DNA of 64,000 nucleotides. Origin: Synechococcus sp. UW179A. Its GTDB lineage: Bacteria > Cyanobacteriota > Cyanobacteriia > PCC-6307 > Cyanobiaceae. The position numbers and the translations under genes are program-made. Location: contig NZ_UCNJ01000024.1 of NCBI RefSeq assembly GCF_900473965.1, forward strand, positions 62,001-126,000. Reading direction: 5' to 3'. The notes beneath the pieces are model-generated. The model was not told the DNA's origin, made no database searches, and saw only the letters and a list, made by a program, of their open reading frames with translations. Of this stretch, positions 1 to 64,000 are shown in pieces; position 1 is the stretch's first letter, and each line of letters opens with the position of its first letter.

Positions 1-1035
1 GTGGGGTTCACAGCCTTCCTTGACTGTGGCCACCACGTCGTTGGCGTAGTTCTGAAGCGAGTAATTGGTCGAGGCGGCCGTTGCTGTGCGACTGCCGTCG
101 TAATCAATACCCAGTCCTCCTCCCACATCCAGATATCCCATCGGAGCGCCGAGTTTGTGCAGCTCCACATAGATACGTGATGCCTCCTGCAGCGCGTCCT
201 TCACGACACCGATGTCGTTGATTTGGCTGCCGACATGGAAGTGGAGTAATCGCAGCTCTGCAAGCAGACCTGCCTCGCGTAGAGCTTCGACAGTGGCGAG
301 GATCTCAGGAACCGGTAACCCGAATTTGGCCTTATCACCAACCGAGCTACCCCAGCGGCCAGTGCTTCGGCTGGACAGCCGAGCGCGGATCCCGATCAGA
401 GGTGCAGCCCCGAGTTCCCGGCTAGCGTCAATGATCCGTTGCACTTCATCGGCTTGCTCGATCACGACCACTGGCCGCCTGCCAAGGCGCCTGGCCAGGA
501 TCGCCGTTTCGATGTAGCGCTGATCCTTGTAGCCATTGCAGATCAGCAAGGCTTCGGGATCGTCAATCAGCGAGAGGGCAATAAGCAGTTCTGCCTTGCT
601 GCCAGCTTCGAGACCGAAGTGCCAGCGCTTGCCGCAGGTCACCAGCTCCTCCACAACATGGCATTGCTGGTTGCATTTCACAGGGAACACGCCCTGGTAA
701 CGACCGCTGTAGTCGTATCGAGTGATCGCTCGCTCGAAGGCGGCATGCAGGCTTTCCAGCCGGTCTTCGAGGATGTCATCAAACCTGATCAGTAGTGGCA
801 GGTTGAGATTGCGGCCTTGCAGGCCTTTCACCAGCTCCACCAAATCCAGGCTGCCGCCACGCTCTCCACGTGGTTGCACGCTCATATGGCCGCGCAGATT
901 GATGGAGAAGTAAGGATGTCCCCAACGTTCGAGTCCATAGAGCTCGGAACTGTCCTGAATATTCCAGGAAGTGATCGCCGCTGATCGTCCCTCTGTCTCC
1001 TCACGTCCTGGTTGGTTGGCGTCGGAGAGCACCAT
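1..1035 (-). CDS. speA: Biosynthetic arginine decarboxylase, 5' part (cut by window edge)
   Basis: PLP enzyme that decarboxylates arginine to agmatine, the first step of polyamine synthesis in the cytoplasm. I translated the minus strand by hand. The N-terminal part of SpeA is seen: the lysine-bearing segment FPVKCNQQ expected to hold PLP, the stretch GLEAGSKAELL, and the glycine-rich GYLDVGGGLGIDYDG near the window edge. The ATG at 1033-1035 fits the family start. About 345 residues are present and the C-terminal half lies outside the window. It is divergent from ndk, with 138 bp between the two starts. Confidence 0.93.
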   Translation of the reverse strand, partial: MVLSDANQPGREETEGRSAAITSWNIQDSSELYGLERWGHPYFSINLRGHMSVQPRGERGGSLDLVELVKGLQGRNLNLPLLIRFDDILEDRLESLHAAFERAITRYDYSGRYQGVFPVKCNQQCHVVEELVTCGKRWHFGLEAGSKAELLIALSLIDDPEALLICNGYKDQRYIETAILARRLGRRPVVVIEQADEVQRIIDASRELGAAPLIGIRARLSSRSTGRWGSSVGDKAKFGLPVPEILATVEALREAGLLAELRLLHFHVGSQINDIGVVKDALQEASRIYVELHKLGAPMGYLDVGGGLGIDYDGSRTATAASTNYSLQNYANDVVATVKEGCEPH

Positions 1036-1173
1036 GCGTGGGAAAGCGCAACGATTAATAGAGCAAATCTAAGGAGCCTGCCTCAGTGCAGCAGAAACCG
1101 GCAGGTGCCTGTCTTGCTTGCCAAGGGGGCAGCTGAGCGCAGAAGATGGCAGGCTTCTTGCTTTTGAATCTTC

Positions 1174-1632
1174 ATGGCCACCGAACGCACGTTCATCGCC
1201 ATTAAGCCCGATGGTGTCCAACGCGGACTGGTGGGTGAAATCCTCGGACGCTTCGAGAGCAAGGGTTTCAAGTTGGTTGGCTTGAAGCAGATCACCCCAA
1301 GCCGCGATCTGGCTGAGCAGCACTACGGAGTGCATAAGGAGCGTCCCTTCTTTGCCGGCCTGGTTGATTTCATCACTTCAGGTCCTGTGGTGGCCATGGT
1401 TTGGGAAGGCGATGGCGTGATCGCCAGTGCTCGCAAGCTCATTGGTGCGACAAAGCCTTTAGAAGCCGAGCCAGGCACCATCCGTGGGGACCTTGCCGTG
1501 AACATCGGCAGAAATGTGATTCACGGTTCTGATGCAGCTGAAACGGCTCAATTTGAAATCGGTCTGTGGTTCCAACCTTCCGAGCTCAATGAATGGTCCC
1601 CGTCCGACCAGAGTTGGCGTGTTGAGGCTTGA
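1174..1632 (+). CDS. ndk: Nucleoside diphosphate kinase
   Basis: Transfers the gamma-phosphate of ATP to nucleoside diphosphates through a phospho-histidine, balancing NTP pools. The 152-residue protein has the usual length. It shows the N-terminal [13 protein letters not shown] and the active-site NVIHGSD, with the catalytic His at residue 117. A clear intrinsic terminator follows 30 bp after the stop, so the gene is probably monocistronic. It diverges from speA. Confidence 0.98.
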
Positions 1633-1662
1633 TTGGTAAGCCATCGATTCGGATCACACAAG

Positions 1663-1689
1663 CCCTGGGGCAAAATCCTAGGGTTTTTT
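1663..1689 (+). terminator. Intrinsic terminator of ndk
   Basis: A 7-bp stem with one G-U pair (arms at 1663-1669 and 1677-1683, loop GCAAAAT) is followed at once by six T. It sits about 30 bp after the ndk stop. Confidence 0.8.
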
Positions 1690-1766
1690 ATTTCTAAGTT
1701 GCTGTGTGAATGTAATCCTTTCGATTTCCTGATTCAGGAAAAAAGCTGGATGATCGAATCCGCAAG

Positions 1767-1795
1767 AAAAAAACCGCCTTGCGTTAGCAAAGCGG
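1767..1795 (-). terminator. Intrinsic terminator of the repeat-protein gene
   Basis: Read on the minus strand, CCGC-T-TTGC, loop TAAC, GCAA-G-GCGG forms a stem with a single internal mismatch and ends in seven T. It lies about 40 bp beyond the stop of the repeat-protein gene. Confidence 0.8.
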
Positions 1796-1834
1796 TCCGT
1801 TGTTGAAAGCGACTTAGATATATTGTCAGATTAA

Positions 1835-4225
1835 TCAAATGGAAGGTTGAAGATCTGTGCTGTTTAGCATTGGATTTGTTTGAGATCCGGGAATGGATGG
1901 ATTGGTCGTAACCGGGTTGATCTGGTCATTGACTGGTTGAAGATTGCTGCTCATCAGGATTGGATTAGTCTCTAATCCTGCAATCGATGGGTTGATCTCA
2001 GCGTGATTGAACTCCTCGACCTTTGTGAATGTCTCAAGAGCAGGATTGGAATTCGGGTTCAGATTTTGTTGATCTTCTTGGCTAAGCAGGAAATCATTTT
2101 TGTTGATGATTCTTGAGCTCAGATTGTGTTGGCTGAAGTTGGCAGCCTGAACATCCTTGAAGATCACCAAGGCAATCTTATCGTTGTCTTGTTGGTTGAA
2201 TCCATCGGAATCAAAGTACAGGGTGCTGTCATTTCCTTCTTGCGCGAAGCTTAAAAAGCCATCTTCAAAAATAGATTGTCGATTGAAGCCGATCCCATGG
2301 CCGATCAGGATGTCATCGCAGTCGATGCTGTCGCCGTTTTCACCGGTGATGAAGTCCACAAACATCAGCGGGTCGCTTGCATTCATCTGCGGATCCGATG
2401 CCTCGGAGGAGTTCAGACTGTTCAGCTTTGGCTCTTGATCCACGTTGGTGGTGTTGTCAGCCAGGGCTGGTTTGAACTGGTTGGTTTCTGCTTTGGGGCC
2501 CGTCTCAGCAACTGGGCTGTTGAGGTCCTGAACCGTCAGTTCCTCAATGGGACCCACCCGCTCTTTAGATTCTTTCGCTTGGAGCAGGCTTGTGAAGTAG
2601 TTGCGGGTTAGTCGCAGCTTGTCGGAGCCAGCACCGGAGATGTAGGTGATTCCAGTGCCGCCGTCGACGGTTAATTCATCATCTTGAGCACCAGTGTCCA
2701 CAAGCAATTGCTTGGTCTCAAGGCCAGTGATTCTGACGTTGTCGAAGCCTTCGCCAGTTCGCACCGTGCTGTTGAGCGCATTGCCCTTGATCTCGACGCT
2801 GTCGTCACCAGGTCCAACATCCAGGGTGCTGTTGCGCATGGCCCAGGCCGTGGTGCTGTTGCCCAGCGCATTCGCATCAAGGCGCACGACATCGTTACCG
2901 GTTTCGGTTTCGAGCACTGAATGGTCGAGACCGATGGCTTCGGCGTAACCGCAGTGATTGGTGGCGCTGGCTTTGATGTGCACCTTGTCGTTATCGGCGC
3001 CGGTATTGATCTGAGAATCCAGGGCGCCATAGGCGGCGATGGTGTCAGTGGTGTTGCCGCGAGCGATGGCATTGATGCGCAGTTTGTCTCTGCCTTGGCC
3101 GGAGCTAAAAGAGCTGTTGTCCATGCCGTAGGCGGGATCAAAGGCGCCTGCGCGGGTCACAGCACGCAGATCAATGCTGTCGTGGCCAGCACCAGCATCC
3201 AGAGTGCTGTTGCGCATGGCCCAGGCATTGGTGCTGTTGCCGCAGGCACGGGCATGAATGCGCACGACATCGTCACCGGTTTCGGTTTCGAGCACTGAAT
3301 GGTCGAGACCGATGGCTTCGGCGTAACCACGGCGATTGCTGGCGGAGGCTCGGATCTGCACCTTGTCGTTATCGGCGCCGGTATTGATCTGAGAATCCAG
3401 GGCGCCATAGGCGGCGATGGTGTCAGTGGTGTTGCCGCGAGCGATGGCATTGATGCGCAGTTTGTCTCTGCCTTGGCCGGAGCTAAAAGAGCTGTTGTCC
3501 ATGCCGTAGGCGGGATCAAAGGCGCCTGCACGGGTCACAGCACGCAGATCAACTTTGTCGTGACCAGGCCCAACATCCAGGGTGCTGTTGCGCATGGCCC
3601 AGGCATTGGTGCTCATGCCGCGGGCATGGGCATGAATGCGCACGACATCGTCACCGGTTTCGGTTTCGAGCACTGAATTGTCGAGACCGATGGCTTCGGC
3701 GTAACCACGGCGATTGCTGGCGGAGGCTCGGATCTGCACCTTGTCGTTATCGGCGCCGGTATTGATCTGAGAATCCAGGGCGCCATAGGCGGCGATGGTG
3801 TCAGTGGTGTTGCCGCGAGCGATGGCATTGATGCGCAGTTTGTCTCTGCCTTGGCCGGAGCTAAAAGAGCTGTTGTCCATGCCGTAGGCGGGATCAAAGG
3901 CGCCTGCACGGGTCACAGCACGCAGATCAACTTTGTCGTGACCAGGCCCAACATCCAGGGTGCTGTTGCGCATGGCCCAGGCATTGGTGCTCATGCCGCG
4001 GGCATGGGCATGAATGCGCACGGAATCATTGCCTGCTGCGGTTGCAACGGTGGAATTGTTGAGTCCAGTCGCTTCGGCGTAGCCACCTCGATTGATGGCA
4101 CCAGCGCGAATGTCAATGCGATCGTTGTTGTTTCCAGAGAGAATTGTCCGTCCGTCCACAGTGGTGACGGAAACGGAAGGTCGGGGGCCGCGGTTGCGTT
4201 GGAAGGCACGTGCGATGAAGTTCAT
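1835..4225 (-). CDS. RTX-like repeat protein with tandem 126-residue units and type I secretion-like C-terminus
   Basis: Function unknown; probably an extracellular or surface protein. The 796 residues have no Sec signal peptide. Residues about 20-480 consist of ~31-residue sub-repeats built around G-x-G/D-x-D-x-h-x-h, for example VGPGHDKVDL, GQGRDKLRI, TGADNDKVQI and TETGDDVVRI. These resemble calcium-binding RTX nonapeptides but are less glycine-rich. Four sub-repeats make a 126-residue unit that recurs about three times. Around residues 610-700, DILIGHGIGF, LSFAQEG and LYFDSDGF resemble the C-terminal target domain of type I secreted proteins. A duplicated tail (NPSIAGLETNP, NPSIPGSQTNP) ends the protein. 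No type I exporter genes are nearby. The next upstream gene is divergent, across a palindrome-rich spacer. Confidence 0.8.
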   Translation of the reverse strand: MNFIARAFQRNRGPRPSVSVTTVDGRTILSGNNNDRIDIRAGAINRGGYAEATGLNNSTVATAAGNDSVRIHAHARGMSTNAWAMRNSTLDVGPGHDKVDLRAVTRAGAFDPAYGMDNSSFSSGQGRDKLRINAIARGNTTDTIAAYGALDSQINTGADNDKVQIRASASNRRGYAEAIGLDNSVLETETGDDVVRIHAHARGMSTNAWAMRNSTLDVGPGHDKVDLRAVTRAGAFDPAYGMDNSSFSSGQGRDKLRINAIARGNTTDTIAAYGALDSQINTGADNDKVQIRASASNRRGYAEAIGLDHSVLETETGDDVVRIHARACGNSTNAWAMRNSTLDAGAGHDSIDLRAVTRAGAFDPAYGMDNSSFSSGQGRDKLRINAIARGNTTDTIAAYGALDSQINTGADNDKVHIKASATNHCGYAEAIGLDHSVLETETGNDVVRLDANALGNSTTAWAMRNSTLDVGPGDDSVEIKGNALNSTVRTGEGFDNVRITGLETKQLLVDTGAQDDELTVDGGTGITYISGAGSDKLRLTRNYFTSLLQAKESKERVGPIEELTVQDLNSPVAETGPKAETNQFKPALADNTTNVDQEPKLNSLNSSEASDPQMNASDPLMFVDFITGENGDSIDCDDILIGHGIGFNRQSIFEDGFLSFAQEGNDSTLYFDSDGFNQQDNDKIALVIFKDVQAANFSQHNLSSRIINKNDFLLSQEDQQNLNPNSNPALETFTKVEEFNHAEINPSIAGLETNPILMSSNLQPVNDQINPVTTNPSIPGSQTNPMLNSTDLQPSI
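2885..4018. repeat. Three tandem 378-bp repeats inside the RTX-like gene
   Basis: Units are approximately 2885-3262, 3263-3640 and 3641-4018. The last two look identical except for a single base that I could see (near 3301 versus 3679). The first unit is more diverged. The period is a multiple of three (126 codons), so copy-number change keeps the frame. Confidence 0.9.
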
Positions 4226-4299
4226 GATTAAAGATTTGAGAGGAGCCTTTGCTCTCGAGCTGACTCACCTTCAGCGCAAAGTTCTTCCGATCCTGTGAT

Positions 4300-4319
4300 G
4301 TGAATCAGGCCTGATTCAC
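4300..4319. promoter_or_regulatory. 20-bp perfect palindrome, possible operator
   Basis: GTGAATCAGGCCTGATTCAC is perfectly self-complementary with no spacer. It lies 75 bp upstream of the repeat-protein start (4225, minus strand). A dimeric regulator site is the simplest reading; the regulator is unknown. Confidence 0.5.
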
Positions 4320-4337
4320 GGCCTGCTCAATGATTGT

Positions 4338-4353
4338 TGTGATCTGGATCACG
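4338..4353. promoter_or_regulatory. CRP-like site TGTGA-N6-TCACg
   Basis: The sequence TTGTGATCTGGATCACGG contains GTGATC and GATCAC as inverted arms separated by two bases. It matches the TGTGA-N6-TCACA consensus of CRP-family regulators at all but the last position. It lies 20 bp from the longer palindrome, between the divergent repeat-protein gene and the small ORF. This window also encodes an adenylate cyclase and a cyclic-nucleotide-binding protein, which gives the match some weight. Confidence 0.45.
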
Positions 4354-4378
4354 GCCTGAAGGTCTGGCTCAGAAGTGC

Positions 4379-4543
4379 ATGCAGCTCAAGGCTCTCAGCA
4401 GTTCTTCGTTCAACTTGGATGGTGTCCTCTTGAGGATTGCTCCGGTTAACAGGTCTGCGCTGACGGCGGCCAGCTATGGACCAGCCATCGGGCTCTCTCC
4501 AAGCAATGGCCCTTCCGCGCTGGAGTGGCGGGTCGAGGGCTGA
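4379..4543 (+). CDS. Possible small protein, 54 residues
   Basis: An ATG ORF too short for usual calling, beginning MQLKALSSSSFNLDGVLLRI and ending ALEWRVEG. It lies alone in the spacer between the repeat-protein gene and the methyltransferase fusion. A strong terminator begins 31 bp after its stop, as if it closed its own transcription unit. There is no strong Shine-Dalgarno sequence, no membrane segment and no family I recognise. The stretch could instead be a non-coding RNA ending at the same terminator. Confidence 0.4.
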   Translation: MQLKALSSSSFNLDGVLLRIAPVNRSALTAASYGPAIGLSPSNGPSALEWRVEG

Positions 4544-4573
4544 TGGCCTGTCGATTCACCTGAATCTGCATAC

Positions 4574-4601
4574 CCTCGGGACAATCTCCCGAGGTTTTTT
4601 T
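4574..4601 (+). terminator. Strong intrinsic terminator abutting the next gene
   Basis: An 8-bp perfect stem CCTCGGGA/TCCCGAGG (4574-4581, 4587-4594) with loop CAATC is followed by seven T. The T-run runs into the TTG proposed as start of the following CDS. It must therefore end an upstream transcript, or act as an attenuator in the leader of that CDS. Confidence 0.85.
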
Positions 4602-6039
4602 GAACGCCGAATCGTTACTGCTACTTCAGGCTCTTGAAGGGGTTGTTGATCAGGCGTTTGCTGATGTGCAGCCTTGCACTTTTGCTCCAGGGGTCAGCCT
4701 GATACAGGAGGGTGAGACTCCGGATGGCCTGCTTCTGATCTCATCAGGTGTGGTCCAGGCCAGTTGGGAGGGACTGTCGGCGCTGGAGGGCCCGCTGCTC
4801 GGCCCTGGCAGCGTGCTCGGAGATATCTCCTTTCTGTTGGGTGGTGTAGCCCGGGCCAGTGTGAAGGCACGTGAGCCGGTTGAGGCTCTGCGTCTCTCGC
4901 AGTTCGCTCTCCATGCCCTGATGGAGTCGAACCCTGCGCAGGGGATGCGTGTCTTCAAGGCTTTGGCCGCCATCAATGCCCAGCGTTTGCTCTCGCAGAC
5001 CCACTCTCATGGCCTTGACGGGGTGGCAGGACTTGGCGCCCCCTCTCTGATGCCGCCGGAGTTGGCGGCTGCGGTGCTCCGCTTCAAGCAGTGTGCCGCT
5101 GCGGTGGAAGCCGATTTTCGCCGTAGTGATCCCGATGCTGGACTGCGCAGGGATCTGGCCGCAGCATTTGACACCCTGGTTCGCCTGACTGGCAGTCTTT
5201 TTCCAGCGCTTTCGGGGGAGACCCCGGCACCTGACAGCCCAGCTCTTCAGGCTCTGCGCATCGAATTGCTTCCCTATCTGTTGCTGACCCGTTCGGCGGA
5301 GAGGATGTATCGCAAGCCCCGTGGTTATGCGGGCGATTTCCTCACGATTGCCTGGATGTATGCCGATGAGCCTGGCGGTGCTGGAGATTTAGGCACACTG
5401 CTTGATCGCTGTTTCCTGAATCAGCCTGCGGCCAGGGCAGTACGCAATCGCCGTGGCTTGTTGCGGGAGGAGCTGCAACGCGCTCTGACACTCACCGATC
5501 ATCGGCCGTTACGGGTCACAAGTCTGGCGTGTGGTCCGGCCGCCGAGATCTTTGACATTCTTCTGCAGGATTCCGATCTCGCTGATCAGGTGCAGTTCAC
5601 ATTGGTCGATGTTGACCAGCAGGCCCTTGATTATGTGCGCGAGCGTTTGGTTCGTGAGGGACTTGAGACAGTGGTGCGGCTTGAACGGCGTAATCTTCTG
5701 CATCTCTGCATTGGACGCCAGAAGCTGGATCTTGAGCCTCAGCACCTGATCTATTCCATCGGTTTGATTGATTATTTCGATGATCGGATTGTTACCCGTC
5801 TGCAGGCATGGATTCACTCTTGTCTGGAACCCGGCGGGCGTTCGATTCTGGGAAACTTTCACATTGATAATCCCACGCGTGGGCTGATGGATCACCTCCT
5901 TGACTGGCGTCTGATTCATCGCGATCAGCCAGCCATGGTGAAGCTGGCGGAGTCGGCTGGCTTCCCAGTCGGTCTCACTCAGTGCAGGTTTGAGGAAGCC
6001 GGCGTCAATCTGTTTTCGATTGCGACCCGCGAGCACTGA
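4600..6039 (+). CDS. Cyclic-nucleotide-binding domain fused to a SAM-dependent methyltransferase
   Basis: The 479-residue protein begins with a cyclic-nucleotide-binding (CNB) fold at about residues 15-130: FAPGVSLIQEGETPDGLLLISSG, then VLGDISFLLGGVARASVKA, which resembles the phosphate-binding cassette. A helical linker follows. The C-terminal half has the SAM motif VTSLACGPAAEIFDIL, an acidic loop TLVDVDQQALDYV, and LIYSIGLIDYF/LEPGGRSILGNFH, typical of class I methyltransferases. The substrate is unknown; cAMP or cGMP control of methylation is inferred from the fusion. The start is uncertain: TTG at 4600 lies inside the terminator T-run, and GTG at 4666 is an alternative. No HTH is seen, so this is not a CRP-type regulator. 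Confidence 0.8.
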   Translation: MNAESLLLLQALEGVVDQAFADVQPCTFAPGVSLIQEGETPDGLLLISSGVVQASWEGLSALEGPLLGPGSVLGDISFLLGGVARASVKAREPVEALRLSQFALHALMESNPAQGMRVFKALAAINAQRLLSQTHSHGLDGVAGLGAPSLMPPELAAAVLRFKQCAAAVEADFRRSDPDAGLRRDLAAAFDTLVRLTGSLFPALSGETPAPDSPALQALRIELLPYLLLTRSAERMYRKPRGYAGDFLTIAWMYADEPGGAGDLGTLLDRCFLNQPAARAVRNRRGLLREELQRALTLTDHRPLRVTSLACGPAAEIFDILLQDSDLADQVQFTLVDVDQQALDYVRERLVREGLETVVRLERRNLLHLCIGRQKLDLEPQHLIYSIGLIDYFDDRIVTRLQAWIHSCLEPGGRSILGNFHIDNPTRGLMDHLLDWRLIHRDQPAMVKLAESAGFPVGLTQCRFEEAGVNLFSIATREH

Positions 6040-6419
6040 TGCTATTGATTTTTTAAAGTTTTTACGAAAGATGTTTTGCATGGCAAGCATTTTATTTGCA
6101 TGCGTGCTTTGTTCCCGGTCTGAGCATTTATTGCTATAAGCCTAAATCGATGTTTTTTGATTTTGAGGCTGCATTCTTTTTGGCGAAAAAATTACAGCAT
6201 TGATATGCTTGTCCAATACTCAATGAATGTTGGAAAGTTCATTGCTTAAAGCAGTAATTTTTGAATTTGTGTGGCTCTTCTTCTTGCCTTTGCGAGTTCA
6301 TTGGTTGATTCCCACAAAGGCGTGGAGGTGCGTTGTTGAATGCCTCTGGTGAATAGGTGTAATCAGAGCATTTTGGCTGTTGATATGATGGCTGTAATGT
6401 TCAGGGCTTTCCGCACAGT
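6040..6419. other. AT-rich spacer without a recognisable gene
   Basis: 380 bp, clearly richer in A+T than its surroundings. Only very short ORFs are present (22 codons or fewer, apart from one out-of-frame overlap with the next gene). No convincing terminator for the upstream gene, tRNA or known RNA motif was found. Confidence 0.6.
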
Positions 6420-7562
6420 ATGGCTGAAAGATCAAATGAATGGGCGAGTAACTTGCGCAAGCAAAATTGGGACGATGAGCGACTCCAGCTCCTGTCCAAA
6501 GAAGGTCCCGATCATCAAACTTTTATGAAATGGCGTTCACCACGCTCTGGCATATCTAATCCTGAAAACCTTACGAATCAGTTTTGGGCTTATGCGATAC
6601 GTTACGGAGGTAGTTCATGGCAATTGAACCAGGATTTGGGAGGACCAGATGAATTTGAAGCGGGTCCTTGCTTCTCTTTTCGGCGATATGGCCAAGCCAA
6701 GGTAATTCTCGATGACGGAAGACGGGTTCTTATTGGGGGTGCACATGAAGATTTTTATGACCCTGGCTTTTGGATCTATAACGATGTAGTTGTGATTGAA
6801 GGCGATCAAGTTACCATTTACGGATATCCAGTAAATATCTTTCCACCTACCGACTATGCATCAGCAACGTTAGTTGGAAATGAAATCTGGATTATCGGTC
6901 ATTTGGGTTACCGGGAACATCGAAGCGAGGCTCCCACAAATGTATTTATCCTCAATACCGATGACTGGAGTATTCGTGTTGCTGAATGTGATGGCGACGA
7001 CCCCGGTTCAATCTGGGGACACTGTGCTGAATTATCAAGTAATGGCAAGCAACTTCTCATTAGTTCTGGTGAATGCCATCGTAAATTAGTAGGCCTTCCA
7101 GACCAGTCTTTGATCAATCCTAGCTTGTATGTGTTGAATCTGGAAAATTTCAGTTGGTTTATGTTTTCAAGAGAGTCGAAATGCCGTCAATGGCAAGTTA
7201 GTGGTATTGGCGAAAGCGCGTTGAGTCGATCATTCGATCTAACTCCTGAAAGTGTTCCGAACGATAATATGCTTAAAAATCTCCTTGTCCCTGGCCAAAG
7301 AGACCTTGACTTTCGTATTGCCTGCGATCCTGGTGAGGATCATTTCCTGACACTTACGGTTCAGGGCTTGGGTCATCCTGTGAGGGTAAGTCTTCAGGGC
7401 GAGATAGAAAGTTTCGTGAAATTTTATGATTTGGATCAACTTCTCAAGGACTTGCTGGAATTGATGGAGCTCAATTACGGCATTGGTCCGCTTAAGTTGG
7501 AGCCAATGGAGAGAGAGAGAGAGTCATTGCTTGATAACATTTTGAATTTTGACAGCCATTGA
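6420..7562 (+). CDS. Orphan protein, possible kelch-like beta-propeller
   Basis: A 380-residue protein of unknown function. There is no signal peptide or membrane segment. Segments such as AKVILDDGRRVLIGG, NDVVVIEGDQVTIYG, SATLVGNEIWIIGHLGYREH and VFILNTDDWSIRV have the spacing of kelch or propeller blades: a hydrophobic strand, G-G or G, then W six residues after an aromatic. The assignment is tentative. Codon use and base composition are AT-rich compared with neighbours on both sides, which suggests acquisition from outside or weak expression. It starts at an ATG at 6420 without a clear ribosome binding site and has no operon partner. Confidence 0.7.
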   Translation: MAERSNEWASNLRKQNWDDERLQLLSKEGPDHQTFMKWRSPRSGISNPENLTNQFWAYAIRYGGSSWQLNQDLGGPDEFEAGPCFSFRRYGQAKVILDDGRRVLIGGAHEDFYDPGFWIYNDVVVIEGDQVTIYGYPVNIFPPTDYASATLVGNEIWIIGHLGYREHRSEAPTNVFILNTDDWSIRVAECDGDDPGSIWGHCAELSSNGKQLLISSGECHRKLVGLPDQSLINPSLYVLNLENFSWFMFSRESKCRQWQVSGIGESALSRSFDLTPESVPNDNMLKNLLVPGQRDLDFRIACDPGEDHFLTLTVQGLGHPVRVSLQGEIESFVKFYDLDQLLKDLLELMELNYGIGPLKLEPMERERESLLDNILNFDSH

Positions 7563-7592
7563 GACGACTTGGCTATTATTGGCGCCCAACTT

Positions 7593-7715
7593 ATGCGTAG
7601 TAGGCATGTTTATGCGGCTGATGTGTTTAGTATCTATTCTTTGGCTGCGTTTGTATTGTCATTATTCTGGTTTTGGAGTGATGTAATTGTAAGCTACATG
7701 TCTCAAGACAGTTGA
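7593..7715 (+). CDS. Possible 40-residue single-span membrane protein
   Basis: A short ATG ORF 30 bp after the kelch-like orphan. It has one long hydrophobic, aromatic-rich segment at about residues 11-35 (DVFSIYSLAAFVLSLFWFW, then DVIVSYM), preceded by a basic start MRSRH. The architecture is that of the small one-helix proteins common in cyanobacterial membranes, but I recognise no known family. It may be chance in AT-rich DNA. Confidence 0.3.
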   Translation: MRSRHVYAADVFSIYSLAAFVLSLFWFWSDVIVSYMSQDS

Positions 7716-7743
7716 TCTTTTCCTCGTTAGTCGATACAGCTTT

Positions 7744-8868
7744 TCAGTTGGGTGATGTGAATCGATCCCATCGAAAGTTCGGTAGAAGTTTTGCAAGATC
7801 CTTCTTCGGTTGACTCTCGGCGACAAGATCGGCGATCAGTTCTGAAGTGGCACCAGCCATGAGAACGCCGTTGCGATGGTGGCCGCAGGCCAGCAGAAGC
7901 CCTGGAATCGGACTGTTGCCCAGCAGCGGACTTTCATCAGGTGTGCAGGGACGGAACCCCCACCAGCGTTCCATGGGAGGCCAGTTCTCAGCTTCGGGTA
8001 ACAGGGCGGCAATTCCTTGCTTAAGGGTGGTTTGCCCTTGTGGAGTGAGTCCTTCTCTGAAGCTGGCATTGCGTTCGCTGGTGGCGCCGACCACCACCAG
8101 CCCATCCTCGCGCGGCACGAGATAAATCCCCGGGCCGAAGATCACACGCCGGAGGGCACCACGCGGACTCTGCAGCGACAGCATCTGACCTTTCACCGGG
8201 AACACCGGCAGCTGTGCCAACAACTGTCCGCTCCAGGCACCGCTGCAGAGCACAGCCCGTTCGCAGCGAAGGGTTGCTTCCCTTCCCTCCGAATCCCTCG
8301 TTCGCACTCCGCTCAGATGATCATTGGCCGTGAACAGTTCCAACACCTCAACTCCCTCCTGGAACTGCACACCGCGATCCACGCAGGCGCTCTCCAGAGC
8401 TCGCATGAGCTGACGTCTGTTGTCGATCTGGCCGTCCTGGGCGAACAACAATCCAGCGCTCCAGGCTGAGTTGATGCCTGGTAGTTCCTGCACCAGCTGT
8501 TCACGGTTCAGGGGCTCGCCGAATGGCGCTGTCGGGTAAGCGTCTCGTTCGTTCTCGCTGTGGAAGGGCACCACGATCCCTGTGGAACGAAGCCCGCATG
8601 GAAGACCACTGTCGGCCTCAATCTGGGCGACCCAGCTGGGTATGCGGCTCAGACTGAGTTGGCCGAGCTGCAGCAGTGCTCCTTCGAGGCCTTCGGCATG
8701 GGGCGCCAGCATCCCGGCAGCAACGAAACCTGCTGCTTCGCTGCGGCGTCTGCTCAGCACCGTCACTGGGATTCCACGGCGTGCCAGTTGATGGGCGACG
8801 GCCAGTCCCATCAGGCCTCCACCAAGGATGAGCACCGGTTCAGGGGCTGAGCTGTCTGAGGCGGTCAT
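7744..8868 (-). CDS. thiO: FAD-dependent glycine oxidase, thiamine biosynthesis
   Basis: Member of the D-amino-acid oxidase/glycine oxidase family. ThiO oxidises glycine to iminoglycine for assembly of the thiazole of thiamine. The 374 residues start with the dinucleotide-binding motif ILGGGLMGLAVAHQLARRG, followed by RRRSEAAGFVAAGMLAPHAE. Near the C-terminus, WWGFRPCTPDESPLLG and LLACGHHRNGVLMAG match the FAD-binding end of the family. It is divergently transcribed from gatB. Other amine oxidases of this family cannot be excluded, but the length and end motifs fit ThiO best. Confidence 0.88.
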   Translation of the reverse strand: MTASDSSAPEPVLILGGGLMGLAVAHQLARRGIPVTVLSRRRSEAAGFVAAGMLAPHAEGLEGALLQLGQLSLSRIPSWVAQIEADSGLPCGLRSTGIVVPFHSENERDAYPTAPFGEPLNREQLVQELPGINSAWSAGLLFAQDGQIDNRRQLMRALESACVDRGVQFQEGVEVLELFTANDHLSGVRTRDSEGREATLRCERAVLCSGAWSGQLLAQLPVFPVKGQMLSLQSPRGALRRVIFGPGIYLVPREDGLVVVGATSERNASFREGLTPQGQTTLKQGIAALLPEAENWPPMERWWGFRPCTPDESPLLGNSPIPGLLLACGHHRNGVLMAGATSELIADLVAESQPKKDLAKLLPNFRWDRFTSPN

Positions 8869-8922
8869 GACCGAATGTCTAACCTTTCCATAAGATCAAG
8901 CCTTCCTCGATCAGCTCAACGG

Positions 8923-10407
8923 ATGTCGGCACCTGCAGCGACTGAACAGGCCTGGGAAGCTGTGATCGGACTAGAAACCCATGTGCAGCTGGGGACCGAC
9001 AGCAAAATTTTTACGGCTGCTTCCACCACCTTCGGGGATGACCCCAACACGCATATCGATCCAGTGGTCTGCGGTTTGCCAGGAACCCTGCCGGTGCTGA
9101 ACCAGAAGGTGCTCGAATATGCGGTGAAGGCCTCGATGGGCCTGAACCTGAATGTTGCCGAGCACTGCAAGTTCGATCGCAAGCAGTATTTCTATCCCGA
9201 TCTGCCGAAGAATTACCAAATCACTCAATACGACGAGCCGATCGCGGAAGAGGGTTGGATTGAGGTGGAGGTGGCTGAAAAGGGCAAGGACACCTATCTC
9301 AAAAAGATCGGCATCGAGCGCCTTCACATGGAGGAAGATGCGGGCAAACTTGTGCACGCGGGCAGCGATCGTCTGGCTGGATCCACCCATTCGCTTGTCG
9401 ATTACAACCGAGCTGGAGTGGCGCTCGCCGAAATCGTCAGTAAGCCCGATCTGCGCACGGGCCGGGAAGCGGCTGAATACGCGTCGGAGATTCGCCGGAT
9501 TGTGCGTTACATCGGAGTTGGCGACGGCAACATGCAGGAAGGGTCGTTGCGCTGCGACGTGAACATCTCCGTCCGCCGTGGGCCGGATGCCCCTTTCGGC
9601 ACCAAGGTGGAGATCAAGAACATGAACTCCTTCTCCGCAATTCAGAAGGCCTGCGAATACGAGATCAAGCGCCAGATCAAGGCTTATGAGAGCGGCGAAC
9701 CGATCGTTCAGGAGACCCGCCTCTGGGATGAGGGCAAGCAGCTCACCAAGAGCATGCGCAGCAAAGAAGGGGCCAGCGATTACCGCTATTTCCCCGATCC
9801 TGATCTTGGCCCGGTCGAGGTGAGCGTTGAACAGCGTGAGGCTTGGAGAGCAGAGCTCCCCGAGTTGCCAGCCGCCAAGCGTCACCGCTACGCCGATGAT
9901 CTGGGTCTGTCTCAGTACGACGCCCGCGTTCTCACCGATGAGCGTCCGATGGCGGATTACTTCGAGGCCGTTGTCGCTGCGGGAGCTGACCCCAAATTGG
10001 CCGCCAACTGGATCACGGGTGATATCGCTGCCCATGTAAACAGCAATCGTCTGAGTTACACAGAACTTCCTTTTCGTCCTGATCAGCTGGCGGAGATGGT
10101 GAAGCTGATCGACGGCGGCAAGATCAGCGGCAAGATCGCCAAGGAAATTCTCCCTGAACTGCTGGAAAAGGGCGGTTCACCCAAGGCGATCGTGGACGAA
10201 CGCGGTCTGGGGATGATCAGCGACCCTGCGGCGATCACGGCAATTGTTGAGGAGCTCCTCATCGCTCATCCCGATGAAGTGGAGGCGTTCCGTGGTGGCA
10301 AGACCAAGCTTCAGGGCTTTTTTGTCGGCCAGCTGATGAAAAAGACCGGTGGCAAGGCTGATCCCAAGCTCGCCAACCAGATCCTCAGTCAGAAACTCAA
10401 GGGCTGA
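8923..10407 (+). CDS. gatB: Aspartyl/glutamyl-tRNA(Asn/Gln) amidotransferase subunit B
   Basis: Subunit B of GatCAB, which converts Glu-tRNA(Gln) to Gln-tRNA(Gln) and, in some organisms, Asp-tRNA(Asn) to Asn-tRNA(Asn). The motif WEAVIGLETHVQLGT, the stretch YFYPDLPKNYQITQYDEP, the metal-site region LRCDVNISVR and KVEIKNMNSF, and a C-terminal tRNA-binding YqeY-like tail are present. I chose the ATG at 8923 (494 residues) because the family begins close to the WEAVIGLETH motif and because it leaves room for a promoter beside divergent thiO. An ATG at 8875 would add 16 residues. The 3' end overlaps the convergent cyclase gene by 11 bp. Confidence 0.96.
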   Translation: MSAPAATEQAWEAVIGLETHVQLGTDSKIFTAASTTFGDDPNTHIDPVVCGLPGTLPVLNQKVLEYAVKASMGLNLNVAEHCKFDRKQYFYPDLPKNYQITQYDEPIAEEGWIEVEVAEKGKDTYLKKIGIERLHMEEDAGKLVHAGSDRLAGSTHSLVDYNRAGVALAEIVSKPDLRTGREAAEYASEIRRIVRYIGVGDGNMQEGSLRCDVNISVRRGPDAPFGTKVEIKNMNSFSAIQKACEYEIKRQIKAYESGEPIVQETRLWDEGKQLTKSMRSKEGASDYRYFPDPDLGPVEVSVEQREAWRAELPELPAAKRHRYADDLGLSQYDARVLTDERPMADYFEAVVAAGADPKLAANWITGDIAAHVNSNRLSYTELPFRPDQLAEMVKLIDGGKISGKIAKEILPELLEKGGSPKAIVDERGLGMISDPAAITAIVEELLIAHPDEVEAFRGGKTKLQGFFVGQLMKKTGGKADPKLANQILSQKLKG

Positions 10408-12271
10408 GCCTGGGTCGATAGACCTGGCAGCGATCCATTCCCTTGATCGCCTGTTCACCGAGATGGTCCGTGGCGATCTCAGTTCCAGCAAGCAGTGCGG
10501 TTTGCTCGTCCATCAGGATTGGCGTCCTGAGCTTTCTGGTCAGTGATTCCAGGCGGCTGGCCAGATTGACCGTGTCACCGATCACGGTGAAGTCCATGCG
10601 TTGTGGACTGCCGATCTGGCCAACCACCGCTTCCCCGCTGGCCAGACCGATTCCACAGCTGAGCGGATCAAGGCCTCTCTCGGTCCAATCCTGATTCAGC
10701 TGTTCAAGGGCTTCGCGCATGGCCCCGGCACACCGAACGGCCTGCCTGGCTTCCATCTCAGTCCCCCGACTAACGGGTGAGCCAAATACGGCCATGACGC
10801 AATCGCCGATGAACTTGTCGACCGTGCCTCCATGCAGGGTGATTACCTCCACCATCCGGCCCAGGTAGAGATTCAGTTGGTGGATCAGTTCTTCGCTGCG
10901 ACCTTGCTGGGAACGTTCCCGTGTCAGAGCCGTGAAACCCTCAAGGTCACTGAACAGGACTGTCACGTTGAGGGTCTTGCCCCTGAGAATGCCTTCGGCG
11001 CTGTCGCGGTCCTTGAGGATTTCCTGGACGACGCTCGGGGATACATAGCGCTCAAAGGTCTGGCGGAGCCGTCGGCGCTCCTGCTCCTCACGCCAGAACG
11101 TGCTGACGGCGAGTGCCGCAGCCAGGCCAACAACCCCGGCGCTTGGTGCCAGTAAAGGCAGAACGGTCTGGCGTTGCACCAGCGTGCTGATGCTGATCAG
11201 CAGGAGTCCGATCAGGCCGAGTGAGCAGCTGGCCAGCCGCCAGCGCAGGGTCAGTCGCCGCGTGGCCAGATAGGCAATCAGCCAACTGCAGGCAGCGCTC
11301 AACAGAGCTTTCTGCCAGGGATGCTGAGGCCATTGCCGCAGGCCGCTGCCATCGAGGTCGTTGGCGGTTGCTGTTGCTAGGAGTTCGACTCCCGACAGGG
11401 TGCCAAAGGGAGTGGACTGGCCGCTCTGGTTGTCTTCCAGGGTTGGACCGATCAGCACCAGGCTGTCATGGAGCATGGGTCGCAGCGGGTGATTGTGCCA
11501 GCGCTCTGGGTCGAGAACCTCCCAGGCTGATAGTCGGGTGATGGTTCCCTCCGGGCCATACAGCCGCAGTGAACGATCCGCCTGATCCAGCGGTGGCTCG
11601 AGCCCGGCGATCTTCAGCAGAGCGGAGGGGAGGGATTGCTGCAGCTGGAAGCCGTAGGGCCGCAGCACTCGTCGTCCATAGGCTTCTGGATGTGGCCCGA
11701 TGCTGCCGTCTTCGGCGTTGAGCATGTTGGTGAGGCCCAGATGGTGCAGGCCGCCAAGGGCATCCAGCAAGGTTGATGCGGGGGGTTCGAGGGAAAGACC
11801 ACCAGCCCCCTGGCGATCAACCGGTTCCATCATCTCGGCGGCCAGAGCCACGGCGGAACCGTGTCGTTTCAGCGTTTGCGCGAAGCGGGCATCATCCTCA
11901 GGGCCATACATGCTTGGCCCCGCAAACAGCACATTGATCGCCACACCACGACTGCCAGCGGCGATGACCCGTTCAATCAACTGTCCGTAGGTCGCTCTTG
12001 GCCATGGCCAGCGGTCCAGCCCTTCACTCCAGGGGGCGGAGTCCGCATCCTCCAGAACCCAGCGTGCCTGCTGCAAAGAAGCATCATCCACGGCGATGAC
12101 CACCACCCCTGCTGGAGGACTGCTGGGGCCTGCCCACAGTGTGATCTGATCACTGATGTCTTTTGACCAGCTGCGCCACAGAGTGGGTGGCCAGCCGCTG
12201 AGGCCACCGCAGAGCAGGCCGAATAGTGTGATCGCGATGCCTCTTCTGGCCGTGCCGGAGATGGTTGTCAT
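10397..12271 (-). CDS. Membrane adenylate cyclase with CHASE2 sensor domain
   Basis: Class III cyclase of 624 residues. An N-terminal signal-anchor helix is followed by an extracytoplasmic CHASE2 domain (about 45-310, with VVVIAVDDASL and WPWPRATYGQLIERV), three transmembrane helices (about 322-392) and a cytoplasmic catalytic domain (about 430-610). Metal-binding Asp are in FSDLEGFT and FIGD. The adenine-selecting Lys is in VDKFIGD with Thr in FTVIGDTVNLASRLE, and the transition-state Arg is in NLASR. These residues favour ATP over GTP as substrate. The FecR-like gene lies 35 bp upstream on the same strand, so the two are likely cotranscribed. The stimulus sensed by CHASE2 is unknown. Confidence 0.93.
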   Translation of the reverse strand: MTTISGTARRGIAITLFGLLCGGLSGWPPTLWRSWSKDISDQITLWAGPSSPPAGVVVIAVDDASLQQARWVLEDADSAPWSEGLDRWPWPRATYGQLIERVIAAGSRGVAINVLFAGPSMYGPEDDARFAQTLKRHGSAVALAAEMMEPVDRQGAGGLSLEPPASTLLDALGGLHHLGLTNMLNAEDGSIGPHPEAYGRRVLRPYGFQLQQSLPSALLKIAGLEPPLDQADRSLRLYGPEGTITRLSAWEVLDPERWHNHPLRPMLHDSLVLIGPTLEDNQSGQSTPFGTLSGVELLATATANDLDGSGLRQWPQHPWQKALLSAACSWLIAYLATRRLTLRWRLASCSLGLIGLLLISISTLVQRQTVLPLLAPSAGVVGLAAALAVSTFWREEQERRRLRQTFERYVSPSVVQEILKDRDSAEGILRGKTLNVTVLFSDLEGFTALTRERSQQGRSEELIHQLNLYLGRMVEVITLHGGTVDKFIGDCVMAVFGSPVSRGTEMEARQAVRCAGAMREALEQLNQDWTERGLDPLSCGIGLASGEAVVGQIGSPQRMDFTVIGDTVNLASRLESLTRKLRTPILMDEQTALLAGTEIATDHLGEQAIKGMDRCQVYRPRLSP

Positions 12272-12306
12272 CCGCTCTGGTGCATGGAGTTGGGATGATT
12301 AGGTCA

Positions 12307-13026
12307 TCAGAAGAAACGAACCGGGCTGGGCACGCTCGGCAGGTTGGGTGTGATTCGGATCTGGCTTCCCGGCACGCTGGGGATGCGCAAACCAGGCACA
12401 TTCAGATTCAGATAACGCCTGAGATTCGCTAATCCCGGCAATGGGGCTGTGTAGCCGATGAAAAGGGGACCATCAAGAATCCTCTGGTAGTCGCCGGCCG
12501 CCAGTTGCAGCAGTCCGATCACCACTCCCGCAGGGCTGAGTCGAAGGCGTTGGCCTGCTTCAACGGTGACGGCCTCCTGCTTCCCGCTGTTATCCGTGAC
12601 TTCAACAGAGCCTTCCAGGACAGCCAGATCTGTACTGCCGTCATCACTAACTTTCAGAACGTAATTGGTGCCGCGAACGCTCAATCGACTTGAGGCTGTA
12701 CAGCCGTCCTGACGGCCTGAGATCAGAATCTGGCCCTTGTTCAGAAGAAAACAACTGCTCCCGAGCTTCACCAGGGATTGGCGATTGATTCGACCGACAG
12801 CTCCACCGCTGAAGGCAATCTGGCCGCGGCTCAGCCCAGTGCTGATGACCTGCGGCGACTGGGCTGTTTCATCGACGCTGGCTTTTTGATCGTCGATGAA
12901 AAGTTGATCTCCATCCAGGATTTCTTGAATGGTGGCCTTTTCGGAGCTGGCAATAACCGGAGCAGTGCCAACCAGTGTGATGGTCAGGCAGGAACTGAAT
13001 GCGACGATCTGGCGGAAGAAGCTCAT
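12307..13026 (-). CDS. Secreted FecR-domain protein
   Basis: A 239-residue protein when started at the ATG at 13026, which gives a proper signal peptide (MSFFRQIVAFSSCLTITLVG, cleaved around APVIAS). An ATG at 13083 would add 19 non-hydrophobic residues and seems less likely. The central part (about 70-180: QIAFSGGAVGRINRQSLVKLG, LSVRGTNYVLKV, VLEGSVEV) is a FecR-like beta domain as found in periplasmic signalling proteins. FecR-domain proteins beside CHASE2 cyclases are a recurring arrangement in cyanobacteria, which suggests it feeds a signal to the cyclase. That link is inference. Confidence 0.85.
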   Translation of the reverse strand: MSFFRQIVAFSSCLTITLVGTAPVIASSEKATIQEILDGDQLFIDDQKASVDETAQSPQVISTGLSRGQIAFSGGAVGRINRQSLVKLGSSCFLLNKGQILISGRQDGCTASSRLSVRGTNYVLKVSDDGSTDLAVLEGSVEVTDNSGKQEAVTVEAGQRLRLSPAGVVIGLLQLAAGDYQRILDGPLFIGYTAPLPGLANLRRYLNLNVPGLRIPSVPGSQIRITPNLPSVPSPVRFF

Positions 13027-13175
13027 CGGTTCGTGCGATCTGATCTGATCAATCGAATCCTGACATCGTCCGCCCTGGGTCACTCTGAGCCAGCTTCAAT
13101 CCGTTGAATGGACTGCTGTTGGCACCTCAACGGATCGTGTTCGGCGTTCAAAACTCAAGGCATTCACTAAGACAT

Positions 13176-13832
13176 TCAGCGTTGCCCGCTATTGATGACT
13201 GAAAGCCTTGCCTTGATCTGTCTTTCCCAGCAGATCGATGCTGAGCGGTTATCCAGCACCAGGTCGGCCTTTGCGCATTTCTGGCTCAACGGCCATTGGG
13301 CTTCCATTCTTGCTTTCGCTTCGGCCGTACTCAGACCGTCGCGCTGCTTCAGCCGCTCAAGCTGCTGTGTCGGCAGGCAGTGAACCAACCAGACCTCGGA
13401 GACGAGCTCGGTGAGATCCGCTTCAAACAGAAGTGGAATCATCAACACGATGGTTGAAGTTTCTGGATGCTTCGCCAGTTCAAGTTCGAAGCGCGCACGG
13501 ACCACTGGATGGATGATCTGCTCGAGCCATCGTCTCTCTTCTTGGTTGTTGAAGACGATCCTGCCCAGCTCGCGGCGATTGATGTTGCGTTGATCTGCGC
13601 TCGGCTTGATGTCGCAATCAGGTGCAGCTTCAACCTGTCGTCCATAACGGCTCAGCACTGCCTCCGAGGCCTGAGTTCCAGGCTTAAGCGCTTCATGGGA
13701 GTAGAGATCTGCATCCAGAACCGCGATCCCAAGATCTTTCAGATAGCGGGCGACACTGCTTTTGCCGCTGGCAATCCCACCGGTGAGACCGATGCGGTGC
13801 TGCGCTCCTTGCCAGCGGGATGTTGCACTCAC
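13176..13832 (-). CDS. coaE: Dephospho-CoA kinase
   Basis: Phosphorylates the 3'-hydroxyl of the ribose in dephospho-CoA, the last step of coenzyme A synthesis. The P-loop GLTGGIASGKSS is near the N-terminus. It is followed by VLDADLYSHEALKPG, containing the catalytic-acid region, and by VLMIPLLFEADLTELVSEVWLV. I start it at the GTG at 13832 (218 residues), which puts the P-loop about 15 residues in, as in the family. An ATG at 13892 in frame would add 20 residues of unusual composition. It is divergent from argJ. Confidence 0.92.
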   Translation of the reverse strand: MSATSRWQGAQHRIGLTGGIASGKSSVARYLKDLGIAVLDADLYSHEALKPGTQASEAVLSRYGRQVEAAPDCDIKPSADQRNINRRELGRIVFNNQEERRWLEQIIHPVVRARFELELAKHPETSTIVLMIPLLFEADLTELVSEVWLVHCLPTQQLERLKQRDGLSTAEAKARMEAQWPLSQKCAKADLVLDNRSASICWERQIKARLSVINSGQR

Positions 13833-13936
13833 GCTTCGGTGCTCGATGAGTCTCTCCACTCTGTAACTCCCGCTTGGTTCACAGCGGCGCATGGCCGTTT
13901 TGAATAAGCCCTATGGATCGCTTGTTCAGTCCATCA

Positions 13937-15172
13937 ATGGCGCAATCTTCCAGCTGGTCGCTGATTGAAGGCGGTAGTACTGCTCCCAGTGGCTTTCAGG
14001 CCGCAGGCATTACAGCTGGTCTCAAGGAATCCGGAAAGCCGGATCTGGCTCTGCTGCTGGCGCCGCCTGGTGCCGTCTGTGCCGGCACCTTCACAACCTC
14101 TGTGGTGCGTGCGGCCTGCGTGGATCTCTGTGTTGAGCGCCTGCAGACCACGGGTGGTCAGTCCAGAGCTGTCTTGATCAATTCCGGACAAGCCAATGCC
14201 TGCACCGGAGACCGTGGTCTGATCGACAGCCAGCGCGCCACTCAGGTGCTGGCAGACCGGCTGGGCCTACCGAGTGATCAGGTGCTGATCTGCTCCACCG
14301 GTGTGATCGGGGTGCCGATCCCCATGCAGGTGTTGCTGTCTGGTCTGGATCCGCTTGTGGAGGCTTTGGCCGTTGATGGCGGATCGGCAGCTGCAAGCGC
14401 AATCCTCACCACGGATCTGGTGGACAAGCAGATCGCTGTTGAGGCGCAGATTGCAGGCCGCACCGTGCGCATTGGCGGGATGGCCAAGGGTTCGGGAATG
14501 ATTCACCCGGATATGGCCACCATGCTCGGCTATCTCACCTGTGATGCCGGAGTACCAGCAGAGGTTTGGCAGGCCATGGTTCGTCGCGCTGTTCAGCGCT
14601 CGTTCAATGCCATCACCGTGGACGGCGACACCAGCACCAACGACACGTTTCTGGCCTTTGCCGCGGGTGAACCCTTACCTGATGATCAGTTTGAACTGGT
14701 TGAGCAGGGGGTGACCCTGGTTGCTCAACACCTGGCGCGTGCGATCGCTCGTGATGGTGAGGGTGCGACCTGCCTGATTGAGGTGTTGGTGGAGGGTGCC
14801 GCTTCAGAAGCCGACGCCTTACGGATGGCCCGGACCGTGTGTGGATCGTCGCTGGTGAAAACGGCCGTGCATGGCCGTGATCCCAACTGGGGCAGGATTG
14901 TGGCGGCGGCTGGGCGCTCGGGAGTGGCCTTTGATGCGCAGTCGGTTTCGCTTTGGATGGGGGAGCATCAATTAATGGAGAACGGTCAGCCGCTTGGCTC
15001 TGATCGAATGGCTGTGTCGACCTATCTGCGAGAGCGGGCTTCCGGCCGTTACCTACACGATGACGTTGTGGTGATTCATTTGCTGATCGGTTCTGGCCCG
15101 GGCCAAGGTCGTGCCTGGGGGTGTGATCTTTCTGATCAATACGTGCGCATCAACGCCGATTACACAACTTGA
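13937..15172 (+). CDS. argJ: Bifunctional glutamate N-acetyltransferase / amino-acid acetyltransferase
   Basis: Ornithine acetyltransferase of the cyclic arginine pathway. It moves the acetyl group from N-acetylornithine to glutamate and may also use acetyl-CoA. The precursor is self-cleaved before Thr in MIHPDMATMLGYLTCDAG, which is intact here (about residue 190). GFQAAGITAGLK at the start, STNDTFLAFAAGE and DPNWGRIVAAAG are further family motifs. I start at the ATG at 13937 (411 residues); an ATG at 13913 adds eight residues. It is divergent from coaE. Confidence 0.96.
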   Translation: MAQSSSWSLIEGGSTAPSGFQAAGITAGLKESGKPDLALLLAPPGAVCAGTFTTSVVRAACVDLCVERLQTTGGQSRAVLINSGQANACTGDRGLIDSQRATQVLADRLGLPSDQVLICSTGVIGVPIPMQVLLSGLDPLVEALAVDGGSAAASAILTTDLVDKQIAVEAQIAGRTVRIGGMAKGSGMIHPDMATMLGYLTCDAGVPAEVWQAMVRRAVQRSFNAITVDGDTSTNDTFLAFAAGEPLPDDQFELVEQGVTLVAQHLARAIARDGEGATCLIEVLVEGAASEADALRMARTVCGSSLVKTAVHGRDPNWGRIVAAAGRSGVAFDAQSVSLWMGEHQLMENGQPLGSDRMAVSTYLRERASGRYLHDDVVVIHLLIGSGPGQGRAWGCDLSDQYVRINADYTT

Positions 15173-15259
15173 TCAATCAAGGGAGGTGATGCAGCGCCGT
15201 CGATCAGACGCGAAGATGGGCTGCACCGACTGTTCGGTGTTGTCCGTATTGCCATAGCG

Positions 15260-15925
15260 ATGACCACGACCACCTCTGATCAGAAGCGGTCCCGGCGACC
15301 TCGTTACTGGGTTGGCCCTTTGGTGGCTGGCGCTTGCTTTGCCCTTGGTTATGGGATCACGCAGCGGGTGGTGCTGATGCGGCAGGCCTGGGAAAAGCCA
15401 CAGCAGGCAACCTTCCGTCAGAACAGTTTTCCTGGAGAAAGCTTGGATGGTTTAAGACGACGCTATGGCGCTGACCAACCGTTGATGGGGGACGTGGCCG
15501 CGAAGGAGGTTCTTGATGCCGAGCAGCGCAAGGCCAATGAACAAGCCGAGGCCATCGCTAAGACGGCGAAGCAGGGTGAGCAAGCGCAGCAGGCAGCAGT
15601 GTCAGAGGCTTGGGCGGTTCAAGATGATCCAGTGTCTACGGCTGCACCAGTGGCAGCACCCGCTCTGGACTTCGGCGAGCAGGAGGGTTCCGAGGGCGCT
15701 CAGCCAGCTGCCGTCTTGACTCCCAACTCTGAGCCGGTTGTGCCAGAGCCGGGGGCTTCCGCAGACCCTGCTATCGAGCCTTCGGTTCCAGTTGCGCCGA
15801 AACCGACACCTGCCGCTGTTGCCACGCCTGAGCCTGCGCTCACTCCAACCCAGCCAGCCATTGATGAGTCGCTCATCTTCAAAGCACCACCTGCCACTCC
15901 ACCAGCTGCTCCACCGGCTCCCTGA
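15260..15925 (+). CDS. Membrane-anchored protein with Ala/Pro-rich tail
   Basis: A 221-residue protein of unknown function. A basic N-terminus is followed by one transmembrane segment at about residues 17-36 (YWVGPLVAGACFALGYGIT). After a short conserved-looking part (SFPGESLDGLRRRYGADQPLMGD) comes a charged helical stretch, probably coiled coil, at about 85-115. The tail, residues 125-221, is low-complexity Ala/Pro/Val/Glu. Such a tail often spans the cell wall or makes flexible contacts. It reads in the same direction as the next two genes. Confidence 0.75.
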   Translation: MTTTTSDQKRSRRPRYWVGPLVAGACFALGYGITQRVVLMRQAWEKPQQATFRQNSFPGESLDGLRRRYGADQPLMGDVAAKEVLDAEQRKANEQAEAIAKTAKQGEQAQQAAVSEAWAVQDDPVSTAAPVAAPALDFGEQEGSEGAQPAAVLTPNSEPVVPEPGASADPAIEPSVPVAPKPTPAAVATPEPALTPTQPAIDESLIFKAPPATPPAAPPAP

Positions 15926-15982
15926 GTCGGGTCGCAACCCTGTCGGCGTATCTGCCACAGTTTCTGCATCGCTAGTCAGGCC

Positions 15983-16294
15983 ATGACTCCTCCGGACGCC
16001 CTGTTGAGAGCGGCGATGAATCGTCTGATCGCCAGAGTGGGTGAAGGCGTGGCCGATGCAGCTGCTGGAGTGGCTGTCGCTGTTCAGGATGCGCCTGAGC
16101 GTATTCGGCAGGAATGGGATCTTTTTCAGGAAGAAGTGAAGGCGGAAGCCGAACGTTTGCAACAAGAGGAGCAGCCCCCCTCTGCTCCTGCGGCTGATCG
16201 CAGCGGCATAGAGCATGAGCCCCTGCAGCAGCGGATCGATCGGCTGCGGGCGAAGGTTGCGGATTTGAGCACGCGGCTGGAGGAACAGTCTTGA
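15983..16294 (+). CDS. Small coiled-coil protein upstream of the ABC1 kinase
   Basis: A 103-residue soluble protein with amphipathic Ala-rich helices at residues 5-60 and a predicted C-terminal coiled coil (PLQQRIDRLRAKVADLSTRLEEQ). I recognise no family. Its TGA stop overlaps the TTG start of the following kinase gene (TTGA), so the two are translationally coupled. A role with the kinase is inferred only from this. Confidence 0.75.
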   Translation: MTPPDALLRAAMNRLIARVGEGVADAAAGVAVAVQDAPERIRQEWDLFQEEVKAEAERLQQEEQPPSAPAADRSGIEHEPLQQRIDRLRAKVADLSTRLEEQS

Positions 16295-17973
16295 GCCGTT
16301 GGCTTGCACGACCTCTTCCTTGGCGCAGGGGTCTCAGAGCCCTGCGCATTTGGCGCACCGTTCTGGTGCTGTTGTTCCTGCTTTGGTGGGATAGCTGTCG
16401 CTGGACGTATCCGGGCGGGGTTTCGCCCGAGCGTCGTCAGACCCGTCAGCAGAACCGTGCCCGCTGGCTCACCAGGGAATTGCTCCAACTCGGGTCGGCG
16501 TTTATCAAGCTCGGTCAACTGCTGTCGGCGCGTCCTGATGTGCTGCCTGCGGGCTGGGTCGCTGAGCTGGCCGATCTGCAGGACAAAGTTCCTGCTTTCC
16601 CGTTTGATCAGGCCCAGGCCGTGTTGGAAGCAGAGCTGGGTGCTCGCTGTGCGGAGATCATTGACCTCGATGAGAACCCGCTTGCGGCTGCATCATTGGC
16701 TCAGGTGCATCGAGCAAGCCTGCGCAGTGGTCGTCAGGTGGTGCTCAAGATTCAACGCCCCGGCCTTGAGTCGCTGTTCCGGCTTGACCTGGAGGTAATG
16801 CAGCAGGTGGCATCTGTGCTGCAGCGTCATCCTCAATGGGGCCGCGGTCGTGACTGGGTGGCAATCGCTCAGGAATGCCGGCGTGTGTTATTGCGTGAGC
16901 TGGATTTTCGGCTGGAAGCCCAGCACGCTGCCCGTTTTCGTCAGCAGTTTCTGGATGATCCCCGCATTCGTGTACCCGGTGTGATCTGGGAACTGAGTAC
17001 CCGTCAAGTGCTCTGCCTCGATTACTTGCCGGGCATCAAGATCAACAACCGTCCTGAATTGCTCGCAGCCGGCATTGATCCGGGTGAGGTCGCTGAGATC
17101 GGTGCCGCCAGCTACTTGCAGCAGCTGGTGCGTTTCGGCTTTTTCCATGCTGATCCTCATCCCGGAAATCTGGCGGTTGCCAGTGATGGAGCCCTGATTT
17201 ACTACGACTTCGGAATGATGGGGCAGCTTTCTGAGCGGTTGAGACGACGTCTGGGTTCCATGGTTCGGGCAGCTGCGTCCCGCGATGCAACGGCTCTGGT
17301 GGAGGAGATGCAGGTGGCTGGTGTCATTGCCGCAGATGTGGATCTCGGGCCTGTGCGACGTCTAGTTCGTTTGATGCTGCGGGATGCACTCACCCCTCCT
17401 TTCAGTGCTTCGGTGATCGACAAATTGTCGGGAGATCTCTATGAGCTGGTTTATGGCCAACCGTTTCGGCTGCCGGTCGAGCTGATCTTCGTGATGCGAG
17501 CGTTGTCGACCTTTGAGGGCGTGGGACGCAGCCTCGATCCCGGCTTTAGCCTGGTGGGGATTGCCAAGCCTTATCTACTGCCACTCATGACTTCCAGTGG
17601 ATCCGGTTCCAATGATTTGTTCAATGAACTTGGCCGTCAGGTGGGTGCCCTGAGTTCCCGGGCCGTGGGGATTCCCCGTCGTTTGGATGAAAGTCTTGAG
17701 CGCCTGGAACAGGGGGATCTGCAGTTGCAGATCCGCATGGGTGAATCGGATCGTCAGTTCCGCCGTATGGTCACCGCTCAGCATTCCGTCGGCCAGTCGG
17801 TGCTTCTGGGAGGCCTGGCTTTGGCGGCGGCTATTTTGGGCGCCAGCGTTCGCCCACTCTGGGCTCTGCTGCCTCTCGGTGCAGCTGTGCCGGTCGGGAT
17901 GGGTTGGCTCAAACTGCAGGTGAAGTTACGCAAGGATGCCCGCATGGAATCCTTGTCGTCATCAAAAAGCTAA
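16291..17973 (+). CDS. ABC1/UbiB-family atypical kinase
   Basis: The 560 residues show all hallmarks of the ABC1K/UbiB family: the KxGQ motif in GSAFIKLGQLLSARPDVLP, the Ala-rich nucleotide loop in NPLAAASLAQVHRA, the lysine in QVVLKIQRPG, the catalytic loop FHADPHPGNLAV and the metal-binding YYDFGMMG. Two hydrophobic helices close the protein (about 505-540). Cyanobacterial members are linked to quinone or tocopherol metabolism and thylakoid stress. Which of these applies here cannot be told from sequence alone. The start is a TTG overlapping the upstream stop. Confidence 0.92.
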   Translation: MSRWLARPLPWRRGLRALRIWRTVLVLLFLLWWDSCRWTYPGGVSPERRQTRQQNRARWLTRELLQLGSAFIKLGQLLSARPDVLPAGWVAELADLQDKVPAFPFDQAQAVLEAELGARCAEIIDLDENPLAAASLAQVHRASLRSGRQVVLKIQRPGLESLFRLDLEVMQQVASVLQRHPQWGRGRDWVAIAQECRRVLLRELDFRLEAQHAARFRQQFLDDPRIRVPGVIWELSTRQVLCLDYLPGIKINNRPELLAAGIDPGEVAEIGAASYLQQLVRFGFFHADPHPGNLAVASDGALIYYDFGMMGQLSERLRRRLGSMVRAAASRDATALVEEMQVAGVIAADVDLGPVRRLVRLMLRDALTPPFSASVIDKLSGDLYELVYGQPFRLPVELIFVMRALSTFEGVGRSLDPGFSLVGIAKPYLLPLMTSSGSGSNDLFNELGRQVGALSSRAVGIPRRLDESLERLEQGDLQLQIRMGESDRQFRRMVTAQHSVGQSVLLGGLALAAAILGASVRPLWALLPLGAAVPVGMGWLKLQVKLRKDARMESLSSSKS

Positions 17974-18176
17974 ATCGCTTTAATGGCCGAGTCATTGTTG
18001 CCTTGGAGTGATGCTTCAACAGGTTCGTGTTTTGACGAATAAGGCTTCAGCTTTCCTCGCTGGTGATCATCCACTTTTGCTGAAGTTTCGGAGATCAGTG
18101 TGTTGATTCTTTGGGTGGATACTTCGCTTTGGATTGATTGATCTTTCGTCAAAACATTCGCTTTAACAGAATAACA

Positions 18177-18219
18177 ATGCCATTGAGTCAGGGATGCCTT
18201 GTACTGGATGGCATTTTTG
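18177..18219. terminator. Possible bidirectional terminator between convergent genes
   Basis: Perfect 8-bp arms AATGCCAT (18177-18184) and ATGGCATT (18209-18216) with a 24-base loop, followed on the plus strand by TTTG. It lies between the kinase gene and the convergent enolase gene. The long loop makes it a modest candidate; the rest of the 265-bp spacer shows nothing else. Confidence 0.4.
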
Positions 18220-18238
18220 TTGAGCGCTGATTCTTGGA

Positions 18239-19558
<1,320 letters not shown>

Positions 19559-19676
19559 CTATGGGTCCCCCTGCATCGCTGATTCCCCATCTCTGCCAAC
19601 AGGCCTCGATGCCTGCACGTCCACTTCCACTGATCTGGTGGATGCACCATGCTGGTATCAGCGATTGACCCGGATC

Positions 19677-20078
19677 ATGCGCATGCTGCACACCATGCTT
19701 CGGGTTGGTGATCTTGAGAGATCTCTCGCTTTCTATACCGATGTCCTCGGCATGCAGCTGCTTCGTCGCAAGGACTATGCCTCCGGTCGCTTCACACTGG
19801 CCTTTCTTGGTTATGGCGACGAAAAGGACCACACCGTGCTTGAGCTCACTCACAACTGGGATACAGAGCACTACGACCTGGGTGATGGATATGGCCACAT
19901 CGCCCTCGGGGTGCAGGACATCCAAGCCACGTGTTCGGGGATCGCTGAGCGAGGTGGAAGACTCGTGCGTGCTCCGGGACCGATGAAACATGGCAGCACG
20001 GTGATCGCTTTCCTGGAGGATCCCGATGGCTACAAGGTGGAGCTGATTGAGCTCTCCTCTCGATCGACTGCCGCTTGA
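19677..20078 (+). CDS. gloA: Lactoylglutathione lyase (glyoxalase I)
   Basis: Converts the hemithioacetal of methylglyoxal and glutathione to lactoylglutathione. Starting at the ATG at 19677 gives 133 residues beginning MRMLHTMLRVGDLERSL. This places the four metal ligands at His5, Glu56, His74 and Glu122, the same numbering as in the E. coli enzyme, which is strong support for this start over the ATG at 19638. It is probably nickel or cobalt dependent, as in short bacterial enzymes. The next gene starts 15 bp after its stop. Confidence 0.96.
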   Translation: MRMLHTMLRVGDLERSLAFYTDVLGMQLLRRKDYASGRFTLAFLGYGDEKDHTVLELTHNWDTEHYDLGDGYGHIALGVQDIQATCSGIAERGGRLVRAPGPMKHGSTVIAFLEDPDGYKVELIELSSRSTAA

Positions 20079-20093
20079 GGGGATCCGCCCGCG

Positions 20094-22859
20094 ATGACAT
20101 CCGATTTCGGCGTAACTCCTCAACCTCCAGCCAGTCTCACGGTGGAGCCAGACCGTTTCAGCGACGACGCTTGGGAGCTTTTGCTCTCCGCCCAGGATGG
20201 AGCCCGTCGTTGGCGTCACGGCGACTTGGATGTGGAGCATCTGCTCCAGGCACTGTTCAGTGATCCACGCTTCAAGGCGGACGTGGGCGCATTGCCGCTG
20301 CCTCAGGACCAGTTGCTTGATCAGCTCGAGGGCTTTCTGGAGGAGCAGCCCATGGCCAGAGGTGATGAGCTGTTTGTGGGTGAAGACCTTGAGACCTTGC
20401 TCGAGGCGGCCGACAGGGTGCGTGGCCTCTGGGGATCCAGGTTGATCGAGGTTTCGCATCTGCTGATCGCCATCGGTCGGGACCCACGCATCGGTGCCGA
20501 ACTGCTGTCCCGTTTTGGGTTGCCGGCCGATCGACTGGAGGCAGAGTTGAGGCGACCGACCGCATCGGCTGCTTCTGCTCCACCCAGTCCTCCTGCACCC
20601 GTTATTCGTTCAGCAGCACCCACCCCTGTTGTTCCAATCGCTCAGCCCTTGAACGAGCCTGTTCAGTCCGGGCTTGGGTCGTCGGAACCTGTCGTTGATC
20701 CGGTGCTTGATCTTGCCAATGAGCCTGACCCCAAGGCTCTGGATCGTTATGGCCGCGACCTTACTGCCGCCGCGGCTCAGGGGCTCCTAGATCCTGTGGT
20801 CGGCCGCGATGGCGAGATCCGTAGCTTGATCAAGGTGCTTTCGCGTCGGGGCAAAAACAATCCGGTTCTGATCGGAGCTCCTGGTGTGGGTAAGACGGCC
20901 ATCGCCGAGCTGCTGGCCCAGCGCATCGTTGCCGGTGAAGTCCCGGAATCGCTTCAGGGATTGCGACTTGTGGCACTAGATGTGGGTGCCCTGATCGCTG
21001 GCGCCAAATTTCGGGGGCAGTTCGAGGAACGCTTGCGAGAGGTGCTTCAGGAGGTGAGTGATCCCGAGGCCGGAGTCGTGCTGTTCATCGATGAACTGCA
21101 TACCGTGGTTAACAGCGACCGCTCCAGCGCCGACGCAGGCAGCCTGCTGAAGCCGGCTCTGGCCAGGGGAGATTTGCGTTGTATTGCCGCAACCACGCCA
21201 GAGGATTACCGCCGCACAGTTGAGAAGGATCCAGCTCTGAACCGTCGCTTCCAGCAGGTGCAGATCTCCGAGCCATCGATCGACCACAGCGTTGAGATCC
21301 TGCGGGGAGTGAAGGAGCGCTACGAGCTTCATCACGGTGTAACGATTACCGACGCCGCGGTAACGGCTGCAGCACGCCTTGCCGACCGCTATATCAGTGA
21401 TCGATGTCTGCCTGATAAGGCCATCGATCTGATCGATGAAGCGGCGGCACAACTCAAGATGGATGTCACGTCCAAGCCCCAGGTGGTGGAGGACGCTGAA
21501 ATGGATCTGCGACGTGTAGAACTGGCGGTGCTTGCGGCAGAGCAGGCTCCTGAATCGGAGCGCGTGCAGCTTCAGCGCCAGCGACTCGAGGCCTCTTCCC
21601 AGCTCACTCAACTGCGTGAGCGCTGGCAGGCAGAGCGGGAACAGCTGCAGGAACTGCGCCAACTGCTGCAGGAAGATGAGGATCTACGCCATGCCATAGC
21701 TGAAGCAGAGCGACAGGGTGATCTTGAAGAAGCTGCCCGGCTCCAGTACGACCAGCTGCATCGTCTTCAGCAGCGCCGCAGTGACCTGGAGGAGGCGCTC
21801 AACCAGGCGCAGCAAGACGGAACAGCACTGCTACGAGAGCAGGTGGAAGCCGCGGATATTGCCGATGTGGTAGCGCGATGGACAGGCATTCCCATCCAGC
21901 GTCTGTTGGCGGGTGAACGCCAGAAACTGCTAGAGCTTGACCAGCGCCTTGCGGAGCGGGTGATCGGTCAGTCCGATGCCGTGGGGGCTGTGGCTGCGGC
22001 GATTCGCAGGGCCCGAGCAGGCATGAAGGATCCGCGACGCCCTGTGGGGTCATTTCTGTTTCTGGGGCCGACAGGTGTCGGCAAAACCGAACTGGCCAAG
22101 GCTCTGGCAGGACAGCTGTTCGATGAGGAAGAGTCGATGGTGCGCCTCGACATGAGTGAGTTCATGGAGCGCAATGCGGTGGCTCGCTTACTCGGTGCCC
22201 CCCCTGGCTATGTCGGTTATGAGGAGGGAGGGCAGCTGACCGAAGCGGTACGTCGTCGTCCATATGCGTTACTTCTCCTGGATGAGGTGGAGAAGGCTCA
22301 CCCCGATGTGTTCAATGTGCTCCTGCAGGTGCTGGATGACGGCCGCCTCAGCGATTCGCAGGGGCGCACGGTTGATTTCCGACACACTGTGGTTGTGATG
22401 ACCAGCAATCTGGCCAGCCGCGCCATTCTCGAATCAGCACGTCAGGACAGGGAAGCGGGAACATCGGTTGATCAATCCTCCTTGGATGGTGCTGTGGACG
22501 AGGCTTTGGGGCGCCATTTTCGACCTGAATTCCTGAACCGCATCGATGAAGTGATCCGGTTTCAGCCTCTCGGACTTGATGATCTGCGCAGAATTGTGCG
22601 CCTGCAGCTGGCTGATTTAGCGGCGCTGCTGAGAGAACAGGGGCTGGAGCTGCGCGTTGAGGAAGGTGTGATTGAAGCGATCGTGAGCCTCGGTTATGAG
22701 CCGGAATATGGAGCAAGGCCATTGCGAAGGGTGCTGCGACGTCAACTGGAGAATCCCCTGGCGACTGAACTGCTGGAGGACCGTTTCAGCGGGGCTCAGG
22801 CGGTGCGTGTGCAGGCTGGATCGACACCAAACGATCCCTTCCTCTTTGAACCGGAATAA
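20094..22859 (+). CDS. clpB2: ClpB-type AAA+ disaggregase, ClpB2-like
   Basis: Hsp100 chaperone of 921 residues. Order: a divergent Clp N-domain (about 20-165), a long Pro/Ala-rich linker (about 165-225), a first AAA+ module with Walker [10 protein letters not shown] and Walker B VLFIDELH, a long coiled-coil middle domain (about 455-570, [19 protein letters not shown]), and a second AAA+ module with GPTGVGKTE and [15 protein letters not shown]. The middle domain and the lack of a visible ClpP-binding IGF/L tripeptide favour ClpB over ClpC. The odd N-domain and linker fit the second, non-heat-inducible paralogue of cyanobacteria. It lies 15 bp behind gloA. Confidence 0.9.
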
Positions 22860-22915
22860 CGACTCATGAAGGCGTCCGGTACGATGTTTCATTGCTGTCA
22901 CGTGCCCCCAGAGCC

Positions 22916-22944
22916 GGCGTCAGCACCGGCCCAGACGCCTTTTT
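22916..22944 (+). terminator. Terminator or attenuator between clpB2 and secE
   Basis: Arms GGCGTC (22916-22921) and GACGCC (22934-22939) are followed by five T. A competing hairpin GCCGG/CCGGC (22914-22918, 22926-22930) uses the left arm. It lies only 13 bp upstream of the secE start. Confidence 0.6.
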
Positions 22945-22956
22945 GATCCGTCATCA

Positions 22957-23205
22957 GTGACCAGCCCCACTTCCGAGGACACAACCGCAGCGACGACGCC
23001 CCCCTCATCAGGCCCTGAACAGCCTGAAAAAAAGGGTGGTTTTTTGCAGGCCACCTTTGAGGAGTTGAAGCTTGTGGTCTGGCCTAGCCGACAACAGCTG
23101 TTCAGCGAATCCATCGCGGTGATCCTGATGGTGAGCCTCTCGGCTGCGGCCATTGCCGCTCTGAGTCGCTTCTACGGCTGGGCTGCGTCCCAGGTGTTCC
23201 GTTGA
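22957..23205 (+). CDS. secE: Preprotein translocase subunit SecE
   Basis: Clamp subunit of the SecYEG translocon in plasma and thylakoid membranes. The 82-residue protein has a disordered Thr/Pro-rich N-terminus, the amphipathic segment FLQATFEELKLVVWPSRQQLFSE typical of SecE, and one transmembrane helix (about 53-75). The start is a GTG. The place directly before nusG and the L11-L1-L10-L12 genes is the classical bacterial order. Confidence 0.95.
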   Translation: MTSPTSEDTTAATTPPSSGPEQPEKKGGFLQATFEELKLVVWPSRQQLFSESIAVILMVSLSAAAIAALSRFYGWAASQVFR

Positions 23206-23266
23206 CTCCTGCTCCGGTCTGATCCGGTGCATTTCCCCAGTTCATCCTTCGTTCCTGCCCTGCCTC

Positions 23267-23935
23267 GTGTCTGATCTCGATCCAATCCAGTCGGACTCCA
23301 GTGAGGTGCTTGACCTTCCGGCACCGAACGACGGAGAAGAGGGCACTCTTGAAAGTCCCACAATCCGCACAGGTGTTGCCCGCTGGTATGCGGTGCAGGT
23401 GGCATCCAGTTGCGAGAAAAAGGTGAAGGCCACGCTGGAGCAGCGGGCTGTGACTCTCGGTGTGAGCAATCGCATTCTTGAGATTGAAATTCCCGAAACG
23501 CCTGCGGTGAAAATCAAGAAAGATGGCAGCCGCCAATCCACCGAGGAGAAGGTGTTTCCCGGATATGTGCTTGTGCGCATGGTGCTGGACGAAGACACGA
23601 TGATGGCCGTGCGCAGCACCCCAAACGTCATCAACTTTGTTGGTGCGGAAGACCGCCGAGCCACCGGTAAAGCACGGGGTCACATCAAGCCACGTCCTTT
23701 GAGTCGTCAGGAAGTGGACCGCATCTTCAAGCGGGCTGCAGAGAAGAAAACGGTTGTGAAGGTTGATCTCACCGAGGGGGATCAGATTTTGGTCACTGCT
23801 GGTCCTTTCAAGGATTTCCAGGGTGAGGTCATCGAGGTGTCGGGTGAGCGCAGCAAGCTCAAGGCTCTCCTCTCCATTTTTGGTCGTGAGACACCGGTCG
23901 AACTCGAGTTTTCTCAGGTGAGCAAGCAGAACTGA
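23267..23935 (+). CDS. nusG: Transcription termination/antitermination factor NusG
   Basis: Binds RNA polymerase and couples it to Rho or ribosomes. The 222 residues contain the NGN domain (about 45-160: ARWYAVQVASSCEKKVKATLEQR, VFPGYVLVRMVLDEDTM, VINFVGA) and the C-terminal KOW domain (GDQILVTAGPFKDFQGEVIEVSGERSK). The N-terminal 40 acidic residues are an extension. The start is a GTG. It is followed by a 110-bp GC-rich spacer with nested hairpins before rplK. Confidence 0.97.
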   Translation: MSDLDPIQSDSSEVLDLPAPNDGEEGTLESPTIRTGVARWYAVQVASSCEKKVKATLEQRAVTLGVSNRILEIEIPETPAVKIKKDGSRQSTEEKVFPGYVLVRMVLDEDTMMAVRSTPNVINFVGAEDRRATGKARGHIKPRPLSRQEVDRIFKRAAEKKTVVKVDLTEGDQILVTAGPFKDFQGEVIEVSGERSKLKALLSIFGRETPVELEFSQVSKQN

Positions 23936-24045
23936 TATCAGCGGCGGCCGTCTCCCTGCGGAGGGCGGCCTGAGGGGTGGTTCTTCACCCCGCCGCACCT
24001 GCCCCGAGGGCCAGGTGATCCGCAGATGTTCAACTCCGTCCGCCG

Positions 24046-24471
24046 ATGGCCAAGAAAGTCGTAGCTGTGATCAAGCTGGCCCTTCAGGCCGGCAAAGCCA
24101 ACCCTGCACCGCCCGTGGGTCCTGCCCTTGGTCAGCATGGGGTCAACATCATGGCGTTCTGCAAGGAATACAACGCTCGCACCCAGGACAAAGCCGGGTT
24201 CGTGATTCCGGTGGAGATCTCGGTCTTCGAAGACCGCAGTTTCACCTTCATCACCAAGACGCCGCCAGCGTCCGTGCTGATCACCAAGGCTGCTGGAATT
24301 CCTAAAGGTTCCGGAGAGTCCGCCAAGGGAAGCGTTGGCTCCATCAAGCGATCCCAGCTTGAGGAGATCGCCAAGACCAAGCTGCCCGATCTCAATTGCA
24401 CCAGCGTTGAGTCGGCTATGCGCATCATCGAAGGCACTGCTCGCAACATGGGCGTCGCCATCAGCGACTGA
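24046..24471 (+). CDS. rplK: 50S ribosomal protein L11
   Basis: Stalk-base protein that binds 23S rRNA at the GTPase centre; in many bacteria it is needed for RelA activation on the ribosome. The 141 residues carry [39 protein letters not shown] and the C-terminal RNA-binding domain ([21 protein letters not shown]). The spacer before it (23936-24045) holds GC-rich inverted repeats that might serve as the autoregulatory site for L1; this is only a suggestion. Confidence 0.98.
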
Positions 24472-24548
24472 CGCACTTGCGCCAGTCATTGCTCACTTCC
24501 AATTTCTTCAGGGGGAGACCTTGTGGTCGTCTGAACCCCATCTAAGCC

Positions 24549-25256
24549 ATGCCAAAACTTTCCAAACGCCTGGCCAGCCTCGTTACCAAGGTGGAAGAGC
24601 GTGCTTACGAGCCGCTTGAAGCCATCCAGCTGGTCAAGGACAACGCCAACGCTAAGTTCGACGAGACCATGGAGGCGCATGTGCGTCTCGGGATCGATCC
24701 CAAATACACGGATCAGCAGCTGCGCACCACCGTGGCACTGCCTCACGGCACCGGTCAGACCGTGCGCATTGCGGTGGTCACCAGTGGTGAGAAGGTTGCA
24801 GCAGCCAAAGCAGCCGGCGCAGAGCTTGCTGGCGATGAGGATCTGGTCAACACCATCAGCAAAGGGGAGATGAACTTCGACCTGCTGATCGCCACCCCAG
24901 ACATGATGCCCAAGGTGGCCAAGCTGGGCCGCGTGCTCGGCCCCCGTGGTCTGATGCCCAACCCCAAAGCCGGCACCGTCACCACTGATCTGGCTGCCGC
25001 CATCAAGGAGTTCAAGGCCGGCAAGCTCGAATTCCGTGCTGACCGCACCGGCATCGTGCACGTGCGTTTCGGCAAGGCCAGCTTTGACGCTGCCAACCTG
25101 CTCGATAACCTGAAAATGCTTCAGGAGACCATTGACCGCAACAAGCCCAGCGGAGCAAAAGGTCGTTACTGGAAGAGCCTGTATGTGACCTCCACCATGG
25201 GCCCTTCGGTGGAAGTGGATATCTCAGCCCTTCAGGACATCAACAAAGAGGGCTGA
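24549..25256 (+). CDS. rplA: 50S ribosomal protein L1
   Basis: Protein of the L1 stalk that moves with the E-site tRNA; it represses the L11-L1 mRNA in many bacteria. The 235-residue length is usual. Signature: [21 protein letters not shown], with the flanking RNA-binding surface [18 protein letters not shown] and the C-terminal [16 protein letters not shown]. It lies 77 bp after rplK and before the L10 leader. Confidence 0.98.
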
Positions 25257-25317
25257 TCCAACTCATTCCAACCTGAGGCCAGCCAGCCTCCGCTTCAGTG
25301 GAGGCTGTGTTGTAGGT

Positions 25318-25440
25318 TTGTCTGCTGGCGAAAGCCAGACAACGGGCACGCGCCCGGCCAAAGACAGCAGGTTGCTTCAAGCGGTTGTTATCAACCGTCA
25401 AAGATGCATTAAGTCCTGCCGAGGCAGACGCGACGATTTT
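25318..25440 (+). ncRNA. L10 leader (rplJL autoregulatory RNA)
   Basis: The spacer before rplJ contains the structure expected of the L10 leader: an arm CTGCTGGC with a GAAA loop, a GC-rich inner hairpin (CGGGC/GCCCG near 25343-25357), and the conserved AAAGACAGCAGG at 25370-25381, which pairs back to CTGCTG. L10-(L12)4 complexes bind such leaders and repress rplJL translation. Boundaries are approximate. A separate hairpin AGCCTCC/GGAGGCT (around 25284-25305) may end or process the rplKA message. Confidence 0.75.
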
Positions 25441-25538
25441 GCTCCCTCATGGGATTGGATCGATACGCGGCCTCGTCTCCTTCGGGAGCACTGAACGGCC
25501 GTGTGTCCAGCTTGTTCCCCCGATCCGATCCAAATCCT

Positions 25539-26066
25539 ATGGGCCGCACTCTGGAGAGCAAGCAACAGATCGTCGAAGAGCTCAAGCAGCTCCTCGGTGA
25601 GGCCGAAATGGCATTGGTCCTGGATTACCAGGGTCTTTCCATCAAGGAAATGTCTGATCTGAGGACTCGTCTTCGGGGCAGCAACGGCGTTTGCAAGGTG
25701 ACCAAAAACACCTTGATGCGTCTTGCCATTGATGGTGATAGTGCCTGGTCCAACCTCGATCCCCTTCTGAGCGGTACCAACGCTTTCGTCCTTGTTAAGG
25801 GCGATGTCGGCGGTGCAGTGAAAGCCCTTCAGGCTTTTCAGAAGGACACCAAGAAGTCCGAAACCAAGGGCGGCCTTTTCGAAGGCAAGCTTCTCTCTCA
25901 GGACGAGATCAAGGCCATCGGTGACCTTCCCTCCAAGGAAGTGCTCATGGCTCAGATTGCCGGTTCCATCAATGCCCTTGCCACCAAGTTGGCTGTGGGT
26001 ATCAACGAGGTTCCCTCCGGTCTTGCTCGGGCGCTCAAGCAGCACGCCGATTCCGGCGAAAGCTGA
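25539..26066 (+). CDS. rplJ: 50S ribosomal protein L10
   Basis: Anchors the L12 stalk to the ribosome. From the ATG at 25539 the protein has 175 residues and begins [20 protein letters not shown], as in the family. The in-frame ATG at 25449 would place 30 unrelated residues in the leader RNA and is rejected. [32 protein letters not shown] and a C-terminal helix binding L12 are seen. It is cotranscribed with rplL 48 bp downstream. Confidence 0.97.
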
Positions 26067-26113
26067 ACGTCTTCGACCCGACTGTTTTTTTGATCTGTTG
26101 CTGAATCCCAACC

Positions 26114-26506
26114 ATGTCTGCAAAAACCGACGAAATCCTCGAATCTCTGAAGTCTCTTTCGCTGCTTGAAGCCTCCGAGCTTGTTAAGCAGATCGAAGAG
26201 GCCTTCGGCGTCTCCGCTGCCGCATCCGCGGGTGTGGTGATGGCTGCCCCCGGCGCTGCCGCTGGTGGTGGTGGCGAGGCCGCTGAAGAAAAGACCGAGT
26301 TTGATGTTGTGCTGGAAAGCTTCGATGCTTCCGCCAAGATCAAGGTCCTCAAGGCTGTGCGAGAAGCCACAGGCCTTGGCCTGGGAGATGCCAAGGCCAT
26401 GGTCGAAGCTGCTCCGAAAACCATCAAGGAAGGTGTCTCCAAGGATGATGCCGAGGCCCTCAAGAAGGCCATTGAAGAGGTGGGTGGAAAGGTCACTCTC
26501 AAGTGA
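26114..26506 (+). CDS. rplL: 50S ribosomal protein L7/L12
   Basis: Stalk protein that recruits and activates the GTPase factors. The 130 residues show the N-terminal dimerisation domain ([25 protein letters not shown]), an Ala/Gly-rich hinge (about 35-58) and the C-terminal domain with [25 protein letters not shown] strong terminator closes the secE-rplL block 50 bp downstream. Confidence 0.98.
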
Positions 26507-26555
26507 GTTTGTTGGATCGGCGGCTTGCGCTTGCTGATCCCTCCCCTTCAAGACC

Positions 26556-26579
26556 ACCGACCTTCGGGTCGGTTTTTTT
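26556..26579 (+). terminator. Intrinsic terminator of the rplJL operon
   Basis: Stem ACCGACC (26556-26562) pairs with GGTCGGT (26567-26573) around a short TTCG loop, followed by a run of T to 26579. Confidence 0.92.
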
Positions 26580-26617
26580 ATGTTTGGCCGATTCCGGACA
26601 ACCTGGATTCATCATTC

Positions 26618-26645
26618 AAAAAAAAAGCTCTGCCAAGGGCAGAGC
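26618..26645 (-). terminator. Intrinsic terminator of the DUF3747-like gene
   Basis: On the minus strand, GCTCTGCC, loop CTT, GGCAGAGC (26627-26645) is followed by nine T. It is tail to tail with the rplL terminator. Confidence 0.85.
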
Positions 26646-26797
26646 TCAGAAGTGAAACGCATTGCTGGAGTCTGTCCTTGTTTCGACCCAGAAGAGGCGC
26701 TTTCCACTCCTCACACTTTGTCAAATTAAAAAATTGCTCTCTGAATTGCGCGTTGTGCTGGGGCGCTCTCTCAACTGTCCTTCAGTTTGGCGGCGGT

Positions 26798-27502
26798 TCA
26801 GGGTCGGAAGGGAATGACCGTCAGACGGATCGGCCCCCGTTGCTGATTCAGACGACGTCCACCTGGCTGTGAAGGGGGTTTGGGCATGCTGGCGGTGAAG
26901 GTCAGACTTCGATCCACAGGTTTCCCCTTATTCGCTGCCATCAGCGTGTTCATTGACTGCTTATGGGCGAAATAGACGTGGCTCAGCGTGCGCCCTTTGT
27001 AGCTGCGGCGTTCGAGCGACCAGCCCGGCTCCAGCGTCAATTTCACAAAGGCATTTTTGTCCCGGCGCACTTTGCTGGCTCGCGCCACTGTGATTCCGTC
27101 ACCTTGGACAGAGTCCGTCGCCTGTAACGCCAGACCATTTTTGCTCTGGTTCAGACGTAGGCGATAGCGCTTGTCGACATCCCTGCCTGACGTGCGGAGG
27201 GAGTAGCCGTTGCTGTCGAGGTAGCGGCTGCAGATTCCCGTGAAATCGAAGTTGTTCAGAGAGGGGTTCATCAGCCCGTCTTGCCGTTCTTCCCAGCAGA
27301 GCGGTCTGGCTTTGATCTGTTCCAGCACCAGCAGCTTCCAGCGATCTGGTCCCACCGCTTGAGCCAGGATCGCGAAACGTTCTTCTTGCAGAGGACTGCT
27401 GTCGAACAGGGCCCGGGCCCATCCGGGCAGGCTTCCAGCAATGGCCGCCAGACCCACCGCACCGGCACTCAGCGCAGCTCTGCGGAAGTAGGTTCGGCCC
27501 AT
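26798..27502 (-). CDS. Secreted DUF3747-like protein
   Basis: The protein has 234 residues from the ATG at 27502. A longer in-frame reading to 28090 would run wholly against rnhA and is rejected. The N-terminus MGRTYFRRAALSAGAVGLAAIAG, ending near ARA, is a signal peptide and has an Arg pair that could make it Tat-dependent. The mature part (LFDSSPLQEERFAILAQAVG, CWEERQDGLMNPSLNNFDFTGICSRYLDSNGYSLRTSG) resembles the cyanobacterial DUF3747 family of unknown function. The C-terminal tail is basic. It is divergent from rnhA, with 60 bp between starts. Confidence 0.8.
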   Translation of the reverse strand: MGRTYFRRAALSAGAVGLAAIAGSLPGWARALFDSSPLQEERFAILAQAVGPDRWKLLVLEQIKARPLCWEERQDGLMNPSLNNFDFTGICSRYLDSNGYSLRTSGRDVDKRYRLRLNQSKNGLALQATDSVQGDGITVARASKVRRDKNAFVKLTLEPGWSLERRSYKGRTLSHVYFAHKQSMNTLMAANKGKPVDRSLTFTASMPKPPSQPGGRRLNQQRGPIRLTVIPFRP

Positions 27503-27562
27503 GGCCCAGTCCTCCTGGGTGTTCAAGAACCGTGTTGTACCGAAGAAGGTGTGGGGTGACCA

Positions 27563-28330
27563 ATGGCTGACGCTGATCAGAGAGGTCGAGTTGTGGCCGC
27601 TGCCACCGACGGAGCCTGCAGCGGCAATCCCGGGCCCGGCGGCTGGGGTGCCTTGATCCGTTTTGAGGACGGCAGTGTGGAGGAGTTCGGCGGTGCCGAC
27701 CCTGCCACCACCAACAACCGCATGGAGCTGCAGGCAGCGCTGGCAATGCTTGAGAGGCTGGCGGAGCTGCCTCTTCATCCTGATCTCACCCTGCGGACTG
27801 ACAGCAAATATCTGATTGATGGCCTTGGCTCCTGGATGGCTGGTTGGAAACGCAAGGGCTGGAAAACTGCAGCGGGCAAACCCGTGCTCAATCAGGATCT
27901 CTGGCAGGCCCTCGACGCTGCTCGGCTGTCGGATGTGCCCCTCAGCTACGTGAAAGGACATAGCGGTGACCCGGATAACGATCGGGTCGATCAGATCGCT
28001 GTGGCTTTCTCCAAGGGGACGGCGCCACGGCTGGATCAAGCCTGCCAATCTGCCTCCACCAGGGCCATGACAACAGCGAACGGGAGACAAGAACAGGGCG
28101 ATGATGCGGCCCCGGAATCGCTACAACAGCTGCTTACCAGGCTTGAACTGGCTGACCGTCTGGCTGCTGGTGGATATGCCCTGTCGTTGGTGGAGCTGGC
28201 TCAGTTGGTGGAGCAACCGCTGACGCGTCTGGCCCAACGCCAGCAGGCATGGAGTTGGCGCGATTGGCTGGTGGAACCGGTGGAGGGCGACTGCTGGCGG
28301 CTGCGCCGCGCCGAGGCAGGATCGAGATAG
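27563..28330 (+). CDS. rnhA: Ribonuclease HI with C-terminal extension
   Basis: Cleaves the RNA strand of RNA-DNA hybrids. The N-terminal 150 residues are a complete RNase HI with the four catalytic acids in [37 protein letters not shown] and NDRVDQIA, plus the basic handle [14 protein letters not shown]. The remaining 100 residues (155-255) are an extra helical region ([32 protein letters not shown], then a Trp-rich end) not found in the E. coli enzyme and of unknown role. pyrD follows 14 bp downstream. Confidence 0.95.
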
Positions 28331-28344
28331 ATCGAGGAACCCAG

Positions 28345-29523
28345 ATGACCCAGCCGTCATCGTCCGGGGTGATGTCCACCGCAGGTTTCTATCGGCGCTG
28401 GCTGGGACCTGTGCTGGCCAAAGACGAAGGCGTGGATGCTGAACAGCTCAGTCGTGCGGCTCTTCAGGCCCTTGGTCAGCTCAGTCTTCGCCGTCAGTGG
28501 CCAGGCCTCTCGAGTGTGCTTGATGGTGTGGCGTCTGAGCTAACACGCCGGGACCTGCGCTTGGAGCAGGTGTTGTTTGGATGCCGTTTCAGTAATCCGC
28601 TTGGCCTAGCGGCTGGTTTTGATAAAAATGGCGTCGCAGCTGGTGTCTGGGATCGTTTTGGTTTCGGGTTTGCTGAAGTCGGCACCGTCACTTGGCATGG
28701 CCAGCCTGGCAATCCGCGGCCGCGCCTGTTTCGCCTGGCCCACGAGCGAGCGGCACTGAATCGCATGGGTTTCAACAACAAAGGGGCGGAGGAGCTGCGT
28801 CGCACTCTCGAGCGGCAGGCCCTTCCGCCTCGCGGACAGCGGCCTGCCGTGCTGGGTATCAATCTGGGCAAATCGAAGGTGACGCCGTTGGAGCTCGCGG
28901 CCGACGACTACGCCTCTTCGCTGGAAATGCTGGCGCCACTGGCCGACTATGCGGTCATCAATGTCAGTTCGCCGAACACGCCCGGTCTTCGCGATCTGCA
29001 GGACGCCACTCAGTTGCGCCGGCTGGTGGAACGCCTGCGCCGGCTGCCTGGCTGTCCGCCACTGCTGGTGAAGATCGCACCGGATCTCGAGGATGATGCC
29101 ATTGATGGCATTGCCCGTCTGGCCTATGAGGAGGGGCTTGCCGGTGTGATCGCGGTCAATACCAGTCTCGATCGTCTTGGGCTGGGTCAGAGGCTGCTCA
29201 GCCAGACTGGCCGCAGCCTTGACCAGGAAGCCGGGGGCCTCAGCGGTGATCCGTTGCGTCAGCGGGCTTTGGAGGTGCTGCGTCGGTTGCGAGCCACCGC
29301 CGGTCCTGCTCTGCCGCTGGTGGGGGTTGGTGGCATCAGTACGCCCGAGGCTGCCTGGGAGCGGATCGTCGCAGGCGCATCTCTGGTTCAGCTCTACACC
29401 GGTTGGATCTTTGAAGGTCCGGATCTGGTGCCCAGGGTGCTTGAAGGGCTGATCGAGCAGCTGGACCGTCACGGAATCCGTCACATCAGTGAAGCTGTGG
29501 GTAGCGGCGCTCCCTGGCAGTAG
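28345..29523 (+). CDS. pyrD: Dihydroorotate dehydrogenase (quinone), class 2
   Basis: FMN enzyme of pyrimidine synthesis that passes electrons to quinone. The N-terminal amphipathic extension and the motifs [78 protein letters not shown] and [12 protein letters not shown] define class 2. The ATG at 28345 (392 residues) is preferred: an upstream ATG at 28249 lies inside rnhA. Class 2 uses Ser as base, here in the NVSSPNTPG segment. Confidence 0.96.
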
Positions 29524-29570
29524 CCGATACCCTGCCAGCAGGGTCGTGGCACCCACTGGCTCGGAGGTGC

Positions 29571-30461
29571 ATGGCGGTGCTGACTGAACTGCGTGATCGC
29601 TTTCCAGCACTAGATGGCTGGTTGATGCAAGCGCAAGGGCTGTTGGATCCCCGCAGGGTGCTGATGGCTCCCGAGGATGCAGCGCTCCATTTGGCCTGGT
29701 GGTCTCAGGATGGCTGGGAGTTATCGAATGTTGTTCTTCCGCCTGATTTGTGCAGCTCCGGTCAGCCGCTGAATTCCGATGTTCTTGGGGAAACGATTGC
29801 TGATCTGCTGCTTGAAAAGGGACTGAGTCCACCCCAGGTGGAGATTGAGCTGCTGTTGCCTATGGCCAGCTGTCAGTGGCGTTTGCTTGAGGGGCCTGCC
29901 GCGGTTGGGCTGACATGTGGTGCTGACCTGCGACTGCTGCAGCCTGAGCTGGGCTGGTCGTTGGCCTTACAGGACAGTTATCTGGATGTGATCCCTCAAT
30001 CGCGAGAAGATTTCGCTCTAGTCGTGGGGACTGATCGTTTGTTGTTGCAGGCCTGGGTGAGCACCCTGGAGGAGGCGGATCTTTCCTTGCGAAGAGTTGA
30101 ATGGCTGCTGTCGGCTGCCTGGCGTGGCCTTTGTGATGCCCAGGCTGGTGCTGATGAGCAACTGGTTTGGTTGGTGGAGCACGGGGGGCACTGGCGACTG
30201 TTGTTGTCGAGTCATGGTTGTCTGGAGATTGATCTCTGCCTGCAGGCTTCGCAGTATCCGTCGCTCAGAGAGGAGGTGGTGGAGCTTGTTGAAGCTTGGG
30301 ATCCAGCTGGCTTGCCTGGTTGGTGGGTCACCGCTGGATCTCAGTGGCAGGGTCGCTGGGGAGCGGAACACGATTCGTGTCTAGGACCTCTACGTTCCGA
30401 TGCCGAGATGTCACTGCTTGAGTTGGCACTGACGGCGTCCCGGAGAGATCGCGATGACTGA
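29571..30461 (+). CDS. PilM-like type IV pilus assembly protein (divergent)
   Basis: A 296-residue soluble protein with no close motif. It is called PilM-like mainly from its place as first gene before PilN-, PilO- and PilQ-like genes with 8-bp or shorter overlaps. An actin-like ATPase fold would be expected. The Gly-rich phosphate loops are weak here, but a segment LVVGTDRLLLQAWVSTLEEADLSLRRVEWLL near residue 145 resembles the second subdomain of PilM. It is rich in Trp and Leu. It may be a structural PilM that has lost ATP binding. Confidence 0.6.
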   Translation: MAVLTELRDRFPALDGWLMQAQGLLDPRRVLMAPEDAALHLAWWSQDGWELSNVVLPPDLCSSGQPLNSDVLGETIADLLLEKGLSPPQVEIELLLPMASCQWRLLEGPAAVGLTCGADLRLLQPELGWSLALQDSYLDVIPQSREDFALVVGTDRLLLQAWVSTLEEADLSLRRVEWLLSAAWRGLCDAQAGADEQLVWLVEHGGHWRLLLSSHGCLEIDLCLQASQYPSLREEVVELVEAWDPAGLPGWWVTAGSQWQGRWGAEHDSCLGPLRSDAEMSLLELALTASRRDRDD

Positions 30462-31152
30462 GCGGTCCACTCAGCGGAGATTGCCTGATCTCCTGCGGGA
30501 GCGTCGGCTCGAACTCGGGTTGCCCGAGCCAGCCGGGCCATGGCAACCCATGCGTCCGTTGCTGTTGCGCGGGGCACTGATCGGGGGAGCAGCGTTGCTT
30601 GTTTCCCTTGGTTCGATCGTTGTGATCGGGCGGCTCGAAAGTCAGCAGCAGCAGCAGTTGCAGGTGCTTTCGCCCTTCGAGCAGCGGGTGCAATTAGCGG
30701 AAGGTCGCCTGCGCGCTGCAAAGCAACGCGGAGCCACGGTTAGAAAGGACAATCTGAAAATTGCTGAGCAGTTGTTGGCTGTGCCGGCGGGCTCACCCCT
30801 GCTGGTGCAGTTGGGTCTTGTGACGCCAGCGGGCGTTCAGCTCGAGGATGTTTCGGCGCAGAACGACTTGATCAAAGTGTCTGGGAAGGTGGGGCTGGGT
30901 GGTCAACCAGGTCCGCTTGAGCGAGTGAACGCCCTCCAGCTCGCGTTGGAGCGCTTGCCGATCTCACAGACGAATGGCGTCAAGGTATTGAAGGTGACCA
31001 GGGATGACGGCGAAGCGCCTTCGGTGCGCTTCAGTCTCGACTGGTCGCTCGATGCCACGGCCAAACCCTCCCTCCAGCAGCTTCAGCAGTTCGGTGCTAC
31101 GGGCCTGGTCCAGCGCTATCGCTTGCTGGAGCAAAAGGGGGTCGCACCTTGA
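30454..31152 (+). CDS. PilN-like type IV pilus inner-membrane protein
   Basis: The 232-residue protein has a cytoplasmic basic N-terminus of about 36 residues, one transmembrane helix (about 37-59), a Gln-rich coiled coil (about 62-100) and a periplasmic ferredoxin-like domain (about 110-220). This is the PilN topology; PilN joins PilM in the cytoplasm and PilO in the periplasm. The ATG overlaps the end of the PilM-like gene by 8 bp. Its own stop overlaps the TTG start of the PilO-like gene (TTGA). Confidence 0.72.
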   Translation: MTERSTQRRLPDLLRERRLELGLPEPAGPWQPMRPLLLRGALIGGAALLVSLGSIVVIGRLESQQQQQLQVLSPFEQRVQLAEGRLRAAKQRGATVRKDNLKIAEQLLAVPAGSPLLVQLGLVTPAGVQLEDVSAQNDLIKVSGKVGLGGQPGPLERVNALQLALERLPISQTNGVKVLKVTRDDGEAPSVRFSLDWSLDATAKPSLQQLQQFGATGLVQRYRLLEQKGVAP

Positions 31153-31925
31153 CCAATCTCAGTCCTGATCGTCCAGCCTGGCGGCATCGAGTGACCAGGG
31201 AACGCGTGTTGGTCGCCGTTCCAGCTGTGATTGGTCTGGCGTTGGCTTCTGGGGTGTTCGTCGCAGTGGGATGGCCGGGATTGGATCGGCTCGATCAACA
31301 GCGGCAGCGGATCGAGGAGCTGGAGAGCAAGCGAGACACTCTTCCTCTCCTGGAGGCTCAGGTCAAGCAGGGCGACAAAAGCATGAGTGAAGCGATACAG
31401 CAGCAGGCTCTGTTGGTGGATTTGGTGGCAGGCCGCGGTCAGATTCAAACGTTTTTAGCTCAGCTCAGCCGCATCTCCGTAGCCAGCGGGGTCGTGATCA
31501 ATCTGTATGAACCGGTCCCTGCGAGTTCTCCGGACGCTTCGAATCGCAGCGGAACCAGCGATCAGAACAGCAAGGGCATGGATAGTGCCAATGAGACCAA
31601 CGATCCGCTCAAGGAGCTTGGATACGAGAAAAGCTCCGTGTTACTGCAGGTGGATGGGCCTTATCAGGGATTGCTGAAGTTTCTGAGAGGCATGGAGCAG
31701 CTTGAGCTTCTTGTGCAGCCAAGTGATCTCGAGCTCACCGCTCTCGAGGCTCCTGACAAAGCTGAGGATCAGCCAGTGATCAGCGGTCCCCCTCTCACTC
31801 GATTGAAGTTGAGGCTGACCTTTTTTGATCAATCGCCGAAGACTGTCAAGGATCCTTCTGGACCCAGTGAGGAATCGGGGGAGCCTGAAAGTAATCCCCC
31901 GCCCCTTTCCCAAGCTCCTTCTTGA
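31149..31925 (+). CDS. PilO-like type IV pilus inner-membrane protein
   Basis: A 258-residue protein with one transmembrane helix at about 20-41, a coiled coil (LDQQRQRIEELESKRDTLP and on to about residue 90), and a periplasmic domain with VLLQVDGPYQGLLKFLRGMEQLELLVQPSDLEL. That segment is typical of PilO. A Ser/Asn/Asp-rich loop (about 118-150) interrupts the domain, and the C-terminus is Pro/Ser-rich. The start is a TTG coupled to the PilN-like stop. Confidence 0.78.
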   Translation: MTNLSPDRPAWRHRVTRERVLVAVPAVIGLALASGVFVAVGWPGLDRLDQQRQRIEELESKRDTLPLLEAQVKQGDKSMSEAIQQQALLVDLVAGRGQIQTFLAQLSRISVASGVVINLYEPVPASSPDASNRSGTSDQNSKGMDSANETNDPLKELGYEKSSVLLQVDGPYQGLLKFLRGMEQLELLVQPSDLELTALEAPDKAEDQPVISGPPLTRLKLRLTFFDQSPKTVKDPSGPSEESGEPESNPPPLSQAPS

Positions 31926-32013
31926 ATTGAGGCATTCACTTTGAGATCAGGGCTGGCCCCGCTTGGTCCCGATCGATACCATCCGCTCATGTCAGTGGCG
32001 TTCAGGCCAGGGT

Positions 32014-34230
32014 ATGACTTTCACCCCTTCTCGCCTGAGCGCACTTTTGCTTGTCGCTGGTCTCAGTCTTATCGATCTGGGCCTGTTGGAACCACCGATG
32101 GGATCAGGATCCCGCGCGGTACTGGCTCAGGGGGCGATGTCCTTGCGTGTCCGTAGTGGGCAAGGGGGCGTGGAGGTGGTGATTCAAGGGGTGGGACCGC
32201 AGCCGTTGCTGCAGCAACGGCTCAATGGCCGGGTTTGGCAGGGCAGTTTGCAGACAAAGGGGACCCCTGGAATTCTCAATGGCCGTCAACAGCTCGCTGA
32301 TTCCGTCGCAGGCCTGCAGCGGGTGACGATCAGTGGATCTGGCAATTCTTATCGCTTGGAGGTGGTCCCCGAGCCAGGACAGAGCCTTCAGGAGCCGGTG
32401 GTCAGCGCTGATGGTCGCAACTTAATTCTCAGTTTTCCGGGGTTGATAGCGGCCCCGGTTCTCCAGACAGGTCTTCTGGATCTGAACACGCCAGGGTCGG
32501 TGCCCCAGGCGAGCTATGCACCCCCATTACGACCTCGGGCCGTGGCACCACCGTTAGGGGATATGGCGGTGGGAACCATGGTGTTGCAGAACCGCAGCTA
32601 CGTGAATGTCAGTGGTCCCCCCGTGACACTCACACTGAACAATGCGCCTGCCAAGGATGCGCTGATGGCATTGGCTCGATTAGGGGGATATGGCTTTGTC
32701 TTCGTTGGAGATGATGCTGGTGTTAATCAAGGGACCGACAACGCCGGAGCTGATTCAGCGAACCCCAGTGGTCGTCCTGTGTCGATGGCATTTGTGGATG
32801 AATCCTATTCAAGAGCGCTGAACGGGATCTTGCTTGCTTCGGGCCTTCAAGGCAAGCTCGACGGACGGATGTTGCTGGTGGGAACATCAATTTCATCGAA
32901 GACATTTGGCCCTCAAGTGTCAAAAGTGATTCGATTGAATCAGGTCTCCGCAGTAGCAGGAGCTGAATATTTAGGGAACCTTGGGGCAACAGTTAATTTT
33001 ACGAACACGATTTCCGTGACGACGGGTGAGCCGGCTTCGCAAGGCACTTCTGAAATCAGTAACACAACCTCTCAGGAGAAGTCTGAATTGAAAGCGACTG
33101 AGTCGTTTGGTGCTTCCGTTGGCCCTTTGCGCGGGCTTGTGATCACAACCGATTCGAGGTTGCAGACCTTGACACTTGTGGGTGATTCAAGCCTGATCCA
33201 AGTGGCTGAAAATTATCTGAAGCAAATTGATCTTCGCCAGAGGCAAGTGGCTCTTTCGGTGAGGCTTTTGGATGTTACTCTTGATAATGAGTCATCTATT
33301 TCTAATAGTTTTGCGTTTAGAAATGGGTATAATTTTATTGTTAGTGATCGCGGAGAGCTGATCGGGGCGTTTGGTTCTAATCTTCCTCCTAATTCTGATA
33401 ATTTCAATGTAATTGCCGGTGAGGCTGATAGTGGCAAGCCGCAATATGCTGATGAAGAGAAAGCAGTGGTAGAACCCCTTGCGCCAGCGCGAGTAAACCC
33501 TGGCTTGTCGTTTCCGGATTCAGACCAAGCCAAATTCACCGATGGATTTTTGGACTTCTTGAGGGCTAAAATTGAGTCGAGTAGTGCAAAAACTCTTGCC
33601 TCTCCAACTTTACTTCTCTCTGAGTCTCCAAAGGAGTTGGAGGGAGGTTCGTCTTCCTCTGTTGCTGATCCAAACGTTGCTTTGTCTAGCGGCAAGATTG
33701 GGCGCGAGCGGGCCAACGAGTCGTTTGTGACGGTGGGTACCCAAGAGATTGTGGATTACCAAGTACAGGCTGGCCAAAATGGTGCTCCCAATACTTGTCA
33801 GCCAGAGTTTCAAACAGCAGGTCTGACTTTTGGGGCAAGAGTCTCGAAAATCGATGACAATGGTTTTGTTAGCTTTACGTTATCTCCTTCGATATCTGCA
33901 GTTACACGCTCGCTGAATGTGGACGGCTGTGGTCCAATCAGCATCCTCAGCATCCGCAGGTTGGATACTGGATTGTTGCGGGTGAGGGATGGGCAAACGT
34001 TGATATTGACGGGAGTTATTCAAGATGATGACTCTAGAGTTGTGAGTAAGTGGCCCATCCTTGGCGATATTCCTTTGATTGGCCAATTTTTTAGGCAAAC
34101 TGCTGGGAATAGGGCCAAGAGAGAGTTGGTGATCCTCGTGACTCCTCGCATCGTTGATGATGAGCAAGGTGGCAATTATGGCTACGGATACCGGCCTGAT
34201 CGTCCGTCTGCTCGACGCATGATGAATTGA
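32014..34230 (+). CDS. pilQ: PilQ-type secretin of the type IV pilus
   Basis: Outer-membrane channel for the pilus. The ATG at 32014 gives 738 residues with a signal peptide (LSALLLVAGLSLIDLG). Then come an AMIN-like beta domain (about 45-140), an STN/N0-type domain (about 205-300: VTLTLNNAPAKDALMALARLGGYGFVFVG), an N1 domain and the C-terminal secretin domain. The latter has LASPTLLLSESPKELEGGSSSSV, the family end motif WPILGDIPLIGQFFR and ELVILVTPRIV. A TTG at 31963 would add 17 residues ahead of the signal peptide. The second half of the gene is clearly more AT-rich than the first. Confidence 0.92.
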   Translation: MTFTPSRLSALLLVAGLSLIDLGLLEPPMGSGSRAVLAQGAMSLRVRSGQGGVEVVIQGVGPQPLLQQRLNGRVWQGSLQTKGTPGILNGRQQLADSVAGLQRVTISGSGNSYRLEVVPEPGQSLQEPVVSADGRNLILSFPGLIAAPVLQTGLLDLNTPGSVPQASYAPPLRPRAVAPPLGDMAVGTMVLQNRSYVNVSGPPVTLTLNNAPAKDALMALARLGGYGFVFVGDDAGVNQGTDNAGADSANPSGRPVSMAFVDESYSRALNGILLASGLQGKLDGRMLLVGTSISSKTFGPQVSKVIRLNQVSAVAGAEYLGNLGATVNFTNTISVTTGEPASQGTSEISNTTSQEKSELKATESFGASVGPLRGLVITTDSRLQTLTLVGDSSLIQVAENYLKQIDLRQRQVALSVRLLDVTLDNESSISNSFAFRNGYNFIVSDRGELIGAFGSNLPPNSDNFNVIAGEADSGKPQYADEEKAVVEPLAPARVNPGLSFPDSDQAKFTDGFLDFLRAKIESSSAKTLASPTLLLSESPKELEGGSSSSVADPNVALSSGKIGRERANESFVTVGTQEIVDYQVQAGQNGAPNTCQPEFQTAGLTFGARVSKIDDNGFVSFTLSPSISAVTRSLNVDGCGPISILSIRRLDTGLLRVRDGQTLILTGVIQDDDSRVVSKWPILGDIPLIGQFFRQTAGNRAKRELVILVTPRIVDDEQGGNYGYGYRPDRPSARRMMN

Positions 34231-34280
34231 TTTTGGCTGGTTGTTTGTCTTTGTCCTTTGAGATTTAACTGGTTTTGAAT

Positions 34281-35117
34281 TTAAAAACCTAGTCCCATGG
34301 GGATGAGTGCTTTTGCTGCGATTGGCGCCAGCATTCGTAAGCCTGTAATTGTGTTGTTCAGCAGCTGGATTCCTAGACCTTTGCCTTCATTTGGTGATTG
34401 CTCCTTCAAGCGTCGAGCTTGGATTGATTCCGCTGCTTTGCGAAGCTGCACCGCCCAGGTGGTTTGACCCTCTTTCTCAAAAATCAATGCGGCATAGCGG
34501 AAATCGGCCGCAGCAACATCATCTTTGGCTTGCTCGCTACGGCAGATGCCCCGGGCTACCCAGCTGAGGGGTTGCCCAGGTTGCCTCCTGATCGCATCAC
34601 TGAACAGCTGCTCCGCCGCTGACCAACGGCCCGCCTGGAAAGCCTCTACGCCTGCGTTGTGCAGAGCTGCATGGCTGCGGATGCCAGCAGAGATGCCACT
34701 TGCCCCCTGCCAGTGAGCCTCATCCAGGGCGTTAGGGGTCAGCTGGGCACCGGTGAGGTCCGCGTCGCGCAGATCCGTTCCGTACAGCAGCGTTCCTGTG
34801 AGGTTGGCCCCTCGCAGCGAGGCGCCGCGCAGGCTGGTGAAGCTGAGATCAGCACCACTGAGGTCGGCACCATCTAGCTTTGCCTGGCCCAAATTGGCTC
34901 TCATCAGCTTGGCGTCGCTGAGGTCAGCATCACGAAGGTCAGCGTGGACTAAATCCGCATCTGCCAGTCGGCATCCGCTGCAGCTGCGCTCCTGTAAAAC
35001 CTGAATCAGCGCATCATTGGCCTTGGCCTGCGTGCCGCCCATACTCAGCAGAGCGCTCAGCATCACCACTCCAGAGAGATGTTGGAGCCTGAGCAGGCTG
35101 CATTCGCAGTCGTTCAT
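34281..35117 (-). CDS. Secreted pentapeptide-repeat protein with TPR-like region
   Basis: From the ATG at 35117 the protein has 278 residues: a signal peptide (LSGVVMLSALLSMGGTQAKA), about 16 pentapeptide repeats A(D/N)LXX at residues 45-125 (ADLVHADLRDADLSDAKLM and on), a short joint, and a helical region at about 150-215 (AGVEAFQAGRWSAAEQLFSDAIRRQPGQPLSW) that looks like one or two TPR units. The pentapeptide part should form a four-sided beta-helix. Function unknown. In-frame sequence further upstream lies against the divergent aminotransferase gene and is not used. Confidence 0.85.
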   Translation of the reverse strand: MNDCECSLLRLQHLSGVVMLSALLSMGGTQAKANDALIQVLQERSCSGCRLADADLVHADLRDADLSDAKLMRANLGQAKLDGADLSGADLSFTSLRGASLRGANLTGTLLYGTDLRDADLTGAQLTPNALDEAHWQGASGISAGIRSHAALHNAGVEAFQAGRWSAAEQLFSDAIRRQPGQPLSWVARGICRSEQAKDDVAAADFRYAALIFEKEGQTTWAVQLRKAAESIQARRLKEQSPNEGKGLGIQLLNNTITGLRMLAPIAAKALIPMGLGF

Positions 35118-35194
35118 GGGTGGCGGCTCTGAACCATCTGGTTGTATCGGTCTCTGATGCCGACGTCGAGAGCGACTGGGCAGGATGGTGTTGC

Positions 35195-36298
35195 GTGTCG
35201 CCTGCGTTGATCTTGAGCAGCGGCCTTCCACCGCATGGAGGCAATCTTGTCCAGGAGGCCCTCCGCCTTGGCTTGAAGCCTTCGCAGCTTCTGGATGCCA
35301 GTGCTTCGCTGGTGCCCTTCCGTCCACCAAAGGTTCTGCAGCGTGCTCTGAAGCAATCGATCAGTGGCAGTGCTCTGCGCAACTATCCCGACCGCGAGCA
35401 GCAAGAACTCCGCCAGGTGATTGCGAGTTGGCATGGTCTAAAGGCCGAGGCCGTGCTGCCAGGTAATGGTGCAGCGGAACTATTCACCTGGGCGGCACGG
35501 GATGCGGCCGCATGTGGTGTGAGTGGACTACCGGAACCTGGCTTTGCCGACTATCGCCGAGCTTTGGCTTGCTGGGATGGTGCTGCTCGCAGCCTGCCTG
35601 TTGGCCAGAGCTGGTTGGCAACCTGGCCACAGCCATGGCCCTTTCCGCCCGCGCCGGATCAGGTGCTTTGGATTACCAATCCCCATAACCCCACTGGGCA
35701 ACTCTGGAGTCGCGCGTCGCTTGAACCGCTGCTGCAGCACTACGCATTGGTGATCTGTGATGAAGCCTTCCTGCCTCTTGTGCCCGCAGGAGAAGCGCAG
35801 TCTCTGCTGCCTCTGGTGGAGACCCATCCCAATCTTGTGGTCATCCGCAGTCTCACCAAGTTGTTGGCGATTGCAGGTCTACGCCTGGGCTATGCCGTGG
35901 CCTCACTAGAACGCATAAAACGTTGGCAGCAATGGCGTGATCCCTGGCCGGTGAACGGTCTGGCGCTCGCTGCCGGTCGGGCTGTGATGGCTGATCAAGC
36001 CGGCATGGTTCGTTGGTTGCAGCGGGTGCATAGCTGGGTTGCACAGGAGGGGGCCTGGTTTCACTACCAGCTCTCCCATCTCCCTGGTGTATTGCCAATG
36101 CCGTCAAGCGCCAACTATTTGCTGCTCCGTGGCGTCGACTCCCTGCTGGATTTACGCGAGCGGGTGGCACAGCGGGGTGTGCTTCTGCGCGACTGCCGTT
36201 CTTTCACTGGACTAGGGGAAGATTGGCTGAGAATTGCGTTACAGGATCGCCGTGGTAACCGGCGGATCCTCAGAGCCCTGAAGCAGGAACTGCACTGA
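35195..36298 (+). CDS. Threonine-phosphate decarboxylase-like PLP enzyme (CobD/CobC family)
   Basis: Fold-type I aminotransferase relative. In cobalamin synthesis this family makes aminopropanol phosphate from threonine phosphate. LPPHGGNLVQEALRLGLKPSQLLDASASLVPF near the N-terminus is typical of the cobalamin enzymes rather than HisC. ITNPHNPTGQLWS, VICDEAFLPL and the PLP-lysine motif IRSLTKLLAIAGLRLGY follow. I start at the GTG at 35195 (TTG at 35207 or 35213 also possible). A GTG at 35120 in frame would leave only 2 bp to the divergent pentapeptide gene. An HisC-like role is the main alternative. Confidence 0.8.
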   Translation: MSPALILSSGLPPHGGNLVQEALRLGLKPSQLLDASASLVPFRPPKVLQRALKQSISGSALRNYPDREQQELRQVIASWHGLKAEAVLPGNGAAELFTWAARDAAACGVSGLPEPGFADYRRALACWDGAARSLPVGQSWLATWPQPWPFPPAPDQVLWITNPHNPTGQLWSRASLEPLLQHYALVICDEAFLPLVPAGEAQSLLPLVETHPNLVVIRSLTKLLAIAGLRLGYAVASLERIKRWQQWRDPWPVNGLALAAGRAVMADQAGMVRWLQRVHSWVAQEGAWFHYQLSHLPGVLPMPSSANYLLLRGVDSLLDLRERVAQRGVLLRDCRSFTGLGEDWLRIALQDRRGNRRILRALKQELH

Positions 36299-36307
36299 CG
36301 CCTTCCA

Positions 36308-37384
36308 TCACCGCACCAGTGTTTGCAACAGCGTTGCGAGTTGCTTGTCGGCGTCGCGCACCGCCAGCTGTTGCATGGCTTGTTTCATCGTCAGGAGGGA
36401 GGTCTCAGACGAACCATTGCCTTGAAGCCTGGGACCCAGCAGACGCCAGAGCATGTCGCGCAGGGCGGGATGGTTCGGGTCGTGCTGGTGCACGATCACA
36501 GCGGCGCCCAGGGCTGCGGCACAGGCTGCATTGGCGTCTTGATGCTGATCTGCTGCCTGCGGAAATGGCACTAGCACGGAGGGGGTCTCGCACACGGCCA
36601 GTTCGCTGAGGCTGCCTGCTCCTGCCCTGCTGATCGCTAGGTCAGCGTGTTGCAGTAGTCCGGCTATGTCGTCGCTGAAGGGTCGCTCCACCAGTGCGGC
36701 GTGCTCAATGCTGTTCACATCCGGATCGTTGCTGCCTGTTAGATGCACCACCCGGCAGCCGTGACTGAGCAGCTCCGGCAGCAGTACCCGCACCATCCGG
36801 TTGAGGCCAAGAGCCCCCTGGCTGCCACCCATCACCACGAGCAAGGGGCCCTCACCTTTCGGGACCCAGTTCGGCAAAAGCTGGGGTTGCAAAAAAGCAT
36901 CCCTTACCGGAGTGCCCGTGACCACGGCCAGACATCCGGGGATGCGACTTGCGGCTGCATCAAGACCAACGGCCACGTGGGTGCAGAAGCGGCCCAGCAG
37001 CCTTGTGACCCGACCTGGAATGGCGTTGGATTCGTGTAGCACAACTGGAACACCGCACCACCGGGCAGCAAGGATTGCTGGTGCCGCGATGTAACCGCCT
37101 GTGGTGAAGACCGCATCGATCTGCTGCCTGCGGATCAGTCGGTGCACATCTTGGCTGGCCCCCAGCAGACGCAGCAACTGGATGAGTTTGCGCAGGCCTC
37201 GGCCCTGGAGCCCTCCGGCTTTCACAGTCACCAGGTTGTACTGCTCAGGGACCAGTGTCGTTTCCAGGCGATCGGGAACGCCAAGCCAGCGCACCCCCCA
37301 GTCGGGAGGAAGAGCTTCGGCAACCGATAGCGCTGGAAACAGATGGCCACCGGTGCCACTGGCGGCGATTAGAAGCCGGGGCAT
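36308..37384 (-). CDS. murG: UDP-GlcNAc:undecaprenyl-pyrophosphoryl-MurNAc-pentapeptide GlcNAc transferase
   Basis: Makes lipid II from lipid I at the cytoplasmic face of the plasma membrane. The 358-residue protein shows the N-terminal [16 protein letters not shown], the acceptor loop [20 protein letters not shown], and the donor-site motifs [15 protein letters not shown] and [31 protein letters not shown]. It ends 9 bp from the convergent PLP-enzyme gene. Divergent from the next gene, with a 54-bp spacer that must hold both promoters. Confidence 0.97.
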
Positions 37385-37438
37385 GGGAGCGGACCACGAA
37401 AACGCGGCCTAACTTAGTTCGACTGCTGAGGCTGATTC

Positions 37439-38188
37439 ATGGTTCCGCTCCTGCGAGCCTCTTTGGCGACTGTGCTCTCGAGTGCCGCGTTGCTCAGCAC
37501 GATGCCGGCACTGGCAGCTAGCGGAGATGCGGCTGATCTCAGTGCCCGTTTGCAGCTTGCCCTCAATGCAGAGGACCGTGTTCAGGCACTGTCCGCCTTG
37601 ATGGCACCGGAGCAGGCCACGACCCTGATGGAGCGCTTTCGTCGCTTCAGCACGCGTTTTCCTGAAACCCGCTGGGCCGTTAGGCCAGGCCAGCCCCTTG
37701 CCGATGGTCGCTCCACCGTGAAGCTGGCTGTAAGCGGTACGCGTCAGCAGGATGGTCTCAGCTACTCCTTCAAAGCCAACCAGCGGGTTGCCTTCTCTAC
37801 GGATGGAGGACTGATCACCGCTCAGGAGGTTCTCAGCGATCAATCGGTGCTCACCAGCGCCCGCAAGCCGTTGCCTATCTCGCTGCTCATCCCCGACAAA
37901 GTGCTCACTGGCAGCCGTTACGACGTGGATGTGGTGGTGGATCAACCGTTGGGTAAAGCCTTGCTGGCTGGCGGGCTCATCGCGATAACCCCTCAGCAAG
38001 TGATGGCGCAACAGAGCCCGGATGTTCAGCTGGAGCCATTAGGCGGTGGCGGGTTGTTCAAGTCGGTGCAGGCCCCTTTTCAGCCCGGGATTCAGACCTG
38101 GGCGGCCCTTTTGGTGCACCCCGATGGGGTGATCACGGTGAGTAAGCGGGTGCAGGTTGTTGATGATCAGACCAAGCTCAATCCTTGA
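37439..38188 (+). CDS. Conserved-looking secreted protein of unknown function
   Basis: The 249-residue protein starts with a Sec signal peptide (LLRASLATVLSSAALLSTMPALA, cleaved after ALA). It is followed by a helical part (about 30-75) and a beta-rich part (TRWAVRPGQPLADGRSTVKLAVSG, VLTGSRYDVDVVVDQPLGKALLAGGLIAITP). The latter looks like two immunoglobulin-like strands sets but matches no family I know. It ends 1 bp from the convergent dehydrogenase gene. Confidence 0.78.
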   Translation: MVPLLRASLATVLSSAALLSTMPALAASGDAADLSARLQLALNAEDRVQALSALMAPEQATTLMERFRRFSTRFPETRWAVRPGQPLADGRSTVKLAVSGTRQQDGLSYSFKANQRVAFSTDGGLITAQEVLSDQSVLTSARKPLPISLLIPDKVLTGSRYDVDVVVDQPLGKALLAGGLIAITPQQVMAQQSPDVQLEPLGGGGLFKSVQAPFQPGIQTWAALLVHPDGVITVSKRVQVVDDQTKLNP

Positions 38189-38189
38189 T

Positions 38190-39095
38190 CTACTGAGGTT
38201 GATAGGGGTTCGCGGGAAGACTTCGGCGTAGAGCAGACACATCGGCATTCCCGAGCCCAGCGTCCATTAGGGCCTGCTCCTGGTTGTGCACGGCCTCGGT
38301 GATCGGCAATTTCAGGCCCGTCTGTAACGCCGCATCGAGTGCAATTCCGAGGTCCTTGTGATGCAGTGCCAGTTTGAAACCGAGTGGATAATCATCATTG
38401 ATCATGGCCTGAGACCGATGTTGCAGTGCCCAGGAGCCTGCAGCCCCCTGGCACAGCGCGTCCACAACCTGCTCCATCGGTAGCTGCAGGTGTTCTCCGA
38501 GGGCGATGGCTTCCGCAACTGCGGCATAACTACCAGCCACCAGCACCTGGTTAATTGCTTTGACCTGTTGTCCACTGCCCACGTCACCGAAATAGTGGAT
38601 TGAGCGGCCGATCACCTCCAGCACTGGCCGCGCTTTCTCAACTGCTGCAGTGTCTCCACCGCAGAGCACGGTGAGGGTGCCGGCCTTCGCGCCTTCCGTG
38701 CCGCCGGTCACGGGAGCATCGATGTAAGCAATGTCTCGCTTAGCGAGACGTTGAGCCATGGCCCTGGAGGTGGAGGGACTGATGGTGGAGCAGTCGATCA
38801 CCAAGCTGCCCTGCTGCAGCGCGGGTCCAGCGCCCTGTTCTCCCCAGAGAACAGCTTCTACGGCTGCATCGTCGCTTACGCAGAGAAGCAGTGCAGAACA
38901 GCGACTCACTGCTGCGGCCGGGCTTGCGGTGGGTAAGGCTCCCGCTAGGCCAGGGGCCGACTCCGCCAGGCGACTGCGGGTATGGACCTGCAGCGGGTAG
39001 CCAGCTGCTAAGAGATTTACCGCCATCGGCAACCCCAGAGCCCCGAGGCCAATACAGGCCAGTCGGGTCTTTGGCGTTAGATCACATCCGGTCAT
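38190..39095 (-). CDS. NAD(P)-dependent beta-hydroxyacid dehydrogenase
   Basis: Member of the 3-hydroxyisobutyrate dehydrogenase / tartronate semialdehyde reductase family, 301 residues. It has the Rossmann motif IGLGALGLPMAVNLLAAGYPL, the substrate-binding YIDAPVTGGTEGAKAGTLTVLCGG, and the catalytic-lysine segment GSGQQVKAINQVLVAGSYAAVAEAI. TRS after the beta-2 strand suggests NADP use. In cyanobacteria such enzymes often act as glyoxylate or succinic semialdehyde reductases; the substrate cannot be decided here. Confidence 0.88.
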   Translation of the reverse strand: MTGCDLTPKTRLACIGLGALGLPMAVNLLAAGYPLQVHTRSRLAESAPGLAGALPTASPAAAVSRCSALLLCVSDDAAVEAVLWGEQGAGPALQQGSLVIDCSTISPSTSRAMAQRLAKRDIAYIDAPVTGGTEGAKAGTLTVLCGGDTAAVEKARPVLEVIGRSIHYFGDVGSGQQVKAINQVLVAGSYAAVAEAIALGEHLQLPMEQVVDALCQGAAGSWALQHRSQAMINDDYPLGFKLALHHKDLGIALDAALQTGLKLPITEAVHNQEQALMDAGLGNADVSALRRSLPANPYQPQ

Positions 39096-39161
39096 GGTTT
39101 GAGACCATCTGAGTCAGATCCTGACCCGCCACCCGCAGCAACCTGGGCCTGTTCACTGTTG

Positions 39162-39566
39162 ATGGTCTTCATGGCGCTTACCAATCGCTGGCGACGGGCA
39201 CTCTTGATTCCCTGCGTTGCACTCACAGCCGCTGCTCTGCAGCAGACCGGTGGAGTAGCGGAAGCGGCTCCAGGCCGCAGGATGCCGGAATCCAACCTCA
39301 CGGAAAGTCAGAAGATGCAGCTGTTCCAGGCCCGCCGCAACTGGGGACTACGCAGCTACGACCAACGGCTTGCGCTGCTCAAGTCTGGCCAGAGCTGCCT
39401 TGAGCGTGCGCAAACTCCTGAAGCGGGCAAGACTTGTATGCAGCAACAGAAGCAGGCTCGCCGGCGTCTGATGGAGCAAGGACGACAGGTTGTGAATGCA
39501 GAGCGTCGCCGCTTGGGCCTCACACCTTTGCCTGATTTCCGGAGGCAAGGTCGAGGGAGGGGCTGA
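39162..39566 (+). CDS. Small secreted basic protein
   Basis: About 134 residues from the ATG at 39162 (39171 is equally possible; 39099 would add a hydrophilic stretch ahead of the signal). The signal peptide [21 protein letters not shown] is followed by an Arg/Gln-rich helical mature part. It contains two Cys (in QSCLERAQ and KTCMQQQ) that could form a disulphide. It ends in RRQGRGRG. Unknown family and function. Confidence 0.65.
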
Positions 39567-39593
39567 GGCTCCTCCCTTTGACCGAATCTCTAC

Positions 39594-40799
39594 TCAGGCG
39601 GCGTCGAGGGCTGAAACGCCTGGCAGTACCTTGCCTTCCAGCAGTTCGAGGCTGGCGCCGCCACCGGTGGAGATGTGCGACATCTTCTCGGCCAGACCTG
39701 CCTTCTCCACAGCTGCAACAGAGTCGCCGCCGCCGATGATCGTGCAGCAGCCCTTGCCACTCAGCTCGGCCAGGGTGGTGGCGATGGCGTTGGTGCCGGC
39801 GGCAAACTTATCGAACTCGAACACGCCCATGGGGCCGTTCCAGATCACGGTCTTGCAGTCGGCCAGTGCGTCCTGGAACACCTTGATGGAGTCAGGACCA
39901 ATGTCCAGACCCATCCAGCCGTCGGGAATCGAGTTGATGTCAGCGATCTGGCTGTTGGCGTCGGGGGCGAAGTTGTCGGCCAGCACCACATCGGTGGGCA
40001 GCAGCAGCTGCACGCCCTTGGCCTTGGCTTTGGCCTCCAGCTCCTTGGCGAGTTCGAGTTTGTCTTCTTCCACGAGGCTCTTGCCCACTGAGAGTCCGCG
40101 TGCCTTGTAGAAGGTGAAGATCATGCCGCCGCCGATCAGCACCTTGTCGCACTTGTCGATCAGGGCTTCGAGCACGCCGATCTTGGAGCTCACCTTGGAA
40201 CCACCCACGATGGCAGCGAGGGGGCGCTTGGGATCGTCAACGGCACCCTGCAAGTACTGAAGCTCCTTCTCCATCAGGAAGCCAGCCACGGAGGGCTTGA
40301 GAAACTTGGTCACGCCTTCGGTGGAGGCATGAGCGCGGTGGGCGGCACCGAAGGCGTCGTTCACATACACCTCAGCCAGTCCAGCCAGCTTTTCGGCGAA
40401 ACCGGCTTCATTCTTTTCCTCTTCCGCGAAGAAACGCACGTTCTCCAGCAGCACCACATCGCCATCCGCCATGGCACTGACCTTGGCTTCGGCGTCAGGT
40501 CCGATGCAGCTTTCGGTCTTGGAGACTGGTTTGCCGAGCAATTCGCTCAGACGGGCGGCAACGGGGGTGAGACGCATGGAGTCATTCACCTGACCCTTGG
40601 GCCGTCCGAAGTGGGCGGAAAGAATCACTTTGGCGCCTTTGTCGATTAGGTCTTTGACGGTGGGCAGCGCAGCACGGATGCGGGTGTCATCGGTGATGGC
40701 CCCGGCATCATTGAGGGGCACATTGAAATCGACCCGCACGAGAACACGTTTTCCGCTGAGGTCGGCGCCGGAGAGGCTGGCCAGGGAACGCTTCGCCAT
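39594..40799 (-). CDS. pgk: Phosphoglycerate kinase
   Basis: Calvin cycle and glycolysis enzyme that moves phosphate between 1,3-bisphosphoglycerate and ATP. The 401 residues include the signature [13 protein letters not shown], the substrate arginines in [10 protein letters not shown], the hinge and nucleotide site [34 protein letters not shown] and the C-terminal [14 protein letters not shown]. Divergent from the universal stress gene. Confidence 0.98.
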
Positions 40800-40901
40800 G
40801 AGGGTTGTGTGGTGCGGTAAGAAAACGGGGAGAGATTAACCCGAGTTCTGCAGGCCCAGCGCTAGGACTGGCTTAAAGGGCATTGGCCGGAGGTCGTGTG
40901 A

Positions 40902-41285
40902 ATGTTCAAGACCGTCCTCTTCCCGATCGATCAGAGCGATGAGGCCCTGGAGACAGTGGACAAGGCTCTGGAGCTCGCGCGCCGTTATGGCTGTCGATTG
41001 GTGCTGCTATCGGTGCTGCAGTCAGAACGTTCTCAAAAGCATGACCATGAAGCGGTTGTAGGGAGGCTTGACCAGACCCGCGAACGCTTTGAACAGGCTG
41101 GTTTCAGCTGCCAGGAGATTGAGCGCAGTGGCCAAACGGCCTCTGTGATTGGTGATGTGGCTGATGAGTTGAATGTGGATGTGATCGTGATGGGAACCGG
41201 GGGTGTGAACTTGGAATCCGACAGCGGCTGCATGGTTGCACGGGTGCTTCAGCTGGTGTCCTGTCCTGTGTTGGTGGTGCCGTGA
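40902..41285 (+). CDS. Universal stress protein (UspA family)
   Basis: A 127-residue single-domain protein: TVLFPIDQSDEALETVDKALELARRYG at the start, and VIVMGTGGVNLESDSGCMVARVLQLVSCPVLVVP at the end. The end replaces the usual ATP-loop G-x2-G-x9-G-S/T with a related GTGG...SG, so ATP binding is possible but not certain. Its stop overlaps the GTG start of the next gene (GTGA), making a tight three-gene unit with the GTPase and the pseudouridine synthase. Confidence 0.88.
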   Translation: MFKTVLFPIDQSDEALETVDKALELARRYGCRLVLLSVLQSERSQKHDHEAVVGRLDQTRERFEQAGFSCQEIERSGQTASVIGDVADELNVDVIVMGTGGVNLESDSGCMVARVLQLVSCPVLVVP

Positions 41286-42148
41286 GTTCACCACCGATTC
41301 AGTGGTACCCCGGCCACATCGCCAAGGCGGAGCAACAACTCCGGCGCAATCTCGACAAGGTGGATCTGGTCATCGAGGTCCGTGACGCACGCATCCCTCT
41401 GGCCACCGGCCATCCCCACCTCAGCCGTTGGATCAAGGGCAAGCAACACCTGCTGGTGATCAACCGTCGCGACATGGTCACTGCTGAAGCCCGATCCTCC
41501 TGGGAGGCATGGTTCAAAGGCCATGGTCAGCGCACGGTGTGGTGTGACGCCAAGGTGGGCACCGGGGTCAAACAGGTGCAGCAGGCGGCCATTCGCGCCG
41601 GCGATCAGCTGAACGAACGGCGGCGTAACAGGGGCATGCGCCCCAGGCCTGTGCGGGCGCTCACTCTGGGTTTTCCCAACGTGGGCAAATCAGCGCTGAT
41701 CAACAGGCTGGTGAAGCAGAAGGTGGTGGCGAGTGCCCGCCGGGCTGGTGTCACCCGCACCCTGCGCTGGGTGCGCCTTGGCCAGGACATCGACCTGTTG
41801 GATGCGCCCGGGGTGTTGCCACCCAGGCTTGATGACCAGCAGGCTGCCTTACATCTGGCCCTCTGTGATGACATCGGCCAGGCTGCCTATGACGGTGAAC
41901 TCGTTGCCCAGGCGTTTTTGCGATTGCTGATGGGTCTGCAGCAGCAGCAGTCTTCCGGCGTGGTGCTTGCAGTGTTGGAAGGGCGGTATGGAACACCTTT
42001 GTTGGGTGAGACCGAAGACCCAGCTCTTTGGCTTCAGGCCGTGGCACGGCGCCACACCTCCGGTGACACGGCGAGGATGGCTCAGAGGTTGCTGGATGAC
42101 TTTCGTAAGTCGGCGCTGGGCAGTATCGCTTTGGAGTTGCCGGCATGA
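41282..42148 (+). CDS. rbgA: Ribosome biogenesis GTPase (YlqF/RbgA family)
   Basis: Circularly permuted GTPase of 288 residues that helps late 50S assembly. The motif order is G4 (VINRRDMV), G1 (LGFPNVGKSALINRL), G2 region (TRTLRWVRLG) and G3 (DAPGVLPPR), so the permutation is visible. IQWYPGHIAKAEQQLRRNL at the N-terminus is the family signature. GTG start overlapping the usp stop; ATGA overlap with the next gene. Confidence 0.95.
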   Translation: MSSPPIQWYPGHIAKAEQQLRRNLDKVDLVIEVRDARIPLATGHPHLSRWIKGKQHLLVINRRDMVTAEARSSWEAWFKGHGQRTVWCDAKVGTGVKQVQQAAIRAGDQLNERRRNRGMRPRPVRALTLGFPNVGKSALINRLVKQKVVASARRAGVTRTLRWVRLGQDIDLLDAPGVLPPRLDDQQAALHLALCDDIGQAAYDGELVAQAFLRLLMGLQQQQSSGVVLAVLEGRYGTPLLGETEDPALWLQAVARRHTSGDTARMAQRLLDDFRKSALGSIALELPA

Positions 42149-43137
42149 GTCGTGCCTGGAGTCGTCCTCCGCTGCCGGAAGAAACCTTCACCGACAGGTT
42201 CGGCGAGGGCGAGGGGGAGTTGCTCTCGCTCACCTATCCCAAACCGCTGCCGATGCGGCTCGACCGTTGGCTGGTCAGTCAGCGCAGCGAGCAGAGTCGC
42301 GCCCGCATTCAGAAGTTCATTGATGCCGGTTATGTGCGTGTAAATGGCAAGACCGGAAAGGCCAAGACACCTCTGCGCCAGGGCGATGAGGTGCAGCTGT
42401 GGATGCCACCGCCGGAGCCGCTGCCCTATCTGAAGCCGCAGCCGATGGAGCTCAATGTGCTCTTTGAAGATGAACATCTGATCGTGATCAACAAACCGGC
42501 CGGTCTCACGGTGCATCCGGCACCTGGCAACAAGGACGGCACGCTGGTGAATGGTTTGCTGCATCACTGCCCTGATCTGCCGGGCATTAGCGGCAAGTTG
42601 CGGCCCGGCATCGTCCATCGCCTCGACAAGGACACCACCGGTTGCATCGTGATCGCCAAGAGCCAGGAGGCTTTGGTGCGGCTGCAGATCCAGATCCAGA
42701 AACGCATCGCTTCACGCGAGTATCTGGCGGTGGTGCATGGGGTGCCTGCAGGAGACAGCGGCACGATCGTGGGGGCGATCGGTCGCCACCCGGTGGACCG
42801 CAAGAAATATGCGGTGGTGAGTGGTGAGACTGGACGTCATGCCTGCACGCACTGGAACCTGGAGGAGCGGCTCGGCGATTATTCGCTGTTGCGCTTCAAG
42901 CTCGACACCGGCCGTACCCATCAGATCCGGGTGCATTGCGCGCATATGAACCATCCAGTGGTGGGTGACCCCATTTACAGCCGCTGCCGCAAATTGCCGA
43001 TTGAACTGCCCGGCCAGGCGCTGCATGCCTTTCAGCTGGGCTTGGATCACCCCATCACACGGAAGCGAATGCTGTTTGAAGCACCGATCCCTCCAGTGAT
43101 GGAGAAATTATTGGCGGTCCTAAGACGCCGTTCCTAG
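42145..43137 (+). CDS. RluD-family 23S rRNA pseudouridine synthase
   Basis: The 330 residues have an S4 RNA-binding domain (about 33-80: MRLDRWLVSQRSEQSRARIQKFIDAGYVRVNG) and a catalytic domain with the Asp in IVHRLDKDTTGCIVIAK. LLRFKLDTGRTHQIRVH and HPVVGDPIY are further family motifs. The exact rRNA position (RluD, C or A type) cannot be told. The ATG overlaps the GTPase stop by 4 bp. Confidence 0.92.
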   Translation: MSRAWSRPPLPEETFTDRFGEGEGELLSLTYPKPLPMRLDRWLVSQRSEQSRARIQKFIDAGYVRVNGKTGKAKTPLRQGDEVQLWMPPPEPLPYLKPQPMELNVLFEDEHLIVINKPAGLTVHPAPGNKDGTLVNGLLHHCPDLPGISGKLRPGIVHRLDKDTTGCIVIAKSQEALVRLQIQIQKRIASREYLAVVHGVPAGDSGTIVGAIGRHPVDRKKYAVVSGETGRHACTHWNLEERLGDYSLLRFKLDTGRTHQIRVHCAHMNHPVVGDPIYSRCRKLPIELPGQALHAFQLGLDHPITRKRMLFEAPIPPVMEKLLAVLRRRS

Positions 43138-43156
43138 TGCTGTTGCCAGTGCATGA

Positions 43157-43294
43157 TCAAAGGATCTGCTGGCTGGCGAAGTTCAACACCAGATCGTTGA
43201 AATCACCGTCTGCGGAAATGCCAGCTTGATCCTCAAACCCAATGCGATTGGCACCCAGCACTTTGAAGCGTTTGAGGTTGGTTCCCAGTTGATG
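43157..43294 (-). pseudogene. Remnant of a DUF4114-like secreted protein gene
   Basis: Read on the minus strand, the last about 45 codons before a TGA at 43157-43159 give NLKRFKVLGANRIGFEDQAG and then ISADGDFNDLVLNFASQQIL. GFED followed by GDxDxNDLV is the hallmark of the end of DUF4114 domains in secreted calcium-binding-type proteins. Nothing of the rest of such a protein is present. The reading frame runs directly out of the TAG stop of the channel gene, in the same frame, so the channel gene abuts a truncated 3' end. Confidence 0.7.
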
Positions 43295-44422
43295 CTATTG
43301 GCGTAGCCATGTTTGGCTCAGTTTGGTGTAAGTCCCGTCGTAATAACTGCGAGCTATTGCGTCATTGATTGCGCTTGAGCGGGGGTCGTCTAGAAAGTTT
43401 TTTGACATCCCGTAGGCGATAAATAATGTTGTCAGGGTTTTACTCGTTGGCTTGATATTGGGTGCAGATGGCATCTGTTGAAGAGCAGTTTGCATGCTCT
43501 GGTTATCTGCGAGGATCGCATCAGCGAGACCGCTTTCAAGTTGTTGAATACATTCAGGCATCAGCTCGCAGCTGATTTGTTTGATGCCTTTGGCTTTCAA
43601 AATAGATTCCTGAATTGAGTCCGGTAAAGAAGCGAAGGTTTTGCCTTTAAGGGTGGCGTTGTCGAGCGAAACTATCACTTCCTGATCGCTACTCTTCTGT
43701 GCATTGCTCGCTGTTTTTAGGATGTAGGAAGCGAAATAAGCTGTTAACAAGACCCTTGCAAATAATGAGACGATTGAAATAATTCTGGTTTTGGATTTTT
43801 GTGTGTGATCTGTAGAGAGTAAAAGTGTTTTCTGTAGGATTAGAATTAGTTGGTGTCGTTTCTTTTCGTGAATGAGATTGAGTCGATTGCGCTCTAGCAG
43901 CCAAACCGGTACTGCGAAGAAGCAGGCGATTAGGGCGACTCCCACAAAGATCAGGAGTACTTCCTTGGAAGTTGTCACCTGGAGCAGGCGAAGTGCTGTC
44001 GACTCTTCTTGTTTCAGCTCATAGATTTTGAATTCGCTCGTAGCTGTTGGAAAGGTGAATTTGAAGCGTTTGCTTCGATTTTCGTTAATTAAAATCCCGC
44101 CCATTGCCACGTCTGCACGCCCACTGCCAATTGCTTCCAGAAGCTCGCCAAAGGTATTCGCTCGTGTGATGCGGTATGGGATCTTCCGGTTTTCGGCGAT
44201 CATCCGCCAGAGATCGATCTCAAATCCTGTGGGGATCTCGTTTTCGTTTAATGCATAAGGTGGATCGGGGTGCCAAATCACGTTGACTGGTTCTCGACCA
44301 TTCGTGCTCTTTTCATTTGCGTGGACTTTGCAACTTAAATCCCCCATCGTGCACGCCACGAATGCACCCAGCCCAAATAACACAATGCTTCTGATCCGCT
44401 TGGGCATCACATCTAGACGCAC
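43295..44422 (-). CDS. Ionotropic glutamate receptor-like channel or split ligand-binding membrane protein
   Basis: The 375 residues have the order of GluR0-type receptors: a signal peptide (about 8-30); ligand lobe S1 (about 45-145, with PYALNENEIPTGFEIDLWRMIAE, GRADVAMGGILINENRSKRFKFTFP); a transmembrane helix (154-176, ending WLLERNR); a re-entrant-like segment (190-210); and a second helix (212-237, LFARVLLTAYFASYILKT, recalling the M3 motif of receptors). Ligand lobe S2 follows (250-372, with SGLADAILADNQ and a C-terminal YYDGTYTKLSQTWL). The TVGYG potassium filter of GluR0 is absent. The ligand is probably an amino acid. AT-rich, no operon partner. Confidence 0.78.
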   Translation of the reverse strand: MRLDVMPKRIRSIVLFGLGAFVACTMGDLSCKVHANEKSTNGREPVNVIWHPDPPYALNENEIPTGFEIDLWRMIAENRKIPYRITRANTFGELLEAIGSGRADVAMGGILINENRSKRFKFTFPTATSEFKIYELKQEESTALRLLQVTTSKEVLLIFVGVALIACFFAVPVWLLERNRLNLIHEKKRHQLILILQKTLLLSTDHTQKSKTRIISIVSLFARVLLTAYFASYILKTASNAQKSSDQEVIVSLDNATLKGKTFASLPDSIQESILKAKGIKQISCELMPECIQQLESGLADAILADNQSMQTALQQMPSAPNIKPTSKTLTTLFIAYGMSKNFLDDPRSSAINDAIARSYYDGTYTKLSQTWLRQ

Positions 44423-44515
44423 GACTCACCAGTCAAAATGCAGGGAGCATCCCGGGTGGATTGCGATGACTTATCGGAATTTTATCCCAAAACTGCGATT
44501 GGATCGTTAGCAGAT

Positions 44516-44560
44516 GAGCCTGAATCATCTCGTCGAGGTCGACGGGGTGATTCAGGCTTC
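44516..44560. other. Long hairpin downstream of the CBM2 gene
   Basis: Arms GAGCCTGAATCA (44516-44527) and TGATTCAGGCTT (44548-44559) form a 12-bp stem with one G-T pair and a 20-base loop that is itself partly self-complementary (TCGTCGAGGTCGACG). No T-run follows on the minus strand. It may stabilise the 3' end of the CBM2 message or separate it from the channel gene. Confidence 0.5.
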
Positions 44561-44600
44561 TTGATTGGTCTGGGTGCACCCTGAGGAATTGCAGTCTTGG

Positions 44601-46364
44601 TTAAAGCAGAGTGATTGCGCTTCCTGAAGCCAGCAGCATGTCTTCTGTTAGCACTCCATCTCTTCCAAGATCCATATCCGAAAGGGCATTAAATCCCACC
44701 GTCAGCGACTGGCCAGCGCCAATGGATGAGCCCCAATCCGCTCCGGAGAGTTCGTAGCGATAGAGCTCCCCATCCAGCTGCTCAGTTGTTACGTCAACTC
44801 CCCAGGACTCGCCATAAAACCTGTGGTTGCTGTTGAAACTCAGCGACCAATTATCAAGTTGCTGTTCGCTCTGATTGTTCACTGTGAGGGAGGCTGTCAA
44901 GCCGCCCCACCAAAGATCGCCACTGACCTCAACATCAAGGGGTTGGCCTGTTAGCTGATCAGTCTCTTCAGGCTTTGAATCGGGGAGGATTGGTTCTGGA
45001 GGAGGAACGGGTTGTGGCTCCTGATTGATGGTTCCAGTGCTGGACAACGCTTCGAGATTCTGCGCCAGTGGATCACCCAGAGACACAATCCCCTGGTAAT
45101 AGTTGATCACCGTCGAATCAGAAACATCCAGAGCCGGCCATTGCGGCCAGTCAAAGGTGTCATTCATGAAGGGTTGGTCCTGATCCCATCCCAGAACTGT
45201 GAGGTGATTGATGTCGTGAGCAATCGCGACATCTTCGATGTTTAAAAATCCATGGGTGCGGCCATGCATCCAGCCTCCGTAATGGGGCTCCATTTTCAAG
45301 GTGTTGATGAAGGTTTCCCGCAAACCGGATTGCTCGATGTAGTCGGCGAATCCCTCATGGCCAAACTCTCGGACCATTCCCATCACGTCGTCTTGGGATC
45401 CCTGTCGTGCCGTTCGTTGGATGTCAGCGAGGATCTGGGGGTCATAGGCCTGATCAGCAATCCAACCCACCTTCGCTCCCTGCATGGCATACCAAAGGCC
45501 GACCCCCTTGGTGTCATCGCCCCATGCCTGCGAATTGTTGGTCAGGCCGTTGGCAAAAGCCCATTCACCGACGGTCTCAATGCCAACAGCTTCAAGACCT
45601 GAGAAAGCACGCAGGCCGTTGTAGGCCTCCAAGGCTTCGGTGGTGATAGCTGTGCGGCCTCCGACCAGTTCGTTGTGCTCGGAATTGTGATTGGAGCCGT
45701 GGAAGCTTCCCCAGCTATTGATATCCGTGTAAGGCCCCTCCACGGCAGCGTGCTGATGCATGGTGTGATCGTGGCCGGCACCGGCATGCCCGTCCATGCC
45801 GGCAGCGTCAGAGCCGGAAGCTGCCATGGATGTTTCGCCCATGGATGTTTCGCCCATGGATGTTTCGCCCATGGATGTTTCGCTGTTAGAGATCTCAACG
45901 TTGGACATCTCACTATTGGATGTCTCACCAGTGGATGTCTCACCAGTTGATGCCTCACCCGTCGATGTCTCGTCCGTGCTCATGGTGGAGCCGGAATCTG
46001 CGTTGGAGTTGTCGCTGAAGGCAAGGCCTGTCTCTGAGAACAACATCCCCTCAGTGAGGTTGCCATCACGTCCAAGGTCAGTGCCCTGCGTTCCGTTGAA
46101 GCCAACATTGATGGTTTCACCCGCTGGGATGCGACTCCCCCAACCCGTTCCTGAGAGGGTGTAGCGCGTCAGTCCGTTGTCCAATCGTTCGCTTTCGAGG
46201 GCGACTCCCCAGGCATTGGGGTCTAGTTGATGGGGACTGGTGAAGCTGATGGTCCAGCTTTCAAGAGCCTGATCGCTCTTATTGGTGATGGCCAGTGCGG
46301 CAGTGAAGCCGCCCCACCAGATGTCCCCGCCGATGGAGACCTGCAGTGACTCAGATGGCGTCAT
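44601..46364 (-). CDS. Two-CBM2 protein with His/Met-rich segment and central domain of unknown function
   Basis: A 587-residue protein. A carbohydrate-binding module family 2 lies at each end: about 1-112 (VSIGGDIWWGGFTAALAITN, WTISFTSP, LGRDGNLTEG) and about 475-587 (VEVSGDLWWGGLTASLTVNN). Residues about 125-180 are a five-residue repeat (STGET, SMGET). Then comes a His/Met/Asp-rich piece (MDGHAGAGHDHTMHQHA) that could bind metal. A globular domain at about 205-430 carries further His clusters (FHGSNHNSEHNELVGG, EPHYGGWMHGRTHG, AIAHDINH) and is Trp-rich. No Sec signal peptide is seen, so secretion would need another route. No catalytic family is recognised. Confidence 0.8.
   Translation of the reverse strand: MTPSESLQVSIGGDIWWGGFTAALAITNKSDQALESWTISFTSPHQLDPNAWGVALESERLDNGLTRYTLSGTGWGSRIPAGETINVGFNGTQGTDLGRDGNLTEGMLFSETGLAFSDNSNADSGSTMSTDETSTGEASTGETSTGETSNSEMSNVEISNSETSMGETSMGETSMGETSMAASGSDAAGMDGHAGAGHDHTMHQHAAVEGPYTDINSWGSFHGSNHNSEHNELVGGRTAITTEALEAYNGLRAFSGLEAVGIETVGEWAFANGLTNNSQAWGDDTKGVGLWYAMQGAKVGWIADQAYDPQILADIQRTARQGSQDDVMGMVREFGHEGFADYIEQSGLRETFINTLKMEPHYGGWMHGRTHGFLNIEDVAIAHDINHLTVLGWDQDQPFMNDTFDWPQWPALDVSDSTVINYYQGIVSLGDPLAQNLEALSSTGTINQEPQPVPPPEPILPDSKPEETDQLTGQPLDVEVSGDLWWGGLTASLTVNNQSEQQLDNWSLSFNSNHRFYGESWGVDVTTEQLDGELYRYELSGADWGSSIGAGQSLTVGFNALSDMDLGRDGVLTEDMLLASGSAITLL
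45824..45980. repeat. 15-bp minisatellite in the CBM2 gene
   Basis: About ten tandem copies of a 15-bp unit. Four to five consecutive copies of CCATGGATGTTTCGC near 45824-45882 are identical and the rest are degenerate. It encodes the pentapeptide repeat (S/T)-x-x-E-T and stays in frame with copy-number change. Confidence 0.9.
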
Positions 46365-46549
46365 GGCATGAATGAGAGGTACAGATTCAGTGCAGCGACG
46401 AGATGTGATTCAGATCTGTCTCGTGAAAGTCGGGATGTGTCCGAATCATTTCGTGTTGAGGGAAGGAAGGTCGCCGCCTTGTTTTTCCATTCACGGCTGA
46501 AACCGTTTGAACGCCAATCCTGCAAATGGGGGGTTTTCTGGAGCGCGGG

Positions 46550-47245
46550 TCAGGGAATCAGCCCGAGCCTTAATGCTGCGGAAACCGCACTAGCTCTGTT
46601 GCTGACGTCTAGGCGTGTGAGGATCTCACTAAGGTGATCGCGAGCAGTGTTGACGGAGATGTTGAGCTGATCAGCGATTTGACGATTGCTCAGCCCCTCG
46701 GCAACCAAGGCGAGAATTTCAAGTTGGCGTTCTGAAAGCACCTTGGTCCTCTCCCGACCAAGAATTATTTCCCCCTCAAGGAGACTTGGATCCTCAAAGT
46801 GTTTGCCTTGTTTCATGGAAGTCAGGGCATTAATCAATGCTCCGGAGCGTTGCTCCAAACTCCGTTCATTCAGGACTGCATCCACGTTCAGTCCGCGGGC
46901 AATGCGCAAGCTGCTTTTGCCTGGACGGTTGATCAGGAGCAGGGTGCGATGGCTGCTAGGGAAGCGTTTGCTTTCACGCAGCAAGTCCAGTCCGCTTCCG
47001 TCACTGAGTTGCTCGGACACGAGGAGCCAGTGAGGGGACTTGACGTTCTTCAGATAAATCATCGCTTCAGCTTTGGAGTCATAAAAGCGTCTGATTCTTT
47101 TGCTTTGCATCCCTGAAAGTCGCAGCATTTGCTTCACTGCAAACAGATGTGGGTAGAGGCAGATGAGTAAATCTTGATCGTGGATCAGTGAACGAATCCT
47201 GCGTGCTTTTTCAAGATCGCTCGCTTCACTTCGGCTTCTGGTCAT
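46550..47245 (-). CDS. LuxR-family regulator with pseudo-receiver domain
   Basis: A 231-residue protein. The C-terminal 65 residues are a LuxR/NarL helix-turn-helix (LSERQLEILALVAEGLSNRQIADQLNISVNTARDHLSEILTRLDV). The N-terminal part has the length and hydrophobic pattern of a response-regulator receiver. At the phospho-acceptor position, in HWLLVSEQLSDGSGLDLL, the Asp is replaced by Ser (about residue 77), so ordinary phosphorylation is unlikely. It lies 185 bp upstream of the CBM2 gene on the same strand, and 4 bp after the ABC ATPase stop. Confidence 0.88.
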   Translation of the reverse strand: MTRSRSEASDLEKARRIRSLIHDQDLLICLYPHLFAVKQMLRLSGMQSKRIRRFYDSKAEAMIYLKNVKSPHWLLVSEQLSDGSGLDLLRESKRFPSSHRTLLLINRPGKSSLRIARGLNVDAVLNERSLEQRSGALINALTSMKQGKHFEDPSLLEGEIILGRERTKVLSERQLEILALVAEGLSNRQIADQLNISVNTARDHLSEILTRLDVSNRASAVSAALRLGLIP

Positions 47246-47249
47246 GACC

Positions 47250-48854
47250 TCAACTTGGCAAGCGAGGACAGGCTTCGACCAGTGTTCGCGTGATCTCAGC
47301 CTGCGGTTGATTCAGCAACCGGTCACCGGGTCCCTCCTCCACGACATGTCCTTTGTTGAGCACGATCAGTCGATGGCAGAAGCCACAGGCCACTGAAAGG
47401 TCATGGGTGATGAAGATCATGGTGAGTCCAAGCTCCTGCTGCAGCTGCCGAAGCAGGGACAGAACTTCTGCCTGGATTTCGGCATCGAGCATGCTCACGC
47501 TTTCATCACAGATCAGCACCTTCGGTTTCAGCGCCAGAGCGCGGGCGATGGCCACCCGTTGCTGCTGGCCCCCGGAAAGTTGGCGGGGAAGCCGATTCTG
47601 GTAACGATCGGCTGGTCCAAGGCCCACGCGTTCAAGCAGCTGGCGGCCTTGTTCTCGAGCTGCCGCTGGTGACGCCAGATTGTGGATCCGCAGTGGATCG
47701 ACGATGGCATCCAGCACCGGCATGGCTGGATTCAGACAGGCCAGTGGGTCCTGGAACACCATCTGAATGGTTCGCCGTGCCCGGCGCGCCTCACGTCCCC
47801 GCAGCCTGAGCAGATCCTGACCGAGTAACTGCACCCTGCCACCACGAATCGGCGTTAGTCCCATCAGGGCACGGCAAAGGGTGCTTTTGCCGCAGCCAGA
47901 TCCTCCCACCACTCCAAGGGTTTCGCCGGCTCGCAATTGGAAGCTGATGCCGTCTACCGCTTTCAGCCAGGTTGGATTCCAGGGCGGACCGCCCAGGTTG
48001 TGCCAGCAGCGCAGTTCCTGCACAGCCAGCACCGTTTCGGCCTCGGGTGCTTCAGGGGTGCTTCCCCCTTCTCGTGCTCGGGCAGCGGCAAGTAGCCGTT
48101 GTCCCACCCTTGAGCTGGGATAGGTCAGAACCACGTCGCTGCGGTTGATCTCCACGACCTGTCCACCGTCCAGCACAGCCATGCGTTCGCACCAGCGATT
48201 GGCCATGGCCAGATCGTGGGTGATCAGCAACAGAGCACTGCCCAGTTCCTTGCACAGCGCTCTCAGGGCAGCCATCACCTGACCAGCCACCGCTACATCG
48301 AGGCTGGTGGTGGGTTCGTCCGCGATCACCAGGGGAGGACTCAGGGCGATGGCCAGTGCAATGGCAAGGCGCTGACGCATGCCGCCGCTGAACTCATGGG
48401 GGTAGGCGCGGAAGCGAGCAGCGCCGATGCCCACCTGCTCCAGCAGCTCCTTGGCCCGCTTAAGACGTTCTGTCTCGTGCATAGTCGGCCTATGGGCACG
48501 CAGGGTATCGATCAGATGACCGCCCACCGTCATCAGTGGATTTAGGCGTGTCATCGGATCCTGAAATACCAGTCCCACCGATTCGCCGCGCAATCTCCTC
48601 AGATCGGTCAAGTTGAGGCTGCGGGGATCGTGACCGTTCAGGCTTAGTTCTCCTTCGCAACTGCTGCCTGGGGGCAGCAGTTGCAGCGCTGCCCTGGCCA
48701 CCGTGCTCTTGCCGCAGCCGGAGGGACCCACCAGGGCCAGGCGTTCGCCGGGATGCAGGCGCAGGTCAAGCCCATCGAGGGTCCAGGCCTGGCTTCCCGG
48801 GTAACGGAGCCGGAATTGTTCGAGCTCCAGCACAGTCCCTTGCGCGGTTGTCAT
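47250..48854 (-). CDS. Fused double ATPase of a peptide/nickel-type ABC transporter
   Basis: A DppD and a DppF-like ATPase in one chain of 534 residues. Each half has Walker A (GPSGCGKST; GGSGCGKST), a signature (FSGGMRQRLAIA; LSGGQQQRVAIA) and Walker B (LVIADEPTTSLD; VLICDESVSMLD). The second half has the QLLGQDLLRLRG and QMVFQDPLACLNPAM segments of oligopeptide transporters. Substrate-binding and permease genes are not adjacent. In the second half the Walker B Asp-Glu is followed by SVSMLDAEIQ, normal for the family. The start ATG at 48854 is preferred; 48878 adds eight residues. Divergent from relA. Confidence 0.92.
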   Translation of the reverse strand: MTTAQGTVLELEQFRLRYPGSQAWTLDGLDLRLHPGERLALVGPSGCGKSTVARAALQLLPPGSSCEGELSLNGHDPRSLNLTDLRRLRGESVGLVFQDPMTRLNPLMTVGGHLIDTLRAHRPTMHETERLKRAKELLEQVGIGAARFRAYPHEFSGGMRQRLAIALAIALSPPLVIADEPTTSLDVAVAGQVMAALRALCKELGSALLLITHDLAMANRWCERMAVLDGGQVVEINRSDVVLTYPSSRVGQRLLAAARAREGGSTPEAPEAETVLAVQELRCWHNLGGPPWNPTWLKAVDGISFQLRAGETLGVVGGSGCGKSTLCRALMGLTPIRGGRVQLLGQDLLRLRGREARRARRTIQMVFQDPLACLNPAMPVLDAIVDPLRIHNLASPAAAREQGRQLLERVGLGPADRYQNRLPRQLSGGQQQRVAIARALALKPKVLICDESVSMLDAEIQAEVLSLLRQLQQELGLTMIFITHDLSVACGFCHRLIVLNKGHVVEEGPGDRLLNQPQAEITRTLVEACPRLPS

Positions 48855-48911
48855 GGCAATCGAGGCGCAGGTGCTCATGGCTACATACCATGGAATCACC
48901 TGTCGGTTCGG

Positions 48912-50792
48912 ATGCTCAACGCCACCTCCGAGACGGTCGCAGTTCGGATCCGGAATGGATCCGCTGCACCGGCTTGCGGTCTGGTGGCTCTGAGGGACAG
49001 GCCCATCCGTTCGGCTGATGATTACGGCATCGATCTCCCCGCCTGGTTGCGTGAGTGCATCGACCACGTGCCGCCAGGGATCGGTCACAGCTGTCCCACC
49101 GATTCAGAGGCTCTGCTCGCAGCGGCCTTTGATTTTGCTTTTCAGCTGCACGAGGGCCAGTTTCGAGCCAGCGGAGACCCTTACATCGTCCATCCGGTGG
49201 CGGTGGCTGATCTGTTGAGGGATATCGGTGCCAGCGCCAGCGTGATCGCTGCGGGCTTCCTTCACGACGTGGTGGAGGACACCGATGTCACTCCAGAGCA
49301 GCTCGAGAGTCATTTCGGACCGGAAGTCCGCGAGCTCGTGGAGGGGGTCACCAAGCTTGGCGGGCTGCACTTCACCAATCGCACTGAGGCTCAAGCCGAA
49401 AACCTGCGCAAGATGTTCCTGGCGATGGCCAGTGACATCCGAGTTGTGCTGGTGAAGCTTGCGGACCGGTTGCACAACATGCGCACGCTGGGGGCGCTGC
49501 GGGAGGAAAAGCGCCAGCGCATCGCCCGGGAAACCCGGGAGATTTATGCACCTTTGGCCAATCGTCTTGGCATCGGTCGCTTCAAATGGGAGTTGGAGGA
49601 TCTGTCCTTCAAATTGCTTGAGCCGGATGCCTTCAGGGAGATTCAGCAGGAAGTTGCGACCAAGCGCAGCGAGCGGGAGGAACGTCTAGGGGTCACTGTT
49701 CAGTTGCTCAGTGATCGCCTGGCGGCTGTCGGGCTTGAGAACTGTGAGGTGAGCGGCCGGCCCAAGCACCTCTTCGGCATCTGGACCAAGATGCAGCGGC
49801 AGCAAAAAGCCTTCCACGAGATCTACGACGTGGCGGCCTTGAGGATCCTCACCCCCAGCGTTGAGGCCTGCTATAGGGCTCTTGCGGTGGTTCACGACAC
49901 CTTCCGTCCTATTCCCGGGCGCTTCAAGGACTACATCGGTCTGCCCAAGCCCAATGGCTATCAGTCGTTGCATACGGCTGTGATCGGTCGTCACCGTCCG
50001 ATCGAAGTGCAGATCCGAACGCTGGATATGCATCGGGTGGCGGAGTTCGGAATTGCCGCGCACTGGAAATACAAAGAAGGTGGTTCACCAGCTGCCGGTG
50101 GAGACACTGAACGCTTCAACTGGTTGCGGCAACTTGTTGACTGGCAGCAGGAAGGGGGAGCTGATGACCACAACGACTACCTCGCTTCGATCAAGGAAGA
50201 TCTCTTCGATGAAGAGGTATTCGTATTCACACCTAAAGGCGACGTTCTGGGTTTGCGCAAGGGTTCTACGGCTGTGGATTTTGCTTATCGCATCCACTCG
50301 GAAGTGGGTAATCACTGCCATGGCGTGCGCATCAATGATCGACTTTCTCCCCTGTCGACGCCGCTCCAGAACGGTGATTTTGTGAATGTACTCACGAGCA
50401 AGACGGCACATCCCAGTCTTGATTGGCTCAATTTTGTGGCGACGCCTACGGCGCGTAATCGCATCCGCCAGTGGTACAAACGCAGCCATCGGAATGAAAC
50501 GGTTGAGCGGGGAAAGGACCTGCTCGAACGGGAGCTGGGACGCAGCGGTTTTGATGCTCTGCTCAGCAGTGATGCGATGACGCGCGTAGCCGAGCGTTGC
50601 AACCTGCTCAGTACTGAGGATCTGCTTGCGGCCCTCGGTTTCGGAGCCGTCACCCTGCATCAGGTGCTCAACCGTCTCAGAGAGGAGATCCGTCTGCAGG
50701 CCGCCATCGAGGAGCCACCGCTCAGTAACGAAGACGTTGCTCGCCAGCTTGTGCAGCAGGCGGAAACCGGCCCCCCCCCGCTCCAGTCCTGA
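48912..50792 (+). CDS. relA: RelA/SpoT (p)ppGpp synthetase/hydrolase, catalytic part, truncated by frameshift
   Basis: Bifunctional stringent-response enzyme. From the ATG at 48912 the 626-residue frame has the hydrolase HD domain (about 60-230: GDPYIVHPVAVADLLRDI, GFLHDVVEDTDV), the synthetase domain (about 260-380: RFKDYIGLPKPNGYQSLHTAVIG) and the TGS domain (about 430-495: EEVFVFTPKGDVLGLRKGSTAVDFAYRIHSEVG). It stops soon after a run of nine C at 50771-50779. Removing one C restores an open frame to 51246 with the C-terminal regulatory domains, giving about 777 residues as usual for the family. Longer in-frame sequence before 48912 lies against the ABC gene and is rejected. Confidence 0.93.
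   Translation: MLNATSETVAVRIRNGSAAPACGLVALRDRPIRSADDYGIDLPAWLRECIDHVPPGIGHSCPTDSEALLAAAFDFAFQLHEGQFRASGDPYIVHPVAVADLLRDIGASASVIAAGFLHDVVEDTDVTPEQLESHFGPEVRELVEGVTKLGGLHFTNRTEAQAENLRKMFLAMASDIRVVLVKLADRLHNMRTLGALREEKRQRIARETREIYAPLANRLGIGRFKWELEDLSFKLLEPDAFREIQQEVATKRSEREERLGVTVQLLSDRLAAVGLENCEVSGRPKHLFGIWTKMQRQQKAFHEIYDVAALRILTPSVEACYRALAVVHDTFRPIPGRFKDYIGLPKPNGYQSLHTAVIGRHRPIEVQIRTLDMHRVAEFGIAAHWKYKEGGSPAAGGDTERFNWLRQLVDWQQEGGADDHNDYLASIKEDLFDEEVFVFTPKGDVLGLRKGSTAVDFAYRIHSEVGNHCHGVRINDRLSPLSTPLQNGDFVNVLTSKTAHPSLDWLNFVATPTARNRIRQWYKRSHRNETVERGKDLLERELGRSGFDALLSSDAMTRVAERCNLLSTEDLLAALGFGAVTLHQVLNRLREEIRLQAAIEEPPLSNEDVARQLVQQAETGPPPLQS
50771..50779. repeat. C9 homopolymer at the relA frameshift
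   Basis: Nine consecutive C are read CCC CCC CCG in the catalytic frame. A run of eight (or +1 frameshifting here) would join the catalytic and regulatory parts of RelA. Such a tract is prone both to slipped-strand mutation and to sequencing error. Confidence 0.85.
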
Positions 50793-51246
50793 TCAGCAGG
50801 ACCCCATCCTTGGTGTGGAGGGTCTCGACTACCGCCTCGGTGGTTGTTGCAGCCCTCTTCCCGGCGAGGCGATTCTGGGTACGGTTGCCCTCGGCAACCA
50901 TGGCATCACCGTGCATCGCCAGGACTGCTCTAATGTTGTGGCGATTCCCAGTGAACGGCGATTGCCTGTGCGCTGGAATCCCGCTTTGGTGACAAGAAGC
51001 CAACGCTTCCCTGCGCAGCTGCGCATTGAGGTGATCGACCGTGTCGGGATTCTCAAGGACATCCTGATGCGCCTCTCTGATGGACGCATCAACGTCAGTG
51101 ATGCCCGCGTGAAAACCAGCCATGGAAAGCCCGCGCGCATTGATCTGCGTCTGGAGTTGGCCAGTGCCGAGCAACTGCAGCGCACCATGCACCAGATCCG
51201 CTCAATGGCAGATGTAATTGATATCGCCCGCAGCAGCGGTACTTAA
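50780..51246 (+). pseudogene. relA: RelA/SpoT C-terminal regulatory part, out of frame
   Basis: In the +1 frame relative to the catalytic part: DPILGVEGLDYRLGGCCSPLPGEAILGTVALGNHGITVHRQDC is the conserved-cysteine region of the family. LRIEVIDRVGILKDILMRLSDGRIN, with ARIDLRLELASAEQLQRTMHQIR, is the ACT domain. It has no start codon of its own that makes sense, so it is expressed only if the frame is restored. The sequence is otherwise intact, with no further stops, which argues that the disruption is recent or not real. Confidence 0.9.
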
Positions 51247-51264
51247 CTTTGCTGGCGACTGCCC

Positions 51265-51792
51265 TCAGCGTTTGCGTTGTTGTTGTAGGAGCCAATTCAG
51301 GCTCAGCCACCAACCCAGTGCCGCGCTGACGGCTCCCGTAATGCTGGAGCCCAGCAGCAAACGGCTGATCACGCTCCATCCCAACTGACTAAAGCCGTCG
51401 GGGTTCACGGCATCGAAGCCAGGCCATTCGCGGCCGGGGCCGAGCAGCAGAGCCCCGATCCGGTAGTTGAACCAGTAGAGCGGCAGATAGGTGAAGGGAT
51501 TGCTGATCCAGGTGCCTGCAGCCGCCAATAAATGGTTTCCACGCACCACACTGGCCAGTGCGATTCCCACCAGTGTCTGCAAACCGAAGATCGGAAAGCA
51601 GCCGCAGAAGATCCCGGCTGCAAGCCCACGGGCCCGCTGTCCCGGAGTGCCTTCCTGTTGCCAGATCCATTGCAGACTTTGCTGCAGGCGTCGATGTGCC
51701 TTTGTCAGCATCCGGCCCATGGGAGTGTCGGCGGTTCTCGCATGCCATTGAGGATGTGATCGTAGGGAGTGGGCTAGGGGCTGTTGCAGCAT
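51265..51792 (-). CDS. DUF2062 membrane protein
   Basis: A 175-residue protein from the ATG at 51792 (51720 would give 151 residues). RARGLAAGIFCGCFPIFGLQTLVGIALASVVRGN, TWISNPFTYLPLYWFNYRIG and a C-terminal hydrophobic helix match DUF2062 proteins, which have two or three membrane helices and unknown function. Reading further upstream in frame would overlap mnmE. The start is only 4 bp from the divergent mnmE start. Confidence 0.85.
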   Translation of the reverse strand: MLQQPLAHSLRSHPQWHARTADTPMGRMLTKAHRRLQQSLQWIWQQEGTPGQRARGLAAGIFCGCFPIFGLQTLVGIALASVVRGNHLLAAAGTWISNPFTYLPLYWFNYRIGALLLGPGREWPGFDAVNPDGFSQLGWSVISRLLLGSSITGAVSAALGWWLSLNWLLQQQRKR

Positions 51793-51796
51793 CGCG

Positions 51797-53158
51797 ATGC
51801 AGGAGATCAACCTGGAGAGGCAAACGATTGCTGCAGTGGCCACGGCAGTGGCTCCCGGCCAGGGCGGCATCGCCGTGATTCGACTGTCGGGCCCTGATGC
51901 ACAAGGGGCCGTGGGCGAGATCACTTGCTTCCCAGGTGCGCAGCTGTGGGAGAGCCATCGGGTGCTTTACGGCCATGTGCTGGCAGCCGACGGAGTGGAG
52001 CGACTCGATGAGGTGTTGGTGCTGGTGATGCAGGCGCCACGGAGTTTTACCGCTGAAGACGTGGTGGAAATCCATTGCCATGGCGGTGTGATGGCTGTGC
52101 AGCGGGTCATGGCCCGTGTGCTGGAACAGCCAGGGATTCGCCGAGCATTGCCCGGTGAATTCAGTCAGAGAGCCGTCCTGAACGGGCGCCTCGATCTCAC
52201 GCGTGCTGAGGCGATCGGCGATCTGGTGGGCGCACGCAGCCAGCGTGCTGCGCAGCTGGCGATGGCAGGGGTGGATGGCGGTATTCAGCGTCGAATCCAG
52301 ATGTTGCGCGAATGTTTGCTGGATCAGCTCAGTGAGTTGGAGGCCAGGGTTGATTTTGAGGATGACCTGCCTGCACTTGATGCTCAGGCGCTGCTGATAG
52401 CTCTGCAGTCGGTTCGCGACCAGCTGCTTCAACTGGTCGCCGATGGTGAGCGCAGTGTTGCTCTTCGCCAAGGATTGCGGGTGGCTCTTGTCGGCAGACC
52501 GAACGTGGGCAAGAGCTCACTGCTCAATCGGCTGAGTCGCCGTGAGCGAGCCATCGTGACCGATTTACCCGGCACAACGAGAGACTTGCTGGAAAGCGAA
52601 ATTGTGTTGGAGGGCGTTCCGATCACGCTGCTCGATACCGCTGGCATCCGCAGCACCAGCGATGCGGTTGAGCAGCTGGGCATCGCACGCAGTCATGACG
52701 CCTTGGCCAGTGCCGACCTGGTCGTGCTTCTGTTTGATCTTGCTGACGGCTGGACCGCTGAGGATCAGGATCTGCGAGAGCAGATCCCCGCTGATGTGCC
52801 TTATCTGCTTGTGGGAAATAAGGCTGATCTCAGCGATGCTGCGTCTCCCGCTGATGTTCATCTGTCCGCCGTGACAGGGGTGGGGGAAGCGCAGCTGGTG
52901 CAGGCGCTTCTGGAGCGATGCGGCGCACTTAGCGATGGCTCCCTGTTGTTGGCGCTCAACCGGAGACAGGTTGACCTGGCACGGGTGGCGGCGGCGGCTC
53001 TTGATCGCAGTGAGCAGGTTGCCGCCGATGGACTGCCCTGGGATTTCTGGACGATTGATCTGCGTGAGGCCATTCGCAGCCTTGGCGAGATCACGGGGGA
53101 AGAGCTCACCGAATCAGTGTTGGATCGTATTTTTTCCCGCTTTTGCATCGGCAAATGA
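51797..53158 (+). CDS. mnmE: tRNA modification GTPase MnmE
   Basis: With MnmG it modifies wobble uridine-34 of several tRNAs. The 453 residues comprise a tetrahydrofolate-binding N-domain (ETIAAVATAVAPGQGGIAVIRLSG), a helical domain and an inserted G domain (GRPNVGKSSLLN, LPGTTRD, DTAGIR, NKAD). The protein ends in the obligatory FCIGK, whose Cys is needed for activity. It is probably expressed alone or with nadC, 70 bp downstream. Confidence 0.97.
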   Translation: MQEINLERQTIAAVATAVAPGQGGIAVIRLSGPDAQGAVGEITCFPGAQLWESHRVLYGHVLAADGVERLDEVLVLVMQAPRSFTAEDVVEIHCHGGVMAVQRVMARVLEQPGIRRALPGEFSQRAVLNGRLDLTRAEAIGDLVGARSQRAAQLAMAGVDGGIQRRIQMLRECLLDQLSELEARVDFEDDLPALDAQALLIALQSVRDQLLQLVADGERSVALRQGLRVALVGRPNVGKSSLLNRLSRRERAIVTDLPGTTRDLLESEIVLEGVPITLLDTAGIRSTSDAVEQLGIARSHDALASADLVVLLFDLADGWTAEDQDLREQIPADVPYLLVGNKADLSDAASPADVHLSAVTGVGEAQLVQALLERCGALSDGSLLLALNRRQVDLARVAAAALDRSEQVAADGLPWDFWTIDLREAIRSLGEITGEELTESVLDRIFSRFCIGK

Positions 53159-53228
53159 AGCGCTGCGGGTCAGGTTCGAATGTCGTGCCCGCATGATGGA
53201 TCCAGTCGGTTGAGCGGGAGGTTCTGGA

Positions 53229-54110
53229 GTGATCAACGTTGAGCAGCCCCTAGCGACTCCCCGGCTTCAAGCGCAACTCCGGGACTGGCTGGCTGAGGAT
53301 CTTGGCCGCGGCGATCTCACCGCGCCCGCCCTCGGACGTCGGCGTGCTCAGGCAAGTTGGATCGCCAAGCAGGACGGTGTGTTTTGCGGTGGCAGCCTTG
53401 CTCTGCGGTTGTTCCGCCTGTTGGATCCCGAGCTCGAGGCGGAGTGTCTTGTTGCCGAGGGTGCTGCAGTGCAAACCGGTGACAGCCTGCTCCGTCTCAA
53501 TGGCCAGGCCAGTGCTCTTGTGGGTGCTGAACGGACGGCGCTGAATTTGGCGATGCGTCTCTCCGGTATCGCCACGGCTACGGCAGCACTGGTGAGAGAA
53601 CTGCAGGGAAGCGGAGTGCGCCTGGCTGACACGCGCAAGACCACGCCGGGACTGCGTGAACTCGAGAAGTACGCCGTGCGTATGGGCGGAGGTCTCAATC
53701 ACCGAATGGGCCTGGACGACGCAGCCATGCTCAAGGAGAACCATCTGGCCTGGGCGGGTGGCATAGAAGCTGCGATTGCAGCTGTGCGGGCCTCAGCTCC
53801 ATGGCCGGCGAGGGTGATTGTGGAAGCCGAAACCGAGCAAGAAGCCTCGAAGGCCGTGATTGCTGGAGCCGATGGTGTGCTGCTGGATGAGTTCACGCCT
53901 GAGCTGCTGAGCAGCCTGGTGCCCAGATTGCGCCAGCTGGCCGTTGAGCGAACTGCCTCAGGGGCTGTGATTCTTGAAGCCTCCGGAATTCAGCCCGGTG
54001 ATTTGCGCGCCTATGCCGCCACAGGAATCGATCTGATCTCCACCAGTGCTCCGGTTACGCGCAGCCGCTGGCTGGATCTGAGCATGCGTTTTGCACCCGC
54101 CGGGGGATGA
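53229..54110 (+). CDS. nadC: Nicotinate-nucleotide diphosphorylase (carboxylating)
   Basis: Converts quinolinate and PRPP to nicotinate mononucleotide in de novo NAD synthesis. The 293 residues include ALNLAMRLSGIATATAALV, ADTRKTTPGLRELEKYAVRMGGGLNHRMGLDDAAMLKENHL (substrate-binding Arg and Lys) and VIVEAETEQEASKAV. LLDEFTPELL and VILEASGIQPGDLRAYAATGIDLISTS follow. GTG start. argS begins 30 bp downstream. Confidence 0.96.
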   Translation: MINVEQPLATPRLQAQLRDWLAEDLGRGDLTAPALGRRRAQASWIAKQDGVFCGGSLALRLFRLLDPELEAECLVAEGAAVQTGDSLLRLNGQASALVGAERTALNLAMRLSGIATATAALVRELQGSGVRLADTRKTTPGLRELEKYAVRMGGGLNHRMGLDDAAMLKENHLAWAGGIEAAIAAVRASAPWPARVIVEAETEQEASKAVIAGADGVLLDEFTPELLSSLVPRLRQLAVERTASGAVILEASGIQPGDLRAYAATGIDLISTSAPVTRSRWLDLSMRFAPAGG

Positions 54111-54140
54111 TCAGGGCTCGCCAAGCCCGTTGATCCCTTC

Positions 54141-55934
54141 ATGCTGCGCATTGCCCACTCCCTGGATCAACAGTTGCGTGCGGCCATGGATAGTGCCTTC
54201 CCTGAGGCCGCCAACGAGTCGAGGCAGGCCGGGCGTCCGTTGGATCCCCAGCTTGTTGCTGCGAGCAAGCCCGAATTCGGGGACTTTCAGGCCAATGGTG
54301 CCCTGGCTTTGGCCAAACCACTCAGTCAGGCTCCGCGCCAGATTGCCGCGGCGATTGTGGAACAGCTGCAACACGACCCTGCGTTCACCGCGCTTTGCCT
54401 CGAACCCCAGATCGCAGGGCCTGGCTTCATCAACCTCACCATTCGATCGGAGTGTCTCGCTGCTGAGGTGGCATCTCGGCTCGGTGATGAGCGGCTTGGC
54501 GTTTCTCCTGTCAAGGATTCAGCGCCGGTGGTGGTGGACTTTTCCAGTCCCAACATTGCCAAGGAGATGCATGTGGGCCATCTGCGCTCCACGATCATCG
54601 GTGACTCTTTAGCCCGAGTGCTGGAGTTCCGTGGGCATCCAGTGCTGCGGCTCAACCATGTGGGCGACTGGGGCACCCAGTTCGGGATGCTGATCACCCA
54701 TCTCAAGCAGGTGGCTCCCGAAGCACTCGACACTGCTGATGCCATTGACCTCGGCGACCTCGTCGCCTTTTACAGGGAAGCCAAGAAGCGTTTTGACGAT
54801 GATGAAGTGTTTCAGACCACATCCCGCGAGGAAGTGGTGAAGCTGCAGGGAGGGGATCCTCTGTCGCTCAAAGCCTGGAGGCTCCTCTGTGACCAGTCGC
54901 GGCGCGAGTTTCAAAAGATTTACGACCGGCTCGACATCCGCCTCACCGAACGCGGTGAGTCGTTTTACAACCCCTTCCTGCCGTCGGTAATCGATGGGCT
55001 GAAGCAGGTCGGTCTGCTGGTCACCGACCACGGAGCAGAGTGCGTCTTCCTGGAAGGGGTCAGCGGCAAGGACGGCAAGCCGCTACCAGTGATCGTGCAA
55101 AAGAGTGATGGGGGCTTCAATTACGCCACAACCGACCTGGCGGCGATTCGTTACCGGTTCGCAGCGGCTCCTGATGGTGATGCAGCCCGACGGGTGATCT
55201 ACGTGACTGATTCCGGACAGGCCAATCATTTTGCGGGAGTGTTCCAGGTGGCTGAGCGTTCCGGTTGGATTCCCGACGGCTCTCGCCTGGAGCATGTGCC
55301 CTTCGGATTGGTCCAGGGAGAAGACGGCAAGAAGCTCAAGACCCGGGCCGGTGACACCGTGCGTCTTCGCGATCTGCTCGATGAGGCGGTGGAGCGCGCT
55401 GAAGCGGACCTGCGTTCGCGCCTCAAGGAAGAAGAGCGCAGTGAACCTGAAGACTTCATCAACCACGTGGCCAGCACCGTTGGTCTGGCAGCGGTGAAAT
55501 ATGCCGATCTCAGTCAGAACCGGATCACCAATTACCAATTCTCGTTTGATCGGATGTTGGCCCTGCAGGGAAACACGGCCCCTTATCTGCTGTATGCACT
55601 GGTGCGAATCGCCGGAATCGCTCGTAAGGGTGGTGATCTGGATGTATCAACGGCTCAGCTGCAGTTCAGTGAGCCCCAGGAGTGGGCTCTGGTGCGTGAA
55701 CTCCTCAAGTTCGATGCAGTGATTGCCGAGGTGGAGGAGGAGCTGCTTCCCAATCGTCTCTGCAGCTATCTATTTGAGCTCAGCCAGGTGTTCAATCGCT
55801 TCTATGACCAGGTACCGGTGCTCAAGGCAGAGCCAAAAGCGTTACCGTCAAGATTGGCACTATGCCGTTTAACCGCTGACACCTTGAAGGCGGGTCTGGG
55901 CTTGCTTGGGATTGCAACCCTGGAGCGGATGTGA
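54141..55934 (+). CDS. argS: Arginyl-tRNA synthetase
   Basis: Class I synthetase of 597 residues. An Add-1 domain is followed by the active-site HIGH version HVGH in [33 protein letters not shown] stands in for the KMSKS loop, as is normal for ArgRS. The C-terminal anticodon-binding domain has [23 protein letters not shown]. The stop overlaps the GTG start of the following membrane-protein gene. Confidence 0.98.
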
Positions 55935-57448
55935 TGAGTCGCTGGTTGGCTCAACTCCGTCTGCACTCTTGGCCGCTTGCCCTTGGATTGCTGCTGTCGC
56001 TGGGGCTGCTCGTTGCCGAGCCAATCATTGTGGATTTCTTTCAGAAAGGCCACTACAACTGGGTTTCGCTGCACTCCTTGGCCATTGCCAAGCACAGCGA
56101 TCTGGTGGGTGGGGGCGTGGGTTTTTCGTGTGCCGCGATTCGACCTGATGGCCAGCTCTGGTACGACTATTTCAATCGCTATCCATTGCCGTTTGCCCTG
56201 CTCAGTCACTGGGTTCTTGCTCCCTGGTCCGGCGATGCCGCCGCTTGGATGTATTCGGCTCGGCAGTGGATGAATCTGATCTTCATCGCAACGGGCGTGG
56301 CGTTGTGGTGGTGGTTGCGTGCCATGTGCTTTTCGCGTTCCGTTGCGATGGCAGCGCTTCTGCTCACCGGTGCTGCTCCAGTGGTGCTGCAGTACCGAAG
56401 CATGTTTCATTTCGATCAGCCGGCGCTGTTGGCTTATTCACTGCTGCTGCTGGTGGTGGTGCGCAAGCTGCTGGTGCCCCATCCCGATGTGCGTTGGTAC
56501 TGGGGAATGCTGATGATTGCGGCCTTGTCTGGCCGTTCGGCCGTGGTCCTGATCTTTTCCCTGATTTTGCCGCTGACGTTGACCGTGTTCCGATCCCCCA
56601 AGCCGTCCGGTTCGATCTGGCTTGGTGTGCCACTCGCCTTCGGCTCGGTTTTGGTTGGAACCGCTTACAACGTGCTCTGGGAGATGCGACTCAACCAGGT
56701 CAGCTGGTCGCAGACCTCGGTGGTGCAGTCGGCATTCCGTCGTCTTGCTTTGAGTGGTGAAGGGTTTGAACCTCGTCACTTGGAGCGCACGCGTTGGTTA
56801 GGCGGAGCGCTTCCAAAAATGGCCTCCCATCTCAGTCAATATCTGTTGCCGCTTTTGACGGTGTTGGGGCTGCTGTTGTTGATCTGGTGTTTTGTGCGGT
56901 TGACCGCCCATTCGTTCCCAATAGGTGCTCCTCCAGCCGAAGGCTTGTGGTCCGTCAATTCCCCCCGTCAGCTCCTGCTCTGGAGCACAGGACTGACGTC
57001 ACTGATCTGGGTGGTGGTGATGAAAAACCTATTTGTGTTTCATGTCTACGCCGGCATGGTGGTCCTGCCGTTCTTGCTGTTTTGCATGGCCGTTGTGCTG
57101 GAGCATATGGTCGTACTCACGTCTGGATGGGCTGAAATCAGCGCCCGGTCTCTGAATCAAGCACTGGTGTGTGCTTCCGTTTCGGTGTTTCTTCTGGTTC
57201 TTGTTCTGGGTCCCTCTGCGGCGCAGCGTCCTGATCAGGAGCGCAGGCTTGTGCTGGAGGGGTTTTTCAAGGAATTGGCTGAGTACCAAGCGTTATCCCC
57301 AGCTCTGCCTCTGGTGGTGAAAAACAATGATTGGTTCCCTCGGTCGCCCTATGCCCAGTGCGCGCTGCTTGATGGTCCGTTCCTGTTTGAGCCACCGAAA
57401 CAAGGCACCCCAACACCTCAGCCACCGTCGTTTCCCTCCAAACTCTGA
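55931..57448 (+). CDS. Polytopic membrane protein, glycosyltransferase-like (GT-C fold)
   Basis: A 505-residue protein with about ten hydrophobic helices. After the first helix comes a loop with [17 protein letters not shown] and [22 protein letters not shown], where the Asp/Tyr-rich first loop resembles GT39/GT83-type lipid-linked sugar transferases. A long final hydrophilic part contains a single Cys. No substrate can be named. It is coupled to argS by a 4-bp overlap (GTGA), and asparaginase starts 8 bp after it, so the three read as one unit. Confidence 0.7.
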
Positions 57449-57456
57449 ATGAACTC

Positions 57457-58437
57457 GTGACCGCTCTACCGAAGCTGCTGCTGCTCGCCACCGGGGGCAC
57501 CATCGCCGGACGAGCGAGTGACGTGACTTCCTTGAATCACTACTCAGCAGGTGTCATCACTGCTGAGGAGTTATTGCAATCGCTGCCCCAGCTGAAGCGG
57601 CTTGCTGCAATTGAGGTGGAGCAGATTGCCAATGTTGATAGTGCGGATCTGACCTTCGCCCATTGGCAACGGCTGGTGACCCGGTTACGTGATGTCCTTG
57701 CTGCTGATTCCGATCTTGCTGGAGTGGTGATCACCCATGGCACCAACACGCTGGAGGAAACGGCCTGGCTGCTGCAGTTGCTGATCGATGACCCGCGGCC
57801 GGTGGTGCTGGTGGGGGCGATGCGGCCGGCAACGGCACTGAGTGCTGATGGCCCTCTCAATTTGTTTCAGGCCATGCAGGTGGCCAAAGCGCCGGAGTCC
57901 CGAGGGCACGGGGTGCTTGTGGTGATGGATGGCTGGATCCATGCAGCTCGCGAGGTCACCAAGGTCGCAACTCAGGGGGTTGGTGCCTTTGAAAGCTCTG
58001 GTATCGGCCCCTTGGGTTGGGTGGACGATGCGGGAGTGCACCTGCCTCAATCGCAGTCAGCCCGCCCTGCTCCATTCTCAGGCCTTCAGCTTGCCGAGGC
58101 CTGGCCCCAGGTGGCGATTCTGCATGGTTGTGTTGAGCCTCCGTCGGCCCTGATTCCTGCCCTGCTTTCGGCGGGTGTCCGGGGTCTTGTGTTCACGGGC
58201 ACCGGGGCTGGCCAGCTGTCGGCGCTCGAACGCTGTGCTCTTGAAGACTGGCCAGGTCCACTGCCGCTCATGCTCAGGGCGAATCGCTGTGGTTCCGGGC
58301 CGGTGCATCGTGATGAGAAATTTGCCCGTCTTGGCCTTTTGCCCGCCGGGCGGCTCAGTCCCCCGAAAGCGCGAGTGCTGTTGCTGCTGGCTCTGATGGC
58401 TGGTTTGGACAGAGCCCAACTCTCCAACTTGATCTGA
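57457..58437 (+). CDS. L-asparaginase
   Basis: Hydrolyses asparagine to aspartate and ammonia. The 326 residues have both signature Thr regions: LLATGGTIAGRA at the N-terminus and GVVITHGTNTLEETAWLLQLL at about residue 90, followed by VVLVGAMRPATALSADGPLNL. No signal peptide, so it is cytoplasmic. The start is a GTG 8 bp after the membrane-protein stop. Confidence 0.95.
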   Translation: MTALPKLLLLATGGTIAGRASDVTSLNHYSAGVITAEELLQSLPQLKRLAAIEVEQIANVDSADLTFAHWQRLVTRLRDVLAADSDLAGVVITHGTNTLEETAWLLQLLIDDPRPVVLVGAMRPATALSADGPLNLFQAMQVAKAPESRGHGVLVVMDGWIHAAREVTKVATQGVGAFESSGIGPLGWVDDAGVHLPQSQSARPAPFSGLQLAEAWPQVAILHGCVEPPSALIPALLSAGVRGLVFTGTGAGQLSALERCALEDWPGPLPLMLRANRCGSGPVHRDEKFARLGLLPAGRLSPPKARVLLLLALMAGLDRAQLSNLI

Positions 58438-58464
58438 AGGCTGCATGCCTTGGTTGACCGCGGC

Positions 58465-60174
58465 TCATGAGGAACAGCTGTAGTGCGAGATGCCTCCGGC
58501 GTTGAAGAATTCCTCAGGTTTCAGTTGGTCGTAGCGGGCCGCTAATTCCACGGGCAAGGATTCATAGGGCTTGGCAAAGACCCTCTGCAGCTCATGCACC
58601 AGGCTGTAATCACCATGGGCTGCTTGTTCATAGGCCGGTGCAATCAGCCATTCACGCCATGTGATGGCGGGATTGGCGAGCTGCATGGATCTGGATGTCT
58701 CGCTCAGGTCGCTGTTGCGTTCCAGTTGACCTCGCCACTGTTGCAACCAATTCATCCAGCGTTGATCAATCTGCTGATCGCTGGGTCGATAAAAGCTCCG
58801 CTTCAGGGGTGCCACATGTTCAGGGATGGCTGAGAGTTCTCGGAACACCATCGTGTAGTCCGCTGCTGAGTCGACGCATAACTGCAGTAGATCTTCCACC
58901 AGCTCTGGGCAGTGGTCGCTGAGGCCAAGCTTGCGTTGCCACATGCTGTCGAGAGCCTCCTGCATCGCGGCTTTGAAACCCTCCTCAAGACTCTCGAGGC
59001 GAGTCATGACCTCCGGGTGATCATGCAGCAACGGCTTCAGGGCTGACACGAACATCTGATAGTTCTTGCTTGCAGCCACCGGCTGATTGAAGAAGGCGAA
59101 ATGCATTCCGCCGCCGGTCCAGGGCTGAAAGCGTGGGTCGAACAGTTCGCAGAATCCGAAGGGTCCGTAATCAAGGGTGAAGCCTCCTGCCGCGCAGTTG
59201 TCACTGTTGAAGTTGCCCTGGCAATAGCCCACACGGATCCAGTCGGCGACCAGTGCCGTCAGGCGCCCGCGGAACAACTTGGCCAGCTTTACAACCTGTT
59301 CGCTGAAGGGCAGTGAGGTCTCAATCTCCGCCTGGTAGTTCCGCTCGATCAGGTGCTGCACGATCATCTGAAGCTCATTGAATGCCTTGGGATGGCTGTT
59401 TCTGCGGAAGCGTCTGGCGAACAGCTCCAGCTGCCCCACCCGCAGAAAAGAGGGTGCAACACGGGTGGTTATCGCTGCAGGGTTCTCGACCAGCACATCG
59501 GGATCCATGGATCGAGATTGATCCGAATACCAGGGGCGACGCACACTCTCGGCATGGGAGACGTACAGCGTCAGGGAGCGTGATGTGGGAACTCCGAGTG
59601 CATGCATAAACTCCTGGGCCAGAAATTCGCGCACACTGGAGCGCAGCACTGCTCGCCCATCAGCACCTCTGCAATAGGGCGTCGGTCCGCCGCCCTTCAG
59701 TTGCATCTCCCAGCGGCGCCCTTCGAAAAGACCTTCAAACACGGAGACGGCACGACCATCGCCGTAGCCGTTGCCATTGCCGAATGGACATTGCTGATCG
59801 TATTCGGTGCCATAGATCGACAAGGCATAGCCTGTGGCCCACCCATAAGGAAGCATCGCTCCGCGGTTCACGCTGATATCGCCGGAGAACAACCGTCGGA
59901 AGCTGTCATCCACGGCCAACCCGTGGTTGAGTCCCAGCTCATCGAACAACGCTTCGCTGTGTGCCACGTATTCCGGAGCTGGCAGAGGCGTTGGTGTGAC
60001 CGGCACATAGTGCCCAGATTTCACCTGACGTGCCTGGTGATCGTGCCCGTTGACCCTGGCTTCGGGGTCCGGTTTGAGTTGGCTTAGCAAGGAGTAATCG
60101 ACGTGTTCAGCAAACTCGGCGAAGGTGTCGGTTGAGGAGGATGCGCTCGAGCTGACTGGCATCACATCGGTCAC
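58465..60174 (-). CDS. selO: Protein adenylyltransferase SelO (YdiU family)
   Basis: A pseudokinase-fold enzyme that AMPylates proteins. The 569-residue length is at the long end of the family. RLFSGDISVNRGAMLPYGWATGYALSIYGTEYDQQCPFGNGNGYGDGRA, EMQLKGGGPTPYCRGADGRAVLRSSVREFL and the metal/nucleotide segment GYCQGNFNSDNCAAGGFTLDYGPFGF are diagnostic. It ends HYSCSS, with a Cys at the third position from the end, the same place as Sec in eukaryotic SelO and Cys in E. coli YdiU. The N-terminal 35 residues are a Ser/Thr-rich extra. Convergent with the asparaginase gene. Confidence 0.95.
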   Translation of the reverse strand: MTDVMPVSSSASSSTDTFAEFAEHVDYSLLSQLKPDPEARVNGHDHQARQVKSGHYVPVTPTPLPAPEYVAHSEALFDELGLNHGLAVDDSFRRLFSGDISVNRGAMLPYGWATGYALSIYGTEYDQQCPFGNGNGYGDGRAVSVFEGLFEGRRWEMQLKGGGPTPYCRGADGRAVLRSSVREFLAQEFMHALGVPTSRSLTLYVSHAESVRRPWYSDQSRSMDPDVLVENPAAITTRVAPSFLRVGQLELFARRFRRNSHPKAFNELQMIVQHLIERNYQAEIETSLPFSEQVVKLAKLFRGRLTALVADWIRVGYCQGNFNSDNCAAGGFTLDYGPFGFCELFDPRFQPWTGGGMHFAFFNQPVAASKNYQMFVSALKPLLHDHPEVMTRLESLEEGFKAAMQEALDSMWQRKLGLSDHCPELVEDLLQLCVDSAADYTMVFRELSAIPEHVAPLKRSFYRPSDQQIDQRWMNWLQQWRGQLERNSDLSETSRSMQLANPAITWREWLIAPAYEQAAHGDYSLVHELQRVFAKPYESLPVELAARYDQLKPEEFFNAGGISHYSCSS

Positions 60175-60270
60175 TGCAGTGTTCCCATCATCGGCCTGAA
60201 TCCACCAGTGTTGGGATGAGAGGGATGTCGATAGCTTGTTGGTTGGCCTTCGTTGGCAAGGTTGATTGGC

Positions 60271-61374
60271 ATGACCGCAGCGACTCCTTCGCCCTTAGCA
60301 CGCCCTGAGGTTGAGCGCCTCAGGGGTTACAGCGCACCACTGGAGGGACGCCGTGGTTTGCTCCGGCTTGATTTCAACGAGAACACCGTTGGTCCCAGTC
60401 CGGCAGTTGCTGAGGTGCTGAGGGATTTTCCGGTTGATCAGATTGCTGTTTATCCCGAATACGACGGACTGCGCGAGGCGGTGATTAGCAATTTGCAGAC
60501 CTCACCTGCGGGGCTAGCGCATCCTTTGTTGCCGCAGCAGGTGGGTCTGTTCAACGGTGTGGATGCTGCGATTCACGCGGTGATTCACGCCTATGGCGGT
60601 CCAGGAGACACCCTGCTTACGACAAGTCCCACCTTCGGCTATTACGCCCCCTGTGCGGCGATGCAGGGAATGGTCCTTCAAGCGGTGCCCCATGCTCTGC
60701 CTGGTTTTCGCTTTCCGCTGCAGCAGATTCGCGACGCTCTTGAGCGCCGGCCACGCATTCTGATGCTCTGCAATCCCAACAATCCCACCGGGACTCGGCT
60801 CTCTGCAGAGCATGTGCTGCAGCTGGCATCGTCCGCGCCCAACACGCTGGTGGTGGTGGATGAGCTCTACGAAGCCTTCACGGGCGACAGCGTGCTGCCA
60901 ACGGTGGATTTTGGGCGGCATGGAAATCTGCTGGTGCTGCGTTCCCTCGCCAAGACTTCCGGACTTGCAGGTTTGCGGATCGGTTTTGCATTCGGCCATG
61001 CCGATGTGGTTGATCGGGTCTGCCGGATGACCGGTCCTTACGACGTCAACAGCCTTGCTGTGACTGCTGCATTCGCCGCATTGTCAGACCAGTCGTACAC
61101 CGACAACTATGTGGCCGAAGTGATACGCGCACGTCGCTATTTGGTTAACGAGCTGACGCAATCCGGTGCCGTTTTTCACTGCGACGGCGGTAATTATCTG
61201 CTGATATGGCCATCGTCTTCGGCTCAGCAGGTAGAGCAGCAATTGAGGGATGAGGGCATCTTGGTGCGCTCGATGGCCGGCAAGCCGCAGCTCGAAGGAT
61301 CTCTGCGCGTCAGCATTGGAACCCTGACTCAGATGCAGAAGTTCTGGGCAAGTTACCGACAGCTTGACTCTTGA
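60271..61374 (+). CDS. hisC: Histidinol-phosphate aminotransferase
   Basis: PLP enzyme of histidine synthesis, 367 residues from the ATG at 60271 (a TTG at 60253 adds six). RLDFNENTVGPSP, LCNPNNPTGT, VVDELYEAF and the PLP-lysine motif LRSLAKTSGLAGLRIGF are seen. It may also accept aromatic amino acids, as several HisC paralogues do. It stands alone between divergent selO and the convergent metallo-beta-lactamase-fold gene, 8 bp away. Confidence 0.9.
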   Translation: MTAATPSPLARPEVERLRGYSAPLEGRRGLLRLDFNENTVGPSPAVAEVLRDFPVDQIAVYPEYDGLREAVISNLQTSPAGLAHPLLPQQVGLFNGVDAAIHAVIHAYGGPGDTLLTTSPTFGYYAPCAAMQGMVLQAVPHALPGFRFPLQQIRDALERRPRILMLCNPNNPTGTRLSAEHVLQLASSAPNTLVVVDELYEAFTGDSVLPTVDFGRHGNLLVLRSLAKTSGLAGLRIGFAFGHADVVDRVCRMTGPYDVNSLAVTAAFAALSDQSYTDNYVAEVIRARRYLVNELTQSGAVFHCDGGNYLLIWPSSSAQQVEQQLRDEGILVRSMAGKPQLEGSLRVSIGTLTQMQKFWASYRQLDS

Positions 61375-61382
61375 GCAGATCG

Positions 61383-62126
61383 TTAGCGCATCACCTCGAT
61401 CACTGTGCTGTCGTTCAGGCTTCCTGGCAGCGAGAGGGTGGGGCCAACCTGGCGAACTTGTGTACCGCTCATCGCGTCTAAGAAGGGCTGTATTCCGCCT
61501 TGGTCACATCCGCTCGGAGCTTCTCCATTCACGTATTGCACGGGAATCACCCGGCGTGGATTCAGCTGTCTGACCACCTCAGCAGCTTCCTCACCGTTGT
61601 AAACCTTGCCGCCGCCGCCGACGCCGATGATCAGCACATCAGGGCGACCCAGCAGCACCCTGTCCTCACCGCTGATAGGGGCTGCTGTTCCTCCCAAATG
61701 GGCAAAGTTCAGGCCTCCCTGCTGCCAGCGCCAGATTGTGGCGTTGCCGAAACGGCGTCCACCCATGCGGTCATGCGGAGCGGAAAATCCCTCTAGGTCC
61801 ATACCGCCAACGCGATAGGAGCCCGGCTTGGACAGGTAGGTCCCGCCACCGATTCGTGCTCCCTCATCCGGTAGCTCGGAGCTGGCCAGGGTCACGTTGG
61901 CACTGACGCGCGGTTCACTGAGTCCAGTGGCGCAGCCCACGGCCCGGAAGGGGTTTACAAGCACCGACTGGCCGCCGCCACGAATCAGCAGAGCACTGTG
62001 CCCGTAGCTGGTGATCGAGACGCCTGCAGCCTGCGCGGTGGTGCTGTTGATTCCGGCCAGGAGGGTTGATGCGGCCAGGGTGGCGATGGCCCGCCCAGGA
62101 CCCTGGCGTTTCAGGAAGACTGTCAT
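61383..62126 (-). CDS. Secreted metallo-beta-lactamase-fold protein without the HxHxDH motif
   Basis: A 247-residue protein with a signal peptide (about 12-34, ending AQAAG). The fold follows the UPF0173/Lactamase_B_3 pattern: VSITSYGHSALLIRGGGQSVLVNPF, then a loop, FSAPHDRMGG, LNFAHLGGTA, LGRPDVLIIGVGGGGKVYNGEEAAEVVRQLNPRRVIPVQY. Where active members have the zinc motif HxHxDH, it shows VTLASSELPDEGA, so the metal site is at least partly lost. It may bind rather than cleave its target. The trpG gene ends 26 bp upstream of its start. Confidence 0.82.
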   Translation of the reverse strand: MTVFLKRQGPGRAIATLAASTLLAGINSTTAQAAGVSITSYGHSALLIRGGGQSVLVNPFRAVGCATGLSEPRVSANVTLASSELPDEGARIGGGTYLSKPGSYRVGGMDLEGFSAPHDRMGGRRFGNATIWRWQQGGLNFAHLGGTAAPISGEDRVLLGRPDVLIIGVGGGGKVYNGEEAAEVVRQLNPRRVIPVQYVNGEAPSGCDQGGIQPFLDAMSGTQVRQVGPTLSLPGSLNDSTVIEVMR

Positions 62127-62152
62127 GGGGGAATGCCTGCTGGCAGAGGAAG

Positions 62153-62761
62153 CTAGCAGTGCTGAATGCGCCCTTCTGCCAGTCGAAGGAAGTTAGCCAG
62201 CAGGTTATGACCGGCCTCCGTCAACACGCTCTCTGGGTGGAACTGCACGCCTTGGAGATGGGGGTGCTCACGGTGACGCAGTCCCATCACGGTGCCATCC
62301 TCCAGCCATGCAGTGACTTCCAGGCAGTCGGGAAGACTGCTGCGATCAGCAATCAAGCTGTGATATCTGGTGGCGGTGAGTGGCTGAGGCAGGCCAGCGA
62401 AGACGCCTTCGCCTCGATGCAGCACTGGAGAGGTTTTGCCATGCATCAGTTGCGCGGCCCGAACTACTTTTCCTCCATAGGCCTGAGCAAGAGCTTGATG
62501 GCCAAGGCAAACTCCCAGGGTGGGAATGCTTGGGGACAACTCCTTCAGCACACTCAGACAAACTCCCGCCTGATCAGGATCTCCGGGTCCAGGAGATAAG
62601 AGGATGGCATCGGGACTGAGGTCACGGATCTGGGCAACACTGAGCGCATCGTTGCGTTCCACGCGCAGGTCTTCTGCCAGAGGATGCTGAGCCGCTAACT
62701 CTCCGAAATACTGCACCAGGTTGAAGGTGAAGCTGTCGTAGTTGTCGATGACCAGGAGCAT
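62153..62761 (-). CDS. trpG: Anthranilate/aminodeoxychorismate synthase glutaminase subunit
   Basis: Class I glutamine amidotransferase of 202 residues supplying ammonia to TrpE, and in organisms with one copy also to PabB. The triad is in [15 protein letters not shown] (Cys at about residue 84) and [13 protein letters not shown] (His and Glu); the N-terminal motif is [18 protein letters not shown]. No chorismate-binding subunit gene is adjacent. It is followed closely by the MBL-fold gene, with dgkA 3 bp before it. Confidence 0.93.
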
Positions 62762-62764
62762 CGT

Positions 62765-63238
62765 TCAAAGCCCAAGGCGAAGAATCAGGGGGGGTAGCAC
62801 CAGCAGCAGGGCAATCACTAGAGAGCTGATGGCCGCTACCAGAACCGCTGCCGCTGCGCAGTCTTTGGCAATCTTGGCCAGAGGGTGGAAGCGACGCCCG
62901 ATGGCAAGATCAACGACAGATTCGATCGCGGTATTAAGCAGTTCAAGCACCAGCACGGCAGCCACGGTCAGGACCAAAACGGCCAGCTGAATCGCTGGCA
63001 ACTTCAGCCACAGTCCCAGGAAGAAAACGATGCTGCCGATCCCCAGGTGGATGCGGAAGTTGCGTTGGCTGATGAAGCCGTAACCCAGCCCCTGAGCGGC
63101 GTAGCGGAAGCTAGAAGGCAGGTCGCCGGCGATTTTCCAGGCTCCTCTGTGGGCAGCGTGGTGGGCACGGCGGGTGCTGCGCTGGCTGATCTCCTCGGTC
63201 AACGGAGTTCCATCGTCAGGTTTCCTCAGTGATTTCAT
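62765..63238 (-). CDS. dgkA: Diacylglycerol/undecaprenol kinase (DgkA family)
   Basis: Small membrane kinase that phosphorylates lipid alcohols; in Gram-positives and cyanobacteria undecaprenol is a probable substrate. 157 residues from the ATG at 63238: an N-terminal hydrophilic part of about 40, then SFRYAAQGLGYGFISQRNFRIHLGIG, two hydrophobic helices, and the catalytic VLELLNTAIESVVDLAIGRRFHPLAKIAKDCAAAAVL. A longer frame to 63373 lies inside ybeY; the start chosen overlaps ybeY by 23 bp. Confidence 0.93.
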   Translation of the reverse strand: MKSLRKPDDGTPLTEEISQRSTRRAHHAAHRGAWKIAGDLPSSFRYAAQGLGYGFISQRNFRIHLGIGSIVFFLGLWLKLPAIQLAVLVLTVAAVLVLELLNTAIESVVDLAIGRRFHPLAKIAKDCAAAAVLVAAISSLVIALLLVLPPLILRLGL

Positions 63239-63812
63239 CTGCTGATTCACAGTTGATCTCACCGTGGGATTGAACGATACCGGCCATGGCAACCAGTTGC
63301 TCTTGGCATTGCAGCATGGCTTCAAGCCTCGACTCATCGGGATGGTCCCATCCCAGCAAGTGCAGCAGGCCATGGCTCACCAACCAGCAGAGCTCTCGTT
63401 CCAAGCTGTGCTCTTGTTCGAGAGCCTGACGTTCTGCAGTCGGTACCGACACGATGATGTCTCCCAGTTCAAGGCTGGGGCAGTTGTCCAGCGGCATGTC
63501 AGCTTCCAGTGCTGAAAAGGACAAGACATCGGTGGCCGTGGGCTTATTGCGCCAGCGTGCGTTCAGATCAGTGATCTGAGCATCATCCACAAACTGCAGG
63601 CCCAGGCAGATCTCCTCACAGCTCTGAAGTTCCGCTGGGGCGCTGTCGCCACCGTCAGCGATCAGGTGTTGCAGCCAGAGGCGCAGGGTTGATTCCCACA
63701 CATCTCCCTGGCTGAGTCGCTCCTGGGCTCCAATCCCTTTCCCGGCCTGGATCAGTTGCTCTTCAGCTGGCGTGAAGGCCAGGTCAATCGCAACAGCCCG
63801 CGTGCTGCTCAC
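63216..63812 (-). CDS. ybeY: Endoribonuclease YbeY, rRNA maturation factor
   Basis: Zinc endoribonuclease for 16S rRNA 3'-end processing and 70S quality control. 198 residues, somewhat longer than usual, with about 40 extra at the N-terminus. LNARWRNKPTATDVLSFSALE and the zinc motif HGLLHLLGWDHPDE are intact. GTG start at 63812, overlapping the stop of the gene upstream (GTGA). dgkA overlaps its end. Confidence 0.95.
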   Translation of the reverse strand: MSSTRAVAIDLAFTPAEEQLIQAGKGIGAQERLSQGDVWESTLRLWLQHLIADGGDSAPAELQSCEEICLGLQFVDDAQITDLNARWRNKPTATDVLSFSALEADMPLDNCPSLELGDIIVSVPTAERQALEQEHSLERELCWLVSHGLLHLLGWDHPDESRLEAMLQCQEQLVAMAGIVQSHGEINCESADEITEET

Positions 63813-64000
63813 TGGGGCAGTGTTGGACGCCCCAGCCAGGCGACCACAAGGATGAAACCGATGAACCCCGCGGCCGTGAGGCCGAGATGAAACAGGCTCT
63901 TGCTGCCCTTGCGGACCATGTTGCGCATGGCCTGTTTGACGAAGCTGGGAGGAGGCGTGGTCGCTGCGCTGTCCTTCGAAGTCTCGATGCCCTCTGGCTT
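63809..64000 (-). CDS. DUF3285-like small membrane protein, 3' part (cut by window edge)
   Basis: 63 codons before the stop are in the window: a Ser/Thr/Pro-rich part, then PPPSFVKQAMRNMVRKGSKSLFHLGLTAAGFIGFILVVAWLG and a short end. The basic amphipathic piece followed by one membrane helix matches the cyanobacterial DUF3285 family, usually found directly before ybeY. Function unknown. The stop overlaps the ybeY GTG start. Confidence 0.82.
   Translation of the reverse strand, partial: KPEGIETSKDSAATTPPPSFVKQAMRNMVRKGSKSLFHLGLTAAGFIGFILVVAWLGRPTLPQ

Follow-up and report, generated by a model that had tools for sequence, protein, structure and literature searches.

The window, by which we mean the whole 64-kb stretch of DNA that was analysed, is part of a 194.6-kb contig from a draft genome of 3.06 Mb in 35 contigs. 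It contains a gene for Rel that is divided between two reading frames, with the change of frame at a run of nine C (C9). The comparisons below lean on the nearest relative, G008, which we take to be BIOS-E4-1. The features of the locus are as follows.

48912 to 50792, + strand: catalytic part of Rel, with HD hydrolase, synthetase, TGS and helical domains (open frame, Pfam matches, 99% identity to residues 1-622 of the G008 protein)
50771 to 50779, + strand: C9 run and one-base frame change (from the letters themselves and from comparison with G008)
50791 to 51246, + strand: C-terminal regulatory part of Rel, with the Cys-Cys/zinc-finger motif and ACT domain (ACT_4 match, spoT_relA positions 542-686, frame open to a TAA)

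The first frame runs from an ATG at 48912 to a TGA at 50790-50792 and encodes a product of 626 aa, the final six residues of which are encoded in or past the C9 run. Pfam matches in this frame are to HD_4 (E 7.3e-52), RelA_SpoT (E 3.7e-40), TGS and RelA_AH_RIS. The match to ACT_4 lies in the +1 frame, where the TAA at 51244-51246 is the first stop, and the regulatory part is out of frame with the start codon at 48912. The NCBIfam model spoT_relA (687 positions) is divided in the same way, positions 1-528 being covered by the first part and 542-686 by the second. The HD and synthetase domains of a long RSH (Rel) enzyme are thus present, but the TGS, helical and ACT domains do not share one polypeptide, as ACT_4 is found in the second frame only. 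An earlier note on this DNA had described the catalytic and regulatory parts as intact but in different frames, the change being in the +1 direction and the regulatory part holding no further stops. The Pfam matches, the coverage of spoT_relA and the frame open to the TAA agree with this description throughout.

The same note placed the break at the C9 tract. The frame change must fall between QAETG and SSPDQQDP, both conserved in G008, and C9 sits between these flanking residues, which confirms the placement. The position of C9 at the frame change is not chance. A run of this type is by itself no rarity in the window: C9 is the sole C/G run of at least eight bases in the 64 kb, and the two placements of C8 compare with a mean of 3.09 in dinucleotide shuffles, 76 out of 100 of which hold at least two. 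When the catalytic part of Rel was used as a query against the full assembly, one match came back. A GTG at 50815, 22 bases past the TGA, is in the right frame for the 3′ part and has no evident ribosome site. The 3′ part was considered as a separate gene and rejected as such, given this weak start and the lack of any promoter-like site at 50500-51300.

The earlier note had also proposed a comparison with related genomes, and this places the split in the window's genome only. The full Rel of G008 (777 aa) was compared by tblastn with 110 Rel loci from two collections, in which some genomes are counted twice. The junction is crossed in one frame in 106 of these, three are ended by contig ends (L028, L029 and L132) and the single split locus is that of the window; the species is represented by one genome, and the comparison set may omit further records of that genome. 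A search of the family with Rel found matches in 248 of 250 genomes, with weaker best matches in G056, G222 and G249. Among the 150 matches listed, 149 reach at least residue 773 and the window's ends at 624. At the site of the run G008 reads GGC ACC CCC CGC TCC, in which an A interrupts the run; relative to G008, the window's genome has a C in place of this A, plus one extra base. The linker was printed for 16 relatives, and among these a C6 occurs in G008 only and no run is longer. Runs of C7-C8 are found up to 150 bases upstream of the Cys-Cys motif in L094, L126 and L133, all of them in frame.

The age of the lesion can be approached through the part that follows it. Against G008, the 147 codons of the 3′ part show 20 synonymous and 4 non-synonymous differences, and the 585 codons compared before the run show 95 and 2, respectively. 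For pairs that do not include the window's genome, the synonymous and non-synonymous counts are 35 and 1 (G008-G026) up to 59 and 15 (G008-G009 and G009-G026), and the G026-G017 pair gives 22 and 5. These counts suggest that the 3′ part is under weaker constraint than the catalytic part, in other pairs too, and that it was under purifying selection until recently. As the 3′ part is conserved and free of stops, the rel frame appears to have been intact until recently, or to be intact still. The split is restricted to one genome and the 3′ part bears the mark of purifying selection; the lesion would therefore be either recent or an error. An old fixed truncation was ruled out on account of the same selection.

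Two further genes of this genome are interrupted, the second of them by the same one-base step as rel.

L192:1243-1245 and L194 (G000:C2): mutS, where an in-frame TAG replaces a Tyr codon and divides the ATPase from the remainder
L150:1498-1506 (G000:C11): large surface-type gene split at a run of nine G (G9)

The TAG in mutS is codon 638 in G008 numbering, and it leaves the MutS_V ATPase in an open frame just 274 aa long. Tyr occupies this position in all 22 relatives readable by a motif scan (6 of the 28 were not readable by it), and a tblastn search found a stop there in none of the 28. Changes in mutS relative to G008 number 53 and 14 after the stop, and 92 and 29 before it. Conservation is as high past the stop as ahead of it, and this lesion, too, therefore appears to be recent. 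A MutS ATPase query was matched in all 24 genus genomes that are at least 90% complete. Within the genus, two genomes have an interrupted mutS, the window's and G006, a draft in which a frame change at a C7 run splits the gene (L217, ~2643-2650, minus strand).

In a mutator of the mutS type, MutS would act with MutL, a partner of which we found no trace by domain searches. MutL_C has no match in the window's genome, and DNA_mis_repair (PF01119) has none in the 31 genomes of the genus or in 250 genomes of the family, from 34 genera; in the same MutL searches 11 of 14 control genomes were positive, including Synechococcus elongatus. According to a review, several Prochlorococcus strains have no mutL (PMC5101192), and for Prochlorococcus MED4, which is without MutL, a paper of 2010 leaves it as a question whether MutS serves such repair there (PMC2921402). 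A hypothesis paper on cyanobacterial palindromes describes MutS and MutL as universal, cyanobacteria included (PMC4390886); for MutL, this disagrees with our searches of the family. In meningococcus, loss of mutS or mutL is described as associated with raised rates of phase variation (PMC5084427).

The gene split at G9 sits on a 5.6-kb contig. A Big_12 domain precedes the run, and the match to DUF4114 that follows it is weak and below the family cut-off. The counterparts of this gene are undivided, with open frames of 3694-7759 aa in two copies from G008 and one from G005; in G008 the run at the G9 site is interrupted.

On balance, we lean towards a true recent slip as the origin of the break in rel, with one extra base left unrepaired in the single Rel gene that the search gave. 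The run in the linker has no interruption and is one base longer than the open frame permits, which splits Rel. Moreover, mutS is stopped before its ATPase, in a family in which MutL was found in no genome searched. Replication would have slipped in the longest C run of the contig, and the slip would have gone uncorrected, perhaps because MutS, too, had been lost from a repair system that had no MutL to begin with. It is plausible that the stop in mutS helped the slip to persist, although the shorter runs show no surplus of indels and MutS may not protect runs where MutL is lacking. The rel lesion would date from the time in culture or from just before isolation. A break of the type seen in rel is an ordinary event. 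What lifts it above the ordinary is that one genome combines damage to a core regulator, a mutS with a stop and another gene split at a long run, in a family that gave no MutL.

The main rival is an error of sequencing, PCR or assembly; the count of the run would be one too high, and cells would carry an intact gene. This is a less probable explanation, although a substantial one. The genome is a draft of many contigs, and nine-base runs are where such errors fall. Moreover, the 3′ part evolves in the manner of a translated sequence, the G9 split is on a small contig, and the mutS split at C7 in the draft G006 could be an error of the same type. However, the lesion in the window's own mutS is a substitution, which the miscounting of runs leaves unexplained.

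The reliability of the draft bears on this reading. Syntenic stretches of 200 kb from G008, G026 and G009 were set against the contig, which has long blocks 91-93% identical to G008. Places flagged as broken by the gene call of at least one relative number 10 here, 7 in G008, 6 in G026 and 7 in G009. Those flagged by all three relatives number one here (relA), one in G008, two in G026 and none in G009. At the other nine places here the flag came from no more than two of the relatives; several of these places shift near the gene start and look like start-site differences. With G026 as the reference, 69 runs of 5-8 bases were comparable in the four genomes and none was changed only here, a comparison that is weak for long runs as only 4 of the 69 have at least 7 bases. 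Of the same runs, one was changed in G008 alone and two in G026 alone. When G009 served as the reference (67 runs), the counts were none for the window's genome and one each for G008 and G009. The rel run is absent from the references, and the comparison of runs is blind to it. Thus, a draft full of indels is not borne out for the shorter runs, either by the gene calls of relatives or by the comparison of runs. The same result cuts two ways. The excess of one-base indels in runs that would mark a mutator was not found among these runs of 5-8 bases, and this counts against a slip in a lineage whose repair was lost long ago: shorter runs should then vary, yet none of the 69 has changed here alone.

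This contig has nine C/G runs of at least 7 bases, seven of them within called genes (four of 7 bases, two of 8 and the C9); no gene with one of the six other runs is flagged as broken by all three relatives. Across the genome there are 34 C/G runs of at least 8 bases, 13 of them of at least 9. Three of the 13, namely a C10, the C9 of rel and the G9 described above, are clearly inside coding sequence, as judged from open frames together with codon bias, the remaining long runs having been sorted by codon bias alone. The C10, within another long gene of the same assembly, with an open frame of at least 679 aa that is presumably that of NAD-dependent DNA ligase, is in frame; the C9 and the G9 are not. 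A systematic miscount is therefore opposed by the clean shorter runs and by the C10 in frame. Long C runs are not exceptional in this genome: it has 19 placements of C10, second among the 31 genus genomes, and G022 has 29. A run of 18 C, apparently intergenic, was seen at G000:C12:450394-450411 (L154), and runs of 20 and 22 C were seen in the single-contig genome G022. A gene of ~220 aa in G008 (near 48000 in the reverse-complemented coordinates of its stretch) has one base fewer than in the window's genome, G026 and G009. Single-base breaks thus occur in a single-contig genome too.

A selected contingency switch would be a different matter: through frequent changes of run length, cells that have the regulatory end of Rel would live alongside cells that lack it, and this would be of advantage. 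We consider this improbable. Nine C do lie in a coding linker that is tolerant of length changes, the family is without MutL (0/250), and homopolymer switching is described as a known bacterial device (PMC2831843, PMC5084427). However, a phase-variable run should be kept in related strains, and the 16 printed linkers offer no run beyond the one C6. The C7-C8 runs near the Cys-Cys motif in three other loci are all in frame. It also counts against a switch that known switch genes mostly encode surface structures. The slippage-prone switch of the earlier note is not supported as a built-in device, since a plain unrepaired slip is enough and a switch is not needed. A related proposal requires no selection: in a MutL-less family, and in a strain also without MutS, rel would be an unstable C-run gene, and cells with and without the ribosome-sensing end would coexist as an unplanned, repair-dependent split of the stringent response. 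This, too, seems unlikely to us.

Programmed +1 ribosomal frameshifting on CCC-C, which would yield full-length Rel in a regulated way, as either the minor or the main product, is very hard to credit: the TGA lies ten bases past the run, the 3′ part is conserved and CCC-C beside a start codon is reported to shift +1 at up to ~1% in E. coli (PMC4519876), but no other Rel locus readable at the junction is split, so that a shift site is not conserved in relatives, the RNA 3′ of the run has no notable fold (z -1.66, with an equally good fold in 11 of 200 shuffles), and one native proline tRNA is described as favouring +2 over +1 on CCC-CG (PMC4519876). Of the origins put forward in the earlier note, a slip and a sequencing or assembly error both remain, and the programmed shift and the built-in switch are not supported.

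If the slip is true, cells would make a Rel of 626 residues that keeps the hydrolase, synthetase, TGS and helical domains and has lost the zinc finger and ACT. The Cys-Cys motif belongs to the lost part, as its GGCC starts at residue 643 of the G008 protein. By analogy with Rel of B. subtilis, the truncated enzyme should keep (p)ppGpp hydrolysis and a low level of synthesis, and should lose activation by starved ribosomes. B. subtilis Rel without the zinc finger and RRM/ACT is reported to have had little toxicity in cells from which other (p)ppGpp enzymes were missing, and the same form aided the growth of cells lacking rel (PMC7058999). A synthesis-dead version of it aided growth too, which points to persisting hydrolysis, and Rel without RRM/ACT alone is described as toxic (PMC7058999). 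Because the B. subtilis form without both domains is mild in the results reported, the allele should by analogy be viable. The product predicted in the earlier note, a catalytic enzyme without its regulatory end, thus stands in outline, with B. subtilis Rel pointing to a mild effect. Traces of full-length Rel are possible, since CCC-C gave +1 shifts in the E. coli experiments cited; either back-slip or rare +1 shifts by ribosomes on CCC-C could supply some.

Should the nine C be real, this genome would be that of a natural Rel truncation mutant, and perhaps of a repair mutant. Stress data from this strain would then not represent its clade. Moreover, it would offer a convenient strain in which to study the role of the ribosome-sensing end of Rel in a marine cyanobacterium. 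A wider point concerns repair: MutS is kept although MutL was found in none of the 250 family genomes, which raises the question of whether mismatch repair works there. As a separate observation, Nif11 leaders of the prochlorosin type gave 117 matches in the window's genome, a very large set of which a few are below the family cut-off. The isolates UW179A and MIT9509 are credited with a record 79 and 83 precursors, numbers which the 117 matches resemble (PMC10783134).

The locus can be set beside four known systems. Across its two frames it has the order of a long bifunctional RSH Rel, namely HD, synthetase, TGS, helical, Cys-Cys/zinc finger and ACT, and the intact Rel of a relative aligns with the RelA chain 8fr8_I over residues 67-774; it differs in that the last two domains are out of frame. 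It resembles the B. subtilis Rel without zinc finger and RRM/ACT, in which nearly the same part is gone and both catalytic domains, TGS and the helical domain are kept, although that form was engineered and comes from another phylum (PMC7058999). As described for Listeria inlA, a one-base change in a run splits the gene in a way that is in principle reversible, but there a poly-A tract lies at the 5′ end of a surface gene, whereas here a poly-C tract lies near the 3′ third of a core regulator (PMC2831843). Finally, the interrupted mutS and two long runs out of frame recall the mutS-defective meningococcus described in PMC5084427, from which this genome differs in belonging to a family without MutL, as searched, and in showing no excess of indels in its shorter runs.
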